A stretch of DNA of 41,478 bases from a virus, in IMG/VR virus record IMGVR_UViG_3300046780_000177, positions 1 through 41,478 of that record; one strand, given 5' to 3'. Positions 1 to 41,478 of this stretch are shown here, one piece after another. Made by a program: the position numbers and the translations under genes. The notes beneath the pieces are model-generated. The model did no database searches. It had not been told where the DNA came from and saw only the letters and a program-made list of their open reading frames with translations. Positions within the stretch are counted from its first letter, which is position 1; each line of letters starts with the position of its first letter.

Positions 1-127
1 GGCGACAAGCTCGATAACTCCTCGGTCGACTGGTACAACTCGCTCAAAAATTCCCTGACGCCTGGCGGGACGGATCGCGGCGTCAATCTCAATGACTTCA
101 ACACGCTGAAAAACGGCGTCACATCGG
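1..127. repeat. Terminal direct repeat (contig overlap), left copy
   Basis: Bases 1-127 are identical to 41352-41478. The reading frame of the structural gene that starts at 40350 continues without a break through this sequence, so the repeat marks where a circular assembly was cut. The length of exactly 127 equals a common maximum k-mer of short-read assemblers. I infer assembly overlap rather than a true phage end. The real physical ends (pac or cos) are not visible here. Confidence 0.93.
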
Positions 128-462
128 AACTCACGCGCGTCTGGCGCGGAGCCGGCGGATCTGAACAGGACATTAAGGACTGGTCGAAGACGATCGGCGA
201 CGCGAAGTCAAAGGACGAGCTCCGAAGCGCGTTCGGCACGATCGGCGGGATGCTCGAGAGCAAGCTTGGCGCGTTGCAGGATCAGTACAACCAGGGCATG
301 GGCTCTGCGGCGCCGATCAACGTGATCAGTCCGCAGGCGCGGCAGCAGTTGAACGGCCTGCAAGGGCTCGCGGGCCAGCAGCAGGCGCAACAGCGACCGA
401 TTCCCGGCGTTCCCGGCGGCGTGGCGGAAATGCGTGACGGCAAGTGGGTGCGGGTGAAGTAA
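1..462 (+). CDS. Ejection-type virion protein (P22 gp20 position), C-terminal part
   Basis: This is the 3' part of the gene that begins at 40350; frame 1 is open from base 1 to the TAA at 460-462. With the circle closed, the protein is 487 residues. The visible end is hydrophilic, with alternating helical segments and a glutamine-rich stretch (GQQQAQQ), and it ends in RDGKWVRVK. This style is typical of podovirus internal or DNA-ejection proteins. The next gene starts inside its stop codon (TAATG). Length and order relative to the 283-residue gene before it and the 791-residue gene after it match P22 gp7-gp20-gp16 (229, 471 and 609 residues). Function is inferred from position and style; no catalytic motif is seen. 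Confidence 0.72.
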   Translation, partial: GDKLDNSSVDWYNSLKNSLTPGGTDRGVNLNDFNTLKNGVTSELTRVWRGAGGSEQDIKDWSKTIGDAKSKDELRSAFGTIGGMLESKLGALQDQYNQGMGSAAPINVISPQARQQLNGLQGLAGQQQAQQRPIPGVPGGVAEMRDGKWVRVK

Positions 463-2837
463 TGCCGGCGCAAATTCCGGGCATTGGCGAAGACGTCTCG
501 CATCTCATGGACGCGCCGGGCGTCGGCGAGGACGTCTCGCATCTGATGGGCGGTAACGCTGTGTCGGCGGAAGATTTCACCCCGAAAGCGCCGGAGGGCT
601 CGGCGGTCGGTCGGTTCCTGTCGAATGCCGGCGAGGCGCTCAACCCCATTACGGCGCTCGAGGGCGTCGCGTCGGCGGTCGCGCATCCGATCGACACAGC
701 CAAAGGCATTATCGGATCGCAGGTGGGCGAGGCGGAGAAGGCGCTCGATCTCATCAAGCAGGGCCGGTACACCGAAGCGGCGGGCCACGGAGCCGCGGCG
801 CTCCTCCCGATTCTCGGGCCGGCGGCCGCGAAGGCCGGCGAACAGATCGCTTCCGGTGACATCGCGGGCGGCTTCGGCAAGACGGCCGGGCTCGTGGCAC
901 CGATGGCGGCGGGCGCAGTCGTGCCGTCTGAGGTCAAGGTACCGGGTCCGCTGGCACCGGCCGGCCAGGGTGTGGCGGACGCGGCCGCGCTCGCGGAGTC
1001 GAACGGCGTCCCGCTCGACGTCGCGACGGCCTCGGGCAATCGCTTCGCGAGGGCGGCGCAGCATCTCTCCGATCGGACGCTCGGCGGCGGCATGGTGGCT
1101 GATAAGGCGCTCGAGGCGCAAAAAGCCGGCCTCGCGACACTCGGCGAACAGCTCGCGGCGAAAGGGTACTCGGCTCCGGTCAGCGCGGAAGCGGCCGGCG
1201 AGGCGGTGCGGTCTGGCGTCCTGGGTCAGGTCAACGCCAACGCAGATCTCGCGAATACCGCGTACAGCGAGCTCCGTAAAATCGAGGCGGATCCGGCGAA
1301 TTTGCGCGAGATCACGCCGGAAGCTGCGGCGCCGAATCCGGATGCGCCAATGCGGTTCTCGTTCAAGCCGCGGCCAACACAGGACGACGTGTTCTCGGGC
1401 GTATTGAAAGACGCGAAGGCGAACGGCTACCGCGGCACGGTCGAGGATCTGCGCGATGCGTTCGATCAGCGGGTCGCGTCGGCGAAGGATCTGAAGGCGT
1501 CGTCGGCGGAAGGCGCGGAGTACTCCCCGTCTGAATTGCTGTCGTCTATCCGCGAGCTCGGCGGGATCCGGTCGTTCGATAAGGATCTCCAACCCGGCAC
1601 GACAGCAACAAAGCTGAGCGGCGAGTACGACAACCTGAAAAGCCTCTACCGCAATCGTGGCGTGTTCACCGAAGGCGGCAAGCCGATCGATCAGATCGTC
1701 GACGAGCTCCGGCAGGATCCGCGGTGGAAAACCGTATTAACGGACAACCCCGAAGATCTGAAATCGGTGCTCGAGGAAATCCATTCCTCGCCAGAGAAGG
1801 GGCCGACGGATCTCGAGCACTACCTCCGCGGCGCGGGCGTGCAGCCGGGTACGCAGTGGTGGCAGCAGGGCGCGAAGCCGATGCAGGTCGCGTTGCCGGT
1901 CGATCTCCGGCCGGCACAGCAGGCGCTCAAGCCGCTATACGACGAATTGAGCCGGCAGCGGGATCTTGCGCCGGCCTCGATCATTGGCGACAAGGCAACG
2001 GCGCTCCAGGCGCTCGACAAGATCGTGAACGGTCCTACGCATGCGTCGCTCTCGACGGTCGACGCGGTGCTGTCGGATCTCAAGCGGTTCGCGCGCGGCG
2101 GGAAAGCCGGCGAGGTACCAGCGCTCGCGACACCCGGCCAGGCTGCGGCGAAGCAGGCGATCACGAATCTTGACGGTCTAGTACAGCGGACAGCGGCTGA
2201 AGCGGGTCCGGACGCGATCGACGCGTTGAAAATGGGCCGCTCGGCGACGGTCGCGAAGTATCAGGCGGCGGACGTGCTCGACGGGCTCAACGCGGAGCCG
2301 GCGCGGACGCTCAAGAGTCTAATCGGTGACGGGAACCTGGCGAAGCTGCGATCGGTCGCGGATCAGGCGCCGGATGTGCTCCCGCAAGTCGGGCGCGCGC
2401 ATCTCGATAACCTGCTCGCGATGGAGCCTGATAAGGCGTTCGCGGAGTGGAAGAAAACCGGCACGGCGACAAAGCAGATTCTTTACCAGGATCCCGGCTA
2501 CGTGAAGGATCTGTCTGACTTCTTCAACCTGCGAAAGATGGCCGGGAGCAATCCCAACCCCAGCGGGACGGCGCACACGGTTGCGACGATGGGCCAGGCC
2601 GGCCTCATGGTGTCGGCGCCATGGATCGGCGTGCCGTTACAGGTCGGCACGGCGGCGCTGTCGAAGCTGCTGCACTCCGATGCGGGCGTGCGGCTGTTGA
2701 CGCGCGGGCTCAAGATTCCGATCGGCAATAAGGCCGCAGGCGCGGCATGGGTGGCGGATCTCTCGGCGGCTACCAACCCCAGCGGATCCCAAACCCAAAC
2801 CACAGCACCAGGGCAACCAGCGTTAGCGGCAAGGTAA
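462..2837 (+). CDS. Large ejection/internal virion protein (P22 gp16 position)
   Basis: The ATG at 462 overlaps the TAA of the preceding gene (TAATG), giving 791 residues; a GTG at 444 in the same frame is less likely. The N-terminus carries a tandem octapeptide GEDVSHLM about 12 residues apart. It is followed by Ala/Gly-rich helical segments (roughly residues 50-160), a long charged middle, and a hydrophobic stretch near the C-terminus around GLMVSAPWIGVPLQ that could insert into a membrane. There is no lysozyme or peptidase motif that I recognise. It is the third of three consecutive genes in the slot of P22 gp7, gp20 and gp16, which leave the virion with the DNA and form a conduit through the envelope. 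The role as an ejection protein is inferred from this synteny. The last ~68 bp are overlapped on the other strand by a small membrane-protein ORF. Confidence 0.7.
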   Translation: MPAQIPGIGEDVSHLMDAPGVGEDVSHLMGGNAVSAEDFTPKAPEGSAVGRFLSNAGEALNPITALEGVASAVAHPIDTAKGIIGSQVGEAEKALDLIKQGRYTEAAGHGAAALLPILGPAAAKAGEQIASGDIAGGFGKTAGLVAPMAAGAVVPSEVKVPGPLAPAGQGVADAAALAESNGVPLDVATASGNRFARAAQHLSDRTLGGGMVADKALEAQKAGLATLGEQLAAKGYSAPVSAEAAGEAVRSGVLGQVNANADLANTAYSELRKIEADPANLREITPEAAAPNPDAPMRFSFKPRPTQDDVFSGVLKDAKANGYRGTVEDLRDAFDQRVASAKDLKASSAEGAEYSPSELLSSIRELGGIRSFDKDLQPGTTATKLSGEYDNLKSLYRNRGVFTEGGKPIDQIVDELRQDPRWKTVLTDNPEDLKSVLEEIHSSPEKGPTDLEHYLRGAGVQPGTQWWQQGAKPMQVALPVDLRPAQQALKPLYDELSRQRDLAPASIIGDKATALQALDKIVNGPTHASLSTVDAVLSDLKRFARGGKAGEVPALATPGQAAAKQAITNLDGLVQRTAAEAGPDAIDALKMGRSATVAKYQAADVLDGLNAEPARTLKSLIGDGNLAKLRSVADQAPDVLPQVGRAHLDNLLAMEPDKAFAEWKKTGTATKQILYQDPGYVKDLSDFFNLRKMAGSNPNPSGTAHTVATMGQAGLMVSAPWIGVPLQVGTAALSKLLHSDAGVRLLTRGLKIPIGNKAAGAAWVADLSAATNPSGSQTQTTAPGQPALAAR

Positions 2838-2949
2838 CGAGACAGATCAGGGCCAGGATCAGCCGGTAGAGCGAAAAATACCCGCTGATCACGTTCGCGG
2901 GCCACTCGAGAAACACACGGCGCAGCATGCCGGGCGGAGTATAACACAT
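2770..2949 (-). CDS. Small membrane protein, antisense (59 aa)
   Basis: This minus-strand ORF runs from ATG (2949-2947) to TAG (2772-2770). It starts MCYTPPGMLRRVFLEW and continues with one long hydrophobic segment of about 22 residues rich in Leu, Val, Ile and Ala, ending in a Trp/Gly tail (FGFGIRWGW). It fills the otherwise unexplained 110-bp gap between two + genes and overlaps the 3' end of the upstream gene by 68 bp. Its start codon shares the palindrome CATG with the forward gene that begins at 2948. There is no clear Shine-Dalgarno sequence; an internal ATG at 2928 is an alternative start. A holin, antiholin or superinfection-exclusion peptide are all possible. The long hydrophobic run is the main support. 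Confidence 0.45.
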   Translation of the reverse strand: MCYTPPGMLRRVFLEWPANVISGYFSLYRLILALICLVTLPLTLVALVLWFGFGIRWGW

Positions 2950-3748
2950 GTCACAGGGGTATTGCCTTCCCGCGATTCGCTATCGAGCGTTTACGGCCAA
3001 TGGTGCAGTTGCGGCCGGGTACAAGCTGTACGCCTTCATTTCCGGCACGATCACGCCACAGAACACGTACACCGATGGCACGCTGAGCACGCCAAACGCA
3101 AACCCGGTCGTTCTTGACGCAAACGGCGAGGCAGAGATTTTCCTTCCGCCGGATCTGGTCTATACGTTCAAACTGAAAGACGCGTCGGACGCCCAGCAGT
3201 GGAGCGTTGACGGCGTGGTGGCGACAACCTCGCCGACGGCTGGCGCAGCAGGCACGACGGTGCCGACGGGCAATATTTCGATGTACGGCGGTGCCTCGGC
3301 TCCGGCGGGGTATCTGCTGTGCGACGGCTCGGCGGTCAGTCGCGGCACGTTCGCGGCGCTCTTTGCGGTCGTGGCGTCGACGTTCGGGGCCGGCGACGGC
3401 GTGACAACCTTCAACCTGCCGGATCTGCGACAGCGGTTCCCGATGGGGAAAGCGGCATCGGGTACGGGTAACGTCCTGGGCGCGACGGGCGGCGCGGTCG
3501 ATCACACGCACACGGGACCGTCTCATACCCATACGGTCACGGTCACGCGCGACGGCTGGGGGAAAACCCTCAATGCGCCGTCTGCGGACGGGCGCCTAAA
3601 TACCGGCGCGGCCGCGGGCGCGGGCCAATTCTCCTCGAGCTATCAGCCGACGGCGGATCTCACAGTAACGTCGGGCGCTGACGGAACAGAAGCCACGGGC
3701 ACGGCAAATCCGCCGTTTCAGACGGTCAATTTCATTATCAAGACATAA
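2948..3748 (+). CDS. Tail fibre/tail-collar domain protein
   Basis: 266 residues; the ATG has a GGAG 8 nt upstream. Residues ~1-95 form a domain seen at the start of many phage fibres (start SQGYCLP, then YTDGTLSTPNANPVVLDANG). Residues ~105-165 match the phage tail-collar family (Pfam PF07484): GNISMYGG, PAGYLLCDG, GDGVTTFNLPDLRQRFPMG. After this come histidine pairs (DHTHTGPSHTHTV), which in such fibres bind metal along the trimer axis, and a C-terminal FQTVNFIIKT ending typical of collar proteins. The protein should be a trimeric receptor-binding or fibre component on the virion. It closes the structural module, directly before the lysis genes. Which receptor it binds cannot be told. Confidence 0.85.
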   Translation: MSQGYCLPAIRYRAFTANGAVAAGYKLYAFISGTITPQNTYTDGTLSTPNANPVVLDANGEAEIFLPPDLVYTFKLKDASDAQQWSVDGVVATTSPTAGAAGTTVPTGNISMYGGASAPAGYLLCDGSAVSRGTFAALFAVVASTFGAGDGVTTFNLPDLRQRFPMGKAASGTGNVLGATGGAVDHTHTGPSHTHTVTVTRDGWGKTLNAPSADGRLNTGAAAGAGQFSSSYQPTADLTVTSGADGTEATGTANPPFQTVNFIIKT

Positions 3749-3806
3749 CGCGACGCTCGCGCGCGGGCGGTGTAGCGAAAAAGCGCCTTGCGCGAACAAA
3801 AAGAGT

Positions 3807-3852
3807 ACGCGTTTCACGCAAACACACCCTATACTCAGGGCGTCAACGTCAA
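3807..3852 (+). promoter_or_regulatory. Putative late promoter with degenerate operator
   Basis: A clear -10 box TATACT (3830-3835) sits 17 nt after ACGCGT (3807-3812). The -35 region overlaps imperfect arms GCGT/ACGCAA of the phage-wide 14-mer. Downstream of the -10, GCGTCAACGTCAA (3840-3852) is an exact 13-mer repeat of the site before the primase gene (18912-18924). Unlike the other phage promoters it leaves a leader of about 36 nt before the gene at 3878. Confidence 0.45.
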
Positions 3853-3877
3853 TTCTTTTGACCGACGCAAACTTCCC

Positions 3878-4165
3878 ATGGATCAAACGGCGGTCGTGAC
3901 AGCAGGTGTTTTCGTGGTCGGCGGCGTCATGGCGGCCGCGGGATGGGTGCTCCAACTCTCGGGGCGCGTATCCCATCACAAGGCCGAAGCGGAGCTCGGG
4001 ATCACGAAAGTATCCGCCCGGATCGAGGCGGTCGCAGCCTCGGCGGAGCTCGCGGCAACACGGGCACACGGCCGCATGGATGTCGTCGAGACGCGTCAGA
4101 CCAACATGGAAGGCGATCTCAAGGAAATCAAGGCGGACGTTAAGACGCTCCTGGGGCGTATATGA
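3878..4165 (+). CDS. Membrane-anchored coiled-coil protein, candidate holin/lysis protein
   Basis: 95 residues from ATG 3878 (MDQTAVVTAG). The in-frame region upstream, from 3788, contains the promoter elements, so I do not count it as coding. Residues ~5-30 form one hydrophobic segment rich in Val, Gly and Ala, followed by a long charged helix with heptad character (ISARIEA..., ending EGDLKEIKADVKTLLGRI). A single N-terminal membrane segment plus a coiled coil is a common form for small proteins of phage lysis cassettes. The next gene overlaps by ATGA and looks like a muralytic enzyme. It could be a holin-like, Rz-like or unrelated anchor protein; the sequence alone does not decide. Confidence 0.55.
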   Translation: MDQTAVVTAGVFVVGGVMAAAGWVLQLSGRVSHHKAEAELGITKVSARIEAVAASAELAATRAHGRMDVVETRQTNMEGDLKEIKADVKTLLGRI

Positions 4166-4509
4166 CGATTGCGCCTGACGTCAAGTTAGTTGCCGTGCGC
4201 TGGGGATTGCCGCCGGAATGGGTCCAGGCGGTGGTACTCGCGGAAGGCGACGGGCACGCGTTCGTCAGGGCCGTACAGTGCTCGGTTCCCACCGTCCAGA
4301 ACCGGGCGCAGGCGCTCGAGGTGCTGTGCCGGTCATTGACGCATCGGTCAGCGGATTGGGCGGCAACGGCCGGCCTCTCCGAAGGGCTCTCGGCGTTCTG
4401 GTCGTACTTTGCGTCGAAGTGGTGCCCGGTCGGCGCGGACAACGATCCGCATGGCCTCAACGCAAACTGGCTCCCGAACGTGCGGAAGCTGCTCGGGCTC
4501 TCCGCATGA
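4162..4509 (+). CDS. Small lysozyme/transglycosylase-like protein, candidate endolysin
   Basis: 115 residues; the ATG overlaps the stop of the membrane protein before it (ATGA). The start AVRWGLPPEWVQAVVLAEG has the helix and glutamate placement often seen at the active site of lytic transglycosylase-like folds. The C-terminal part (FASKWCPVGADNDPHGLNANWLPNV) resembles conserved endings of short phage cell-wall proteins that I recognise only by style. It is short for a full lysozyme domain and has no signal peptide. The position right after a TM/coiled-coil protein suggests a lysis cassette. The enzymatic role is a guess from context plus weak resemblance. Confidence 0.42.
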   Translation: MTIAPDVKLVAVRWGLPPEWVQAVVLAEGDGHAFVRAVQCSVPTVQNRAQALEVLCRSLTHRSADWAATAGLSEGLSAFWSYFASKWCPVGADNDPHGLNANWLPNVRKLLGLSA

Positions 4510-4823
4510 GAACCGTAGTCGTTGACGGGGTGGAATTCGACATCGTATGGGACGGGCACAAAGACGGGCCGTCCCTGCTCCCTGACGATTACCCGGCCAC
4601 GGACGGCCGCGTCCCGTGTGGCTTCGTCGACGGGCCGTCGTCGGGGCCATTCGAGGATGACGCGGCGCTGTACGGCTACGTGGTGCCGGGTCTGCGTGAG
4701 CCGTCGTACGCGGTCTGTGCGGAGTGCGGTCAGCGCTTTACGCCGAACCGTCCCGGCCGGCAGTACTGCACGCGTCTCTGCCGGGATGCGGCTCGCCGGC
4801 AAACCCGCAAAGAGGTGGCGTGA
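4506..4823 (+). CDS. Zinc-ribbon protein of unknown function
   Basis: 105 residues; the ATG overlaps the previous stop (ATGA). The N-terminal 70 residues are acidic and unrecognised. The C-terminus carries a clear zinc-binding signature, CAECG, then QYCTRLCR, that is C-x2-C-x12-C-x3-C, followed by a basic tail (RDAARRQTRKEVA). Such ribbons bind nucleic acid or protein. Four-base overlaps on both sides place it in the same transcript as the lysis-type genes. Confidence 0.68.
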   Translation: MRTVVVDGVEFDIVWDGHKDGPSLLPDDYPATDGRVPCGFVDGPSSGPFEDDAALYGYVVPGLREPSYAVCAECGQRFTPNRPGRQYCTRLCRDAARRQTRKEVA

Positions 4824-5209
4824 ACGTGGGGCGCATGTCTGCGGCGGTGCTCGGCGGCGTCCTGGCGCTCGTGCTCACGGGCGGCGATCGATCGGACGCA
4901 ATCGAGCAACCGATCGCGATCAAGGTGCGGCCGCAGATCATGCTCTCGCGCGGCGACATTCGGATCGAGGTGCGGATCCCGGCGGATGTCGACAACCGGC
5001 GCGCGGTGATCTCCTGGGAGTCGGTCGGCGGCACGGTCGGCGAGACGCAATGGCCGATCGAGGGTGAAGACGGGCCGGTGCTGCATGTGCTGGAACTGCG
5101 CGCGCAACCGGCGGCGCATTACGTGTTTATCGCGGCGGTTTTCGGGCAACGCGCGGAGCTTCGGGGCCGCGCAACGGCGGAGATCCTGATACCTGACGAA
5201 GGGCGGTAA
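4820..5209 (+). CDS. Exported or membrane-anchored hypothetical protein
   Basis: The start is GTG at 4820, overlapping the previous stop (GTGA), for 129 residues; an ATG at 4835 would give 124. The first ~25 residues (MSAAVLGGVLALVLTGG) look like a signal peptide or signal anchor. The rest is predicted to be beta-rich (IKVRPQIMLSRGDIRIEVRIP; ISWESVGG; YVFIAAVF) and may be an immunoglobulin-like fold. There is no lipobox cysteine. Its position behind the candidate endolysin would fit an outer-membrane or periplasmic lysis accessory, but no spanin motif is seen. Confidence 0.6.
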   Translation: MNVGRMSAAVLGGVLALVLTGGDRSDAIEQPIAIKVRPQIMLSRGDIRIEVRIPADVDNRRAVISWESVGGTVGETQWPIEGEDGPVLHVLELRAQPAAHYVFIAAVFGQRAELRGRATAEILIPDEGR

Positions 5210-5212
5210 CAG

Positions 5213-5512
5213 TTGGCAAAAGCGAAGCGTAAAGACGTCTCGACAGCGACAGATATCGCGGTGCTCGCGGCGCGGCTCGAGGTGCTCGAGTTGGCGCTCG
5301 TGACGCTCAGCGCGGAAAACGACGAATTGCGCGCGGATTACGAGCGGATCGCCGAGGCGACGGCAGGCGGTTTCCGCGCCGTAGACGAAAACTTCGCGGT
5401 AGTCGCTCCGGCCGTCGATGACGTGCGCGGCCGTGTCGACGAGCTCGAAGGCGCGACGGTCAACCGTGACGAATTGTGGGCGACGGCGTTTAAGGCCGGC
5501 GCGGCGCTCTAA
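5213..5512 (+). CDS. Coiled-coil hypothetical protein
   Basis: 99 residues starting at TTG 5213, three bases after the preceding stop. The residues LAARLEVLELALVTLSAEND and the following helix have heptad spacing of hydrophobic residues, giving a predicted coiled coil over most of the length. A basic start (AKAKRKD) precedes it. There is no enzymatic motif. The next gene starts within its stop codon (TAATG). Confidence 0.6.
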   Translation: MAKAKRKDVSTATDIAVLAARLEVLELALVTLSAENDELRADYERIAEATAGGFRAVDENFAVVAPAVDDVRGRVDELEGATVNRDELWATAFKAGAAL

Positions 5513-5727
5513 TGTCAAAGCGCGTCGTTTTCGTCCATCCGTCGGGCCTGCATCAGATCATGGGCACGCTCGACGATTTCCAGCAGCCGCCAGTGACGGC
5601 GGAAGAGTTCACGGCGCAGGGGCGCCTTGTGCCGTTCGCGTCGCTCTATCGCGTCACGCCTCGGGCGGCGTTCTACCGTGAACCGATCGTGCCGGCGTCG
5701 TACACGTTCCATCAGGCGCAGGTATGA
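5512..5727 (+). CDS. Small hypothetical protein (71 aa)
   Basis: The ATG at 5512 overlaps the stop of the coiled-coil gene, and the end overlaps the next start by ATGA, so it is translationally coupled on both sides. The protein (start MSKRVVFVHPSGLHQIMG) is soluble and has no recognised domain. Coupling and codon usage like its neighbours are the reasons for calling it real. Confidence 0.58.
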   Translation: MSKRVVFVHPSGLHQIMGTLDDFQQPPVTAEEFTAQGRLVPFASLYRVTPRAAFYREPIVPASYTFHQAQV

Positions 5728-6191
5728 CTCCGCTCGAAATCGGCGTGCAGGCCGGCGACGTCTTGTTGTATCGCGCGAAAGGGCTGTACGGCCGCCTGAT
5801 CGCGGTAAAGACGTGGCACGACATCTCGCACGTTGAGATCTACGTCGGCGGGTTTCAGTCGGTCGCCTCGCGCGACGGCCAAGGTACCGGGCTCTATCCC
5901 TGGCGAAATACCGAACTGGCGCTGATCTGCCGGCCTCCGGCGTCGTTCAGCCTGTCGAAGGCGATGCACTGGTTTCTGAAATCGCCGCATCGGCCGTACG
6001 GCTGGCTCGATCTGTTGCAGTTCGTGGGCCTCAACGTCGAGACGCGCGGGATCGTCTGTTCCCCGTTCGCGACGGAGTTTTCTCGGGCGGGTGATCTCGA
6101 TCCGTTCAACGGCGAGCCGGCAGACAAGATCGCGCCGTTCCAATTCGAAACGAGCCCGGTCTATCGCGTCTCTCAACCAAAAGGATGGTGA
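5724..6191 (+). CDS. YiiX/NlpC-P60-like papain-fold hydrolase
   Basis: 155 residues, with the ATG overlapping the previous stop. The N-terminal part follows the permuted NlpC/P60 (YiiX, DUF830) pattern: AGDVLLYRAKGLYGRLI, then the histidine in SHVEIYVGG. The later GIVCSPFATEFSRAG would supply the catalytic cysteine and is the usual cysteine context of that family. This fold cleaves amide bonds in peptidoglycan or lipids. There is no signal peptide. In this location it may assist lysis or be a virion-associated wall enzyme. Family assignment is moderate; substrate unknown. Confidence 0.65.
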   Translation: MTPLEIGVQAGDVLLYRAKGLYGRLIAVKTWHDISHVEIYVGGFQSVASRDGQGTGLYPWRNTELALICRPPASFSLSKAMHWFLKSPHRPYGWLDLLQFVGLNVETRGIVCSPFATEFSRAGDLDPFNGEPADKIAPFQFETSPVYRVSQPKGW

Positions 6192-6194
6192 CTC

Positions 6195-6323
6195 TTGGGA
6201 AGTTTGATTCTTAGCGCGTTAGTGAAGGTGATCGAGAAAAACCCCGGCCTGGTCGAAGGACTCGTCGAGGCTGGCTTCAAGCTGCTCGCGGCAGAGCTCC
6301 AGAAGAAGGCCGCCGGCCAGTAA
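6195..6323 (+). CDS. Short amphipathic peptide (42 aa)
   Basis: The start is TTG at 6195, with an AAGGATGG Shine-Dalgarno-like stretch at 6181-6188; TAA is at 6321-6323. The sequence starts MGSLILSALVKVIEKNPGL and is two amphipathic helices, ending KKAAGQ. It fills the space between two coupled genes that would otherwise be empty. The function is unknown. It has the look of the short amphipathic helical peptides found near phage lysis genes. Confidence 0.5.
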   Translation: MGSLILSALVKVIEKNPGLVEGLVEAGFKLLAAELQKKAAGQ

Positions 6324-6333
6324 GCGGTGCGTC

Positions 6334-6519
6334 GTGGATCGTCCGGTCGTTCGCTGCCTGATTGCATTTCCTAACGCGAAGGGCGAGCCAGGCGTGATCT
6401 ATCTGGTCGACATGAAGGAAGCGGAACAGCGGATGCGCCAGGGCTGGATCGTCGTCGGGCCAGATCCCGCCGATCTTGCGGCCTTGGCGAAGTGGCAACG
6501 GGATAACGGAGGGCTCTAA
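6334..6519 (+). CDS. Small hypothetical protein (61 aa)
   Basis: The start is GTG at 6334. Compact alpha/beta sequence (VRCLIAFPNAKGEPGVIYLVD) with a C-terminal segment ending KWQRDNGGL. No domain recognised. It lies one base before the next gene's start codon, in the same transcript. Confidence 0.52.
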   Translation: MDRPVVRCLIAFPNAKGEPGVIYLVDMKEAEQRMRQGWIVVGPDPADLAALAKWQRDNGGL

Positions 6520-6520
6520 C

Positions 6521-7639
6521 GTGCCGATAGGTTCCTGCGGTCACACGGTCAGTAGAACCGGCGTCGAGAAGTGCCGATCATGCTGGCGACGTCGCGGCGT
6601 CGATGTGCCGCCGGCTGAAAAGATCGCGCGAAAGAACGATCAGATCACACTCGCGGAAGATCGCGAAAAGCGCGCGGCGGCGGAACAGTCCGCGGCGCTG
6701 AAGGCGCGGTATGGCGAGGCGCTCGAGACGATCGATCGACTCGAGGCGGAGATCAAGGACGCGCGCGCGGTCGCGGAGCCGGTCGAGACGTTCGCGATCA
6801 GGCCGAAGGCCGGCAGCGGAACGAGCGAGGCTACGCCGGTCCTTGTGGCGTCCGACTGGCACGTTGAGGAGGAGGTCGGCGCGGAGATCGGCGGCCTCAA
6901 CGTCTCGGATCTCGAGCGGTCACAGGTCAAGGCGACGAAGTTTTTTCAGTCCGGACTACGCCTGATCCGGCTGCTGGCGCAAGACGTCAAGATCGACTCG
7001 GCGATCCTGGCGCTCCTGGGCGATTTCATCTCGAACCAGATCCACGGCGCCGAAAACGCGGAAGTGAACGGCGTACGGCCAACGGAAGCGATCGCGGCGG
7101 CAAAGTCGTTTCTGGTGTCTGGCCTCGAGTTCCTGCTGAACCATTCGAAGCTGTCGCTTGTGGTGCCGTGCCATTCCGGCAATCACGCCAGGACGACACA
7201 GACAACCCGTTTCGCGGCGGAAAACGGGCATTCGCTGGAGTGGCTGATGTACCTCTGGCTCGCGGACTACTTCAAGGGCGAGCCGCGGATCACGTTCGTG
7301 ATTCCGCCGGGGATGCATTCCTATCTCGACGTCTACGGCCAAACGATCCGCTTTCAGCACGGGCACGCGATCAAGTACGGCGGCGGCGTGGGCGGTATCT
7401 TCATCCCGGCGTACAAGGCGATCGCGCAGTGGAACAAAGCGCGGCGCGCGGATCTCGACGTCTTCGGGCATTTCCATCAATCGAAGGACGGCGGCAATTT
7501 CCTCTGCAACGGGTCGCTGATCGGGTACAACGCGTTTGCGCTCTCCATTAAGGCCGATTTCGAACTGCCGCGGCAAACGCTGTTCCTGATGGACAAGAAA
7601 CGCGGACGCACTTGCACCTGGCCGATCTTGGTGAGCTAG
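6521..7639 (+). CDS. Calcineurin-like metallophosphoesterase with N-terminal zinc motif
   Basis: 372 residues from GTG 6521. All the metal-binding blocks of the calcineurin-like phosphoesterase fold are visible in order: D-x-H in ASDWHVEE (D112, H114), GDFISN (D168), SGNHA (N221, H222), HGHA (H280, H282) and GHFHQ (316-319). An N-terminal extension has CGH and CRSC (a possible zinc knuckle) followed by a ~60-residue charged coiled coil, a layout I associate with phage phosphoesterases encoded near structural genes. It should hydrolyse phosphomono- or diesters in the cytoplasm. The substrate, nucleic acid or nucleotide, is unknown. The catalytic set looks complete. Confidence 0.85.
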   Translation: MPIGSCGHTVSRTGVEKCRSCWRRRGVDVPPAEKIARKNDQITLAEDREKRAAAEQSAALKARYGEALETIDRLEAEIKDARAVAEPVETFAIRPKAGSGTSEATPVLVASDWHVEEEVGAEIGGLNVSDLERSQVKATKFFQSGLRLIRLLAQDVKIDSAILALLGDFISNQIHGAENAEVNGVRPTEAIAAAKSFLVSGLEFLLNHSKLSLVVPCHSGNHARTTQTTRFAAENGHSLEWLMYLWLADYFKGEPRITFVIPPGMHSYLDVYGQTIRFQHGHAIKYGGGVGGIFIPAYKAIAQWNKARRADLDVFGHFHQSKDGGNFLCNGSLIGYNAFALSIKADFELPRQTLFLMDKKRGRTCTWPILVS

Positions 7640-7643
7640 GGCC

Positions 7644-8195
7644 ATGCTCGACAACGCGCTCGGCTGGATCGGGCAAGTCGTCGAATGGATCGGCCGGTTT
7701 ATTCCTCGGTGGGAGATCGTCAACCCCGTGCACGGGGCGCTCAAGTTCGTGGGCGGGTCCAAGGTCGTCAAGCTCGGGCCGGGCATCCATTGGTACTGGC
7801 CGGCGCGGACGGAGTTTCATACCTACCCGGTGGCGCGCCAGGCCGTTGATCTACGCGCGCAAACATTCGTCACGGAAGATGACAAGACGATCGCGGCCGG
7901 CGGCCTGATCGTGTACGAGATCGAGGATCTCGAGGCGATTCTCGCGCATACCTACGATCCGGACGAAACGATCCGCGATATCACGCTCAGCGCGATCCAT
8001 GACGTGTGCTGCCGGCTGTCCTGGGCGGATCTGAAGTCGCAGCAGCAACGCGGGACGCTCGATACGAAGCTCCGGAACGAAGCGCGGAGAGGGCTCGACG
8101 GCTACGGCGTGCGGGTGCTCAAGGTCACGTTAACGGATCTGGCGCCGTGTCGGGTCGTCAAGCTGTTGCAGTCACAGCAAAAACAGGGGGCGTAG
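7644..8195 (+). CDS. SPFH/Band 7 domain protein
   Basis: 183 residues. After a hydrophobic/aromatic N-terminus (LGWIGQVVEWIGRFIPRW) the sequence follows the stomatin/HflK/HflC pattern: KVVKLGPGIHWYWP, VDLRAQTFVTEDDKTIAAGG, IVYEIEDLEAIL, TIRDITLSAIH, and a C-terminal GYGVRVLKVTLTDLAPC. SPFH proteins oligomerise on membranes and often modulate proteases such as FtsH. A shortened phage copy could act on the host HflKC-FtsH system or organise membrane microdomains; that is inference. The next gene starts on its stop codon. Confidence 0.75.
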   Translation: MLDNALGWIGQVVEWIGRFIPRWEIVNPVHGALKFVGGSKVVKLGPGIHWYWPARTEFHTYPVARQAVDLRAQTFVTEDDKTIAAGGLIVYEIEDLEAILAHTYDPDETIRDITLSAIHDVCCRLSWADLKSQQQRGTLDTKLRNEARRGLDGYGVRVLKVTLTDLAPCRVVKLLQSQQKQGA

Positions 8196-8530
8196 TGGAC
8201 AAAGGGATCGGCGGAGCTCCGACGCGTTGCACGACATTGCCGGAAGATCCGGCGGAGCGGAAGCAGCATCCCGTGGCGTCTGGCGTGCTCGACTACTTTC
8301 CGGATGCGCTCGCGGCGATCGCGCGTGTCTCGTGGCAAGGGAACGAGCAACATAACCCCGGTCAGCCGCTCCATTGGGCGCGCGGCAAGTCGACCGATGA
8401 AGCCGACACGATGATCCGGCATTTTCTCCAGCGGGGATCGCTCGATACCGACGGACTCCGGCACACGGCAAAAATGGCATGGAGGGCGCTTGCGCTCCTT
8501 CAGAAAGAAATCGAGGCCGAACGGACATGA
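8195..8530 (+). CDS. DUF5664-type dATP/dGTP diphosphohydrolase-like protein
   Basis: 111 residues from GTG 8195, which shares a base with the preceding TAG. The block DYFPDALAAIARVSWQGNEQ, then HNPGQPLHWARGKS, DEADTMIRHFLQRG and LRHTAKMAWRALALLQKE is the conserved pattern of phage proteins in the dATP/dGTP diphosphohydrolase N-terminal family (formerly DUF5664). The fold is all-alpha, like MazG. Members can trim dNTP pools; related MazZ acts in diaminopurine phages, but no PurZ-like gene is present here, so a base-replacement pathway is not indicated. It sits beside a PnuC-like membrane protein and a deoxyribonucleotidase. Confidence 0.68.
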   Translation: MDKGIGGAPTRCTTLPEDPAERKQHPVASGVLDYFPDALAAIARVSWQGNEQHNPGQPLHWARGKSTDEADTMIRHFLQRGSLDTDGLRHTAKMAWRALALLQKEIEAERT

Positions 8531-8742
8531 TCGCGTTGCTCGGTTGGATCGGCAACGTCTTTCTCGTGTGGGGTATTTGGGAGATCGGGAACCGGCACAG
8601 GTTCGCGCATCTTCTAACGTGCGTTGGGGAAGCTGCATGGATCGCTAAGTCGATCACGGTCGGCGCGTACGATCTCGCTTGTATTTGTGCGGTCTTTTTC
8701 GTGTTGGCCTTACGGTGTTGGATTAGATGGGGGGAAGCATGA
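8527..8742 (+). CDS. Small PnuC-like multi-span membrane protein
   Basis: 71 residues; the ATG overlaps the previous stop (ATGA). Nearly all of it is hydrophobic, with three likely membrane segments (LLGWIGNVFLVWGIW, a middle one around CVGEAAWIAKSITVG, and ICAVFFVLALRCWI). The spacing and the conserved-looking WIGN...W.IGN pattern resemble short phage relatives of the PnuC nicotinamide-riboside transporter. The context, between two nucleotide-metabolism genes, fits that idea. The resemblance is by eye only. Confidence 0.58.
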   Translation: MIALLGWIGNVFLVWGIWEIGNRHRFAHLLTCVGEAAWIAKSITVGAYDLACICAVFFVLALRCWIRWGEA

Positions 8743-9341
8743 AAATCGGAATTGACGTCGACGGGTGCCTGGCGGATTTCAACCGCAGTTATCGGACGCT
8801 AGTGCTCGACCTGACCGGCATCTTATTGCCGGCGATCGACGACACGTACCCGAACTGCTGGAACTACGATCTCGCGGCCGGCGTCACGCGTGAGCAGGCG
8901 TCCAACTGCTGGCGGCATATCAAGGATTCGACGTCGTTCTGGCGCCACATGGGCGCGTTGCCAGACGCACGACTAGCGCTCAAGATCCTAGCGGATGCCT
9001 CGTGGGCGTCCGATGTGTATTTCGTCACGAGCCGGCCGGGCAATAGCTCCAAACAGCAGACGGAGGACTGGCTCCGGGCGCACGGGTACTACACGAGCCC
9101 AACAGTCCTAATCGCGAACGGTAACAAGGGGCTTCTGTCGTCTGGCCTCGGCCTCGAGGTGTTCGTCGACGACAAGCTCGAGAACTGCGAAGACGTGCTC
9201 GTCACGTCTCCGGCCTGCCAGGTGTTCCTCGTCGATGCGCCGTGGAACCGTTCGCGCGAGGTGGCCGGCGCGAAGCGCGTTAAAAGCGTGGTCGAGGCGC
9301 TGTCGATCGTCTTCGCGCGCCAGGAGCGGGCAGCGGCGTGA
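8739..9341 (+). CDS. 5'(3')-deoxyribonucleotidase, HAD superfamily
   Basis: 200 residues, ATG overlapping the previous stop. Motif I is MKIGIDVDGCLADF (nucleophile D6, acid/base D8), motif II is VTSRPG, and motif IV is VDDKLENCEDV. The lysine expected between them lies in ANGNKG. This is the arrangement of the NT5C-type family, which dephosphorylates deoxyribonucleoside monophosphates. In phages such enzymes adjust nucleotide pools during replication. All key residues are present. Confidence 0.8.
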   Translation: MKIGIDVDGCLADFNRSYRTLVLDLTGILLPAIDDTYPNCWNYDLAAGVTREQASNCWRHIKDSTSFWRHMGALPDARLALKILADASWASDVYFVTSRPGNSSKQQTEDWLRAHGYYTSPTVLIANGNKGLLSSGLGLEVFVDDKLENCEDVLVTSPACQVFLVDAPWNRSREVAGAKRVKSVVEALSIVFARQERAAA

Positions 9342-9607
9342 AGTGTCTTGCCGCCTTCGGCGGTCCCTGTAACGATTCCGCCTGCACTGTCTGTACGGTT
9401 CCTCGTCGTCGGCCGGCCGTTCGCGCATGCGGTCGAGCCGTTGACGGCGAGCCGTGTACGCTCGTCGACGGTCATCCGGCGTACGTCCTGTGTCGTCCGA
9501 AACTCGGCCGATCGAAGGCGGAAAACACCACACGGGACGGTGTGGCAAAGACAAAGCGGCGGGATCCGACGTTCACTCCGCGGCGCCGGGTCGGGCCGCA
9601 TCGGTGA
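9338..9607 (+). CDS. Cysteine-rich small hypothetical protein
   Basis: 89 residues from GTG 9338, overlapping the previous stop (GTGA). The N-terminal half has several cysteines (C3, CNDSACTVC, then ACGRAV, EPCTL, LCRP), which could form a zinc site. The C-terminal third is very basic (KTKRRDPTFTPRRRVGPHR). Presumably nucleic-acid binding. It is the last rightward gene before attP. Confidence 0.5.
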   Translation: MKCLAAFGGPCNDSACTVCTVPRRRPAVRACGRAVDGEPCTLVDGHPAYVLCRPKLGRSKAENTTRDGVAKTKRRDPTFTPRRRVGPHR

Positions 9608-9608
9608 A

Positions 9609-9632
9609 TGTAACTCGGTGTAACCTTTCGCT
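9609..9632. promoter_or_regulatory. Integrase arm-type site cluster, left arm
   Basis: TGTAACT, 3 nt, then TGTAACCTTTCGCT. The same composite sequence occurs in the same orientation at 9791-9815, on the other side of the attP core. Paired TGTAAC elements on both sides of a tRNA core are the expected form of integrase arm-binding sites. Inferred from arrangement. Confidence 0.7.
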
Positions 9633-9694
9633 GGTCTGCATCGGTTGCGGTTGGTTCCAAACAGGCATACAATCTTGAAATTGCTTCGGAAAAG

Positions 9695-9744
9695 TGGCGC
9701 GCCCGGCAGGGCTCGAACCTGCAACCTTTGGCTCCGGAGGCCAA
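9695..9744 (-). other. attP: attP core: 3' part of tRNA-Arg(CCG)
   Basis: Read on the minus strand these 50 bases are a perfect tRNA 3' portion: anticodon stem TTGGC/GCCAA with loop CTCCGGA (anticodon CCG), variable loop AGGTT, T arm GCAGG-TTCGAGC-CCTGC, acceptor strand CGGGCGC, discriminator G and encoded CCA (ending at 9695). No D arm or 5' acceptor strand follows (sequence beyond 9744 does not fit), so it is not a working tRNA. It lies 18 bp from the 3' end of the integrase gene. This is the classical attP of a phage that integrates into the 3' end of a host tRNA gene and restores it. Confidence 0.92.
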
Positions 9745-9762
9745 CGGGCTGCGTTAATTTGC

Positions 9763-10893
9763 TTACACTTTTTGCGAAGTGTTGGCGGATTGTAACTGGC
9801 CTGTAACCTTTCGCTCGACGATCGCCAGGGCGGCCGCGGCGCGCGGGTCGGCGGTCGCGGTCGTATAGCGGTGGGTCTGCCGGATGTCGGCGTGCTGCGC
9901 CAGTACCATCACGGCGCGGTCGTCCTGGGTCGCAGCCGCGATCAGGGTCAGAAACGAATGTCGTAATTGGTAGGGCGTGACGTCGAGGAGTTCGGCGCGG
10001 AGCCGGCGCGCCTCGGCGCGGTCGATCGTCCGGCCGGCGTATTCTGTCGCGAGCCGTCGACGGGCCGATCGAGCGGCGCGGCGGAACGACATCCTGGCGG
10101 AGCTCGTCGAGAACTTCCCCCAACATCCCAGTCGTTTAAATTCGCGAAGGGCTTGCCACGCCTGCGGCAGGAGCGGCAACCACACGCCTGCGGCTCCCCT
10201 CCCCTTGCGGCGCGCGCGAACGTAGACGGCATCATCCCAGCGGATGTCGTCCGGGGTCAGTCGAGCCATGGTGGCGGGCGGCCATCCTGTCCACGCTAGG
10301 AGCTCGAGGCGCGCGCGGGTCTGGCTCCCCTCCATCGCGGCTAGTAGGCGCGCCACAGCGGCCGCAGAGAGGGCGCGGGGCGGTCCCTGTTCCTCCCGGT
10401 AGCGCGGGACGTCGCGGGCGGGGTTCTGTGCGGTCTTCCCGTCCAGCACGCTCCAGAGGTGCATCAGGGCCGTACGGCGATGATTGACGGTCGAGGGAGC
10501 GTACCCGGCGGCGCGCCAGGTTTCCAGCTGCGCGCGGATCTCGCCGCTCGTGATGGTCGAGCGGATCCGGTCTGTCCCGAAGACGGCAACCCACAGGGCC
10601 AGGTCGGCGGCGCGCATGGCGTACGTGGGCATCGTCTGAATCTGATCGAGGTACCGGCGGACGTCTTCAGAAAACGACGATCCGCCGGGGATGACGTCGG
10701 CGCCAAGCCTCACCCTGACGCGTTGTGTCTCCCGCCATCGGCGCATGACGATCAGGGCCGTGTCGGCCTTAAACGTCTTGGAATACAGTTTCCCGCTGAC
10801 TCTGACGAAGACGCGCCATCCGTGGGTCGTTTCAACGATCCCGGTCGTGGACGACTTCATATTTCCAGAGGAGACGGTCGAGGAGGGCTTCAA
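9763..10893 (-). CDS. int: Tyrosine recombinase (phage integrase)
   Basis: 376 residues. Residues ~18-45 form an arm-binding-like AP2 domain (GWRVFVRVSGKLYSKTF), ~75-160 a SAM-like core-binding domain, and ~175-365 the catalytic domain. Visible catalytic positions are the beta-hairpin lysine in ARRKGRG (~K230), R311 in YQLRHSF, H334 in LAQHADI and the nucleophile Y343 in THRYT. Oddly, the first catalytic arginine, normally in TGLR, is replaced (TGWPP, residues 202-206), and the His of HxxR is Tyr308. Its ATG overlaps the repressor stop by 4 bp, so both are made from one leftward transcript. The gene ends 18 bp from the attP core and carries an arm-site cluster in its 3' end. Confidence 0.93.
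   Translation of the reverse strand: MKPSSTVSSGNMKSSTTGIVETTHGWRVFVRVSGKLYSKTFKADTALIVMRRWRETQRVRVRLGADVIPGGSSFSEDVRRYLDQIQTMPTYAMRAADLALWVAVFGTDRIRSTITSGEIRAQLETWRAAGYAPSTVNHRRTALMHLWSVLDGKTAQNPARDVPRYREEQGPPRALSAAAVARLLAAMEGSQTRARLELLAWTGWPPATMARLTPDDIRWDDAVYVRARRKGRGAAGVWLPLLPQAWQALREFKRLGCWGKFSTSSARMSFRRAARSARRRLATEYAGRTIDRAEARRLRAELLDVTPYQLRHSFLTLIAAATQDDRAVMVLAQHADIRQTHRYTTATADPRAAAALAIVERKVTGQLQSANTSQKV
9791..9815. promoter_or_regulatory. Integrase arm-type site cluster, right arm
   Basis: TGTAACT, 4 nt, then TGTAACCTTTCGCT: a near copy of 9609-9632 in the same orientation, lying within the last codons of the integrase gene. The two clusters flank the tRNA core at ~62 and ~46 bp. Confidence 0.7.
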
Positions 10894-11420
10894 CGGCTAT
10901 ATGTGCGCTGGGCCGCTGGAGCTTCAAGACGGCTTCGAATTTCTCCAGCATGGTGCGTCGCCGCTCGTGCTCGGCTCTCGCTGACGGCTTCGAAGATGTC
11001 GGCGAAGAAGGCCAGGAGCGCGTCGTAAAGGGCCGCTCGAATTTGATGAGGTTCGAGGGCGTTAAGGGTTCGGTCGGCTGCGATGGTGTCGAGGGTGCGG
11101 TCGAGGGCGCGGGAACCACGGGCATAGGTATCCATTCGCGGAGTCTCTGTGCCCGTCAACAAGCTATCGGTCGAGACTCCGTAGAGGTCCGCAAGCCTGG
11201 TCAAGGTTGACTGTTCGGGTCCGGTCGCTCTGCGGCCGTTTTCCAGTTGACTAATGGTAGCGGGATCGACGTCGATCATTTTCGCTACTTCGTACGCAAG
11301 CCATCCCCTGTCCTTGCGCAGATCGGCAATGCGTTTCCCAAATATAACCCATTTCTGGTCGACGCTTTGTGACTTTGCGCGGGAACGATTACGTTTTTGT
11401 CCCGATCCTGTTGTGGGCAT
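10890..11420 (-). CDS. XRE-family helix-turn-helix repressor (candidate immunity repressor)
   Basis: 176 residues. A basic N-terminal tail is followed by a complete HTH_3 domain at about residues 27-88: FGKRIADLRKDRGW, then YEVAKMIDVDPATISQLENG with the recognition helix, then LADLYGVSTDSLLTG. The C-terminal ~85 residues are helical and could dimerise. There is no S24 peptidase Ser/Lys pair and no Ala-Gly cleavage site, so induction by RecA-stimulated self-cleavage is not expected. It is read leftward, divergent from the early genes, and co-transcribed with the integrase. It is the best candidate to bind the repeated TTGCGT-type sites; that link is inference. Confidence 0.85.
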   Translation of the reverse strand: MPTTGSGQKRNRSRAKSQSVDQKWVIFGKRIADLRKDRGWLAYEVAKMIDVDPATISQLENGRRATGPEQSTLTRLADLYGVSTDSLLTGTETPRMDTYARGSRALDRTLDTIAADRTLNALEPHQIRAALYDALLAFFADIFEAVSESRARAATHHAGEIRSRLEAPAAQRTYSR

Positions 11421-11440
11421 GGCACATCTCTCCGGCGTCC

Positions 11441-11468
11441 ATTATGCAGATTTCCGGCCACGTTTCAA
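11441..11468 (-). promoter_or_regulatory. Leftward repressor-integrase promoter
   Basis: On the minus strand, TTGAAA (11468-11463), a 16-nt spacer and CATAAT (11446-11441) precede the repressor start at 11420. A GGAGAG lies 7 nt before the ATG. Unlike many phage genes here, this one has a leader with a good ribosome site. Confidence 0.62.
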
Positions 11469-11478
11469 TGCTGAAACG
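11461..11478. promoter_or_regulatory. 18-bp inverted repeat in the switch region
   Basis: CGTTTCAATGCTGAAACG: two perfect 7-bp arms around ATGC, overlapping the -35 box of the leftward promoter. It may be an operator for a Cro-like or auto-regulating protein. It differs from the TTGCGT-type sites. Confidence 0.5.
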
Positions 11479-11510
11479 CGGGTCAGCCGTTCGTTGCGTC
11501 TAGGCCATTC

Positions 11511-11545
11511 TTTGCGTTGACATCCAGATCAAGATCGCGTAGTCT
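11511..11545 (+). promoter_or_regulatory. Early rightward promoter with operator-like sequence
   Basis: TTGACA (11517-11522), 17-nt spacer, TAGTCT (11540-11545), then 6 nt to the GTG start codon at 11552. TTTGCGTTGAC (11511-11521) overlaps the -35 box; its reverse complement GTCAACGCAAA is the conserved half of the repeated phage site. Further TTGCGT and TTGCGC sequences lie at 11494 and 11546. This is a lambda-PR-like layout; repression by the divergent XRE protein is inferred. Confidence 0.7.
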
Positions 11546-11551
11546 TTGCGC

Positions 11552-11749
11552 GTGAACCACTCGCGGCCCGAATATCTCACGCTCGACGAAGGCGCAAAGC
11601 TGCTGCGATTCGATGTCACAGCCCCCAGCGATCCGCGAAAAAACTTCCGTCTGTATCTCCACCGACACGCGATCCCGGTGCTGCGCCGTGGGCGCGTTTT
11701 ATTGATCGATCGACGCGTGCTCGAGGCGACGCTTGAGCCGGGGGTGTGA
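11552..11749 (+). CDS. HTH_17/excisionase-like DNA-binding protein
   Basis: 65 residues from GTG 11552; a TTG at 11546 is also in frame but would lie between the -10 box and the expected transcript start. The pattern YLTLDEGAKLLRFD..., then HRHAIPVLRRGRVLLIDRRV is the winged-helix fold of the HTH_17/excisionase group. It is the first early gene. It could serve as the Xis partner of the integrase or as a Cro-like early regulator. If transcription starts 6-7 nt after the -10 box, the mRNA is leaderless. Confidence 0.65.
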   Translation: MNHSRPEYLTLDEGAKLLRFDVTAPSDPRKNFRLYLHRHAIPVLRRGRVLLIDRRVLEATLEPGV

Positions 11750-11752
11750 GGC

Positions 11753-12112
11753 ATGGCTATCACTGTAGGTTTGTGCTTGGCGCCGGAGCAAGACAAAGAA
11801 CTTGACGACGACAAGGGCGTGGTCGATGTCGCGGCGCTCGTGCGGGTGGCGGTCGAGAAAACCGGCACGCCTCACAAGATCGCGGCCGCGATGGTGGGGT
11901 ACGGCTCGGACTACTGGGCGCGCGTGCTGACGAACGAGCGCGGGATCGTCCTGCGGCGCCTGGGCAATCTGCCGGTCGACGTCCAGCGGCGGATCGTGGC
12001 GCAGTGGGCGGAGGCGCTCGGCGGCCGGTTCGAACAGCGGGACAAGACGGCCATGCGAGAGATCGCGCGCACGCTCGCGGAAGCGGCGGCGCGCCTCGCG
12101 GAGGTGGTGTAA
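11753..12112 (+). CDS. Early hypothetical protein, possible regulator
   Basis: 119 residues. After an acidic stretch (EQDKELDDDKG) comes a helical region (VEKTGTPHKIAAAMVGYGSD) that resembles a small helix-turn-helix, and a C-terminal amphipathic helix ending in ARLAEVV. No firm family. It is the second gene after the early promoter, a position often held by Cro- or CII-type regulators. Confidence 0.5.
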   Translation: MAITVGLCLAPEQDKELDDDKGVVDVAALVRVAVEKTGTPHKIAAAMVGYGSDYWARVLTNERGIVLRRLGNLPVDVQRRIVAQWAEALGGRFEQRDKTAMREIARTLAEAAARLAEVV

Positions 12113-12277
12113 ATGCGGAAGTACGTCGACATCGACGATCTGATCAAGCCGCCTCGGTTGCGGTTCCCCGGCAAGTCGGAAGAGGAACAGGGGCAATTAC
12201 TCCGGCCTCGCGGCGACGCGCATCGCGATCGCCTGGTCGCGGCACGGCTCGAGCTTCGATCGGAGTCGGCGCAGTGA
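12113..12277 (+). CDS. Small charged hypothetical protein (54 aa)
   Basis: ATG 12113 directly follows the preceding stop, and TGA is at 12275-12277. Starts MRKYVDIDDLIKPPRLRFPG and is rich in Arg and Glu. The next gene starts inside its stop region (GTGA). Coupling to both neighbours and lack of another gene here are the support; no function can be given. Confidence 0.5.
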   Translation: MRKYVDIDDLIKPPRLRFPGKSEEEQGQLLRPRGDAHRDRLVAARLELRSESAQ

Positions 12278-12468
12278 GCTACGCGGCGCAGTACTGCGGC
12301 AAGGTCACGCATGCGTCGAAGGACATCGCGGAGGGGCATCTGCTCTTGTTGCGGCATGCCGGCAAGTCTCGCGAGCGGGAAACCGGCCGGCCGTTGCACG
12401 TCTATTACTGCGAGGTGTGCGCCGGCTATCACGTCGGACACGATCGGCGCGCGGACGAAGCCGCCTAG
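12274..12468 (+). CDS. Small zinc-finger-like protein (64 aa)
   Basis: GTG 12274 overlaps the preceding TGA. An N-terminal AAQYCGKVTH and C-terminal YYCEVCAGYHVGHDR give Cys/Cys-x2-Cys plus His ligands, which fits a small zinc finger. Phages often encode such proteins in early operons, with unknown roles in DNA metabolism. Confidence 0.58.
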   Translation: MSYAAQYCGKVTHASKDIAEGHLLLLRHAGKSRERETGRPLHVYYCEVCAGYHVGHDRRADEAA

Positions 12469-12476
12469 GTGCGCGC

Positions 12477-13679
12477 GTGATCTATTACAACGAGATCGAT
12501 CGGAAGGCGGCGTCGTGGCTGCGCGAACTGATGCGCGCGGGTGTGATTCCCGCGGGGGATGTGGATGAGCGATCAATTACCGATGTTCGGCCCGGAGATT
12601 TGCGCGGATACCGATCCTGTCACTTCTTCGCCGGCATCGGCGGATGGGCGTACGCCTTGCGGCTCGCCGGCTGGCCCGACGATCAGCCCGTCTGGACCGG
12701 ATCTTGTCCATGTCAACCGTTCTCGTCGGCCGGTAAACAGCGCGGCAACACGGACGAGCGGCACCTCTGGCCTGTCTTTCGAGGACTCATCGCCGAGTGC
12801 GCGCCTGCAATCGTCTTTGGTGAACAGGTTGCGAGTCGTCTTGGCCGGGACTGGCTCGCCACTGTTCGATCTGACTTGGAAGGATTGGCCTATGCAGTCG
12901 GGGCCGCCGATCTGTGCGCTGCGGGCGTCGGCGCGCCGCACATCAGGCAGCGATTGTACTGGGTGGCAAACGCCAGTGGTGAACGACGCGACAGGATCGG
13001 ATTACGCGTACGGCCCGAAACGGCCGGCCGGCGCGCGGGCGATCTTTCTCAAGCTCCCCGGCGAGGCGAAGCTCGCGAGCTGGCCGACACCTTGCGCGCA
13101 TCCTGCGAACGGGGAACCGGAGGCGTTTCTCGAGCGGAAGCGCCGATCGGTGGCGCGCGGATCGTCAATAGGGATCTCGCTGACGGATCTTCAAATGGTC
13201 GCGAAGCTGGCGACGTGGGCGACACCTTCGGCGCGGGACTGGAAAGACTCGCCGGGGATGGCTACAACCGGGATCAATCCGGACGGCTCGGCGCGGTCGC
13301 GGCTGGATCAGTTGCCGCGGCAGGCGGGGCTGGCCGGGTGGCCGACACCGGACAAGAGCAGCGGCGACGGTGGGAGATCGAGCGCGGATCCGCTTGCGCG
13401 ACTCAGGGCGAGCGGGACGAAAAAGCAATTCACGATCAACGAAGCGGCGGCGTTGACTGGCGAGACTGCGACTGGATCCCATGCGCCGACGGGAAAGCGC
13501 GGCCAGTTGAACCCGGCTCTTTCCCGCTGGCTTATGGGGTACCCGCCCGTGTGGGACGACTGCGCGGTTATGGCAATGCCATCGTCCCAGAACTCGCGGC
13601 GACCTTCATCGTCGCGGCCGAAAGCTGCCTAGCGGCAGACAAAAGTGTGAGCATTGCGCGAAAACAAGACATAGTTTAG
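12477..13679 (+). CDS. C5-cytosine-specific DNA methyltransferase
   Basis: 400 residues from GTG 12477. Motif I is CHFFAGIGGWAYALRLAG (48-65, SAM binding), motif IV is TGSCPCQPFSSAGKQ with catalytic Cys79, the motif VI position reads FGEQV, motif VIII is RQRLYWVA, and motif X near the end is LRGYGNAIVPELAATFI. A long Arg/Gly/Ala-rich middle holds the target-recognition region. It would methylate C5 of cytosine in a specific site, likely to evade host restriction; the site is unknown. Residues ~30-385 are also read in another frame by the gene at 12565, which constrains this unusual middle composition. Confidence 0.88.
   Translation: MIYYNEIDRKAASWLRELMRAGVIPAGDVDERSITDVRPGDLRGYRSCHFFAGIGGWAYALRLAGWPDDQPVWTGSCPCQPFSSAGKQRGNTDERHLWPVFRGLIAECAPAIVFGEQVASRLGRDWLATVRSDLEGLAYAVGAADLCAAGVGAPHIRQRLYWVANASGERRDRIGLRVRPETAGRRAGDLSQAPRRGEARELADTLRASCERGTGGVSRAEAPIGGARIVNRDLADGSSNGREAGDVGDTFGAGLERLAGDGYNRDQSGRLGAVAAGSVAAAGGAGRVADTGQEQRRRWEIERGSACATQGERDEKAIHDQRSGGVDWRDCDWIPCADGKARPVEPGSFPLAYGVPARVGRLRGYGNAIVPELAATFIVAAESCLAADKSVSIARKQDIV
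12565..13632 (+). CDS. Long gene nested in another frame of the methyltransferase gene
   Basis: 355 residues from ATG 12565, with GGGGG six bases upstream; an ATG at 12559 is also possible. It lies wholly inside the C5 methyltransferase gene, shifted by one base. Residues near the start (MSDQLPMFGPE), GPTISPSGPDL, LFDLTWKDWPM, ICALRASARRTS, repeated [GSA]W-x-TP blocks (GWQTPVVND, SWPTPCA, TWATPSARDW, GWPTPDK) and SRWLMGYPPVWDDCA match a phage protein family that I recognise as recurring next to or overlapping C5 methyltransferases. No biochemical function is known to me. Two recognisable proteins from the same ~1,070 bp make this strong dual coding. Confidence 0.72.
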   Translation: MSDQLPMFGPEICADTDPVTSSPASADGRTPCGSPAGPTISPSGPDLVHVNRSRRPVNSAATRTSGTSGLSFEDSSPSARLQSSLVNRLRVVLAGTGSPLFDLTWKDWPMQSGPPICALRASARRTSGSDCTGWQTPVVNDATGSDYAYGPKRPAGARAIFLKLPGEAKLASWPTPCAHPANGEPEAFLERKRRSVARGSSIGISLTDLQMVAKLATWATPSARDWKDSPGMATTGINPDGSARSRLDQLPRQAGLAGWPTPDKSSGDGGRSSADPLARLRASGTKKQFTINEAAALTGETATGSHAPTGKRGQLNPALSRWLMGYPPVWDDCAVMAMPSSQNSRRPSSSRPKAA

Positions 13680-13682
13680 CCT
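13654..13682 (+). promoter_or_regulatory. Putative promoter in the end of the methyltransferase gene
   Basis: TTGCGC (13654-13659), 17-nt spacer and TAGCCT (13677-13682), directly followed by GACGCAAAG. The last is a half-site of the repeated phage operator. It would serve the small genes from 13765 on and the recombination cluster. Confidence 0.42.
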
Positions 13683-13683
13683 G

Positions 13684-13726
13684 ACGCAAAGTCACAGATC
13701 AGCAAAAACGGGCGCAAAGTCGCAGG
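13684..13726. repeat. Short direct repeats GCAAAGTCrCAG
   Basis: GCAAAGTCACAG (13685-13696) and GCAAAGTCGCAG (13715-13726) differ by one base and start 30 bp apart, about three helical turns. They lie in the 85-bp non-coding gap 13680-13764, after the putative promoter. They may be binding sites for a regulator or replication protein. Confidence 0.5.
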
Positions 13727-13764
13727 TTCAGCACTCGGCACGCCAAGTGCATTGCGTAGACACC

Positions 13765-13968
13765 ATGAACAACGCAACCCTCGACATGTTTCGAAAGATC
13801 GCGGACAACATGATCGGCCGCGCTGACTGGGAGTGGGTCGGGCCGTATCAGTCACAGCGGATGTTTGGAATTACTCGCGAGCGCGCGGAAGCGTACGCGG
13901 CGCGGCATGGCGGGACGGCGCGGCGGATGCCTGGGCGTCTTGAGTCGCGCGATGGGGGTGCACTGTGA
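13765..13968 (+). CDS. Small hypothetical protein (67 aa)
   Basis: ATG 13765 is preferred over GTG 13747 because the upstream codons overlap the TTGCGT-containing regulatory stretch. The protein (start MNNATLDMFRKIADNMIGRAD) has helices, and ERAEAYAARHGG suggests a compact fold, but there is no family I can name. Its TGA overlaps the next GTG. Confidence 0.5.
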   Translation: MNNATLDMFRKIADNMIGRADWEWVGPYQSQRMFGITRERAEAYAARHGGTARRMPGRLESRDGGAL

Positions 13969-14141
13969 AGTCTTGGGCCTGCTTCGTCTGTGAGCGGAAA
14001 TACGCGGAGCTCGAGGAAGCGGAAACCTGCGAGCGGGGCCACGCGCGGCCGCTCCAGTCGCGCGTTGAGCGCCAGGCGGAGATCGCGGCGTTCCAGCGGT
14101 GGCAGTGGTCGATCGGGAAAGCGCGAAAGGTGGCGGCGTAA
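13965..14141 (+). CDS. Small zinc-binding-like protein (58 aa)
   Basis: GTG 13965 overlaps the preceding stop and TAA is at 14139-14141. The sequence begins VKSWACFVCERKYAELEEAE and has TCERGH, so three cysteines plus His could bind zinc. A basic helical tail follows. The next ATG overlaps its stop (TAATG). Confidence 0.5.
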   Translation: MKSWACFVCERKYAELEEAETCERGHARPLQSRVERQAEIAAFQRWQWSIGKARKVAA

Positions 14142-14317
14142 TGTGCGATTGCCTTCGCTGCGGCGCGTGGTCGCCTTGCGATAACGCGGGCTGTTCAAAC
14201 AACGAATGCCGGGATTGCCAGCAGTCACGCGAGGACGAAGCGCGCGAGGCGCTCGGGGCCGATCCGGACCTGCCGGATCTCGATTTCGACGTCGCGGGTG
14301 ATCCGCGGCGCATCTGA
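14141..14317 (+). CDS. Cysteine-rich small protein (58 aa)
   Basis: Starts MCDCLRCGAWSPCDNAGCS and continues NNECRDC, giving seven cysteines in the first 27 residues, probably a zinc or metal knuckle. The C-terminal half is strongly acidic (PDLPDLDFDVAGD). Coupled to the gene before it. Unknown role; the acidic tail could mimic DNA or bind SSB-like partners, which is a guess. Confidence 0.52.
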   Translation: MCDCLRCGAWSPCDNAGCSNNECRDCQQSREDEAREALGADPDLPDLDFDVAGDPRRI

Positions 14318-14332
14318 AAGGGGCTTTACGAG

Positions 14333-15139
14333 ATGAGAGAAGAACAGCAGTCAGAAGAAACGAAAGCGGCGCCATTGCTCGGCGCATCAGAGCTCGGCGG
14401 GCTCAACGCGATGGCTGCGGCGGACGCAGAAATTAACGCGCGATGGGCGATCGCCTCGCGGAAGCTCGAGGCCGCGGCGAAGGCCGCGAAGGCGCTCGTG
14501 GTGCCGGCCGTCTACGGTGCGATCGCCGCCGTGATTGCGGATCTCTCCAAGGTCGGGATCGCGAAGGATCGCGAAAACAAGAGTCAGGGCGCGGGGTTCA
14601 AGTTCCGCGGGATCGACGACGTGTACAACGCGCTGTCGGCGCTCCTCGCAAAGCATGGCCTTGTGGTGTTGCCGCGGATGCTGACGCGGGCGATCACGGA
14701 GCGGGAAAGCCGCAATGGCGGCGTGCTCTTTACCGTGGTGGTCGAGGCTGAATTCGATTTCGTCTCGGCGCTCGACGGCTCGCGGCATACCGTCCGGACG
14801 TTCGGCGAGGCGATGGACTCCGGCGACAAAGCCACGAACAAGGCCATGAGCGCGGCGTACAAGTACGCGGCGTTTCAAGCGTTCTGCATTCCGACGGAAG
14901 GCGATAACGACGCAGACGCCACGACGCACGAGGTTGCACCGTCGCTGCCGGCGGCGTTTCCGGCCTGGTGGAAGCTGATGCAGGCGACGGCGGCAAAAGG
15001 GACAAAGGCGCTCGAGGACGCGTGGAAGGTGTCAAGTCCGGAGTTCCGCCGGATCGTGTCGCGGCAGTACGCGAAGGACTGGGCGGATCTGAAGCAGGCT
15101 GCCGGCCAGGTCAAGGTCGACGCAGAGGCCGCGGCGTGA
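14333..15139 (+). CDS. erf: ERF-family single-strand annealing protein
   Basis: 268 residues with a GAAAGGGG ribosome site upstream. After an Ala-rich N-terminus the ERF core is clear: VYGAIAAVIADLSKVGIAK, FKFRGIDDVYNALSALLAKH, VLPRML, and FGEAMDSGDKATNKAMSAAYKY with the conserved GEAxDxGDKATxKA motif. The C-terminus ends in a helical tail. ERF proteins anneal complementary single strands and can circularise terminally redundant P22-type DNA. The next gene is a YqaJ exonuclease overlapping by GTGA, so the two form a SynExo-type recombination pair. Confidence 0.9.
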   Translation: MREEQQSEETKAAPLLGASELGGLNAMAAADAEINARWAIASRKLEAAAKAAKALVVPAVYGAIAAVIADLSKVGIAKDRENKSQGAGFKFRGIDDVYNALSALLAKHGLVVLPRMLTRAITERESRNGGVLFTVVVEAEFDFVSALDGSRHTVRTFGEAMDSGDKATNKAMSAAYKYAAFQAFCIPTEGDNDADATTHEVAPSLPAAFPAWWKLMQATAAKGTKALEDAWKVSSPEFRRIVSRQYAKDWADLKQAAGQVKVDAEAAA

Positions 15140-15807
15140 CGTTCACGATCATCAACGCGGAGCAACGCTCCCCGGAATGGTTCGCGGCGCGGGCCGGTCG
15201 GCTGACTGGCTCGCGGGCTGCGGACATGCTCGCGACGATCAAGAGCGGCGAGGCGGCCGGCCGTCGCAATCTGCGGGCACAGCTGGTGCTCGAGCGCGTC
15301 ACGGGCAAACCGCAAGAACAGACATTCGAATCAGCAGCGATGCGGCAGGGCGCGGAGCGCGAAGCGGCGGCGCTCGATCGGCTCGAGGCGGAGCTCGGTT
15401 ACATCCTGACGCGCACGGGGTTTCTGGCGGCTGATGGCCTGATGGCGGGCTGTTCGCTTGACGGGCACGTCGGGAATTTTGAGCGCATCGTCGAGGCGAA
15501 GGCGCCCCTTGCGGCGACACACCTCGAGTACCTCAAAAGCGGCAAGGTGCCGGGCGAATACCTGAAGCAGATCACGCACAACCTTTGGATCTCCGGCGCG
15601 CAGGCGTGCGACTGGCTTTCCTACAATCCGGATTTTCCTGAGCATCTGCAAACCAAGATCGTCGAGGTCGCGCGCGACGAAGCGGCGATCGCGGCGTACG
15701 ACACGGCGGCGCGGGCGTTTCTCGCGGAGGTTGATCGCGAGCTCGAGGCGCTACGGACACTGACGGATTTCGGCCGCGTGCTTAATGCGGCGAAGGGAGC
15801 GGCGTAA
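15136..15807 (+). CDS. YqaJ/lambda-exonuclease-like viral recombinase nuclease
   Basis: 223 residues from GTG 15136. Motifs in order: QRSPEWFAARAGRLTGS, the conserved MRQGAEREAAALDR, LMAGCSLDGHVG (metal-binding Asp), VEAKAP (E-x-K of the PD-(D/E)XK site) and QITHNLWISGAQ. This is the YqaJ family, which resects 5' strands of double-strand ends. It supplies single strands for the ERF protein encoded just upstream and coupled to it. The catalytic set D...E-x-K is intact. Confidence 0.9.
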   Translation: MTFTIINAEQRSPEWFAARAGRLTGSRAADMLATIKSGEAAGRRNLRAQLVLERVTGKPQEQTFESAAMRQGAEREAAALDRLEAELGYILTRTGFLAADGLMAGCSLDGHVGNFERIVEAKAPLAATHLEYLKSGKVPGEYLKQITHNLWISGAQACDWLSYNPDFPEHLQTKIVEVARDEAAIAAYDTAARAFLAEVDRELEALRTLTDFGRVLNAAKGAA

Positions 15808-15810
15808 GTC

Positions 15811-16227
15811 ATGGGCTCACTCAATCGCGTGATTCTGCTCGGCAACCTGGGCCGTGATGCGGAACTGAAGTACACGGCCTCCGGCGCGGCGGTCTGTTCG
15901 TTCTCGATGGCGACAACGGAGAAATGGAAGGGGCGCGACGGCCAAGCGCAGGAAAAGACCGAATGGCATCGCGTCGTGTTGTGGGGAAAGGCGGCGGAGT
16001 CGCTCGCGGAGTACCTGACGAAGGGGAAACAGGTAGCCGTCGAGGGGCGCATCGAGACGCGCACGTACGACAAGGACGGCGAGAAGCGGTACAGCACGGA
16101 GATCAAGGCTGATCGCGTGATCCTGCTCGGCGGCGATCGCCAAGCCTCGAGCGCGAAGCCGACAGCGAAGCCGGCGGCAGACGATCACGATCCGGGGTTT
16201 GGTGCTGACGACGATATCACGTTCTAG
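15811..16227 (+). CDS. ssb: Single-stranded DNA-binding protein
   Basis: 138 residues. OB fold: MGSLNRVILLGNLGRDAELK, FSMATTEKW, TEWHRVVLWGKAAE, YLTKGKQVAVEGRIETRTY, and a short linker ending in the acidic tip DDDITF that docks DNA-processing partners. The length is slightly less than chromosomal SSBs because the linker is short. Encoded next to ERF and YqaJ, it completes the replication-recombination set. Confidence 0.95.
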   Translation: MGSLNRVILLGNLGRDAELKYTASGAAVCSFSMATTEKWKGRDGQAQEKTEWHRVVLWGKAAESLAEYLTKGKQVAVEGRIETRTYDKDGEKRYSTEIKADRVILLGGDRQASSAKPTAKPAADDHDPGFGADDDITF

Positions 16228-16230
16228 GCC

Positions 16231-16629
16231 ATGACTCCGATCACGCTGAAAGGGATCGCGTCGGCGGATCTCGCGCGGCAGGTCGCGACGGCATTGAAGC
16301 CGCTCGCGGACGGGCGGAAGGTCGTCGAGATCGTGATCCGCAAGCCGCGGACGCAGCGATCGCTTGATCAAAATGCCTATTGGCATGCGGTTCCGGTGAA
16401 GATTCTCGCGGAGTTCTGCGGGTATACGGACTCTCAAATGCACTACGCCTTACTTGGAGAGTGCTTCGGCTACGAACCTGGTCCGAATGGGCAACCGATC
16501 CCGATCAAGCCATCGAGTTCAGATCTGTCTGTTGAGGAATTTACACACCTAATCAATTGGGTGCAGCAGTGGTCGGTGACTGAGCTCGGCGTTGATATAC
16601 CGGCTCCGTCAGAAGCGATGGCCGCATGA
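16231..16629 (+). CDS. NinB-like recombination protein
   Basis: 132 residues. The blocks VVEIVIRKPRTQRSLDQNAYWH and SSSDLSVEEFTHLINWVQQW correspond to the two conserved parts of the lambda NinB (Orf) family, whose members bind ssDNA and SSB and mediate loading of recombinases. The position right after ssb fits. The second half, from about 16430, is less GC-rich and lacks the codon style of its neighbours, suggesting recent exchange. Moderate certainty. Confidence 0.6.
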   Translation: MTPITLKGIASADLARQVATALKPLADGRKVVEIVIRKPRTQRSLDQNAYWHAVPVKILAEFCGYTDSQMHYALLGECFGYEPGPNGQPIPIKPSSSDLSVEEFTHLINWVQQWSVTELGVDIPAPSEAMAA

Positions 16630-17003
16630 CTCGGCGACATGTTCGCGTCTACCTGCCAAACCATCCGCGCGCGACGGCCTCGGGTGAGGTTTACGCGCAT
16701 GTCGTGATCGCCGAAGCGGCGCTAGGTAAGTCGCTACCGGCCGGAGCGGAGGTGCATCACGTCGACGGCGATCCGCGCAATAACGCTCCTCGCAATCTGG
16801 TGATCTGTGAAAACCGCGCATATCACAGGCTGTTACACGCGAGGGCGCGGATCGTGCGGATGGGCGGCAAGCCTGACGGTGAGCGCGTGTGCGCCATCTG
16901 TTACCACGTCCTGGCGCGCGAGAAGTTCAACCGATTACAGACGGCGTGTCGTGAGTGCATGCGACGGTACAACGCTGCGTATATCCGTCGGTGGTCGGCG
17001 TGA
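16626..17003 (+). CDS. HNH endonuclease
   Basis: 125 residues, ATG overlapping the previous stop. The core is VYAHVVIAEAALGKSL, GAEVHHVDGDPRNNAPRNLVICENRAYHRLLH, that is H-H...N...H of the HNH fold. A zinc pair follows (CAICYHVL and CRECMRRY). It resembles homing-type HNH enzymes. No separate intron or intein is seen, so it is probably a free-standing nuclease. Confidence 0.85.
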   Translation: MTRRHVRVYLPNHPRATASGEVYAHVVIAEAALGKSLPAGAEVHHVDGDPRNNAPRNLVICENRAYHRLLHARARIVRMGGKPDGERVCAICYHVLAREKFNRLQTACRECMRRYNAAYIRRWSA

Positions 17004-17323
17004 GAGGGATCCCGAAGCCGGAGCCGCGGCGGAAGGTCAAGGCGCGCGCGAAGCGCCTCGAGGCGAAGCGGCGGAAGGAATGCGAGCGGCTCGTATGGCT
17101 GCGGGAGCGGGCGCGGTGTCAACGGTGCGGCCGCGGCGTACTCCCTCCGGAGCAATGCGAGGGCTGGGAACCATGGCGGGGTGACGTAAACGAGCGGGTT
17201 CCGCGATCGCTCGGCGGCGATCCGACCAATCCGCACGACTGCGAGTTGATTTGCCAAGCCTGCCATTTCGGCGGGCCGTCGGGCGCGCATGCGCCAACAG
17301 CGGAACGGATGGTGAACCCGTGA
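17000..17323 (+). CDS. HNH-type nuclease, short
   Basis: 107 residues from GTG 17000, overlapping the previous stop. A very basic N-terminus (EPRRKVKARAKRLEAKRRK) precedes CQRCGRG, DVNERVPRSLGGDPTNPHD and CELICQACH. This is a CxxC...[DN]...H/N...CxxCH pattern of HNH nucleases; the first His is replaced by Asn in DVNE. It is the second HNH protein in a row. Confidence 0.7.
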   Translation: MRGIPKPEPRRKVKARAKRLEAKRRKECERLVWLRERARCQRCGRGVLPPEQCEGWEPWRGDVNERVPRSLGGDPTNPHDCELICQACHFGGPSGAHAPTAERMVNP

Positions 17324-17685
17324 TCATTGAAATTCTAGAAACCGTGTGGAGTGGCACGCTCGAGCGCGAAGGCAAGGCGGCCGGCCTGTCGACGTTCTCG
17401 GGACGTAGCAGTCTCTTTCACTCCGCGAACTGGGAACGGCTCGATACGCTTGAGCATGGCGAGGTCCGCGGCCGCGTGCCGATGGCGGCGCGCGTCAAGG
17501 TCGACGACTCGATCCGCGATCGGATTCTTCAGCGGCTCAAATTCGGCATGACGTACGGCCAGATCATGGCGGAGATCGGGGTGTCGGCCTCGGTCATCCG
17601 GCGGATTGCGCGACGTCACGGGATCGATCGGCGTGGGTGGGCCGGCTCCGGCTGGAAGGCGATGCATCGGCCGGTGGCGGCATGA
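17320..17685 (+). CDS. Helix-turn-helix protein
   Basis: 121 residues from GTG 17320. The C-terminal half, IRDRILQRLKFGMTYGQIM, then AEIGVSASVIRRIARRHGI, is a resolvase-style helix-turn-helix. The N-terminal 60 residues (start VIIEILETVWSG) are unrecognised. Likely DNA-binding, possibly a middle- or late-gene regulator; it is embedded among nuclease genes with overlaps on both sides. Confidence 0.6.
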   Translation: MIIEILETVWSGTLEREGKAAGLSTFSGRSSLFHSANWERLDTLEHGEVRGRVPMAARVKVDDSIRDRILQRLKFGMTYGQIMAEIGVSASVIRRIARRHGIDRRGWAGSGWKAMHRPVAA

Positions 17686-17981
17686 CGATCTATCGCGTCG
17701 ACGCGAAGCGCGACAGTAACGAGCCGGAGATCGTCGAGGCGCTCCAGCGTCTCGGGTTCTCGGTCGATCGTGTCAGCGCGAAGGGGTTTCCCGATCTCGT
17801 GGTCGCGCGCTACGGCCGGATGTGGCTGCTCGAGGTGAAGCGGCCGAAGGGGCGATTTACCGCGGCGCAAGTGCTGTGGCGGCAGCGTTGGCACGGGCCG
17901 GTGCCGTTCGTGGTGCGGAGCGTCGACGACGCGATCGCCTGGGCACAAGCCGGCGATCGGCAGTCGCGCGAGGCGGCATGA
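17682..17981 (+). CDS. VRR-NUC domain nuclease
   Basis: 99 residues, ATG overlapping the previous stop. The pattern DSNEPEIVEALQRLGFSV, VSAKGFPDLVVAR, MWLLEVKRPKGRFT holds the E...D...E-x-K catalytic set of the stand-alone VRR-NUC family (PD-(D/E)XK superfamily). Phage members cut branched or structured DNA and may resolve recombination or replication intermediates. Confidence 0.82.
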   Translation: MTIYRVDAKRDSNEPEIVEALQRLGFSVDRVSAKGFPDLVVARYGRMWLLEVKRPKGRFTAAQVLWRQRWHGPVPFVVRSVDDAIAWAQAGDRQSREAA

Positions 17982-18565
17982 GACGGGCGCTCGATTTCTA
18001 CCCTACGCCGGCCTGGGCGACGGCCATCCTACTCGATCGGGTGCCGCAGCTGCGCGGGCGCGTGCTCGAGTGCTGCTCTGGCGCGGGCGACATCTCGACG
18101 ACACTCGCGGAGCGCACGGCCGTGACGGTGATTCAGAACGATATCGACGAGCGCCGGCCGTCGGACTTTCATCGGGACGCAACGGATCCGCTGGCGTGGC
18201 AGCAGATCAACGAAGCGGCCGGGCCGTTTGACTGGATCGTGAGCAATCCGCCGTTTTCGCTCGCGTCGAAGATCCTGCCGCATGCGCAACGGTACGCGGT
18301 GCACGGCCTCGCAATGCTGCTCCGGCTGTCCTACCTCGAGCCGTGTCTCGATCGCGTCGACTGGCTCCTTGCGCAGCAGGCGCGCGGGCGCGTGCTGGTG
18401 TTGCCGCGTATTTCGTTCACGGGCGACGGGAAAACCGACAGCGTGACGGCGGCCTGGCTGATCGTCGGCGAGGTCGATCACGGCTGGGAAGTAGTGTCGA
18501 AGCGCGAGGCGGAGCGGCTCGAGGAGCTCCGGCCGGCGGCGCCACTGCTCGAGGGCGCGGCGTAA
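17978..18565 (+). CDS. N6-adenine methyltransferase-like protein
   Basis: 195 residues; ATG overlaps the previous stop. YPTPAWATAILLDRV followed by VLECCSGAGDIS (SAM-binding motif I) and FDWIVSNPPFS (catalytic motif of N6-adenine enzymes, NPPF) give a compact Rossmann methyltransferase. There is no separate target-recognition domain. It could modify adenines in phage DNA together with the C5 enzyme, or act on another substrate. Context: DNA-modification and nuclease cluster. Confidence 0.75.
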   Translation: MRRALDFYPTPAWATAILLDRVPQLRGRVLECCSGAGDISTTLAERTAVTVIQNDIDERRPSDFHRDATDPLAWQQINEAAGPFDWIVSNPPFSLASKILPHAQRYAVHGLAMLLRLSYLEPCLDRVDWLLAQQARGRVLVLPRISFTGDGKTDSVTAAWLIVGEVDHGWEVVSKREAERLEELRPAAPLLEGAA

Positions 18566-18909
18566 TGGCGCGCGCGCCACTGGTCGAGCGATTTTGGCGC
18601 AAGGTGCTGATCCCGCTCGACGCGGCCGGCAACCGCGATCCGGTGCCCTGCTGGATCTGGACGGGCGCGAAAACGCGCGGCGTCGCGGTCTACGGGCATA
18701 TCCGAGACGGCGCGAAGCACCTGAAGGCGCATCGGGTATCGCTGGCGCTCCACACGGGCACGATGCACGACGATCTAGACGCGGCGCACGGGCCGGACTG
18801 CTCGAAGCTCTGCGTTAATCCGTTCCATCTGTCATGGCAACCCCATCGCGAGAACATGCACGAACAAATCGGACGGCTCGGGCCTATCCGTCAACGCAAA
18901 GCGGCGTAA
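18565..18909 (+). CDS. HNH endonuclease, GVNPFHL type
   Basis: 114 residues; ATG shares a base with the preceding TAA. PCWIWTGAKTRG, then YGHI, KAHRVSLALHTG, AAHGPDCSKLCVNPFHLSW and HRENM form the well-known phage HNH_3-like pattern with zinc cysteines. It is the third HNH protein within 2.3 kb. Its last codons contain GTCAACGCAAA (18890-18900), part of the operator array for the next gene. Confidence 0.86.
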   Translation: MARAPLVERFWRKVLIPLDAAGNRDPVPCWIWTGAKTRGVAVYGHIRDGAKHLKAHRVSLALHTGTMHDDLDAAHGPDCSKLCVNPFHLSWQPHRENMHEQIGRLGPIRQRKAA

Positions 18910-18939
18910 TTGCGTCAACGTCAACGCACGGCGTACACT
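18890..18939 (+). promoter_or_regulatory. Operator-promoter before the primase-helicase gene
   Basis: TTGCGT (18910-18915), 18-nt spacer, TACACT (18934-18939). The spacer contains CAACGTCAACGCA, a stretched form of the repeated site. A further GTCAACGCAAA lies upstream at 18890-18900. The TTG start codon at 18953 is 13 nt after the -10 box, with AGGGG just before it. Confidence 0.68.
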
Positions 18940-18952
18940 AGGGGATCCCTTT

Positions 18953-21028
18953 TTGCCTCCTGCGATTCTCTCTAAACTGCACGGCATCAAGCACAAAAGC
19001 TCGGGCGGCTGGGTCGCTCGGTGCCCGGCGCACGACGATCGCGATCCGTCGCTGTCGATCGACGAGCGCGACGGAAAGACACTCCTGCACTGCATGAGCG
19101 GCTGCACGCCTGACGCGGTGGTGTCGGCTGTCGGTCTGACGCTCGCGGATCTCATGGGCGATCAGCCGGCGACGGCGAAGCGGCTCGAGTGGCCGGCCAC
19201 GGTCGACAGTCTCGCGCGCGCGAAGGGGCTGCCGGTCGAGATCCTGACACGGTACGGCGTCAAGGACGTGTCGGACATGACGGAGGCCGAAAAGCTGTCG
19301 GCCGGCGTCAACGGCTCCTCTGGCGTCTGGATCCCTTATTACAATGCTGACGGCACGATCGCGGGGCGGACACGGATCCGGCAGACGCTCGACGGTAAGG
19401 ATCGGTTTCGCTGGGCCGGTGGTGTGGGTTCTCCGCAAGCCTACGGGATCCAGGATCTCGAGGATGCCCGGCGCGAAGGGATCCTGTGTCTCTGCGAAGG
19501 CGAGACGGATTATTGGTCGTTGCGTGCGATGGGCGTGCCGGCGATCGGGATTCCGGGCGCGCAAGCCGTCAGGGCGTTGCCGCAAACCGCATTAGCGGGC
19601 GTACAAACGGCGTACATCTGCCAGGACTCAGATCCGGCCGGGGCGTCGTTTGCGTCGACGCTGGGTCGAATCCTGGCCGGCTGGGGCGTGCCGACGATTG
19701 CGGTCGTCCGGATGCCTCCGGACTGCAAGGATGTCAACGATCTCTACCGCAAGGATCCGGCAACGGCGCTCGAGCGGTTCGGCGAGCTCTTGTCGAGGGC
19801 GGCGGCCGCGGCGGTGCCTCGCGTGCGGGAATTCTCGGCGGCGCATGAAATCTATACGCTGACGGTGCCGGAATGGGGATTCCGCCTCGAGCTCGATCAA
19901 ACGCGGTGGAAGTGGTCGGAGTTCGTCGGCGAGCTCGCGGTCATTCCAGACGACGGCGCGGACTGGTTCCGCGGCTCGATCAACCTCTCGAGCGTAGAGC
20001 GCCGGCAAGGCGTCGCGCGGGAAATCGAGAAACGATCCGGACATAAAGACGTCGGCTGGGCGGATCTGATCGAGGATTTCTCGATCCGGTGTCTGCGCCA
20101 GGAGCGGATCGGCCGGCCGGCGGTCAACCTCGCGGATCTCGCGTTGCCTCCCGCGGACGATCTGATCGTGGTCGACGGGATCCGGCTCGAGCGGCAGGAA
20201 GCGTGCTGTATCTTCGGCGACGGCGGGACGGGTAAATCCCTGCTCTCCCTGTACATCCTGGGCACGCTGGCGCGCAACGGCGTGCAATGCGGGTATATCG
20301 ACGCGGAAACCCATTCGGGCGCGCAACGTCGGCGACTAGGGATGCTGTTCGGCGAGGGGGCGCTCCCGCAGATCTCGTACATGCTCGCGGATCGGCCGCT
20401 CGTGCATCTGGTCGACCATCTCCGGCGATGGGTGCGGGATCATCGGCTCCAATACGTGGTGTTGGATTCGGTCGCCATGTTGACGGCTGGCGAGCCGGAG
20501 AAGGCGGAAGCGGCGAACGGGTATTTCGGAGCGCTCCGCCGGCTCGGGATCGGTTCCCTCTCGATCGCCCACGTCACGAAAAACGGCGAGAATAATCAGC
20601 AAAAACCGTTCGGATCGGCCTTCTATCACAACAATTTCCGTCTGACGTGGAACATTCAGCGGACAGATCAGGACTCCGGATCGACGGTCAAGGCGATCGG
20701 CCTCTGGAACCGCAAGTACAACAACGGGCCGGAATTTCCGCCGATGGGGTTCGAGGTTGTCGGCGAGGAGGGCCGCGTGCGGTACGTGCGGCGCGATCTG
20801 GCGGAGCTCGACGGATTCGCGGAAAAGCTGCCGACGGCGAGACGTATCGCGGCGCTCCTGAAGCGCGGGCCGATGACGCCTGACGCTATCTCGGAGGATC
20901 TCGGGCTGACGGTCAACGCGGTACGCGTGGCGCTCTCCAAGGGCAAGCGGGCCGGCAAGTTGGTACAGATACCGACAGGTGGTACGCCGGCCTGGGGCAT
21001 TGCGGCGGACGAAAGCGAGGCAGCGTGA
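18953..21028 (+). CDS. Primase-helicase (CHC2-type zinc, TOPRIM and RecA-like ATPase)
   Basis: 691 residues from TTG 18953, the only in-frame start after the promoter. N-terminus: zinc-binding ARCPAHDDRDPSLSI and LLHCMSGC (C24, H27, C47, C51). TOPRIM: ILCLCEGETDYWS (~179) and YICQDSDPAG. From ~415: EACCIFGDGGTGKSLLSLYI (Walker A), YIDAET, VVLDSVAMLTAG (Walker B) and a sensor-like SLSIAHVTK. The C-terminal ~60 residues form a winged helix (GPMTPDAISEDLGLTVNAV). It would prime and unwind DNA at the phage replication fork, like T7 gp4 in function but with an AAA_25/RepA-type motor. It ends the early operon with the next small gene. Confidence 0.9.
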   Translation: MPPAILSKLHGIKHKSSGGWVARCPAHDDRDPSLSIDERDGKTLLHCMSGCTPDAVVSAVGLTLADLMGDQPATAKRLEWPATVDSLARAKGLPVEILTRYGVKDVSDMTEAEKLSAGVNGSSGVWIPYYNADGTIAGRTRIRQTLDGKDRFRWAGGVGSPQAYGIQDLEDARREGILCLCEGETDYWSLRAMGVPAIGIPGAQAVRALPQTALAGVQTAYICQDSDPAGASFASTLGRILAGWGVPTIAVVRMPPDCKDVNDLYRKDPATALERFGELLSRAAAAAVPRVREFSAAHEIYTLTVPEWGFRLELDQTRWKWSEFVGELAVIPDDGADWFRGSINLSSVERRQGVAREIEKRSGHKDVGWADLIEDFSIRCLRQERIGRPAVNLADLALPPADDLIVVDGIRLERQEACCIFGDGGTGKSLLSLYILGTLARNGVQCGYIDAETHSGAQRRRLGMLFGEGALPQISYMLADRPLVHLVDHLRRWVRDHRLQYVVLDSVAMLTAGEPEKAEAANGYFGALRRLGIGSLSIAHVTKNGENNQQKPFGSAFYHNNFRLTWNIQRTDQDSGSTVKAIGLWNRKYNNGPEFPPMGFEVVGEEGRVRYVRRDLAELDGFAEKLPTARRIAALLKRGPMTPDAISEDLGLTVNAVRVALSKGKRAGKLVQIPTGGTPAWGIAADESEAA

Positions 21029-21363
21029 GAAAGCTTACGGGCTACGAGCGCGGAACGGTTGATAGCGTCGCGGAGCGATGGAAGCGGCAGTACTTCCACC
21101 CGGTCAATGGGTGGCGCCAGTGTCGCGGCGGCACAGGCGATGTCACATACGAACGTCTCGTGAACCTGCCGGCGACAGCAACGCCGGAAGACGTCGCGGC
21201 CATTATTGGGAACGATAAATGGTGCGGAAGCGAGAAATGTCGGGAGTGCGGCCGGAAAGCCGCGGTGATGCTCGGCGAGGGGCCGGATTACGAGTCGCAT
21301 ACGGTCTATATCTGCCGTCCGTGCTTAGAGTTGGCGCTGAAGCTGGCGCGTCAATGTAAATGA
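21025..21363 (+). CDS. Zinc-binding hypothetical protein
   Basis: 112 residues from GTG 21025, overlapping the primase stop. The middle has KWCGSEKCRECGRKAAV and, near the end, YICRPCLELA, giving a C-x4-C-x2-C plus C-x2-C zinc ribbon. Ends LARQCK. The close coupling suggests it acts with the primase-helicase or in DNA metabolism. Unrecognised family. Confidence 0.6.
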   Translation: MRKLTGYERGTVDSVAERWKRQYFHPVNGWRQCRGGTGDVTYERLVNLPATATPEDVAAIIGNDKWCGSEKCRECGRKAAVMLGEGPDYESHTVYICRPCLELALKLARQCK

Positions 21364-21435
21364 ATTTCTAGGAAATTTCTACCTATTTCCCAGAAATTTC
21401 TGTCTACCCCCTCCCCTTTAGGGGAGACAGAAATT
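21364..21435. terminator. AT-rich island with hairpins between early and packaging genes
   Basis: This stretch is clearly AT-rich in a GC-rich genome. It contains the perfect 12-bp palindrome CAGAAATTTCTG (21391-21402) and a longer inverted repeat, AATTTCTGTCT (21395-21405) with AGACAGAAATT (21425-21435). The latter can extend through TCCCC-TTTA-GGGGA with a 7-nt bulge. GGAAAT/ATTTCC (21371-21390) is a further small hairpin. There is no run of T after the stem, so an intrinsic terminator is only one reading; a replication origin or packaging (pac/cos) signal beside the terminase gene is another. Confidence 0.5.
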
Positions 21436-21446
21436 AGAAAGTCGGA

Positions 21447-21476
21447 TGGCGTCGACGCAAAGGCGAGGGCGATAAT
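21447..21476 (+). promoter_or_regulatory. Operator-promoter before the terminase genes
   Basis: TGGCGT, 18-nt spacer beginning CGACGCAA, GATAAT (21471-21476), then 5 nt to the ATG at 21482. The element ACGCAA-N10-GATAAT is spaced exactly as at 28922 and 39464. The transcript would be nearly or fully leaderless. Confidence 0.72.
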
Positions 21477-21481
21477 AAGAC

Positions 21482-21985
21482 ATGACACCTCGGCAAGTTC
21501 GATTCGTTCAGGAGTACGTCAAGGACTGCAACGGGACGCAGGCGGCGATCCGGGCTGGCTACAGCGAGAACGGCGCGCATGTGGCTGGGCAGCGGATGCT
21601 GCGGAATGTTGCCGTCAAGGCGGCGATCGCGGAACGCCAGGCCGTGATCGCGGAGAAGGCGGAATTGTCGGCCGTTCGCGTGCTCGAGGAGCTCCGTCGG
21701 CTCGCGATGGCGGATCTCCTGTCTTGCTTCGACGAGCACGGGCACTTGAAGCCGCTGAAGGACATTCCCGCGGACGCGCGCGCGGCGATCGCGTCGGTGA
21801 AGGTGACAAAGCAGAACCTCACAACCGGCGACGGGATCGTTGATGACGTGATCGAGATCAAGCTGTGGAACAAAAATCAGGCGCTCGATACGCTCGCGAA
21901 GCATTTAGGGTTACTGGTCGAGAAGGTCGAGCACAACGGGGCGATCGAGCTCGTGTGGCGGGATACAGAGGCGCCTCAGGCATGA
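21482..21985 (+). CDS. Terminase small subunit
   Basis: 167 residues. MTPRQVRFVQEYVKDCNGTQ, AAIRAGYSENGAHVAGQRML, then VAVKAAI is the helix-turn-helix start of the Terminase_2 family, which recognises the packaging site. A helical oligomerisation part follows (VRVLEELRRLAMADLLSCFD) and a C-terminal beta tail (VEHNGAIELVWRDTEAPQA) that typically contacts the large subunit. That tail is duplicated 302 bp downstream at the end of the next ORF. It begins the late packaging/head transcript. Confidence 0.88.
   Translation: MTPRQVRFVQEYVKDCNGTQAAIRAGYSENGAHVAGQRMLRNVAVKAAIAERQAVIAEKAELSAVRVLEELRRLAMADLLSCFDEHGHLKPLKDIPADARAAIASVKVTKQNLTTGDGIVDDVIEIKLWNKNQALDTLAKHLGLLVEKVEHNGAIELVWRDTEAPQA
21926..21985 (+). 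repeat. 60-bp duplication, copy 1 (3' end of terminase small subunit)
   Basis: This segment and 22228-22287 match at all but about 4 of 60 bases, both ending in GGCATGA, in which the stop of one gene overlaps the start of the next. The repeat encodes the C-terminal tail of the small terminase. Confidence 0.9.
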
Positions 21986-22287
21986 CACTAATCTGGCGAA
22001 TGCTCTGTGCTATAGACATTCACGACTGGCGCGAATTTGGCGATGTGTGGGTTTGCGCGCGATGTCGTTATCGGCGCCGATGGCTAGATTCTGGTTCGTG
22101 GGAGCTCGATATTGTCGATACGCAGTGGCGACAAGATCGCGTAAGAGATCTGTCGTGCGATCTACCGCCCGTCGGCTGGTTTTGCTCGCGGCGCGGCGGT
22201 CACGATGGGCCGTGTGCCGCGCATCCAGTCGAGCATAACGGGGCGATCGAGCTCGTGTGGCGGGATACGGAGGCGCCTGCGGCATGA
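21982..22287 (+). CDS. Inserted zinc-ribbon ORF carrying a duplicated terminase tail
   Basis: 101 residues. The first ~80 are a cysteine-rich unit: MLCAIDIHDWREFGDVWVC, ARCRYRRR, and WFCSRRGGHDGPC. The last 19 (start VEHNGAIELVW) are the C-terminal tail of the small terminase subunit, copied at DNA level from 21926-21985. The insert is less GC-rich than its neighbours. It therefore looks like a gene that entered behind terS by recombination, with the terS end duplicated. Whether the tail lets this protein bind the large terminase is an open and interesting question. Confidence 0.72.
   Translation: MTLIWRMLCAIDIHDWREFGDVWVCARCRYRRRWLDSGSWELDIVDTQWRQDRVRDLSCDLPPVGWFCSRRGGHDGPCAAHPVEHNGAIELVWRDTEAPAA
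22228..22287 (+). repeat. 60-bp duplication, copy 2
   Basis: Second copy of 21926-21985 at an offset of 302 bp, in the same frame of its own ORF. One of the differences is silent-type (CAC/CAT) and another is ACA/ACG, consistent with selection on the protein. Confidence 0.9.
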
Positions 22288-22547
22288 TCGACCATCAACA
22301 TAATTTCTCGCATTGGAACGTCCTTACGCGGTCGTGGGTGTGCTCGTGCGGCGCGGTGGTCACAGAGCAGGCGGCGGAGCTCGGCCGGCGCGACGTGGTC
22401 AGCGATCGGCAGTCCGGTATCTCGCTGCGCTTTATTCGCGAATGGCCGGCGGCAGACGGGCGGCCGATCTTGGTTGGGCATCTCTCGAGTGATGGCAAGT
22501 TCCGGCGCTCCTGGCGCGCGTCGTTCCTGGCCGGCGGCTGCGAGTGA
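22284..22547 (+). CDS. Small hypothetical protein between terminase genes
   Basis: 87 residues; ATG overlaps the previous stop, and the end overlaps the large terminase start (GTGA). Start MIDHQHNFSHWNVLTRSWVC, then SCGAVVT: a His/Cys-rich N-terminus that may be half a zinc ribbon, similar in style to the previous inserted ORF. Part of the same accessory insertion in the terminase locus. Confidence 0.55.
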   Translation: MIDHQHNFSHWNVLTRSWVCSCGAVVTEQAAELGRRDVVSDRQSGISLRFIREWPAADGRPILVGHLSSDGKFRRSWRASFLAGGCE

Positions 22548-23971
22548 GCGAGCCTCGGCAGCGGATCGAGATCCCGTATGCGCCTCGCCGCTGGGCGAAG
22601 CTGCTGCACGGTTCGTTCAAGCGCTGGTCGGCGCTCGTGCTCCATCGGCGCGCCGGCAAAACAACGGCGATCCTGAACCATCATCAACGGTCGGCCACGG
22701 ATAACCGCTGGGAGCTCGCCCGGCTGCGGTATCTGCTGCCGGATGCGGACGAGTCACACCTCCGGCCGTTGCTCAATCGGCGCGTGTACTGGCACGTCAT
22801 GCCCACGTTGAAGCAGGCGAAGCTCGTTGCCTGGGATCTGCTGAAGGAAATCGCCCGGCCGATTCCAGGCGCGAAGCCAAATAACTCGGATCTGGCCGTG
22901 ATCTATCCGGGCGGGAACCGACTCCAGCTAATCGGGGCCGACGATCCGGATTCGCTCCGCGGGCCGGCGCTCTCGGGCCTGTCGCTCGACGAATACTCGC
23001 AGATTCCCGGCCATGCATTCGGCGAGGTGCTCTCAAAGGCGCTCGGCGATCACCTGGGCTATTGCATTTGGGCCGGCACGATCAAAGGCAAGGATCAGCT
23101 GTTCAAGATTCACGAGGCCGCACAGGGCGATCCGGCCTGGTTCGCGGTCTGGCAGGACATCGACACGTCCCTGGCGACGGAGAGCGGGCCGACGATCACG
23201 GCGTTACGTCGCGCGATGGACGACGATCGCGAGCTCGTGCGCCAGGGCGTCATGACGCAAGCTGAATTCGATCAGGAGTGGTATTTGTCTACGGACGCAG
23301 CGATTAAGGGGGCGTTTTACCTCGAGCAGATCAGCGCGGCGCGGAAGGACGGGCGGATCTGCCGGGTGCCGTACGATCCGGCGCTCCCGGTCGATACCGA
23401 CTGGGATCTTGGGATCGACGATCTCCTGACGATTTGGTTCTCGCAAACGCTGCGCTCAGGCGAAGTGCGGTTGATCGACTACCTCGAGACAGCCGACAAA
23501 GGGATCCCACAGATTGCCGGCGAGGTGCGCGCCAAGCCGTACGTCTACGGGACACATTGGGGGCCGCATGACATCGTAGTTCGCGAGCTCGGCACGGGAA
23601 AAAGCCGGCTCGAGGTCGCGCGCGAGCATGGGCTCGTGTTCAAGCCGACTCCACGGATCCACGGCGAGGCCGGCCTCGAGGTCGCGGAAGGGATCAAGGC
23701 GGTACGGCTGCTACTGGCGCGGTGTTGGTTCGATACGGAGAAGTGCGCGCGCGGGATCGAGACGCTCAGCCACTACCGATCGGCGTTCAATAAGCAGTTA
23801 GGCCAGTATACGGGCGTCCCGGTGCATGACTGGGCCTCGCACGGGGCTGATTCGTTTCGCGGGCTGGCGGTGCGGCTGAAGCTGCCGGCGAAGAAAAAGC
23901 CGCGCGGCGAGGATGAGGACGGGTTCCCGCGGCAACCGGCCGGCGGCGGCCGGGCGTCGTGGATGCGGTGA
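22544..23971 (+). CDS. Terminase large subunit
   Basis: 475 residues from GTG 22544. ATPase: Walker A is LVLHRRAGKTTAIL (34-41) and Walker B is LSGLSLDEYSQI (D150-E151), with the coupling motif in WAGTIKGK. Nuclease: PVDTDWDLGIDD (~283) is the first RNase H-like acid cluster; GPHDIVVREL and HDWASHGADSFRGLA supply the others. Length is close to P22 gp2 (499). It packages DNA into the procapsid through the portal. The C-terminal tail is basic and Gly-rich (QPAGGGRASWMR). Confidence 0.93.
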   Translation: MSEPRQRIEIPYAPRRWAKLLHGSFKRWSALVLHRRAGKTTAILNHHQRSATDNRWELARLRYLLPDADESHLRPLLNRRVYWHVMPTLKQAKLVAWDLLKEIARPIPGAKPNNSDLAVIYPGGNRLQLIGADDPDSLRGPALSGLSLDEYSQIPGHAFGEVLSKALGDHLGYCIWAGTIKGKDQLFKIHEAAQGDPAWFAVWQDIDTSLATESGPTITALRRAMDDDRELVRQGVMTQAEFDQEWYLSTDAAIKGAFYLEQISAARKDGRICRVPYDPALPVDTDWDLGIDDLLTIWFSQTLRSGEVRLIDYLETADKGIPQIAGEVRAKPYVYGTHWGPHDIVVRELGTGKSRLEVAREHGLVFKPTPRIHGEAGLEVAEGIKAVRLLLARCWFDTEKCARGIETLSHYRSAFNKQLGQYTGVPVHDWASHGADSFRGLAVRLKLPAKKKPRGEDEDGFPRQPAGGGRASWMR

Positions 23972-23974
23972 GCA

Positions 23975-24004
23975 TTGCGTCAACGCAACGGCATACCCGA
24001 TACT
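23975..24004 (+). promoter_or_regulatory. Operator-promoter after the large terminase
   Basis: TTGCGTCAACGCAA (23975-23988, exact consensus), total spacer 18 nt, GATACT (23999-24004), then AGAGGG and ATG 24011. AGAGGG could serve as a ribosome site only if the transcript starts unusually early; otherwise the mRNA is leaderless. Confidence 0.78.
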
Positions 24005-24010
24005 AGAGGG

Positions 24011-24217
24011 ATGAACGAAAAAGCCGGCACACGGGTATCTGACCCCAAGGCCACGGCGATCTACCACGCGATCGCCTATCACCTGCTGTTCTCGCTCGAA
24101 CAGCAGAAAAATCCGAAACTCACCGTTGGCGAGTTCCGGAAGCACCTGTACGACTCGCACGTAGCGAACGTGAAGGCCGCGAAGGCCCAGCACGACGCCA
24201 AGCACGGAGGCAAGTAA
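24011..24217 (+). CDS. Small hypothetical protein (68 aa)
   Basis: ATG 24011, directly downstream of a consensus phage promoter. The in-frame TTG at 23975 is part of the operator and is not used as start. Start MNEKAGTRVSDPKATAIYHA; two or three helices; C-terminus rich in Lys and His (KAAKAQHDAKHGGK). No family recognised. Confidence 0.6.
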   Translation: MNEKAGTRVSDPKATAIYHAIAYHLLFSLEQQKNPKLTVGEFRKHLYDSHVANVKAAKAQHDAKHGGK

Positions 24218-24221
24218 CGCC

Positions 24222-24554
24222 ATGCCACTGATTTGGATCGTTGAAGCGGAGCAGGCGGCCGGCGTGTTCGGCGAGGCGCAGGCCCGACTGGCGCAGGCCG
24301 AAAGCGAGCTCGGCGCGATGATGGTCGCCTGGGGCGGCGTGATCGTGGGCGGGATCGCGTACCTCTTCTCGGGCAGTTCACAGCAGAATCCCCCCGGCGG
24401 CTGGCGGCCGGATTTCTCGCCGATCTGCGTGCCGGTGCCCGGTCCTGGCGGGTTCGACGAGTACGACGACGGCTCGGGCTATGCCGTTGATTTCGACTGG
24501 GAAGGATCGTACGACGACGGCGGCGACGGCGGCGAGTATCCGCCTCCGGCGTAA
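24222..24554 (+). CDS. Membrane protein with glycine/acid-rich tail
   Basis: 110 residues. A helical N-terminus (EAEQAAGVFGEAQARLAQAE) is followed by one membrane segment (MMVAWGGVIVGGIAYLFSG) and a Gly, Pro and Asp-rich C-terminal region (FDEYDDGSGYAVDFDWEGS). Unknown. Converges tail to tail with the minus-strand membrane protein that ends one base later. Confidence 0.55.
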   Translation: MPLIWIVEAEQAAGVFGEAQARLAQAESELGAMMVAWGGVIVGGIAYLFSGSSQQNPPGGWRPDFSPICVPVPGPGGFDEYDDGSGYAVDFDWEGSYDDGGDGGEYPPPA

Positions 24555-24743
24555 CTACCGGCGTTTCGCGGCGATCCAGCGGTATACCTGCTGCATCGCA
24601 AACCCACACAGGCCGGCGTAGACGATTGCGCCGGCCTGTCTCGGTACCCCGTAAGCCCGGCCGACGGTCGCGAGCATCCCACCGGCAATCGCGAGCGTCA
24701 CGTATCCCGCCACAATCACGATCAGCCGGCCTCGAGTGTTCAC
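24555..24743 (-). CDS. Small two-span membrane protein, leftward
   Basis: 62 residues from GTG (24743-24741) on the minus strand. Segments LIVIVAGYVTLAIAGGMLAT and AGAIVYAGLCGFAMQQVY are hydrophobic; the ends are basic (MNTRGR, AAKRR). A minus-strand -10 TACCGT with TGC before it (extended -10) lies 6 nt upstream of the GTG, the same tight spacing as at other phage promoters here. As one of very few leftward genes outside int-repressor, it could be expressed from the prophage, e.g. for superinfection exclusion; that is inference. Confidence 0.66.
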   Translation of the reverse strand: MNTRGRLIVIVAGYVTLAIAGGMLATVGRAYGVPRQAGAIVYAGLCGFAMQQVYRWIAAKRR

Positions 24744-24761
24744 ACGGTCACGGTAGCATGG

Positions 24762-24802
24762 CCGTCAAGCGCTTGACGGATCAGGCGAGCACAATTTAGG
24801 CT
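24762..24802 (+). promoter_or_regulatory. Perfect 18-bp palindrome and promoter between divergent genes
   Basis: CCGTCAAGCGCTTGACGG (24762-24779) is a perfect palindrome. Its right half contains -35 TTGACG (24773-24778), which with an 18-nt spacer leads to TAGGCT (24797-24802), then AACGCA and ATG 24809. The left half presents TTGACG to the minus strand. A dimeric regulator bound here could control both the leftward membrane protein and the rightward gene. Confidence 0.68.
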
Positions 24803-24808
24803 AACGCA

Positions 24809-25393
24809 ATGAATTGGATTCACGCGCTGGCGAGCGGCTGGCGCGATCGCGCTCGGTATCTGCGGGAAACCGGCGATCGTGTCGAGGCGAAGGCTTTTGA
24901 CGACGCAGCCGACGAGCTCGAGGCCGCTGGGTTGACGAACACGCCGCAGGACATTGCGGCGCTTGAGGCTATCGCAAATTTCGACAGCGAAGAAGGCACG
25001 ATTGCGCGGAAAGCCTTTGAATGGCCGACTGGCGAAGCGTTACCGCTGCACGATCGGGTTAATTATGCCGCGAAATACGTGGCGCAGTTTGATGGCTGCT
25101 GGCTTGGCCACACGGATTGTCTTCACCTGTCGTCCCTGCTTAGTGAGGCAGCAGTCGCACTCCTCACGGCTGCTGATCCCGATGCGGTACGTGACGCCTC
25201 AAAGCCGCTGCCCGCGTCCGCCTTTTGCGAGTGCGCTGAACCGAACATCGTGGCGCTCGTCGGCGCTCCCGGAGGCACGCAATGTACGCACTGCGGCCGA
25301 CCGATAGGCCATCGTGCCGTAGATGATGACCGCGCGGTGACGAACTTGCGTCAACGCAATGCTTCCGTTCAGAATGGAGAGGTAGTCGCTTGA
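24809..25393 (+). CDS. Hypothetical protein with C-terminal zinc site
   Basis: 194 residues; ATG 6 nt after a TAGGCT -10 box. The N-terminal helix WRDRARYLRETGDRVEAKAF and middle part (a conserved-looking QFDGCWLGHTD) are unrecognised. Near the C-terminus, FCECAEPN and CTHCGRPIGH could bind zinc. Composition is a little less GC-rich than the flanks and it has its own promoter, so it reads as an accessory (moron) gene placed between terminase and portal. Confidence 0.6.
   Translation: MNWIHALASGWRDRARYLRETGDRVEAKAFDDAADELEAAGLTNTPQDIAALEAIANFDSEEGTIARKAFEWPTGEALPLHDRVNYAAKYVAQFDGCWLGHTDCLHLSSLLSEAAVALLTAADPDAVRDASKPLPASAFCECAEPNIVALVGAPGGTQCTHCGRPIGHRAVDDDRAVTNLRQRNASVQNGEVVA
25346..25375 (+). 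promoter_or_regulatory. Operator-promoter inside the end of the previous gene
   Basis: Exact TTGCGTCAACGCAA (25346-25359) with CAGAAT at the conserved 18-nt spacing (25370-25375). The -10 box is weak, but GGAGAGG follows directly and the TTG start is at 25390. The operator is inside coding sequence, which supports selection for the site itself. Confidence 0.58.
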
Positions 25394-25659
25394 ATCAGCC
25401 ATCACTCAGAAAGACGCGCGCGGCGGTCGGAGACGTGATCGGGGTCACGAATCAACACGCGCGCATGCTCAACGCGTTGCGCGATGCGGCGCACGCGACG
25501 TCGATCCAGTCACAGCAGACGGCGGACCTGTTCGATCAGTTCCTCGGCCTGGGACTCGCGGATCGCCTGCGGTGGCTTTTCACGGGGCGGATCTCTAATG
25601 TCCAAATTGACAGCGGCAGCGAGGCGAGCACTTCCGGCGAGCAAGTTCGCGCTGAGTAA
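25390..25659 (+). CDS. Hypothetical helical protein
   Basis: 89 residues from TTG 25390, with GGAGAGG 8 nt upstream and a 4-bp overlap with the previous gene. Start MNQPSLRKTRAAVGDVIGV; mostly helical with a short hydrophobic patch (FDQFLGLGLADRLRWLF). Its 3' end overlaps the next gene by 62 bp in another frame. No family. Confidence 0.52.
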   Translation: MNQPSLRKTRAAVGDVIGVTNQHARMLNALRDAAHATSIQSQQTADLFDQFLGLGLADRLRWLFTGRISNVQIDSGSEASTSGEQVRAE

Positions 25660-25804
25660 GGGCCATTATCCCGACGATACGAAGGGCCGCGCAAAGGCCG
25701 CCCTGTCGCGGATCTCGGAGTTTGGCACGCCGGCACAACAGACGAAGGTGCGGGCAAAGGTGCATCGCGACTACCCGTCGATCAAGCTGAGTCGCGGCAA
25801 GTAA
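25598..25804 (+). CDS. Small conserved-type phage protein (68 aa)
   Basis: ATG 25598. The pattern RRALPASKFAL, YPDDTKGRAKAALSRISEFG, TPAQQTKVRAKVHRDYPSI occurs in many small phage proteins near the portal gene, as I recall it; the function is unknown. Basic and helical, perhaps DNA-binding. The next gene starts in its stop (TAATG). Confidence 0.66.
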   Translation: MSKLTAAARRALPASKFALSKGHYPDDTKGRAKAALSRISEFGTPAQQTKVRAKVHRDYPSIKLSRGK

Positions 25805-25998
25805 TGCCGGCGTTTCTCGAGGCGGATCTCCGGAAGGGCGCAGCGAAGGCGGGTCTTGCGGGGCGCGAGGCCGATCGCTACGTGTACGGCGCTATGAACC
25901 GTCTTGGCGCCATGCACGGGAACAAGGAAACGGCGAAGGGCCGCGCGATGCAGCGCAAGCACGATCGCAAGTTCTCTCTCTCCGGTCGGAGCCGATGA
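25804..25998 (+). CDS. Small basic hypothetical protein (64 aa)
   Basis: ATG overlaps the previous TAA. Start MPAFLEADLRKGAAKAGLAG; Lys/Arg-rich. It shares the style, though not the sequence, of the gene before it (KGxA-type helices, ending in SLSGRSR). Coupled on both sides. Confidence 0.55.
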   Translation: MPAFLEADLRKGAAKAGLAGREADRYVYGAMNRLGAMHGNKETAKGRAMQRKHDRKFSLSGRSR

Positions 25999-26177
25999 CG
26001 CCCATTACCCCACTCGACGCGCCGGCCACTCCGGCGGCGCAACCTTACGGGACGTACAAGCCCACTCCACACGATCAGGCGGTTGCGGCGGCGGTCCAGT
26101 CGCTTCGCGGCGCGCTGATATTCTCGACGGGCGATCAGGCCGTCGTCACAGGTCGAGCGAATGGCCGGATCCACTAA
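25995..26177 (+). CDS. Small hypothetical protein before the portal gene
   Basis: 60 residues; ATG overlaps the previous stop and the end overlaps the portal start by 17 bp. The N-terminus is Pro/Ala-rich (TPLDAPATPAAQPYG), the rest a short alpha/beta segment. May only serve translational coupling; no function known. Confidence 0.45.
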   Translation: MTPITPLDAPATPAAQPYGTYKPTPHDQAVAAAVQSLRGALIFSTGDQAVVTGRANGRIH

Positions 26178-28296
26178 TCCCGAAGACGTCCAGCGTACCG
26201 GCGCGGTGCCGGCGGACGATGACGCGTTCCTGGCGCTCGCGCGCAAGCGGTTTCGGTTCATTGTCGAGGCCGAGATCGATCTCCGTAAGCACCTCCTCGA
26301 GGATAAGGATTTCGCGGACGGGAACCACTGGGACTCGAAAGCGCTGAGCGATCGCACGGCGAACGGCGATCCCTGCCTTACGATCGACATTCTCAAGCCG
26401 CAGATCAAGCAGATCAAAAATCAGCAGCGGGCCATGCGGCCGGCGGTCACGGTCGTAGCAAAGGGTGACGGCGCCCGGCCCGACATCGCGGAAGTCTTCC
26501 AAGGGCTGATCCGGCATATCGAAACCAATTCGGATGCCGATGACGCGTACGATCAGGCCGGCAACGATCAGGCGGAGATCGGCCTCGGCTGGTTCAAGAT
26601 CATTACGGAGTATCTCGACGACGACGGCGATTCGAACGATCAGGAGCTCGGCCTCGAGCGCATCCGCAACCCGTTTTCCATCTATTCGGATCCGACGGCG
26701 AAGCGGCGCGATCGGCTCGACAAGAAATACCTGTTCGAAACGTCCGATTGGACGCCGGAAGATTTGAAAGAAGCCTGGCCTGACGCCAGGTTTACGCAGT
26801 CGAGCGATTTCAAGGCGATCGGCGACGAAGGCGCAGACTGGTATCGCGGAGACAAGATCCGGGTTGCGCGGTACTGGTACGTCGAGACAACCGAGAAAAA
26901 GGGCAAGGTTCGCAAGGTCAAGGTACCGAAGGTCCGTTGCAAGATCATCACGGGCCTTGAGGTGCTCGAGGACTACGAATGGGCCGGGAAGTACATCCCG
27001 TATATCCCGGTCCTGGGCGAGGAGCGCGACACCGAAGGCAAGGTCGATCTCCAGGGCGCCGTGCGTGTGGCGAAAGATACGCAACGGATGTTCAACTACC
27101 AGAAGTCGAAGGCCGCCGAAGTTCTGGCGCTCGTCCCGCTGGCGCCGTTCATCGCGGAAGAGGGCCAACTCGAGGGCCATGAAGACGAGTGGGCGTCGGC
27201 GAACGTCAAAAAGCACGCGGTACTCAAGTACAAGCGTACCGGCCTCGACGGGACACCCGATCCGCCTCCGGCGCGAAACTTCGGCGAGCCTCCGGTACAG
27301 GCGATCCTGGCGGAAGCTCGAGAGGCGCAGCAGCTGATCGAGGCCCAAACCGGGTTCTTTAACACCAATTTCCAAGATCAGGGCAAGCAGTCAGGGATCG
27401 CGATCCGTGAGCGTCGGATGCAGGGCGAGCACGGCAATTCGGATTACCTCGATGGCCTCGCGCGTGCGGTGCGGTGCGCCGGCCGGATGCTGGTCGACCT
27501 GATTCCGCATTATTACGACGTCCCGCGGGTGATGCATATTCTCGGGAAGGACAATCAGCCGCAAACGGTCATGGTGCACACGGGCGCGGAGAATGCGCCT
27601 CAGCCGAATGAAATTCCGGACGGCGTCAAGGGCGTGTTCGATCTCGGCGTCGGCCGGTACGACGTCGCGGTGACGACGGGAACGAACTACATCACGGCGC
27701 GGCAGCAGTTCACGGCGTCCATGGAAACGCTATTCCAGTCGAATCCCTCACTGTTCCAGATCATCGGAGACGTGTACTTCGAGAATCTCGACGTACCGGA
27801 GGGGCGTGTCATCGCGGCGCGGCTCAAAAAGATGTTGCCGCCACAGCTGCAAGACGCGCAGGACGATCCGAAGGCGCTCGCGGCGCAGGCCGGGCAGCTG
27901 AAGGCGCAATTAGACTCGACGAATCAGGCGCTCCAGCAGGCGCAGGAAGCGATCAAGACCGATCAGATCAAGGTCAACGGCCAGATCCAAATGAAACAAA
28001 TGGATCTGGAGTTCCAAAAGTACAAGCTCGAGCGGGACAGCGAAACAAAGATCTCTGTCGCGGAGCTCGGCGCGAAGGTGGATCGTCTGGCGCTGTTCAT
28101 GGACGAGCGCGCGCGCCTCGGCGTGCAGGCGTTCCAGGCCGATCAGGCGGCGCACGATCGCGCGCATGACGCCGGCATGGCGCAAATGACGCAATCGCAC
28201 ACGGTCGACAATCAGGAGCGTTCGGCGGCAAATGCGCAGGCCATCCAGGCCGCGCAGACTCCCGATCAGCCGGCGGCGCCGGCACAGGCGGCGTAA
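26161..28296 (+). CDS. Portal protein (P22 gp1-like)
   Basis: 711 residues, against 725 in P22. The start is typical: FRFIVEAEIDLRKHLLEDKD, FADGNHWDSKALSDR, PCLTIDILKPQIKQIKNQQR. Then NDQAEIGLGWFKIITEYLDD, RNPFSIYSDPTAKR, FETSDWTPEDLKEAW and QSGIAIRERRMQGEHGN. The last ~130 residues are a Gln/Ala-rich coiled coil, matching the helical barrel of P22-type portals. It forms the dodecameric DNA channel at one capsid vertex and docks the terminase. Confidence 0.93.
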   Translation: MAGSTNPEDVQRTGAVPADDDAFLALARKRFRFIVEAEIDLRKHLLEDKDFADGNHWDSKALSDRTANGDPCLTIDILKPQIKQIKNQQRAMRPAVTVVAKGDGARPDIAEVFQGLIRHIETNSDADDAYDQAGNDQAEIGLGWFKIITEYLDDDGDSNDQELGLERIRNPFSIYSDPTAKRRDRLDKKYLFETSDWTPEDLKEAWPDARFTQSSDFKAIGDEGADWYRGDKIRVARYWYVETTEKKGKVRKVKVPKVRCKIITGLEVLEDYEWAGKYIPYIPVLGEERDTEGKVDLQGAVRVAKDTQRMFNYQKSKAAEVLALVPLAPFIAEEGQLEGHEDEWASANVKKHAVLKYKRTGLDGTPDPPPARNFGEPPVQAILAEAREAQQLIEAQTGFFNTNFQDQGKQSGIAIRERRMQGEHGNSDYLDGLARAVRCAGRMLVDLIPHYYDVPRVMHILGKDNQPQTVMVHTGAENAPQPNEIPDGVKGVFDLGVGRYDVAVTTGTNYITARQQFTASMETLFQSNPSLFQIIGDVYFENLDVPEGRVIAARLKKMLPPQLQDAQDDPKALAAQAGQLKAQLDSTNQALQQAQEAIKTDQIKVNGQIQMKQMDLEFQKYKLERDSETKISVAELGAKVDRLALFMDERARLGVQAFQADQAAHDRAHDAGMAQMTQSHTVDNQERSAANAQAIQAAQTPDQPAAPAQAA

Positions 28297-28307
28297 GGAG
28301 GTTCCCC

Positions 28308-28919
28308 ATGCGTAAGGTGCTGTTATCCGTTCTGATCTCGTGTGCCGTCGTGGCCGGCCTCCGGGCGGATGCCTGGGATTTGGTTGTCAAGCACGCACAG
28401 AGCGCCGTCGTCTATATCCAGGTCGGCGACAAGGGCAGCTGTTCCGGATTCGTGATCAACCAAAAAGCCAAATACGTGCTGACGGCGGCGCATTGCACGG
28501 CCGGCGACGTGCTATGGGTGGATCGCGTCAAGGGTGACGTTGTGGCGCTGGACGCCAAGAAAGATCTAGCGGTGCTGCGGGTGGCTGAGCTCGATCCCTC
28601 GCGCGAAGCGGTCGCACTCGCGGCGCATGATCCAGCGATTCGGGCGGACGTAATGAGCGTCGGGTACGGATACGGTCTCGAGCGGCCATTCTTCAAAACC
28701 GCGCATGTCAGCGATACGTCGGTGAGACTTCCCGATGGCGACGGCGGCCCATTTATCGGGGTGGATGCGTCGTTTACGCCTGGGCAATCCGGCGGCCCGG
28801 TGTTCAATGAAGCCGGCGAGGTGGTCGCGATCGTCCAGTTGGGCGACGGTGGAACGCTCGGCCTCGGGGTTGGGGCGGACGTCATTCGGGAGCGCGTCGG
28901 GCGTTTTTTCGCCCGGTAG
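28308..28919 (+). CDS. Secreted trypsin-like (HtrA/S1C) serine protease
   Basis: 203 residues. A classical signal peptide (MRKVLLSVLISCAVVAGLRADA) is followed by a chymotrypsin-fold domain with a full triad: H62 in VLTAAHCTAG, D86 in KKDLAVLRV and S161 in TPGQSGGPVFN. There is no PDZ domain. It has the best ribosome site in the window (AAGGAGGT, 28294-28301 region, ~6 nt before ATG), unlike its neighbours. It lies between portal and scaffold, where a prohead protease might be expected, but the signal peptide points to the periplasm or outside. Its role, host-envelope or virion processing, is open. Confidence 0.85.
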   Translation: MRKVLLSVLISCAVVAGLRADAWDLVVKHAQSAVVYIQVGDKGSCSGFVINQKAKYVLTAAHCTAGDVLWVDRVKGDVVALDAKKDLAVLRVAELDPSREAVALAAHDPAIRADVMSVGYGYGLERPFFKTAHVSDTSVRLPDGDGGPFIGVDASFTPGQSGGPVFNEAGEVVAIVQLGDGGTLGLGVGADVIRERVGRFFAR

Positions 28920-28921
28920 GC

Positions 28922-28951
28922 TTGCGTCAACGCAAAGAAAGGTTGGATACT
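28922..28951 (+). promoter_or_regulatory. Operator-promoter before scaffold and coat genes
   Basis: Exact TTGCGTCAACGCAA (28922-28935), 18-nt spacer after TTGCGT, GATACT (28946-28951), then GAGTT and ATG 28957. It would drive scaffold and coat, the most abundant late proteins. Confidence 0.8.
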
Positions 28952-28956
28952 GAGTT

Positions 28957-29931
28957 ATGGCCGATCAGGCCGAAACCACGCCAGTAGTTGAAGCCGCGGC
29001 CGAAGCGAAGCCGCTCGATCAGGTCAATTCGCTCGCGGACTACCGCGCGCGCAGGGGCGAAGTCGATACCCCGCCGGCAGAGGTGCCAGAGGCGGCGGAT
29101 CCGCAACCGGAGCCCGAAACCGAAGACGAGCCGGCAGACGACAAAGCGAAAGCCTCGGAAGCCGGCAAGGCGCTCGCGGCTAAGAAGAAGTCGCTTCAGT
29201 CGCGGATCGATGACGTCACGGCCGAAAAGCATCGCACGGCCGGTGAGCGTGACGCGGCTCGAGCAGAGCTCGCGGAATTGCGCGAGGAGCTCGCGGCGCT
29301 GAAGGCCGGCAAGACGAAGCCGGAAGCCAAGCCGGAAGCCGTCGAGGCCGATCCGGACGATCCGGAGCCGAAGGTCGAGGAATTCGACGACTACCAGAAG
29401 TACGTCAAGGCGCAAGCCCGATGGGAGGCGCGCCAGGAATTCAAGGCGCAGCAGGCCGAAGCCGACAAACGCGCGCGCGGCAACGCGATCCAGCAGGCAA
29501 TGACTCGGGTTATGGATGCCGGCGCAAAGGCACACGACGATTTCGACGCGACGGTGACGAAGTTCGAAGACGCAGGCGGCGACTACGGGATCGCAGTCGA
29601 CGCCATTACGCGGCATCCGCTCGGACACGAGCTCGCGTACCGGATGGCCTCGGATCCTCGGGTCGCGAAGGCGATCGCGGGCGCGCCGAATGAAGCCTCG
29701 GCGATCTACGAGCTCGGGCGCGTCATGGCGCGGATCGAGGCGGAGCACGAAGCGGCCGACGAGCCGGCGGACGAGAAGCCGGCGGAAGAGAAACCGCGGA
29801 AGCTGTCGAAGGCTCCGGCGCCGATCGAGCGGAAGACGGGCGGCGGCGACGTGCCGGCGGCTCCGGACGTGGATCGCATGAACCGACTGAGCGACTACCG
29901 CAAGGCGCGGACAAAGCTCGTCGCGGCGTAA
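28957..29931 (+). CDS. Scaffolding protein (P22 gp8 position)
   Basis: 324 residues, close to the 303 of P22 gp8. Highly charged and low in hydrophobics: an acidic Pro-rich N-terminus (PEAADPQPEPETEDEPADD), a long coiled coil (~65-115), a helical middle and a basic C-terminal segment (SDYRKARTKLVAA) as used by P22 scaffold to bind coat. LADYRARR near the N-terminus and LSDYRKAR at the C-terminus are related, a possible repeated coat-binding motif. It directs procapsid assembly and then exits. No sequence identity is claimed; position and character support it. Confidence 0.82.
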   Translation: MADQAETTPVVEAAAEAKPLDQVNSLADYRARRGEVDTPPAEVPEAADPQPEPETEDEPADDKAKASEAGKALAAKKKSLQSRIDDVTAEKHRTAGERDAARAELAELREELAALKAGKTKPEAKPEAVEADPDDPEPKVEEFDDYQKYVKAQARWEARQEFKAQQAEADKRARGNAIQQAMTRVMDAGAKAHDDFDATVTKFEDAGGDYGIAVDAITRHPLGHELAYRMASDPRVAKAIAGAPNEASAIYELGRVMARIEAEHEAADEPADEKPAEEKPRKLSKAPAPIERKTGGGDVPAAPDVDRMNRLSDYRKARTKLVAA

Positions 29932-30247
29932 GAGACACCAAGGGAAGGCCGGTCGGTGGGCGTCGTAACCCGCCGGCCGGCCGTGATGGAACCCGGCGCC
30001 ACATGTGCGCGGGACGACTGACCGGCCGTAAGCCGTCCGATTGATTCCCGTAAGGGATCCTCGTTTCCTCTCCTGGCGGCAGGGAGGCGACGAGCGCGGC
30101 AACGCGACACAGGGCCGTCAACACGTCTCGAGGCGATTTCGTCGGCCCGTCTCGAGCCGCTGGTATCCAAGGATTCGCGCGTCCCACCGCTAAGCCGGCC
30201 GGGGTGACTCGCAGGCAAGCCCAATTACCGGGCGCCTGGGGTGGCCC
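29932..30247 (+). ncRNA. 316-nt structured non-coding region before the coat gene
   Basis: This is the longest gene-free stretch in the genome. It holds several potential hairpins: CGGC-CGTAA-GCCG near 30025; TCCC-GTAA-GGGA near 30050; a two-level stem CTCGT...ACGAG with CTC/GAG inside (~30059-30097); and, just before the coat start, CAGGC-AA-GCCC-N7-GGGC-GCCTG (~30212-30235). An 8-bp GTCTCGAG is repeated at ~30124 and ~30151. The only possible peptide is a 21-codon ORF (GTG 29956 to TGA 30021). It could be a leader RNA controlling coat synthesis or an independent small RNA. Confidence 0.5.
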
Positions 30248-31471
30248 ATGGCCAATACCTTTCTTACCGACAACGTGATTTCGCTCGAGGCGCTGAGCGT
30301 CCTCGAGAACACGCTTGTCGCGGCGAAGTACTGCGATCGAAAGAAAGAAGCACTCTTCGGACAGCACGGCGGATCGAACCGGAGCGATACGATTCGCGTC
30401 CGTAAGCCGAACCGCTACACGGTTCGCCTTGGTCGCACGTACGCGGCGCAGGACGTGCTCGACGAGTTCGTGTCGTTTCCTGTTCAGACGCAGATCGGCG
30501 TTGACACGTTCATCAACTCGGACGACATGGCGCAGAACCTGTCGTCATTCTCCGATCAGATCATCAAGCCGCAGATCGCGATTCTGGCGAACTACATCGA
30601 TCAGCAGATCCTGACCGTTGCGCGCCAGACACAGAACGTGGTCGGCACGCCCGGATCGCCTGCGAATACGCTCGCAACGTTCCTCGCGTGCGGCGCGAAG
30701 CTCGATCAGAACGCCTGCCCGCGTGACGGTCAGCGCGCCATGATCCTCGGGCCGCAGGGACATGCGGATATCGTCGACGGCCTTAAGGGGCTGTTCCAGT
30801 CGGGTCCTGCACTGGCGGATCAGTACAAGACGGGCCTCGTGGCGTCAAACGTCGCTGGCTTTGACTGGGCCATGGATCAGAACATCGGGATCCATACCGT
30901 CGGCACGAAGGCCGGCGCGGGCGCGGTCAACGGCGCGGGTCAGACGGGATCGAGCCTGGTCACGAACGGCTGGACGGCCTCGAGCGCGATTCTCAATCAG
31001 AACGACGTGTTCACGATTGCGAACGTGTTTCAGGTCAACCCCGTGTCGAAGACGTCGAATGGCGTGCTTCAGCAGTTCCTCGTGACGGCCGCGGTGAGCG
31101 CGGACGGCTCGGGCAACGCGACGATTGCGATCTATCCCCCGATCGTTACCTCGGGCGGACAGCAGACGGTCAACGCGTCTCCTGCCGGCGCGGCCGCGAT
31201 TACGGTCGTGGGCACGGCGTCGACGGGTGCGGCGAACCATATCGCGTGGCACAAGGGTGCGATTGCGCTCGCGTTCGCTGAACTGCCGATGCCGAAGGGC
31301 GTCGACATGGGCGCGACGAAAACCGACGATCAGCTTGGCATCTCCATGCGGTTCGTCCGGTACTTCGACGGCGACAACGATCGATTCAAGGCGCGGTTCG
31401 ACGTCAAGTTTGGCGTTGTCGTGTTGCGTCCTGAGTGGGTCTGCCGCGTCGCGGGTAGCTCGGTCGCGTAA
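30248..31471 (+). CDS. Major capsid (coat) protein, P22 gp5-like
   Basis: 407 residues, against 430 in P22 coat. The start MANTFLTDNVISLEALSVLE is characteristic of the P22 coat family, as are TIRVRKPNRYTVRLG, IGVDTFINSDDMAQNLSSFS, QIIKPQIAILANYIDQQI and the C-terminal RFVRYFDGDNDRFKARFDVKFGV. The HK97 fold with an inserted domain (roughly residues 225-330, beta-rich) is expected. It forms the icosahedral shell after scaffold-driven assembly. It is preceded by a structured non-coding region and followed by a hairpin. Confidence 0.93.
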   Translation: MANTFLTDNVISLEALSVLENTLVAAKYCDRKKEALFGQHGGSNRSDTIRVRKPNRYTVRLGRTYAAQDVLDEFVSFPVQTQIGVDTFINSDDMAQNLSSFSDQIIKPQIAILANYIDQQILTVARQTQNVVGTPGSPANTLATFLACGAKLDQNACPRDGQRAMILGPQGHADIVDGLKGLFQSGPALADQYKTGLVASNVAGFDWAMDQNIGIHTVGTKAGAGAVNGAGQTGSSLVTNGWTASSAILNQNDVFTIANVFQVNPVSKTSNGVLQQFLVTAAVSADGSGNATIAIYPPIVTSGGQQTVNASPAGAAAITVVGTASTGAANHIAWHKGAIALAFAELPMPKGVDMGATKTDDQLGISMRFVRYFDGDNDRFKARFDVKFGVVVLRPEWVCRVAGSSVA

Positions 31472-31488
31472 TCCTTCCTGCCTACCCT

Positions 31489-31515
31489 GGGCGGTCGGCG
31501 TCCTGCCGGCCGTCC
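31489..31515 (+). terminator. Hairpin after the coat gene
   Basis: GGGCGGTCGGC (31489-31499), loop GTCCT, GCCGGCCGTCC (31505-31515): an 11-bp stem with two G-U pairs in RNA. There is no U tract, so it may be a weak attenuator, an RNA-processing site or an mRNA 3'-end stabiliser that sets coat above downstream genes. The rest of the 90-bp gap holds a GAAGGGG ribosome site. Confidence 0.55.
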
Positions 31516-31561
31516 GGGGCTCTCTCGCGTCGAGGTGCGCGGATCGTGAAGGGGTGAACGA

Positions 31562-31834
31562 ATGAGCGAACAGTACGAGCCGATTCCGTATCCGCGATGG
31601 ATCTATCACACAACGGAAGCCGCAAAGATCGTCGAAACCGAAGCGGATCACGCGGTCCATACGAAGGCCGGATGGCTGGACAGCCCCGCGGAGCTCGCGG
31701 AGAAGCTGGCCGCGGACGCAAAGAAAGCGGCGAAGACGGTCGGGAAAGGCGCGAAGGCGGCCGGCGTTGCGGCGGCTGAGGGCGCCGGCTTGGTTGCTGC
31801 CGAAGTGCTCGGCGGCGCAGCGGTGCGAGACTAG
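31562..31834 (+). CDS. Small alanine/lysine-rich structural-module protein
   Basis: 90 residues. Start MSEQYEPIPYPRWIYHTTE, with the pattern YPRWIYH...KIVETEADH...GWLDSPAE, common in short phage proteins encoded after coat genes, then a helical Ala/Lys repeat (KKAAKTVGKGAKAAGVAAAEG). Possibly a head decoration or assembly factor. Confidence 0.6.
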   Translation: MSEQYEPIPYPRWIYHTTEAAKIVETEADHAVHTKAGWLDSPAELAEKLAADAKKAAKTVGKGAKAAGVAAAEGAGLVAAEVLGGAAVRD

Positions 31835-31836
31835 TC

Positions 31837-32394
31837 ATGAAAAGAATCTGCGGTTTCCTCGCGGCGTTCCTGCTGTCGGCCACGGTGGCGTCAACACAGG
31901 AATACCCGATGTACCTGTCGTGCTCGGACGCGGAAAGCCTCACGGCGGCCGCGGATATGCTCCATGTCGAGCCGGGCGCGGTGTATGCCGTGTACGTCTG
32001 GAAGGTCTACATCGTTCCTGGGACGCAAACCGCGGCCGGGTATCAGCAGGTGGTCTTGCGGCGTACCACGTCGGCGAGTACGGGCGGATCTACGCTCGTG
32101 CCGTCTGCGCTGACGCCGTTTTCTTCGCTCTTTACCGGGATCGTGCGCGAAAACGCAACCGGCGGCGGCGCCGACGGTGTGACGCTCGCGAACGCCTCAT
32201 ATTTCGTCGGGACGACTACCACGGTCGGCCAGGCAAGCCCGCTCGTCTTGTTTGACGCGACTGGGTTAACGAAGCGGGACGCGATTTACATTCCGGCGGG
32301 CGGAACGGTCGGCCTCGAGCTCCACAACAACACGGGCGGAGCCGGCGGCGCGAATCATTACGCCTGCGTCCAGTTCAGCGAAGAAGTTAAGTAA
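31837..32394 (+). CDS. Exported beta-rich protein in the head module
   Basis: 185 residues with a signal peptide-like N-terminus (MKRICGFLAAFLLSATVAS). The mature part is Gly/Thr-rich and beta-type (VYAVYVWKVYIVPGT, then NATGGGADGVTLANASYFVG, and IPAGGTVGLELHNNTGG). Two cysteines may pair after export. A signal peptide is odd for a virion component, and this is the second exported protein in the head region after the protease at 28308. It could be secreted from infected or lysogenic cells; no family is recognised. Confidence 0.62.
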   Translation: MKRICGFLAAFLLSATVASTQEYPMYLSCSDAESLTAAADMLHVEPGAVYAVYVWKVYIVPGTQTAAGYQQVVLRRTTSASTGGSTLVPSALTPFSSLFTGIVRENATGGGADGVTLANASYFVGTTTTVGQASPLVLFDATGLTKRDAIYIPAGGTVGLELHNNTGGAGGANHYACVQFSEEVK

Positions 32395-32400
32395 CCGGCG

Positions 32401-33129
32401 ATGACGTTCACGGTTCGCGACTGGTTGACGCGATCGCTCCGTCTGTCTGGCGTGCTCGCGGAAGGCGAGCCGATTCAGCCGGCGCAGCAGGATACCGCGC
32501 TACAGGTCGCGTCGGAGCTCCTCGACGACTGGCGGACGCAGCGTCAGACGATCTATGTCCAGGGCCGGCATGTGCTCTCGCTCACGGCCATGCAGCAGGA
32601 TTACACGATCGGCGCGGGCGGTCAGTGGAATTTTGAGCGGCCGCTCTGGTGGGATCGGGCCTCCTGGCGTGACGCGACGGGCCTCGAGATGGGGATCACG
32701 CTGTACACCGATGACGACTGGGCAAAGATCCCGATCAAGAGCATCCAAGCAACGCTCCCGTACGGCGTGTACCTAAACGATACGTACCCGCTGGCAACAG
32801 GCAGCGTCTATCCCGTCCCGATCGATCCGACGATCTCGGTTGTCCTGTACACGCCTGATTCGGCGGTCACGAGCGTGTCGGACATCAACGCAACGCTCTC
32901 GGTCCCGCCAGGCTGGGCGAAGGCGCTCCGGTACTGCCTCGCGGTCGACATGTGCGCCGAGTGGCAGGTACCAGTGCCGGCGCAGGTTGGATCGATGGCG
33001 ACGACAACCCTCGGCAACATCAAGCGGATCAGCGTCTCGCCTAATCAAATGCGAATCGAGTCGACGCTTAAGCAAATGGGCGCGGGCCGTCGCACGATCA
33101 CGCACGCCGAATTCCTCGCGGGGGAGTAA
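32401..33129 (+). CDS. Head-tail adapter/tail accessory factor (P22 gp4-like)
   Basis: 242 residues, against 166 in P22 gp4. The start FTVRDWLTRSLRLSGVLAEGE, ALQVASELLDDWRTQRQTIY and WDRASWRD match the helical adapter that binds under the portal, and the C-terminal helix (NQMRIESTLKQMGAG) is typical too. The additional beta-rich middle explains the greater length. Its position directly before gp10-like supports the call. Confidence 0.84.
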   Translation: MTFTVRDWLTRSLRLSGVLAEGEPIQPAQQDTALQVASELLDDWRTQRQTIYVQGRHVLSLTAMQQDYTIGAGGQWNFERPLWWDRASWRDATGLEMGITLYTDDDWAKIPIKSIQATLPYGVYLNDTYPLATGSVYPVPIDPTISVVLYTPDSAVTSVSDINATLSVPPGWAKALRYCLAVDMCAEWQVPVPAQVGSMATTTLGNIKRISVSPNQMRIESTLKQMGAGRRTITHAEFLAGE

Positions 33130-34572
33130 ATGGCGCGGTATCCGGGCTTTGTCGGCCCGTCCTACACGAGCCAGTCAAAGATCGCGGCGGCGGATCGCTG
33201 CGTCAACTGGTACCCCGAACAGATCGAGCTCGCGTCCGGGCAATCCGGATTTGCGCTCTATCCTGTGCCTGGCTACCTCGCGATCTCCTCGGTGGCGGCG
33301 CCGTTTCGTGGCGGCTACACCCTGAACGGCCAGACGTTCGCGGTTGGCGGATCGAACCTGTACGAGCTCACGAACATTACGGCGACGAGCGCGACGGCTA
33401 CTCTCCGCGGATCCGGCCTCAACAATCCCGATAATCAGCCGTGTACGTTTGCCTGCAACGGTGACGGCGGGTTTCAACTGCTTCTCTCGAGCGGCTCGCA
33501 GCTGTACCTCTACGATCTGCGCTCACAAGTCTTCTCGGCGCTGAACGTCGCGGCGTCGTATTGCGGATTTCTGGATGGGTTTTTCCTGGCGCTCGATCCG
33601 TCCACGTCGACGTTTAAAATCTCGGCGCTCGAGGACGGCTCGGCGTCGCAATGGGACGCGACGCAGGTTGCTCAACGGAACGATGCCCCCGACAAGTGGC
33701 TGGGCATGCAGGTGGTTCGCAAGGAAATCTGGTTCTTCGGCTCGCAAACGTCCAACGTCTTCTATAACGCCGGCCTGGCGCCGTTTCCGTTCATTCCGAA
33801 TCCGTCAGTCTTCGTCGACGAAGGCGGGACGGCTCCATGGTCGATCGCGACACTCGGCGGCGCGCCCGTATGGCTCGCGCAAACGAAGGCCGGCGGCGGC
33901 GTCGTGAAGCGCGCGAACGGCTACACGCCGGAGCGAATCTCGACGCATGCGCTCGAGTGGGCCATGTCGCTTTACCCGACACTCCTCGACGCTCAGGGGT
34001 GGGTCTATAGCGAGCTCGGACACACGTTCTACGTCCTGAAGTTCCCGGCGGCCGGCGCAACCTGGGTCTACGACGAATCAACGGGGCTCTGGCACGAGCG
34101 CGGCGATTTCAACGGATACGATTTCTCCGGCGAGCACGTCTACGGTCACATGTTCGCGGCCGGCTATCATCTGACGGGCGACGCGGCCGGCGTCATTTAT
34201 CGACAGGGCGTCGACATCGCGACAGGGATCGACGGCAACGGCCGGCGGCGGCTGCGTCGGGCTCCGCATCTGTCGAGCGACGGCAAGCGGTTGATCGTCG
34301 ATCGGCTCCAAGTCGAATTCGAGGCCGGCCTGGCGCTCCTGACCGGACAGGGCTCGAATCCGGCGTTTTCGCTGCGCTGGAGCGACGACGGCGGCCAGAC
34401 GTGGGGATCCTGGCACGACTGCTCGGCCGGGGTGCGCGGGGCGTACAAAGCGCGCGCGATCTGGCGCCGGCTCGGGCTCTCGCGCGATCGCGTGTTCGAG
34501 CTCCAGGCGAGTGATCCGATTCCGTGGAGGATCGTCGACGCGTTCATTGATGCGCGGTCGGCGCTCGCGTAA
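33130..34572 (+). CDS. Packaged-DNA stabilisation protein (P22 gp10-like)
   Basis: 480 residues, against 472 in P22 gp10. The start MARYPGFVGPSYTSQSKIAA, then DRCVNWYPEQIE is the hallmark of this family. A seven-bladed beta-propeller pattern follows, with repeated VGG, WFFGSQTSNVFYNAG, SIATLGGAPVWLAQ, GHTFYVLKFP and the late SLRWSDDGGQTWGSWHD. It forms the hexameric tail hub that plugs the portal after packaging and holds the needle and spikes. Confidence 0.9.
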   Translation: MARYPGFVGPSYTSQSKIAAADRCVNWYPEQIELASGQSGFALYPVPGYLAISSVAAPFRGGYTLNGQTFAVGGSNLYELTNITATSATATLRGSGLNNPDNQPCTFACNGDGGFQLLLSSGSQLYLYDLRSQVFSALNVAASYCGFLDGFFLALDPSTSTFKISALEDGSASQWDATQVAQRNDAPDKWLGMQVVRKEIWFFGSQTSNVFYNAGLAPFPFIPNPSVFVDEGGTAPWSIATLGGAPVWLAQTKAGGGVVKRANGYTPERISTHALEWAMSLYPTLLDAQGWVYSELGHTFYVLKFPAAGATWVYDESTGLWHERGDFNGYDFSGEHVYGHMFAAGYHLTGDAAGVIYRQGVDIATGIDGNGRRRLRRAPHLSSDGKRLIVDRLQVEFEAGLALLTGQGSNPAFSLRWSDDGGQTWGSWHDCSAGVRGAYKARAIWRRLGLSRDRVFELQASDPIPWRIVDAFIDARSALA

Positions 34573-35786
34573 TGGCGACACACGTTATTACGCAGCGCGC
34601 GGCACCTCGCAACGACACGGGCTCGTGGGCCTCGGTCGTCTCGGGGTGGTCGTCTACGTCGTGGAACGGCGATTCGGGCACGTTCTCGCAGGGGGCGCTC
34701 GGGGCCGGCCATTCAACCGTCTTTGTCTCGATCGCGGCGGCGCCGTTCGACGACGGCGTGATCCCGCATGACGCGATCGTCGATCAGCTGGATATTACAG
34801 CCGACTATGCCCTGACGGCGCCGGGTGGGAATAGCGGATCGATCGCTGTGACAACCGGCGCGGGCGCGACGTGGAGCGGCTCGCAGAGCGGATCCATGCA
34901 CGGGACGATCGTGGATGGGGTAAGCCCGTGGTCGGACTGGCTCGCGGCGGCGGCGTTCGCTTGGACGTTGAATTGTGACAACAGCGCGCAAGCCGGCGGC
35001 AGCATGCGGGTTGTGATCTCAAATTTCCAGATCACGATCACGTACCACGGCGGGACTCCAACAACTCCGAAGACGGTTGGCAGCGTCTATCCCGTCTCCG
35101 GGGCGTCGACAGGCGGCGAGTCGGTCACGGTGTCGGGCACCGGGTTTACTGGGGCTACTCGCGTGACGTTCGGCGGCGTCAACGCAACGGCCGTTGTCGT
35201 CAAGAGCGATGCGATTATCACCTGTACCACTCCGGCGCATGCCGTCGGCGCGGTCGATGTCACGGTGGTAGGGGTTGGGACGGCTCCGGCGGCGTACACG
35301 TTCCAGTCGACGAATACCGACGGGCGACAGGTCATCAATCAAGGGGCCGCGGCGCTCCTGCCTCCGGTGCCGTCGTATGCGGCACCGATCGAAGGCGGCG
35401 ACGGTCGGATCTCGATCTCGTGGCTCAAGTGGTTCAACGCGCTTAAGTCGGGCGTCGACGCGATCCGCACGTTTGACGCCTCGCATGTGCTGTCAGGCGT
35501 CTTCGGGGTCGATCAGATCCCGACGTTGCCCTGGTCGAAGGTCAACAAGGCCGGCTCGAGCCTCGCGGATCTCGAAACGACAAACGCGAACGATCTCCTT
35601 GTGGGCACGATCCGCGATGCGCGGCTCGCGGATACCGCAGTGACACCTGGCGCGTACGGCGACGCGACGCATATTCCGTCAGTGACGGTCGATCAGAAAG
35701 GCCGGGTGACGGCGGCGAGTCAGACGACGTTTACGGGGTTCTCGCCTGCGGTGACTGAGGCGTACATCTCGCTGAGGATCCTGTGA
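34572..35786 (+). CDS. Tail protein with IPT/TIG domain
   Basis: 404 residues; ATG shares a base with the previous stop. Residues ~1-160 are a beta-rich domain (ASVVSGWSSTSWNG, HDAIVDQLDITADYAL). Residues ~165-245 form an IPT/TIG immunoglobulin-like fold (VGSVYPVSGASTGGESVTVS, GTGFTGATRVTFGGVNATAV, VDVTVVGVG). The C-terminal part has VNKAGSSLADLETTNANDL and VTVDQKGRVTAAS, motifs of tail-fibre shafts. It is probably part of a tail fibre or needle complex attached near gp10. Ig-like domains often bind the cell surface weakly. Confidence 0.72.
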   Translation: MATHVITQRAAPRNDTGSWASVVSGWSSTSWNGDSGTFSQGALGAGHSTVFVSIAAAPFDDGVIPHDAIVDQLDITADYALTAPGGNSGSIAVTTGAGATWSGSQSGSMHGTIVDGVSPWSDWLAAAAFAWTLNCDNSAQAGGSMRVVISNFQITITYHGGTPTTPKTVGSVYPVSGASTGGESVTVSGTGFTGATRVTFGGVNATAVVVKSDAIITCTTPAHAVGAVDVTVVGVGTAPAAYTFQSTNTDGRQVINQGAAALLPPVPSYAAPIEGGDGRISISWLKWFNALKSGVDAIRTFDASHVLSGVFGVDQIPTLPWSKVNKAGSSLADLETTNANDLLVGTIRDARLADTAVTPGAYGDATHIPSVTVDQKGRVTAASQTTFTGFSPAVTEAYISLRIL

Positions 35787-36124
35787 TTCTGCTCGATTCC
35801 ACGCTGAAATCGCTCGAGGTCAAGCTCGCGGGCGCCATTACCACGAATCAACTGACGTGGACGGCGCATTATGTCGATCTCGATGCGTCATTTGCGATTA
35901 GTGCCGTGTCGGAAGGCGACGGCGCGACGAACAGTACCACGGCGGTGACGCTGATCGCGGCTCCGGCGTCGAATCACGTCCGACAGGTCAAGTACGTGTC
36001 GGTCTACAACGCGGATACGGTCGCGGCGACGGTCACGATCCAGATCAATAACAACGGGACGGCGCGGGTGCTGGCGAAACCAACCCTTCAGCCGGGCGAG
36101 ACGTTGCAGTACGTGAGCGAGTAA
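35783..36124 (+). CDS. Small tail-associated beta protein
   Basis: 113 residues from GTG 35783, overlapping the previous stop. Beta-rich (ISAVSEGDGATNSTTAVTLI; VKYVSVYNADTVAATVTIQI; LQPGETLQYVSE), a pattern of short phage proteins that resemble single Ig-like or capping domains of tail fibres. Coupled to the next gene by TAATG. Confidence 0.6.
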   Translation: MILLDSTLKSLEVKLAGAITTNQLTWTAHYVDLDASFAISAVSEGDGATNSTTAVTLIAAPASNHVRQVKYVSVYNADTVAATVTIQINNNGTARVLAKPTLQPGETLQYVSE

Positions 36125-36888
36125 TGGGGTTCTCGGTTCTCGACATCAACGGCGGCGAAAAAGTCACGATCGGGCAGTCGGTGTTCACGACGACGGCCAC
36201 TGGTAACGTCGACGATCTCGACTTCGGCAATGCCGATCTGATCCGGTTCAATAACGCGAGCCTGGCGACACTGCGCGGCCTCAAGGCCGGCGCGGACGGT
36301 CAGCGGGTCACGATTGTGTCGGTTGGCGCCGGAGAAGTAGACCTGTCGAATCAAGACGCTGGAGATGTAACGGCGTCGAGTCGGATTATCTGTTTTGTCA
36401 CGAGCGGGAAAACGCCATTAGCGGCAGGCATCGGCACTGCAACGTGCCAGTACGACGGCACAGCTGCACGATGGCGTCTGATCTCACACGAACAGGGCGC
36501 GTGGATCAACGTCGCGTACAGCGGCGGCAATTTTACCGGCGCGGCCTCAATGACATGGACCGTAGATAGCGGCGACGTCACGACGAACAGGTATTACCTT
36601 AAAGGTACAACGCTGTTTTGGGAGCTATACCTTGTTACGACAAGCGTAAGCGGCACGCCGGCCTCTACGTTTCAAATAACGCTCCCCAATGGCCTGCAAA
36701 CCGCAACGGGATCCTATGAACTATCGATGCTGTTTGTATCAGACAACGGCACGCGCGGCGTGGGGTTCGGGGTATCTGAAAATGTGTCGGCTACGCAAAT
36801 AGGGATCGTGAAACTTGACGGAACCACATGGAGCGCCTCACCCAACAACACGTCGGTTGCCGGCCCATTCATTGTCCGCGTAATCTAA
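36124..36888 (+). CDS. Tail protein, probable receptor-binding domain
   Basis: 254 residues. The N-terminal half (SVLDINGGEKVTIGQSVFTT, LRGLKAGADGQRVTIVSV) is a repeated beta motif common in phage tail proteins. The C-terminal half, from about 36530, is Thr/Ser/Asn-rich (WTVDSGDVTTNRYYLKGTTL, then WELYLVTTSVSGTPASTFQI) and markedly less GC-rich, lacking the CTCGAG and GATC words of its neighbours. This points to a horizontally swapped host-recognition tip. Receptor-binding role inferred. Confidence 0.62.
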   Translation: MGFSVLDINGGEKVTIGQSVFTTTATGNVDDLDFGNADLIRFNNASLATLRGLKAGADGQRVTIVSVGAGEVDLSNQDAGDVTASSRIICFVTSGKTPLAAGIGTATCQYDGTAARWRLISHEQGAWINVAYSGGNFTGAASMTWTVDSGDVTTNRYYLKGTTLFWELYLVTTSVSGTPASTFQITLPNGLQTATGSYELSMLFVSDNGTRGVGFGVSENVSATQIGIVKLDGTTWSASPNNTSVAGPFIVRVI

Positions 36889-37269
36889 ATGGCTTTTTCA
36901 CAGATTTTTACGGCTGCACGCGCAACGGCGCCCCATTGGCCGTCCGTGCTCACGACACTGCGCCAAACCGACGCGAGTATTGGCGGCGGACCCACGATCG
37001 ATCCGTTTACCGCCACGTTCGACAAGGATACCGCCTGGACGGCACAGCAGATCAGCCAGACACAAACGGTCATCACGAATGCCCCGGCCGATACGCCGGA
37101 GATCGAAGCACAGTTTAGCGTCGACGGGATGCCGATCGCGACAAAGGCTCTCCTCCTCACGCTGCTCGATCAGATCAACACGATTCGGGCCGCGCTCTCG
37201 CCTCCGCTTGGCGCGATTACTCCGGCGCAGGCGCTCGCGGCGGTGCGCGCGAAGGCTGGCACGCTGTGA
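36889..37269 (+). CDS. Hypothetical tail-module protein
   Basis: 126 residues starting directly after the previous TAA. Start MAFSQIFTAARATAPHWPSV. Helical in the last third (TKALLLTLLDQINTIRAALS, ending AAVRAKAGTL). Could be an oligomerising adapter within the fibre complex. No family recognised; same transcript as the tail genes on both sides. Confidence 0.52.
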   Translation: MAFSQIFTAARATAPHWPSVLTTLRQTDASIGGGPTIDPFTATFDKDTAWTAQQISQTQTVITNAPADTPEIEAQFSVDGMPIATKALLLTLLDQINTIRAALSPPLGAITPAQALAAVRAKAGTL

Positions 37270-37931
37270 GTTTTCGCACGATCGACGCGAACGGGCGCAT
37301 CAAGACGGTCGGCGCGCAGGGTCCGACGGGCGCCACTGGTGCGACTGGGGCCGCTGGCGCGGCCGGCGCATCCGGGGCGCTCGTGCTACTCGAGGAACAT
37401 ACGGCCTCGACGTCTGCGACGCTCGATTTTACAACCCGCAACGTCTCGGGCCAGTCTGGCGCGACGATTCAATCCGATTTCGACGAATACCTAATCGAGC
37501 TCGTGAACGTCATTCCGGCGACGACTGCTGTTGATTTCTGGCTGCGGATGTCGACGAACGGCGGATCGACCTATGACGCGACGAACCTGTACGCGGTCGC
37601 GACATTCGCCTGGGCGCACAACGGCAGCGCGGCCGCCGGCCAGGCTCCTAGTGCGCCAGTCGCGCAGATCGCGTTGCGGAGCTCGGCGGACATCAGCAAC
37701 GACAGCCATTACGGCGTCATTGGGACGGTTCGACTGTTCTCGCCTGGTAGCGCGACGCTCTATAAGCGCGTGCAAATGGAGGCGAGTTATCTCGCGTCGA
37801 CGGGGCCACTCGAGAAGACGTCAACTGAGGGCGTGTATCTCTCGACAACGGCGGTCAACGCGTTCCGGTTCCTGTTCTCGAGCGGAAATATCACGTCTGG
37901 CACGATCCGGGTATACGGGGTGTCGAAGTGA
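37266..37931 (+). CDS. Tail-fibre protein with short collagen-like repeat
   Basis: 221 residues from GTG 37266, overlapping the previous stop. After FRTIDANGRIKTV there are about eight Gly-X-Y triplets (GAQGPTGATGATGAAGAA), a collagen-like trimeric stalk common in phage fibres. The rest is a beta-rich domain (FDEYLIELVNVIPATTAVDF; VAQIALRSSADIS; GNITSGTIRVYGVSK) of the type found in fibre tips. A receptor-binding fibre component is likely. Confidence 0.7.
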   Translation: MSFRTIDANGRIKTVGAQGPTGATGATGAAGAAGASGALVLLEEHTASTSATLDFTTRNVSGQSGATIQSDFDEYLIELVNVIPATTAVDFWLRMSTNGGSTYDATNLYAVATFAWAHNGSAAAGQAPSAPVAQIALRSSADISNDSHYGVIGTVRLFSPGSATLYKRVQMEASYLASTGPLEKTSTEGVYLSTTAVNAFRFLFSSGNITSGTIRVYGVSK

Positions 37932-39463
37932 ACATCGTAACGCGACAACTCGGCGGCGCATGGGCGGACGTCGCGGCGCTCCCTGCCGGCGGGTTCCTTG
38001 TGGCGGTCACGGATGCCGTCGGGCCGGGCAACCTGAACCTCTACGAGCTCCACGGGCCGGCGTATCAGCCGCAGGCGCGGCCGGCGGTCGTGTTGCCGGA
38101 TGGCTGTAGGTTTCTGCGGCTCGCGGTGTCGCCTGCTGGCGACTGGTGCGCGGTCGGTCAGGGTCAGTCGGGCGCGTTCGTCTACGTGGTTAATGGCGTG
38201 GTCCGCTCGATCGGGATCGCGTTCGGGCAGGACGTCGCGGCGGTGCGGTGGTTCGGCGATGCGTTCCGCGCGATCGTGCTGCGATCGAATGTCGCGTATG
38301 ACTCGCTCCGGATCGGCGCGGATGGCTCGTGCACGCTAATCGGGACATTCCCGCTGTCTCCGACATCGCAGGGGTTCCTAGACATGGATCCGACAGGCGC
38401 GCCGATCGAGGTCGATCTCGAGCGGTCGGCGCATTACACGGATGGCGGCTGGCTCATGCTGCCAGACGGCGAAAACGGCCTCTTGGTAGGCCAGTCGGTG
38501 GCGTCGCTTGCGATGCTCGGCCATGCCGACAATGTGACGTTTACCGTGCTGACGGGTGCGGCGTTCGAGCCACACGCGCGGTTCGATCCGATTGCGTCCG
38601 TATGGGCCGCGGTCTGCCGGCCGGGCGCGGTCGTGATTCTCTCGCGGCCGTTCGCGGCGGATCCGGCGCCCGTTCCTGTTCCCGTTCCGACTCCTATTCC
38701 GACTCCCGTTCCTGTTCCGACTCCTGTTCCGGTGCCTGCGCCTATGCCTACTCCGTTCGATCCGACTACCCTGCAAATTGTCGACGGTCCCGCAGATCTG
38801 GCCTCGTGGAGGCAAACGGCCACGATCACGCAAGTGGATTTCTCGACGGGCCGTTTTGTCGTCGATCACTCCGGGCGCGATGCTTGGCCGGATCTGCCGT
38901 TCGGTGATGGCTCCGGCGGGACAGTGCAGTACACGCTCGGCATGGCGTGCTTTGTCGGCGGCCGGTGGGTGGCCTCGCCAGTCGTCCAGTTCTGGAAGGG
39001 CCGCGTTCTCTCGGCCGGTGGCGGCGTCGCGACGATCTCGGCTGATTGGTTCTACGACGGCCGGTGGGGTGCGCTCCAGGGCAATCAACCGCAACCGGGC
39101 GAGCTCGTGTACGTCTTCGTGGTCGCGGGGAACTGCCGCGGGAGTCAAAATCCGCCAACCGGCGACAACCGGCAGCGGAGCGATTTCGCGGCGGTGACGT
39201 GGGGCAAGCAGTACCGTGCGGAGTCTGCGCCTCCCCAACCCGTTCCGACTCCCGATCCGGTTCCGGTGCCTGTTCCCGTTCCAGCGTTCGATCCGTCGGG
39301 TCTTGAGGCCGCGATCGCGGCGCTCCAGTCGCGCGTCGAGGCGCTCGAGCATGCAATTCCCCCTGTGCCGAATCTTTCCGGGTACGCAAAGAAAGGCGAT
39401 GGCGTGACGGTGACGGTTTTCGGTCAGCACATTAAAGGCACGATCGACGGAAAGGCGGCGTGA
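37928..39463 (+). CDS. Large fibre/adsorption protein with PVPTP linkers
   Basis: 511 residues from GTG 37928. Residues ~1-240 have beta-propeller-like repeats (FLVAVTDAVGPGNLNLYEL; LRLAVSPAGDWCAVGQGQSG; AVRWFGDAFRAIVLRS). A rigid Pro/Val/Thr linker (PVPVPVPTPIPTPVPVPTP, ~246-275) joins a second beta domain (~280-445), and a second shorter linker (PVPTPDPVPVPVPVPAF) leads to a coiled coil (LEAAIAALQSRVEALEHAIP) and C-terminal tip. This bead-on-rod design suits an extended adsorption device. The linkers are encoded by imperfect tandem repeats at 38667-38755 and 39236-39288. A 14-mer operator follows directly. Confidence 0.68.
   Translation: MNIVTRQLGGAWADVAALPAGGFLVAVTDAVGPGNLNLYELHGPAYQPQARPAVVLPDGCRFLRLAVSPAGDWCAVGQGQSGAFVYVVNGVVRSIGIAFGQDVAAVRWFGDAFRAIVLRSNVAYDSLRIGADGSCTLIGTFPLSPTSQGFLDMDPTGAPIEVDLERSAHYTDGGWLMLPDGENGLLVGQSVASLAMLGHADNVTFTVLTGAAFEPHARFDPIASVWAAVCRPGAVVILSRPFAADPAPVPVPVPTPIPTPVPVPTPVPVPAPMPTPFDPTTLQIVDGPADLASWRQTATITQVDFSTGRFVVDHSGRDAWPDLPFGDGSGGTVQYTLGMACFVGGRWVASPVVQFWKGRVLSAGGGVATISADWFYDGRWGALQGNQPQPGELVYVFVVAGNCRGSQNPPTGDNRQRSDFAAVTWGKQYRAESAPPQPVPTPDPVPVPVPVPAFDPSGLEAAIAALQSRVEALEHAIPPVPNLSGYAKKGDGVTVTVFGQHIKGTIDGKAA
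38667..38755 (+). repeat. Low-complexity tandem repeats encoding PVPTP linker
   Basis: Repeats of the type CCTGTTCC and CCGACTCC encode Pro-Val-Pro-Thr-Pro units. A second short tract lies at 39236-39288. Such tracts can change length by slippage and so tune linker length. Confidence 0.75.
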
Positions 39464-39493
39464 TTGCGTCAACGCAAACGATAAGAGGATAAT
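39464..39493 (+). promoter_or_regulatory. Operator-promoter before the ejection-protein genes
   Basis: Exact TTGCGTCAACGCAA (39464-39477), 18-nt spacer after TTGCGT, GATAAT (39488-39493), then CGGTT and ATG 39499. It begins one base after the previous stop codon. Confidence 0.8.
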
Positions 39494-39498
39494 CGGTT

Positions 39499-40350
39499 AT
39501 GGCGGTCAATTTCGGTAACGTGGTCACGGATCCCGCTGATCAACAGCGGATCATGGGGCTCGCCAATGGGACGGTTTCGCGCAACGAATCCGCGCCAGGG
39601 TTCTACTACCAACCCGGCTATTCCCACGATCAGTCACTCGATCAAACCGCGTACAGCTACTTCCCGCACTACACGGGATCCGGTACTGGGCTCGGCACGG
39701 CCGGCAGCACGGGTACGGGTGCCGGCGCTCCCGGCGCGGCGCCGTCGGCTCCCGCGTACGGGACGTTCACGCCTCCGGATCCCAACAATCCCCTGACCGA
39801 TCCGACGCTGAAATTTCGCCTCTCGCAGGGCACGCAGGCGATCCAGAACGGCGCAGCCGCGCGCGGCACGCTTCTGACTGGTGCGACGTCGAAGGCGCTG
39901 AACGACTACGCGCAGAACGAAGCGGCGACGGGCTATCAGCAGGCGTACGGAAATGCGTTGTCGACGTACGACACGAATCGCGATACGTCACAGGGCAATT
40001 TCGGGAACAACATGGCGACGTTCAACGGGAACCTTGGCGCGAACGGACAGGCGCAGGGATTTTCGTTAAGCTCGCGACAACTCGCGGATCAGGAAAACAA
40101 TACACAGTTCGATCGCTCGCGGACGGCGTGGCTCGACGCAGGCGGATACGGGCCGCTCTACGGCGGCTATCAGCAACCCGGCGCGCCTCAGAACTACCGG
40201 ACGTCTCCGTACGCCTCGTACACCTACGGTCAGCCGAACGTGTACAACAACCCGGCCGGCGGCTACCAGAATCCTCCGAATAACTCGCATCCTGGGTACA
40301 CGCCTCCTCCAAAGCCGTCTTGGGGCTATACGCCACAGGGGGTGCTGTAA
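39499..40350 (+). CDS. Ejection-type virion protein (P22 gp7 position)
   Basis: 283 residues. The N-terminal half is Gly/Ser/Pro-rich and disordered (TGSGTGLGTAGSTGTGAGAP). The core LKFRLSQGTQAIQNGAAARG, LLTGATSKALNDYAQNEAAT, YQQAYGNALSTYDTNRD is a helical pattern that I associate with podovirus DNA-transfer proteins (ARG-[GT]-LLTG...K-x-L). A Tyr/Pro/Gly-rich tail follows (YGGYQQPGAPQNYR). It is the first of the three genes in gp7-gp20-gp16 order and has its own promoter. Confidence 0.72.
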   Translation: MAVNFGNVVTDPADQQRIMGLANGTVSRNESAPGFYYQPGYSHDQSLDQTAYSYFPHYTGSGTGLGTAGSTGTGAGAPGAAPSAPAYGTFTPPDPNNPLTDPTLKFRLSQGTQAIQNGAAARGTLLTGATSKALNDYAQNEAATGYQQAYGNALSTYDTNRDTSQGNFGNNMATFNGNLGANGQAQGFSLSSRQLADQENNTQFDRSRTAWLDAGGYGPLYGGYQQPGAPQNYRTSPYASYTYGQPNVYNNPAGGYQNPPNNSHPGYTPPPKPSWGYTPQGVL

Positions 40351-41478
40351 TGGCGCGGTACGCGTCGATGGCGGGCCGGTCGGCTCGAGACATTCAATTC
40401 GAAAACGCGGTGAACTACCGCAAGGAAAAGGCGGACGCGGACGTCCTTAATCCGGGGATGCCCAACGTACTCGTCGATCCGGGGTGGGACGCGTATTACG
40501 GCGGCCTCGAGCGCGCGCAACAGACTGCGGCGGACAACGGGATGTCGTTCCGGGTCCAGTCGGCGGGGCTCGGTGCGCCGGCTCCTGGCGGCGGCGGTCC
40601 CTATTCTCCGGCGGACGCGCAAACGATTGCGGCCAATGAGCGCCTGGGCGCCGACACCGATCGATTCAGGCTCGGGCAGGCGGCGATCGGGCAGGCGGAA
40701 GCGCAAAAGCAGGCGATGATCGACGCGAGCGCAGAGCGCAATCGCGCGGACATTGCGGCGACAAGCGATCGCGCGGCGATCGACAACGCCATGTCGCCCG
40801 CTCGGCCGATCGTGCAGGCGACAGGACGGCCAGGCGATACCCCGACGTTCGCGGACGGCCAGGCGCCGGGCGCTCCAACGCGCGCGCAGATCCTTGCGGC
40901 ATTGCCGGGACACCTACAGCCAAGTGTCGCGGCGTACTTCAATCAGCAGGACGCAGCGTCATTAGCGAACGCCAGCACGGCGGCAAAAGCGAATCTCGAA
41001 AACGCGCAGGCGCAAGCCGCGCGCGCGAAGGCACAAACCGAAGCCGGTACGACGCTTCCTCAGGGCGTGACGGGCGCGGCGGTGCTTCAGGCGCTCCCGC
41101 CGAATACCGCAGGGATCGTGAAGTCGCTCACCGAAGGGCGCATGCCGTTTCCCTCGGCGATGGCGCTGAAAACCCCGTACTGGCAGGGCATTCTGGAGGC
41201 GGCGCAGGCGTACGATCCGTCGTTCGATACCGCGCAGGCGAGCAATAACGCGCGCGTGAAGGTGCGGCAGGATTTCACGTCTGGTAAATCGGCGCAGTCG
41301 ATCAACGCGATCAATACCGCGATCGGACATCTGACGTCGCTCGCGGGGATCGGCGACAAGCTCGATAACTCCTCGGTCGACTGGTACAACTCGCTCAAAA
41401 ATTCCCTGACGCCTGGCGGGACGGATCGCGGCGTCAATCTCAATGACTTCAACACGCTGAAAAACGGCGTCACATCGG
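40350..41478 (+). CDS. Ejection-type virion protein (P22 gp20 position), N-terminal part
   Basis: ATG 40350 overlaps the previous stop (TAATG). The frame is open to the contig end and continues at base 1 of the window to 462, giving 487 residues after removing the 127-bp overlap. Features: FENAVNYRKEKADADVLNPG near the start, an Ala/Gln/Arg-rich coiled coil (RLGQAAIGQAEAQKQAMIDA), and the later block SINAINTAIGHLTSLAGIGD with KLDNSSVDWYNSLKNSLTP, a pattern found in many phage internal proteins. Expected to leave the capsid with the DNA. Function inferred from order and size. Confidence 0.75.
   Translation, partial: MARYASMAGRSARDIQFENAVNYRKEKADADVLNPGMPNVLVDPGWDAYYGGLERAQQTAADNGMSFRVQSAGLGAPAPGGGGPYSPADAQTIAANERLGADTDRFRLGQAAIGQAEAQKQAMIDASAERNRADIAATSDRAAIDNAMSPARPIVQATGRPGDTPTFADGQAPGAPTRAQILAALPGHLQPSVAAYFNQQDAASLANASTAAKANLENAQAQAARAKAQTEAGTTLPQGVTGAAVLQALPPNTAGIVKSLTEGRMPFPSAMALKTPYWQGILEAAQAYDPSFDTAQASNNARVKVRQDFTSGKSAQSINAINTAIGHLTSLAGIGDKLDNSSVDWYNSLKNSLTPGGTDRGVNLNDFNTLKNGVTS
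41352..41478. repeat. Terminal direct repeat (contig overlap), right copy
   Basis: This is an exact copy of bases 1-127. Joining the two gives a 41,351-bp circle and restores one uninterrupted 487-codon gene across the junction. Confidence 0.93.

Follow-up and report, generated by a model that had tools for sequence, protein, structure and literature searches.

In a phage gene for a C5 cytosine DNA methyltransferase, a second reading frame of 355 codons lies hidden, and computation shows it to be a conserved, selected coding frame across phages with a conserved start zone. We propose that the two frames encode the two subunits of one split C5 methyltransferase, a reading to which we give a probability of roughly 0.6 and which is inferred, without expression, binding or activity data. 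The window, i.e. the whole stretch of DNA analysed, is a virus record of 41,478 bases that holds phage genes for structural proteins, recombination and replication. The features on which the argument rests are as follows:

12477..13679, + strand: outer frame, C5 cytosine DNA methyltransferase, proposed large ('alpha') polypeptide with motifs I-VIII and X (PF00145, phrog_363, AF2, Foldseek)
12549..12567, + strand: nested start zone, purine-rich GGGGGA followed by ATG 12559/12565 (sequence, enrichment among homologues)
12565..13632, + strand: nested gene, proposed small ('beta') subunit, 355 aa (phrog_1008, tblastn, constraint and openness tests)
12618..12644, + strand: motif I, CHFFAGIGG, outer frame (sequence)
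12708..12725, + strand: motif IV, PCQPFS, with the catalytic Cys, outer frame (sequence and homologue invariance)
12793..12933, + strand: nested residues 79-125, predicted helix-strand-strand core over outer motifs VI-VIII (AF2 pLDDT 80-90; both frames constrained)
12816..12833, + strand: motif VI region, FGEQVA, with the catalytic Glu, outer frame (sequence and homologue invariance)
12930..12953, + strand: motif VIII, GAPHIRQR, outer frame (sequence)
12964..13350, + strand: nested W-x-TP array, variable region (sequence; codon-position dominance of the nested frame)
13002..13451, + strand: outer residues 196-345, mostly predicted disordered (AF2 pLDDT mostly 30-60)
13507..13554, + strand: nested LNPALSRWLMGYPPVW, C5 methyltransferase motif IX (hhalign profile match)
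13566..13598, + strand: motif X, GYGNAIVPELA, outer frame (sequence, AF2)

A mechanical call of the outer ORF runs from 12417 to 13679 and opens at GTG 12417; by inspection, the true start of the methyltransferase is likely to be GTG 12477, immediately 5' of the conserved YYNEID. This frame matches PF00145 (E 4.8e-14, above the cut-off) and phrog_363 (E 1.5e-76), fulfils the motif criteria for a C5 methyltransferase, with motifs I, IV (PCQ), VI (Glu), VIII and X present, and keeps residues P98, C99, Q100, E136, R177 and R179 invariant in 55 homologues. The nested ORF lies wholly inside it, in the +1 frame relative to the methyltransferase ORF; an alternative start at ATG 12559 would give a product of 357 aa (12559-13632). 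Its match is phrog_1008 (E 1.1e-28), and no match was found in Pfam, NCBIfam or PDB sequences. The array consists of the units WQTP (12964), WPTP (13081), WATP (13216) and WPTP (13339), three of which coincide with LADT/VGDT/VADT in the outer frame.

When searched with tblastn, the nested product matched 213 of 50,697 phage records, and in the first annotated records to be looked at (epsilon15, BcepC6B and RcPeripeteia) the match fell in the +1 frame of the annotated methyltransferase. Two scans of viral contigs and one of bacterial genomes, together with these first phage records, yielded 245 loci, in which profiles for both frames placed the nested match in +1 of an overlapping methyltransferase match in 257 of 263 pairings; of the remaining six, one lay in +2 (a frameshifted prophage) and five were stretches that no separate methyltransferase match overlapped. 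Openness of the frame was also assessed by a scan blind to it, with homologues picked by N-terminal methyltransferase sequence: the overlap was stop-free in 66/77 for +1 against 0/77 for +2, and those exceptions that were inspected had either an HNH insertion or a stop at the margin of the nested reading. Under synonymous codon shuffling within each gene a stop-free nested frame is expected in 6.6 of 133 homologues and was found in 112; taken by itself, the window departs only modestly from expectation (p = 0.016 for an open +1). As a control, 20 generic C5 methyltransferases from bacterial genomes contained no such ORF (0/20). A distant methyltransferase class, from environmental phage contigs, repeats the arrangement: among 82 long cases, 75 have no more than one stop in the outer frame, as against 0 of 82 for the third frame. 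Most records inspected annotate just one of the two frames, Escherichia phage K1ind2 and Xanthomonas phage PhiXhv-28 both, and no description of overlapping phage methyltransferase genes was found in the literature searched.

Selection along the overlap can be followed by codon position, since in this frame relation a change at an outer third position is a change at a nested second position. The ratio of third- to first-position differences, taken over 74 independent homologue pairs, was 2.65 upstream of the nested gene and fell to 1.97 across motifs I-VIII and to 0.63 (0.56-0.70) over the variable array; it then rose to 0.88 over the motif IX zone, which precedes motif X, and to 1.54 past the nested stop. 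Within the variable region the third position is the most conserved of the three in the outer codons, and the nested frame is therefore the dominant coding frame there. In a finer profile (78 pairs) the ratio is about 3.4 at motif I, where the nested product is unconstrained; nested constraint then rises from motif IV to motif VIII (about 2.1 to 0.83), the nested frame dominates the array (0.63-0.71), and the outer frame regains dominance at motif X (2.25). The distant class gave 2.80, 1.97, 0.49, 0.46 and 2.91 for the same regions in the same order. Purifying selection on both frames across homologues, judged from the codon-position ratios by region, is thus seen in two classes. The profile rules out a passive ORF and tells which frame matters in which region; a chance or codon-bias ORF is likewise rejected by the blind scan, the codon shuffling and these ratios taken together. 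That the overlapping nested gene exists as a real coding frame is nearly certain.

The initial annotation, made from the sequence alone, had claimed a 355-codon gene nested in another frame of the methyltransferase, with both frames coding. Both claims held: the ORF is that of 12565-13632 in +1, and the constraint and openness tests indicate two real coding frames. It had also placed the nested family beside phage methyltransferases, where the family was right and the position wrong, for it overlies the methyltransferase in +1. The observation that it named as a refutation, homologues in which the nested frame is routinely broken by stops, was not encountered: HNH insertions aside, no intact methyltransferase frame was found over a nested core broken by a stop.

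The nested start falls within the outer codons for DERSIxDV. A GGAG-like Shine-Dalgarno sequence (SD) precedes it in 78 of 168 loci, against a mean of 27.9 (maximum 45) under synonymous resampling of each gene's codons, and the start zone holds an ATG in 165 of the 168. Codon choice points the same way: the rare Arg codon AGG makes up 28% in the start zone versus 7% elsewhere, and the Asp codon that forms the ATG is GAT in 135 of 157 cases versus 40% elsewhere. Across homologues the nested gene therefore meets the criterion of an initiation signal of its own; the window itself has a partial SD only (GGGGGA). The nested N-terminus in the window reads SDQLPMF (12565-12585), and QLx[LMI]F-like sequences occur in some loci. 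Such a sequence resembles the pentapeptide that binds the sliding clamp. A beta-clamp motif at this N-terminus was nevertheless rejected, the pattern being present in merely 12 of 131 loci.

The evidence that ties the nested frame to the enzyme comes from motif IX. When the profile of the nested family was set against 23 generic C5 enzymes, the best local match was motif IX, LNPALSRWLMGYPPVW, the counterpart of which in one generic C5 enzyme is RKLSPRECARVQGFPD. The hhalign score was 25 versus at most 16.6 in column shuffles (0 of 100 as good); spanning only 22 columns, with E about 0.02 for a single comparison, the match is short and of moderate strength. The nested consensus is LNPxxxxWLMGxP. 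Motif IX-like sequence occurs in 211 of 266 nested products versus 3 of 298 outer frames, all three of them frameshifted chimeras, and none of the 298 distinct outer-frame sequences has a canonical motif IX. Motif IX is thus located, as computation shows, in the nested and not in the outer frame, and for lack of a canonical motif IX we therefore regard the outer frame as one chain of a split C5 enzyme rather than a complete monomer. The outer RPVEPGSFPLAYGVP aligns weakly at the expected position, and the outer chain may possibly retain a degenerate motif IX there.

Structure prediction and profiles agree on the outer frame, which resembles generic C5 enzymes over motifs I-VIII (hhalign E 2e-18) with an additional match at motif X. 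In its AF2 model motifs I-VIII and X are folded (pLDDT about 90), and the sequence between them, the outer frame's version of the variable region, is predicted to be mostly disordered; Foldseek groups the model with M.HhaI. The nested model is poorer (mean pLDDT 60): the array is unresolved and not confidently folded, residues 79-125 are the best-folded part, and there is a C-terminal helical stretch at 319-338. Foldseek gave the nested model no PDB match below E 0.5 and, in a viral library, just four matches at E < 0.001, the named ones being a phage methyltransferase entry and an uncharacterized phage protein. The number of W-x-TP units varies from 0 to 9 among loci. From its position, variability and frame dominance we infer that the array is likely to be the target-recognition part, without support from a fold.

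Natural variants bear on the relation between the two frames. In one locus (L089) a second nested copy at 3986-4699 is intact while its former outer frame has 17 stops; the same copy is seen in L250 at 2501-3214. This was the only free-standing member of the nested family that our scans for such members found, and because an intact pair lies beside it, it does not decide between the possible readings. An in-frame TGA interrupts the outer frame in L151/L172 (identical in the stretch shown) and in L011, with the nested frame intact; the converse, an intact outer frame over a nested core broken by stops, was not seen among complete loci, HNH insertions aside. In about eight loci (L105, L109, L112/113, L185, L202, L221 and L231) indels within the overlap have given rise to chimeras with exchanged tails, which probably reflect decay of the copy or a sequencing error.

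G-runs of 7 to 13 occur just past motif VIII in a few loci (L221 near 4445, L231 near 4443, L043 near 3378 and L325 near 2394). In L221 and L231 the frames are shifted at the run, joining halves of both reading frames, which makes the run a possible site of slippage or phase variation. As a general explanation both were rejected, the runs being present in few loci and unconserved.

In the proposed split enzyme, the large subunit would come from the outer frame and carry motifs I-VIII, for SAM binding and catalysis, together with motif X at its C-terminus. An internal translation start, one frame over, would give the small subunit, composed in order of a seemingly unconstrained N-terminus, a folded helix-strand-strand element, the variable W-x-TP array and motif IX. 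The two chains would assemble, the small one bringing motif IX and, by inference, the sequence-recognition region. Production of both proteins, their mutual binding, their joint need for methylation and the setting of specificity by the array are all inferred. The window enzyme adjoins phage recombination genes and no restriction enzyme was found beside it; it therefore probably protects the phage genome. Three further points of the initial annotation can be judged here. The overlap was said to cover the target-recognition part, but it extends far beyond that part: the nested frame starts before motif I and also spans the catalytic motifs. The Arg/Gly/Ala-rich composition of the outer frame was suspected to be a by-product, and this is supported: codon-position data and the predicted disorder of residues 196-345 make it likely that the outer chain merely tolerates this stretch as a by-product of the nested array. 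Finally, among the roles offered for the nested product (to regulate, inhibit or assist), 'assist' is favoured, more exactly as a missing subunit, because the nested C-terminus matches the motif IX that the outer frame lacks.

As to history, we infer that an ancestral single-frame enzyme may have undergone indels that moved the segment with recognition region and motif IX into +1. The nested array and motif IX would then be old sequence and the outer copy newly read, as would be the unconstrained nested N-terminus over motif I. A bolder reading is that of a widespread ancient class of phage C5 enzymes in which a +1 gene, overlapping in full, carries the recognition domain and motif IX. Selection would alternate along the gene between the outer frame (catalytic domain, motif X) and the nested frame (recognition, motif IX), and each W-x-TP unit would be a recognition module gained or lost in both frames at once; we hold this to be somewhat less likely than not. 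If it were true, most annotated phage genomes would miss a subunit required for activity.

Split C5 enzymes are known. In M.EcoHK31I (YGGCCR) the larger subunit holds motifs I-VIII and X and the predicted recognition domain, and the smaller polypeptide motif IX only (PMC3404938); reportedly, the gene for the large subunit encodes the small one as well, in a different frame (Lee et al. 1995). The division of motifs is the same here, both in the large and in the small chain, a likeness drawn by analogy and without sequence comparison. However, EcoHK31I is listed as a restriction-modification system (PMC6456624), whereas the present enzyme is phage-borne and apparently solitary; and the recognition domain of M.EcoHK31I is predicted in the large subunit, whereas here constraint places the variable W-x-TP region mainly in the nested frame. 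M.AquI (CYCGRG) is likewise a single C5 enzyme in two chains, split between motifs VIII and IX (PMC3404938); it differs in having motif X in the small subunit (here in the outer frame) and a variable region shared between the chains, and the genes described here overlap almost completely. PHROG 1008 and the 'Mte8-like' ORFs, as in Escherichia phage K1ind2, belong to the same nested family and go under the labels 'DNA methyltransferase' and 'Mte8-like', without any role being given; the latter label we take to be a possible reflection of a database entry of the EcoHK31I system. The nested family was present in 23 of 295 Enterobacteriaceae species genomes, and six enterobacterial neighbourhoods inspected were prophage-like with no obvious restriction partner. 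A relative in a restriction system (possibly EcoHK31I or EaeI) was accordingly not retained as a candidate, none being found in a plasmid search or in those six neighbourhoods, whose contexts are phage-like.

Among the alternatives, the one that survives best is that the nested gene is real and encodes a separate protein (a regulator, inhibitor or anti-restriction factor) which is no part of the enzyme. This remains possible. It is supported by the tandem nested copy that is intact although its outer frame is dead (L089/L250), by the intact nested frames opposite an in-frame TGA (L151/L172, L011) and by a nested model without an enzyme-like fold. Against it, the nested family is never seen apart from a methyltransferase, and a separate protein would not predict a nested C-terminus matching the very motif IX that the outer frame lacks. 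Less plausible, and in our opinion unlikely, is a single polypeptide made by two programmed frameshifts, from outer to nested past motif VIII and back before motif X, which would restore the conventional order I-VIII-TRD-IX-X. Frame dominance does switch from outer to nested to outer in that order, and natural indels past motif VIII join the halves in L109, L185 and L231; the internal ATG with SD enrichment, the nested constraint already present upstream of motif VIII, over motifs IV-VIII (ratios 1.5 to 0.83), and the scarcity and lack of conservation of G-runs at the junction speak against it. That the nested frame is not translated and merely follows from codon bias or from the sequence of the outer protein is all but excluded: W-x-TP is indeed the +1 reading of LADT-like repeats, the window by itself reaches just p=0.016 and the nested N-terminal part over motif I is unconstrained, but the codon-position pattern is inverted in two distant classes, stops are avoided across many homologues, the SD is enriched and one nested copy outlived the loss of its outer frame (L089).

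Long, fully overlapping genes with demonstrable selection on both frames are rare, and the present pair occurs in hundreds of phages and prophages, the laboratory phages N15 and epsilon15 among them. Should the nested product be required, as the split-enzyme reading holds, cloning a phage C5 methyltransferase from its annotated frame only, or recoding it for expression, would yield an enzyme without activity or with the wrong specificity, and a methylome prediction that considers a single frame would omit the part that decides specificity. The pair would also offer a tractable case of split-enzyme evolution within one stretch of DNA.

Several further observations concern the architecture of these loci. 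In the nested frame of L110 (2953-4460) and L117 (1001-2420), and also of L111, L118 and L120, HNH-endonuclease-like insertions lie where motifs IX and X join; the outer methyltransferase frame remains open through them, and they add a new nested stop. In L034 (2925-3909) motif X follows motif IX within the nested frame as the result of an indel; this M.AquI-like order is seen in a single contig and may be an error. In the window, just downstream of the methyltransferase, the ORF of an ERF-type annealing protein (14333-15139) overlaps that of a YqaJ-type exonuclease (14968-15807).

Follow-up and report, generated by a model that had tools for sequence, protein, structure and literature searches.

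The small terminase gene (terS) of the phage analysed here ends in a segment that occurs a second time downstream, as the end of another small gene, X, and recent recombination at this terS-X locus is clear. In the explanation favoured here, X would be a small foreign gene which this recombination inserted directly downstream of terS, its 3' end being fused in frame, at a module boundary, to a duplicate of the terS tail. This tail would be a self-contained module for docking on the large terminase (TerL), which the phage group couples to many different protein bodies, and X would dock on TerL beside or instead of TerS, whereby its Cys/His body, likely zinc-binding and perhaps nucleic-acid-binding, would be brought to the packaging motor. 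Taken as a whole, this explanation is given an even chance of being right. The analysis establishes the duplication, the boundary of the module, the association of the tail with this TerL family and the failure to detect X in relatives, whereas binding of the tail to TerL, production of X, its own binding to TerL and an effect on packaging are four points which we infer.

The genome record and the duplicated segment

The window, i.e. the whole stretch of DNA that was analysed, is a virus record of 41,478 bases (IMGVR_UViG_3300046780_000177). A perfect direct repeat of 127 bp is found at its two ends (1-127 and 41352-41478), and the record is therefore probably a complete genome. The features of the terminase region are collected in Table 1.

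Table 1. Features of the terS-TerL region, in positions of the window
Feature	Position	Strand	Description
terS	21482..21985	+	Intact small terminase subunit of 167 aa, with HTH, helices, beta hairpin and tail
Repeat copy 1	21926..21985	+	VEHNGAIELVWRDTEAPQA (TerS tail) with its stop, and the ATGA junction at which X starts
Shine-Dalgarno-like AGAGG	21967..21971	+	Inside copy 1, before the ATG of X; read from the sequence
Gene X	21982..22287	+	101 aa; body with Cys/His motifs and second tail VEHNGAIELVWRDTEAPAA
GWFCSRRGGHDGPCAAHP segment of X	22174..22227	+	Ends at the join; common to small proteins of unrelated phages
Repeat copy 2	22228..22287	+	X tail, stop and ATGA start junction of Y
Gene Y	22284..22547	+	87 aa, Cys/His-containing, between X and TerL
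TerL	22544..23971	+	Large terminase, 475 aa; phrog_2, E=6e-13

The last 60 bp of terS and the second copy are identical at 56 of 60 positions, at a start-to-start distance of 302, and the identity begins at the first base of the V149 codon and ends with the last base of the stop codon. The repeat is not due to chance, since the next best match to copy 1 in the whole window, on either strand, reaches only 31/60. Two of the four changes are synonymous (His and Thr) and the other two fall within one codon, replacing Gln by Ala at tail residue 18, and 18 of the 19 tail residues are identical between TerS and X. The probability of obtaining at most one changed residue from four random changes is about 0.04, a weak figure, as two of the changes share a codon. 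Both copies close with GGCATGA, the ATGA of which is the start junction of X in copy 1 and of Y in copy 2. A Shine-Dalgarno-like AGAGG/GGAGG, absent from the original prediction, can be read in each copy, 10 nt ahead of the next ATG. Each repeat thus appears to carry three things, namely the TerS tail, its stop and the predicted start signals of the next gene. The original prediction of a 60-bp duplication of the terS end, with about four changes and with the GGCATGA junction kept at both copies, is borne out by these comparisons, while its statement that both proteins end in the same 19-residue tail holds with the exception of the Gln to Ala replacement.

The arrangement is present in a single record, and a second record with full X was not found, which would fit an assembly chimera of two related metagenome phages. 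Such an artefact is nevertheless regarded as very improbable indeed, given that the copies differ at four sites, that the gene overlaps are clean at both of them, and that the record ends in the perfect terminal repeat.

In terS itself, the Terminase_2 domain (PF03592, E=2.7e-37, residues 1-152), the HTH and the position upstream of TerL are those of a small terminase subunit, and a match to PDB entry 3zqp was also obtained (E=4.5e-12). An AF2 model of the protein, calculated from 18 sequences (mean pLDDT 87.9), consists of an HTH, helices, a beta hairpin and a helix up to residue 141, whereas residues 142-167 are drawn without secondary structure and the confidence drops to 54. Because the model lacks secondary structure beyond residue 141, the duplicated segment (149-167) is read as the extended, unfolded C-terminal TerS tail only. 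The start of the repeat at V149 lies past the folded core in the model and coincides with the start of the VEHSG module in relatives.

Elsewhere in the genome, a near-palindrome, TTGCGTCAACGCAA, occurs with its variants on the plus strand at 18886, 18910, 21447, 23975, 25346, 28922 and 39464. Several of these sites are located just upstream of gene starts, one of them about 20-35 bp before terS, and when up to two mismatches are allowed, 14 matches are found on both strands, against 0.37 expected. Among the fetched loci, the 13-base core was seen only in the window's own (L001), and the near-palindrome is likely to be a phage-specific promoter or operator. Short CCGACTCCTGTTCC-type repeats are found inside a long ORF at 38667-38752 and 39225-39286.

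The body of gene X

The protein encoded by X consists of the body MTLIWRMLCAIDIHDWREFGDVWVCARCRYRRRWLDSGSWELDIVDTQWRQDRVRDLSCDLPPVGWFCSRRGGHDGPCAAHP, followed by the tail, and contains the Cys/His motifs C-x4-H-x10-C-x2-C and C-x5-H-x3-C. No Pfam family was matched, and the matches to PHROG were only weak or of unknown function, such as that of residues 45-83 to phrog_38772 (E=5.7e-4), a family of unknown function. The insert had been described as zinc-rich and lower in GC. The former is a reading of the Cys/His motifs, which are indeed present, alone, with no Pfam family to accompany it; the latter is confirmed, with a GC content of 58.7% for the X body compared to 63.9% for the window. The difference is also seen at third codon positions, where GC3 is 0.55 in the X body, 0.81 in the terS body, 0.80 in TerL and 0.70-0.81 in the neighbouring genes compared, and copy 2 (0.75) is native-like, unlike the body that precedes it. 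The X body shows little codon adaptation. Its GWxCxRxGGHDGPCAA part is also found in small proteins of unrelated phages, and relatives of the GHDGPCAA part occur at loci L029 and L030. Since a different sequence continues after this part in the unrelated phages, X is most likely a coding gene of outside origin whose own C-terminus was replaced at the join.

Several identities were considered for X. No known TerS body, either Terminase_2 or other, was recognized in it by Pfam or PHROG, and what it shares with the TerS proteins of the same TerL family is the tail. An HNH or homing endonuclease was discarded, as neither a Pfam match nor a His-Asn-His pattern is present and the best PHROG match is phrog_11604 (E=0.08). 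The terS 3' end, kept in frame, might suggest that terS was once duplicated in full and that X is what remains of the copy after a later replacement of its front, but nothing terS-like is found in X upstream of the 60 bp, and Pfam gives no Terminase_2 match for it; a full duplication was rejected on these grounds, and a remnant of this kind is considered highly unlikely.

The terS-TerL junction in related phages

A single TerS query returned only two distant loci, and TerL was used as the query instead, yielding 25 and then 74 viral loci, partly the same ones, with TerL proteins up to 77% identical to that of the window; a scan of genome contigs gave one partial locus. A degenerate DNA pattern for VEHNGAIELVW had no match in viral contigs. 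In 38 of the 53 relatives with a recognised tail-bearing gene, this gene ends no more than 60 nt from TerL, and in 12 of the 53 the gap before TerL exceeds 200 nt. Different ORFs occupy the gap in individual loci, i.e. an HNH-type ORF (L050:2642-3082), two small Cys-rich ORFs (L044:1053-1442) and an ORF which starts MCGHCVKCGTWRPSLHNDH (L075:3680-3970).

The comparison with relatives, as proposed in the original prediction, did not recover the insert: a search of 44 related records gave no sign of X, although this search had no positive control and many of the records are fragments. Two clear tail-bearing ORFs before TerL were found in no relative, and the sole second match to the tail pattern, a 58-aa ORF at L049, looks like chance. 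The double-tail arrangement of terS and X is that of a single genome, and the opposite outcome, of both copies being present and deeply diverged in all relatives, was not seen. A second small Cys/His ORF, Y, which had not been mentioned previously, overlaps the start of TerL via GTGA. It has no confirmed relatives; three weak matches in related loci, of 22-47 residues and with E 0.001-0.003, fall within frames of more than 400 aa and were rejected as homologues. On a plain reading of the sequences, X and Y appear to have been inserted where terS and TerL are otherwise closely joined, at a junction which occasionally takes up small genes.

The arrangement most likely arose in one out-of-register recombination event, in which either two related phages recombined or integration took place through the tail. 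The reading whereby the second tail is a by-product of such an event is almost as probable as one in which the tail of X has a function. A crossover would have joined the terS-X of one phage to the terS tail-Y-TerL of a close relative, so that the copies would be the tails of the two parents, and the tail of X would only supply the stop of X together with the ribosome-binding site and ATGA of Y. A single step would then account for the repeat as well as for the intact terS, the ATGA junctions at the two copies and the 93% identity. Codon use is foreign in the X body and native in copy 2, and the wide gaps before TerL, with the ORFs of L050 and L044 as examples, are in keeping with it. A random join would be in frame only one third of the time and would rarely coincide with the beginning of the tail module, and X retains nearly all of the tail residues, yet these objections are not strong, since they concern one event. 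The by-product is thus a serious candidate, to which somewhat less than an even chance is assigned. The start signals of the next gene, carried within the repeat, could alone explain why the join was tolerated, and too little time may have passed since the event for the X tail to have been kept by selection, as the little codon adaptation of the X body suggests. Recombination between the two copies would delete X cleanly, leaving terS-Y.

The tail as a module linked to the TerL family

The gene before TerL in relatives typically ends in VEHSG-x-I-x-I-x-W and a few further residues. A fixed tail pattern was matched by an ORF near TerL in 48 of 70 loci, compared to 37 of 1268 other plus-strand ORFs. 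Within the aligned 18-member TerS class, G153 and W159 are invariant. When the tails were removed, the bodies fell by blastp (1e-3) into clusters of 25, 17, 3, 3 and 3 members and several singletons, and their Pfam families also differ, including PF03592, PF20901, HTH_Tnp_1_2 and weak LexA-like and Fis-like matches. A 12-column tail profile was built from Terminase_2-class tails only, with the window excluded, and of 34 tails on other bodies, 19 fell below the 1% level set by 2789 control ORFs. The top scores (L063 20.6, L070 18.2, L033 17.1 and L058 16.3) are far above the highest control, 8.5, and the tail of X, at 11.88, also exceeds all of the controls. Since the genes for this test had in part been chosen by eye for the tail, the count of 48 in 70 loci is the safer figure. 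Other genes with the same tail, which had been proposed as a further check, are thus found across unrelated bodies before TerL.

The two halves of the tail seem to follow different partners. Among cultured phages whose TerL is a distant member of the family, three unrelated genes before TerL end in NIVIQW (OH), PIQYTW (Mvi-Yong1342-1) and TIAFKW (P26218), while those of the cultured phages HTVC010P and Venkman are without such an ending. The terminal W tail is missing, on the other hand, from TerS proteins of the Terminase_2 class that are encoded next to other TerLs (FP_Lugh, Mx4, BR153a, Pony and phiKX1), some of which retain EHSG. EHSG alone was rejected as the TerL-specific part, as the TerS of Pony, which stands beside another TerL, has KIEHSGEITHN without the W tail. 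Because unrelated genes before TerL carry the W ending and Terminase_2 TerS proteins beside other TerLs do not, the phi-x-phi-x-W half would appear to go with TerL, and the EHSG half partly with the Terminase_2 body. These patterns argue for a tail that is a module tied to TerL. In addition to the body swaps at the tail, the DNA-binding front seems to be exchanged in TerS relatives as well: at six loci (L007, L018, L038, L051, L052 and L065), of which L018, L051 and L052 among others fall within the window's own TerS class, a Cys/His module of the type C..C..A...GG..C..HGG stands in place of the N-terminal HTH.

Proposed docking on TerL and comparison with known systems

In phage P22, residues 140-162 of TerS bind residues 1-58 of TerL, and lambda TerS likewise binds TerL through its C-terminal region (PMC9611059). 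The TerS of the gene transfer agent (GTA) of Rhodobacter is conserved mainly at its TerL-binding C-terminus (PMC6854486). On account of its linkage to TerL, and by analogy with the C-terminal binding published for these three systems, the tail is very likely a TerL-docking peptide in the present family. According to the original prediction, X may also compete for the terminase or modify it. A read-through of the natural TerS-stop-TerL frame from L057, modelled by AF2 with 69 sequences, gave TerL mostly above 90 and the tail at 45-64, drawn as a helix; no docking is visible in this model, for which only pLDDT was returned and the paired depth was five rows.

A short C-terminal segment is needed for TerL binding in P22 gp3 (140-162), lambda gpNu1 and Rhodobacter GTA gp1, and in the GTA family this segment is conserved while the remaining TerS diverges. 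The candidate docking segment here differs from these in being a phi-x-phi-x-W tail and in its presence on two proteins, one of which, X, is not TerS-like. A second small protein which helps choose what TerL packages is known from the satellites, where SaPI TerS with Ppi, and PICI Rpp, redirect packaging (PMC6739421). Yet Rpp and Ppi are satellite genes whose products bind the phage TerS and not TerL, while X belongs to the phage itself, its gene lying among the packaging genes between terS and TerL, and has only the tail in common with TerS. HNH and homing endonucleases are also inserted beside terminase genes, as the ORF in the gap of L050 illustrates, but X lacks the HNH catalytic motif and bears the TerS tail at its end. 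An unusual extra DNA-binding module on a Terminase_2 protein is known from Samaravirus, where an FtsK_gamma domain has been added to TerS (PMC8190038); there the module is fused to the N-terminus of one protein, whereas here the tail is copied onto a separate one. TerL-binding tails, mosaic terminase genes and inserts beside the terminase are already known, and no report of a tail copied onto a second, non-TerS protein was found among the open-licence papers searched.

Significance

The binding mode of TerS and TerL is poorly resolved in most phages. The present TerL family offers a natural experiment, in which unrelated TerS bodies share one short Trp-containing tail, thereby naming the residues to test, and this genome adds a second protein bearing the same tail. 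A more general proposition can be put forward tentatively, with clearly less than an even chance of holding: the tail would be a transferable docking tag for the motor, any small protein joined to it would gain access to TerL, phages of this group would obtain new motor accessories or new small terminases when they swap or copy bodies at this point, and X would have been caught just after such copying, with the tail of TerS retained. If X does dock on TerL, it would show how packaging motors acquire accessory subunits, and how one small terminase can take the place of another whose body is unrelated.
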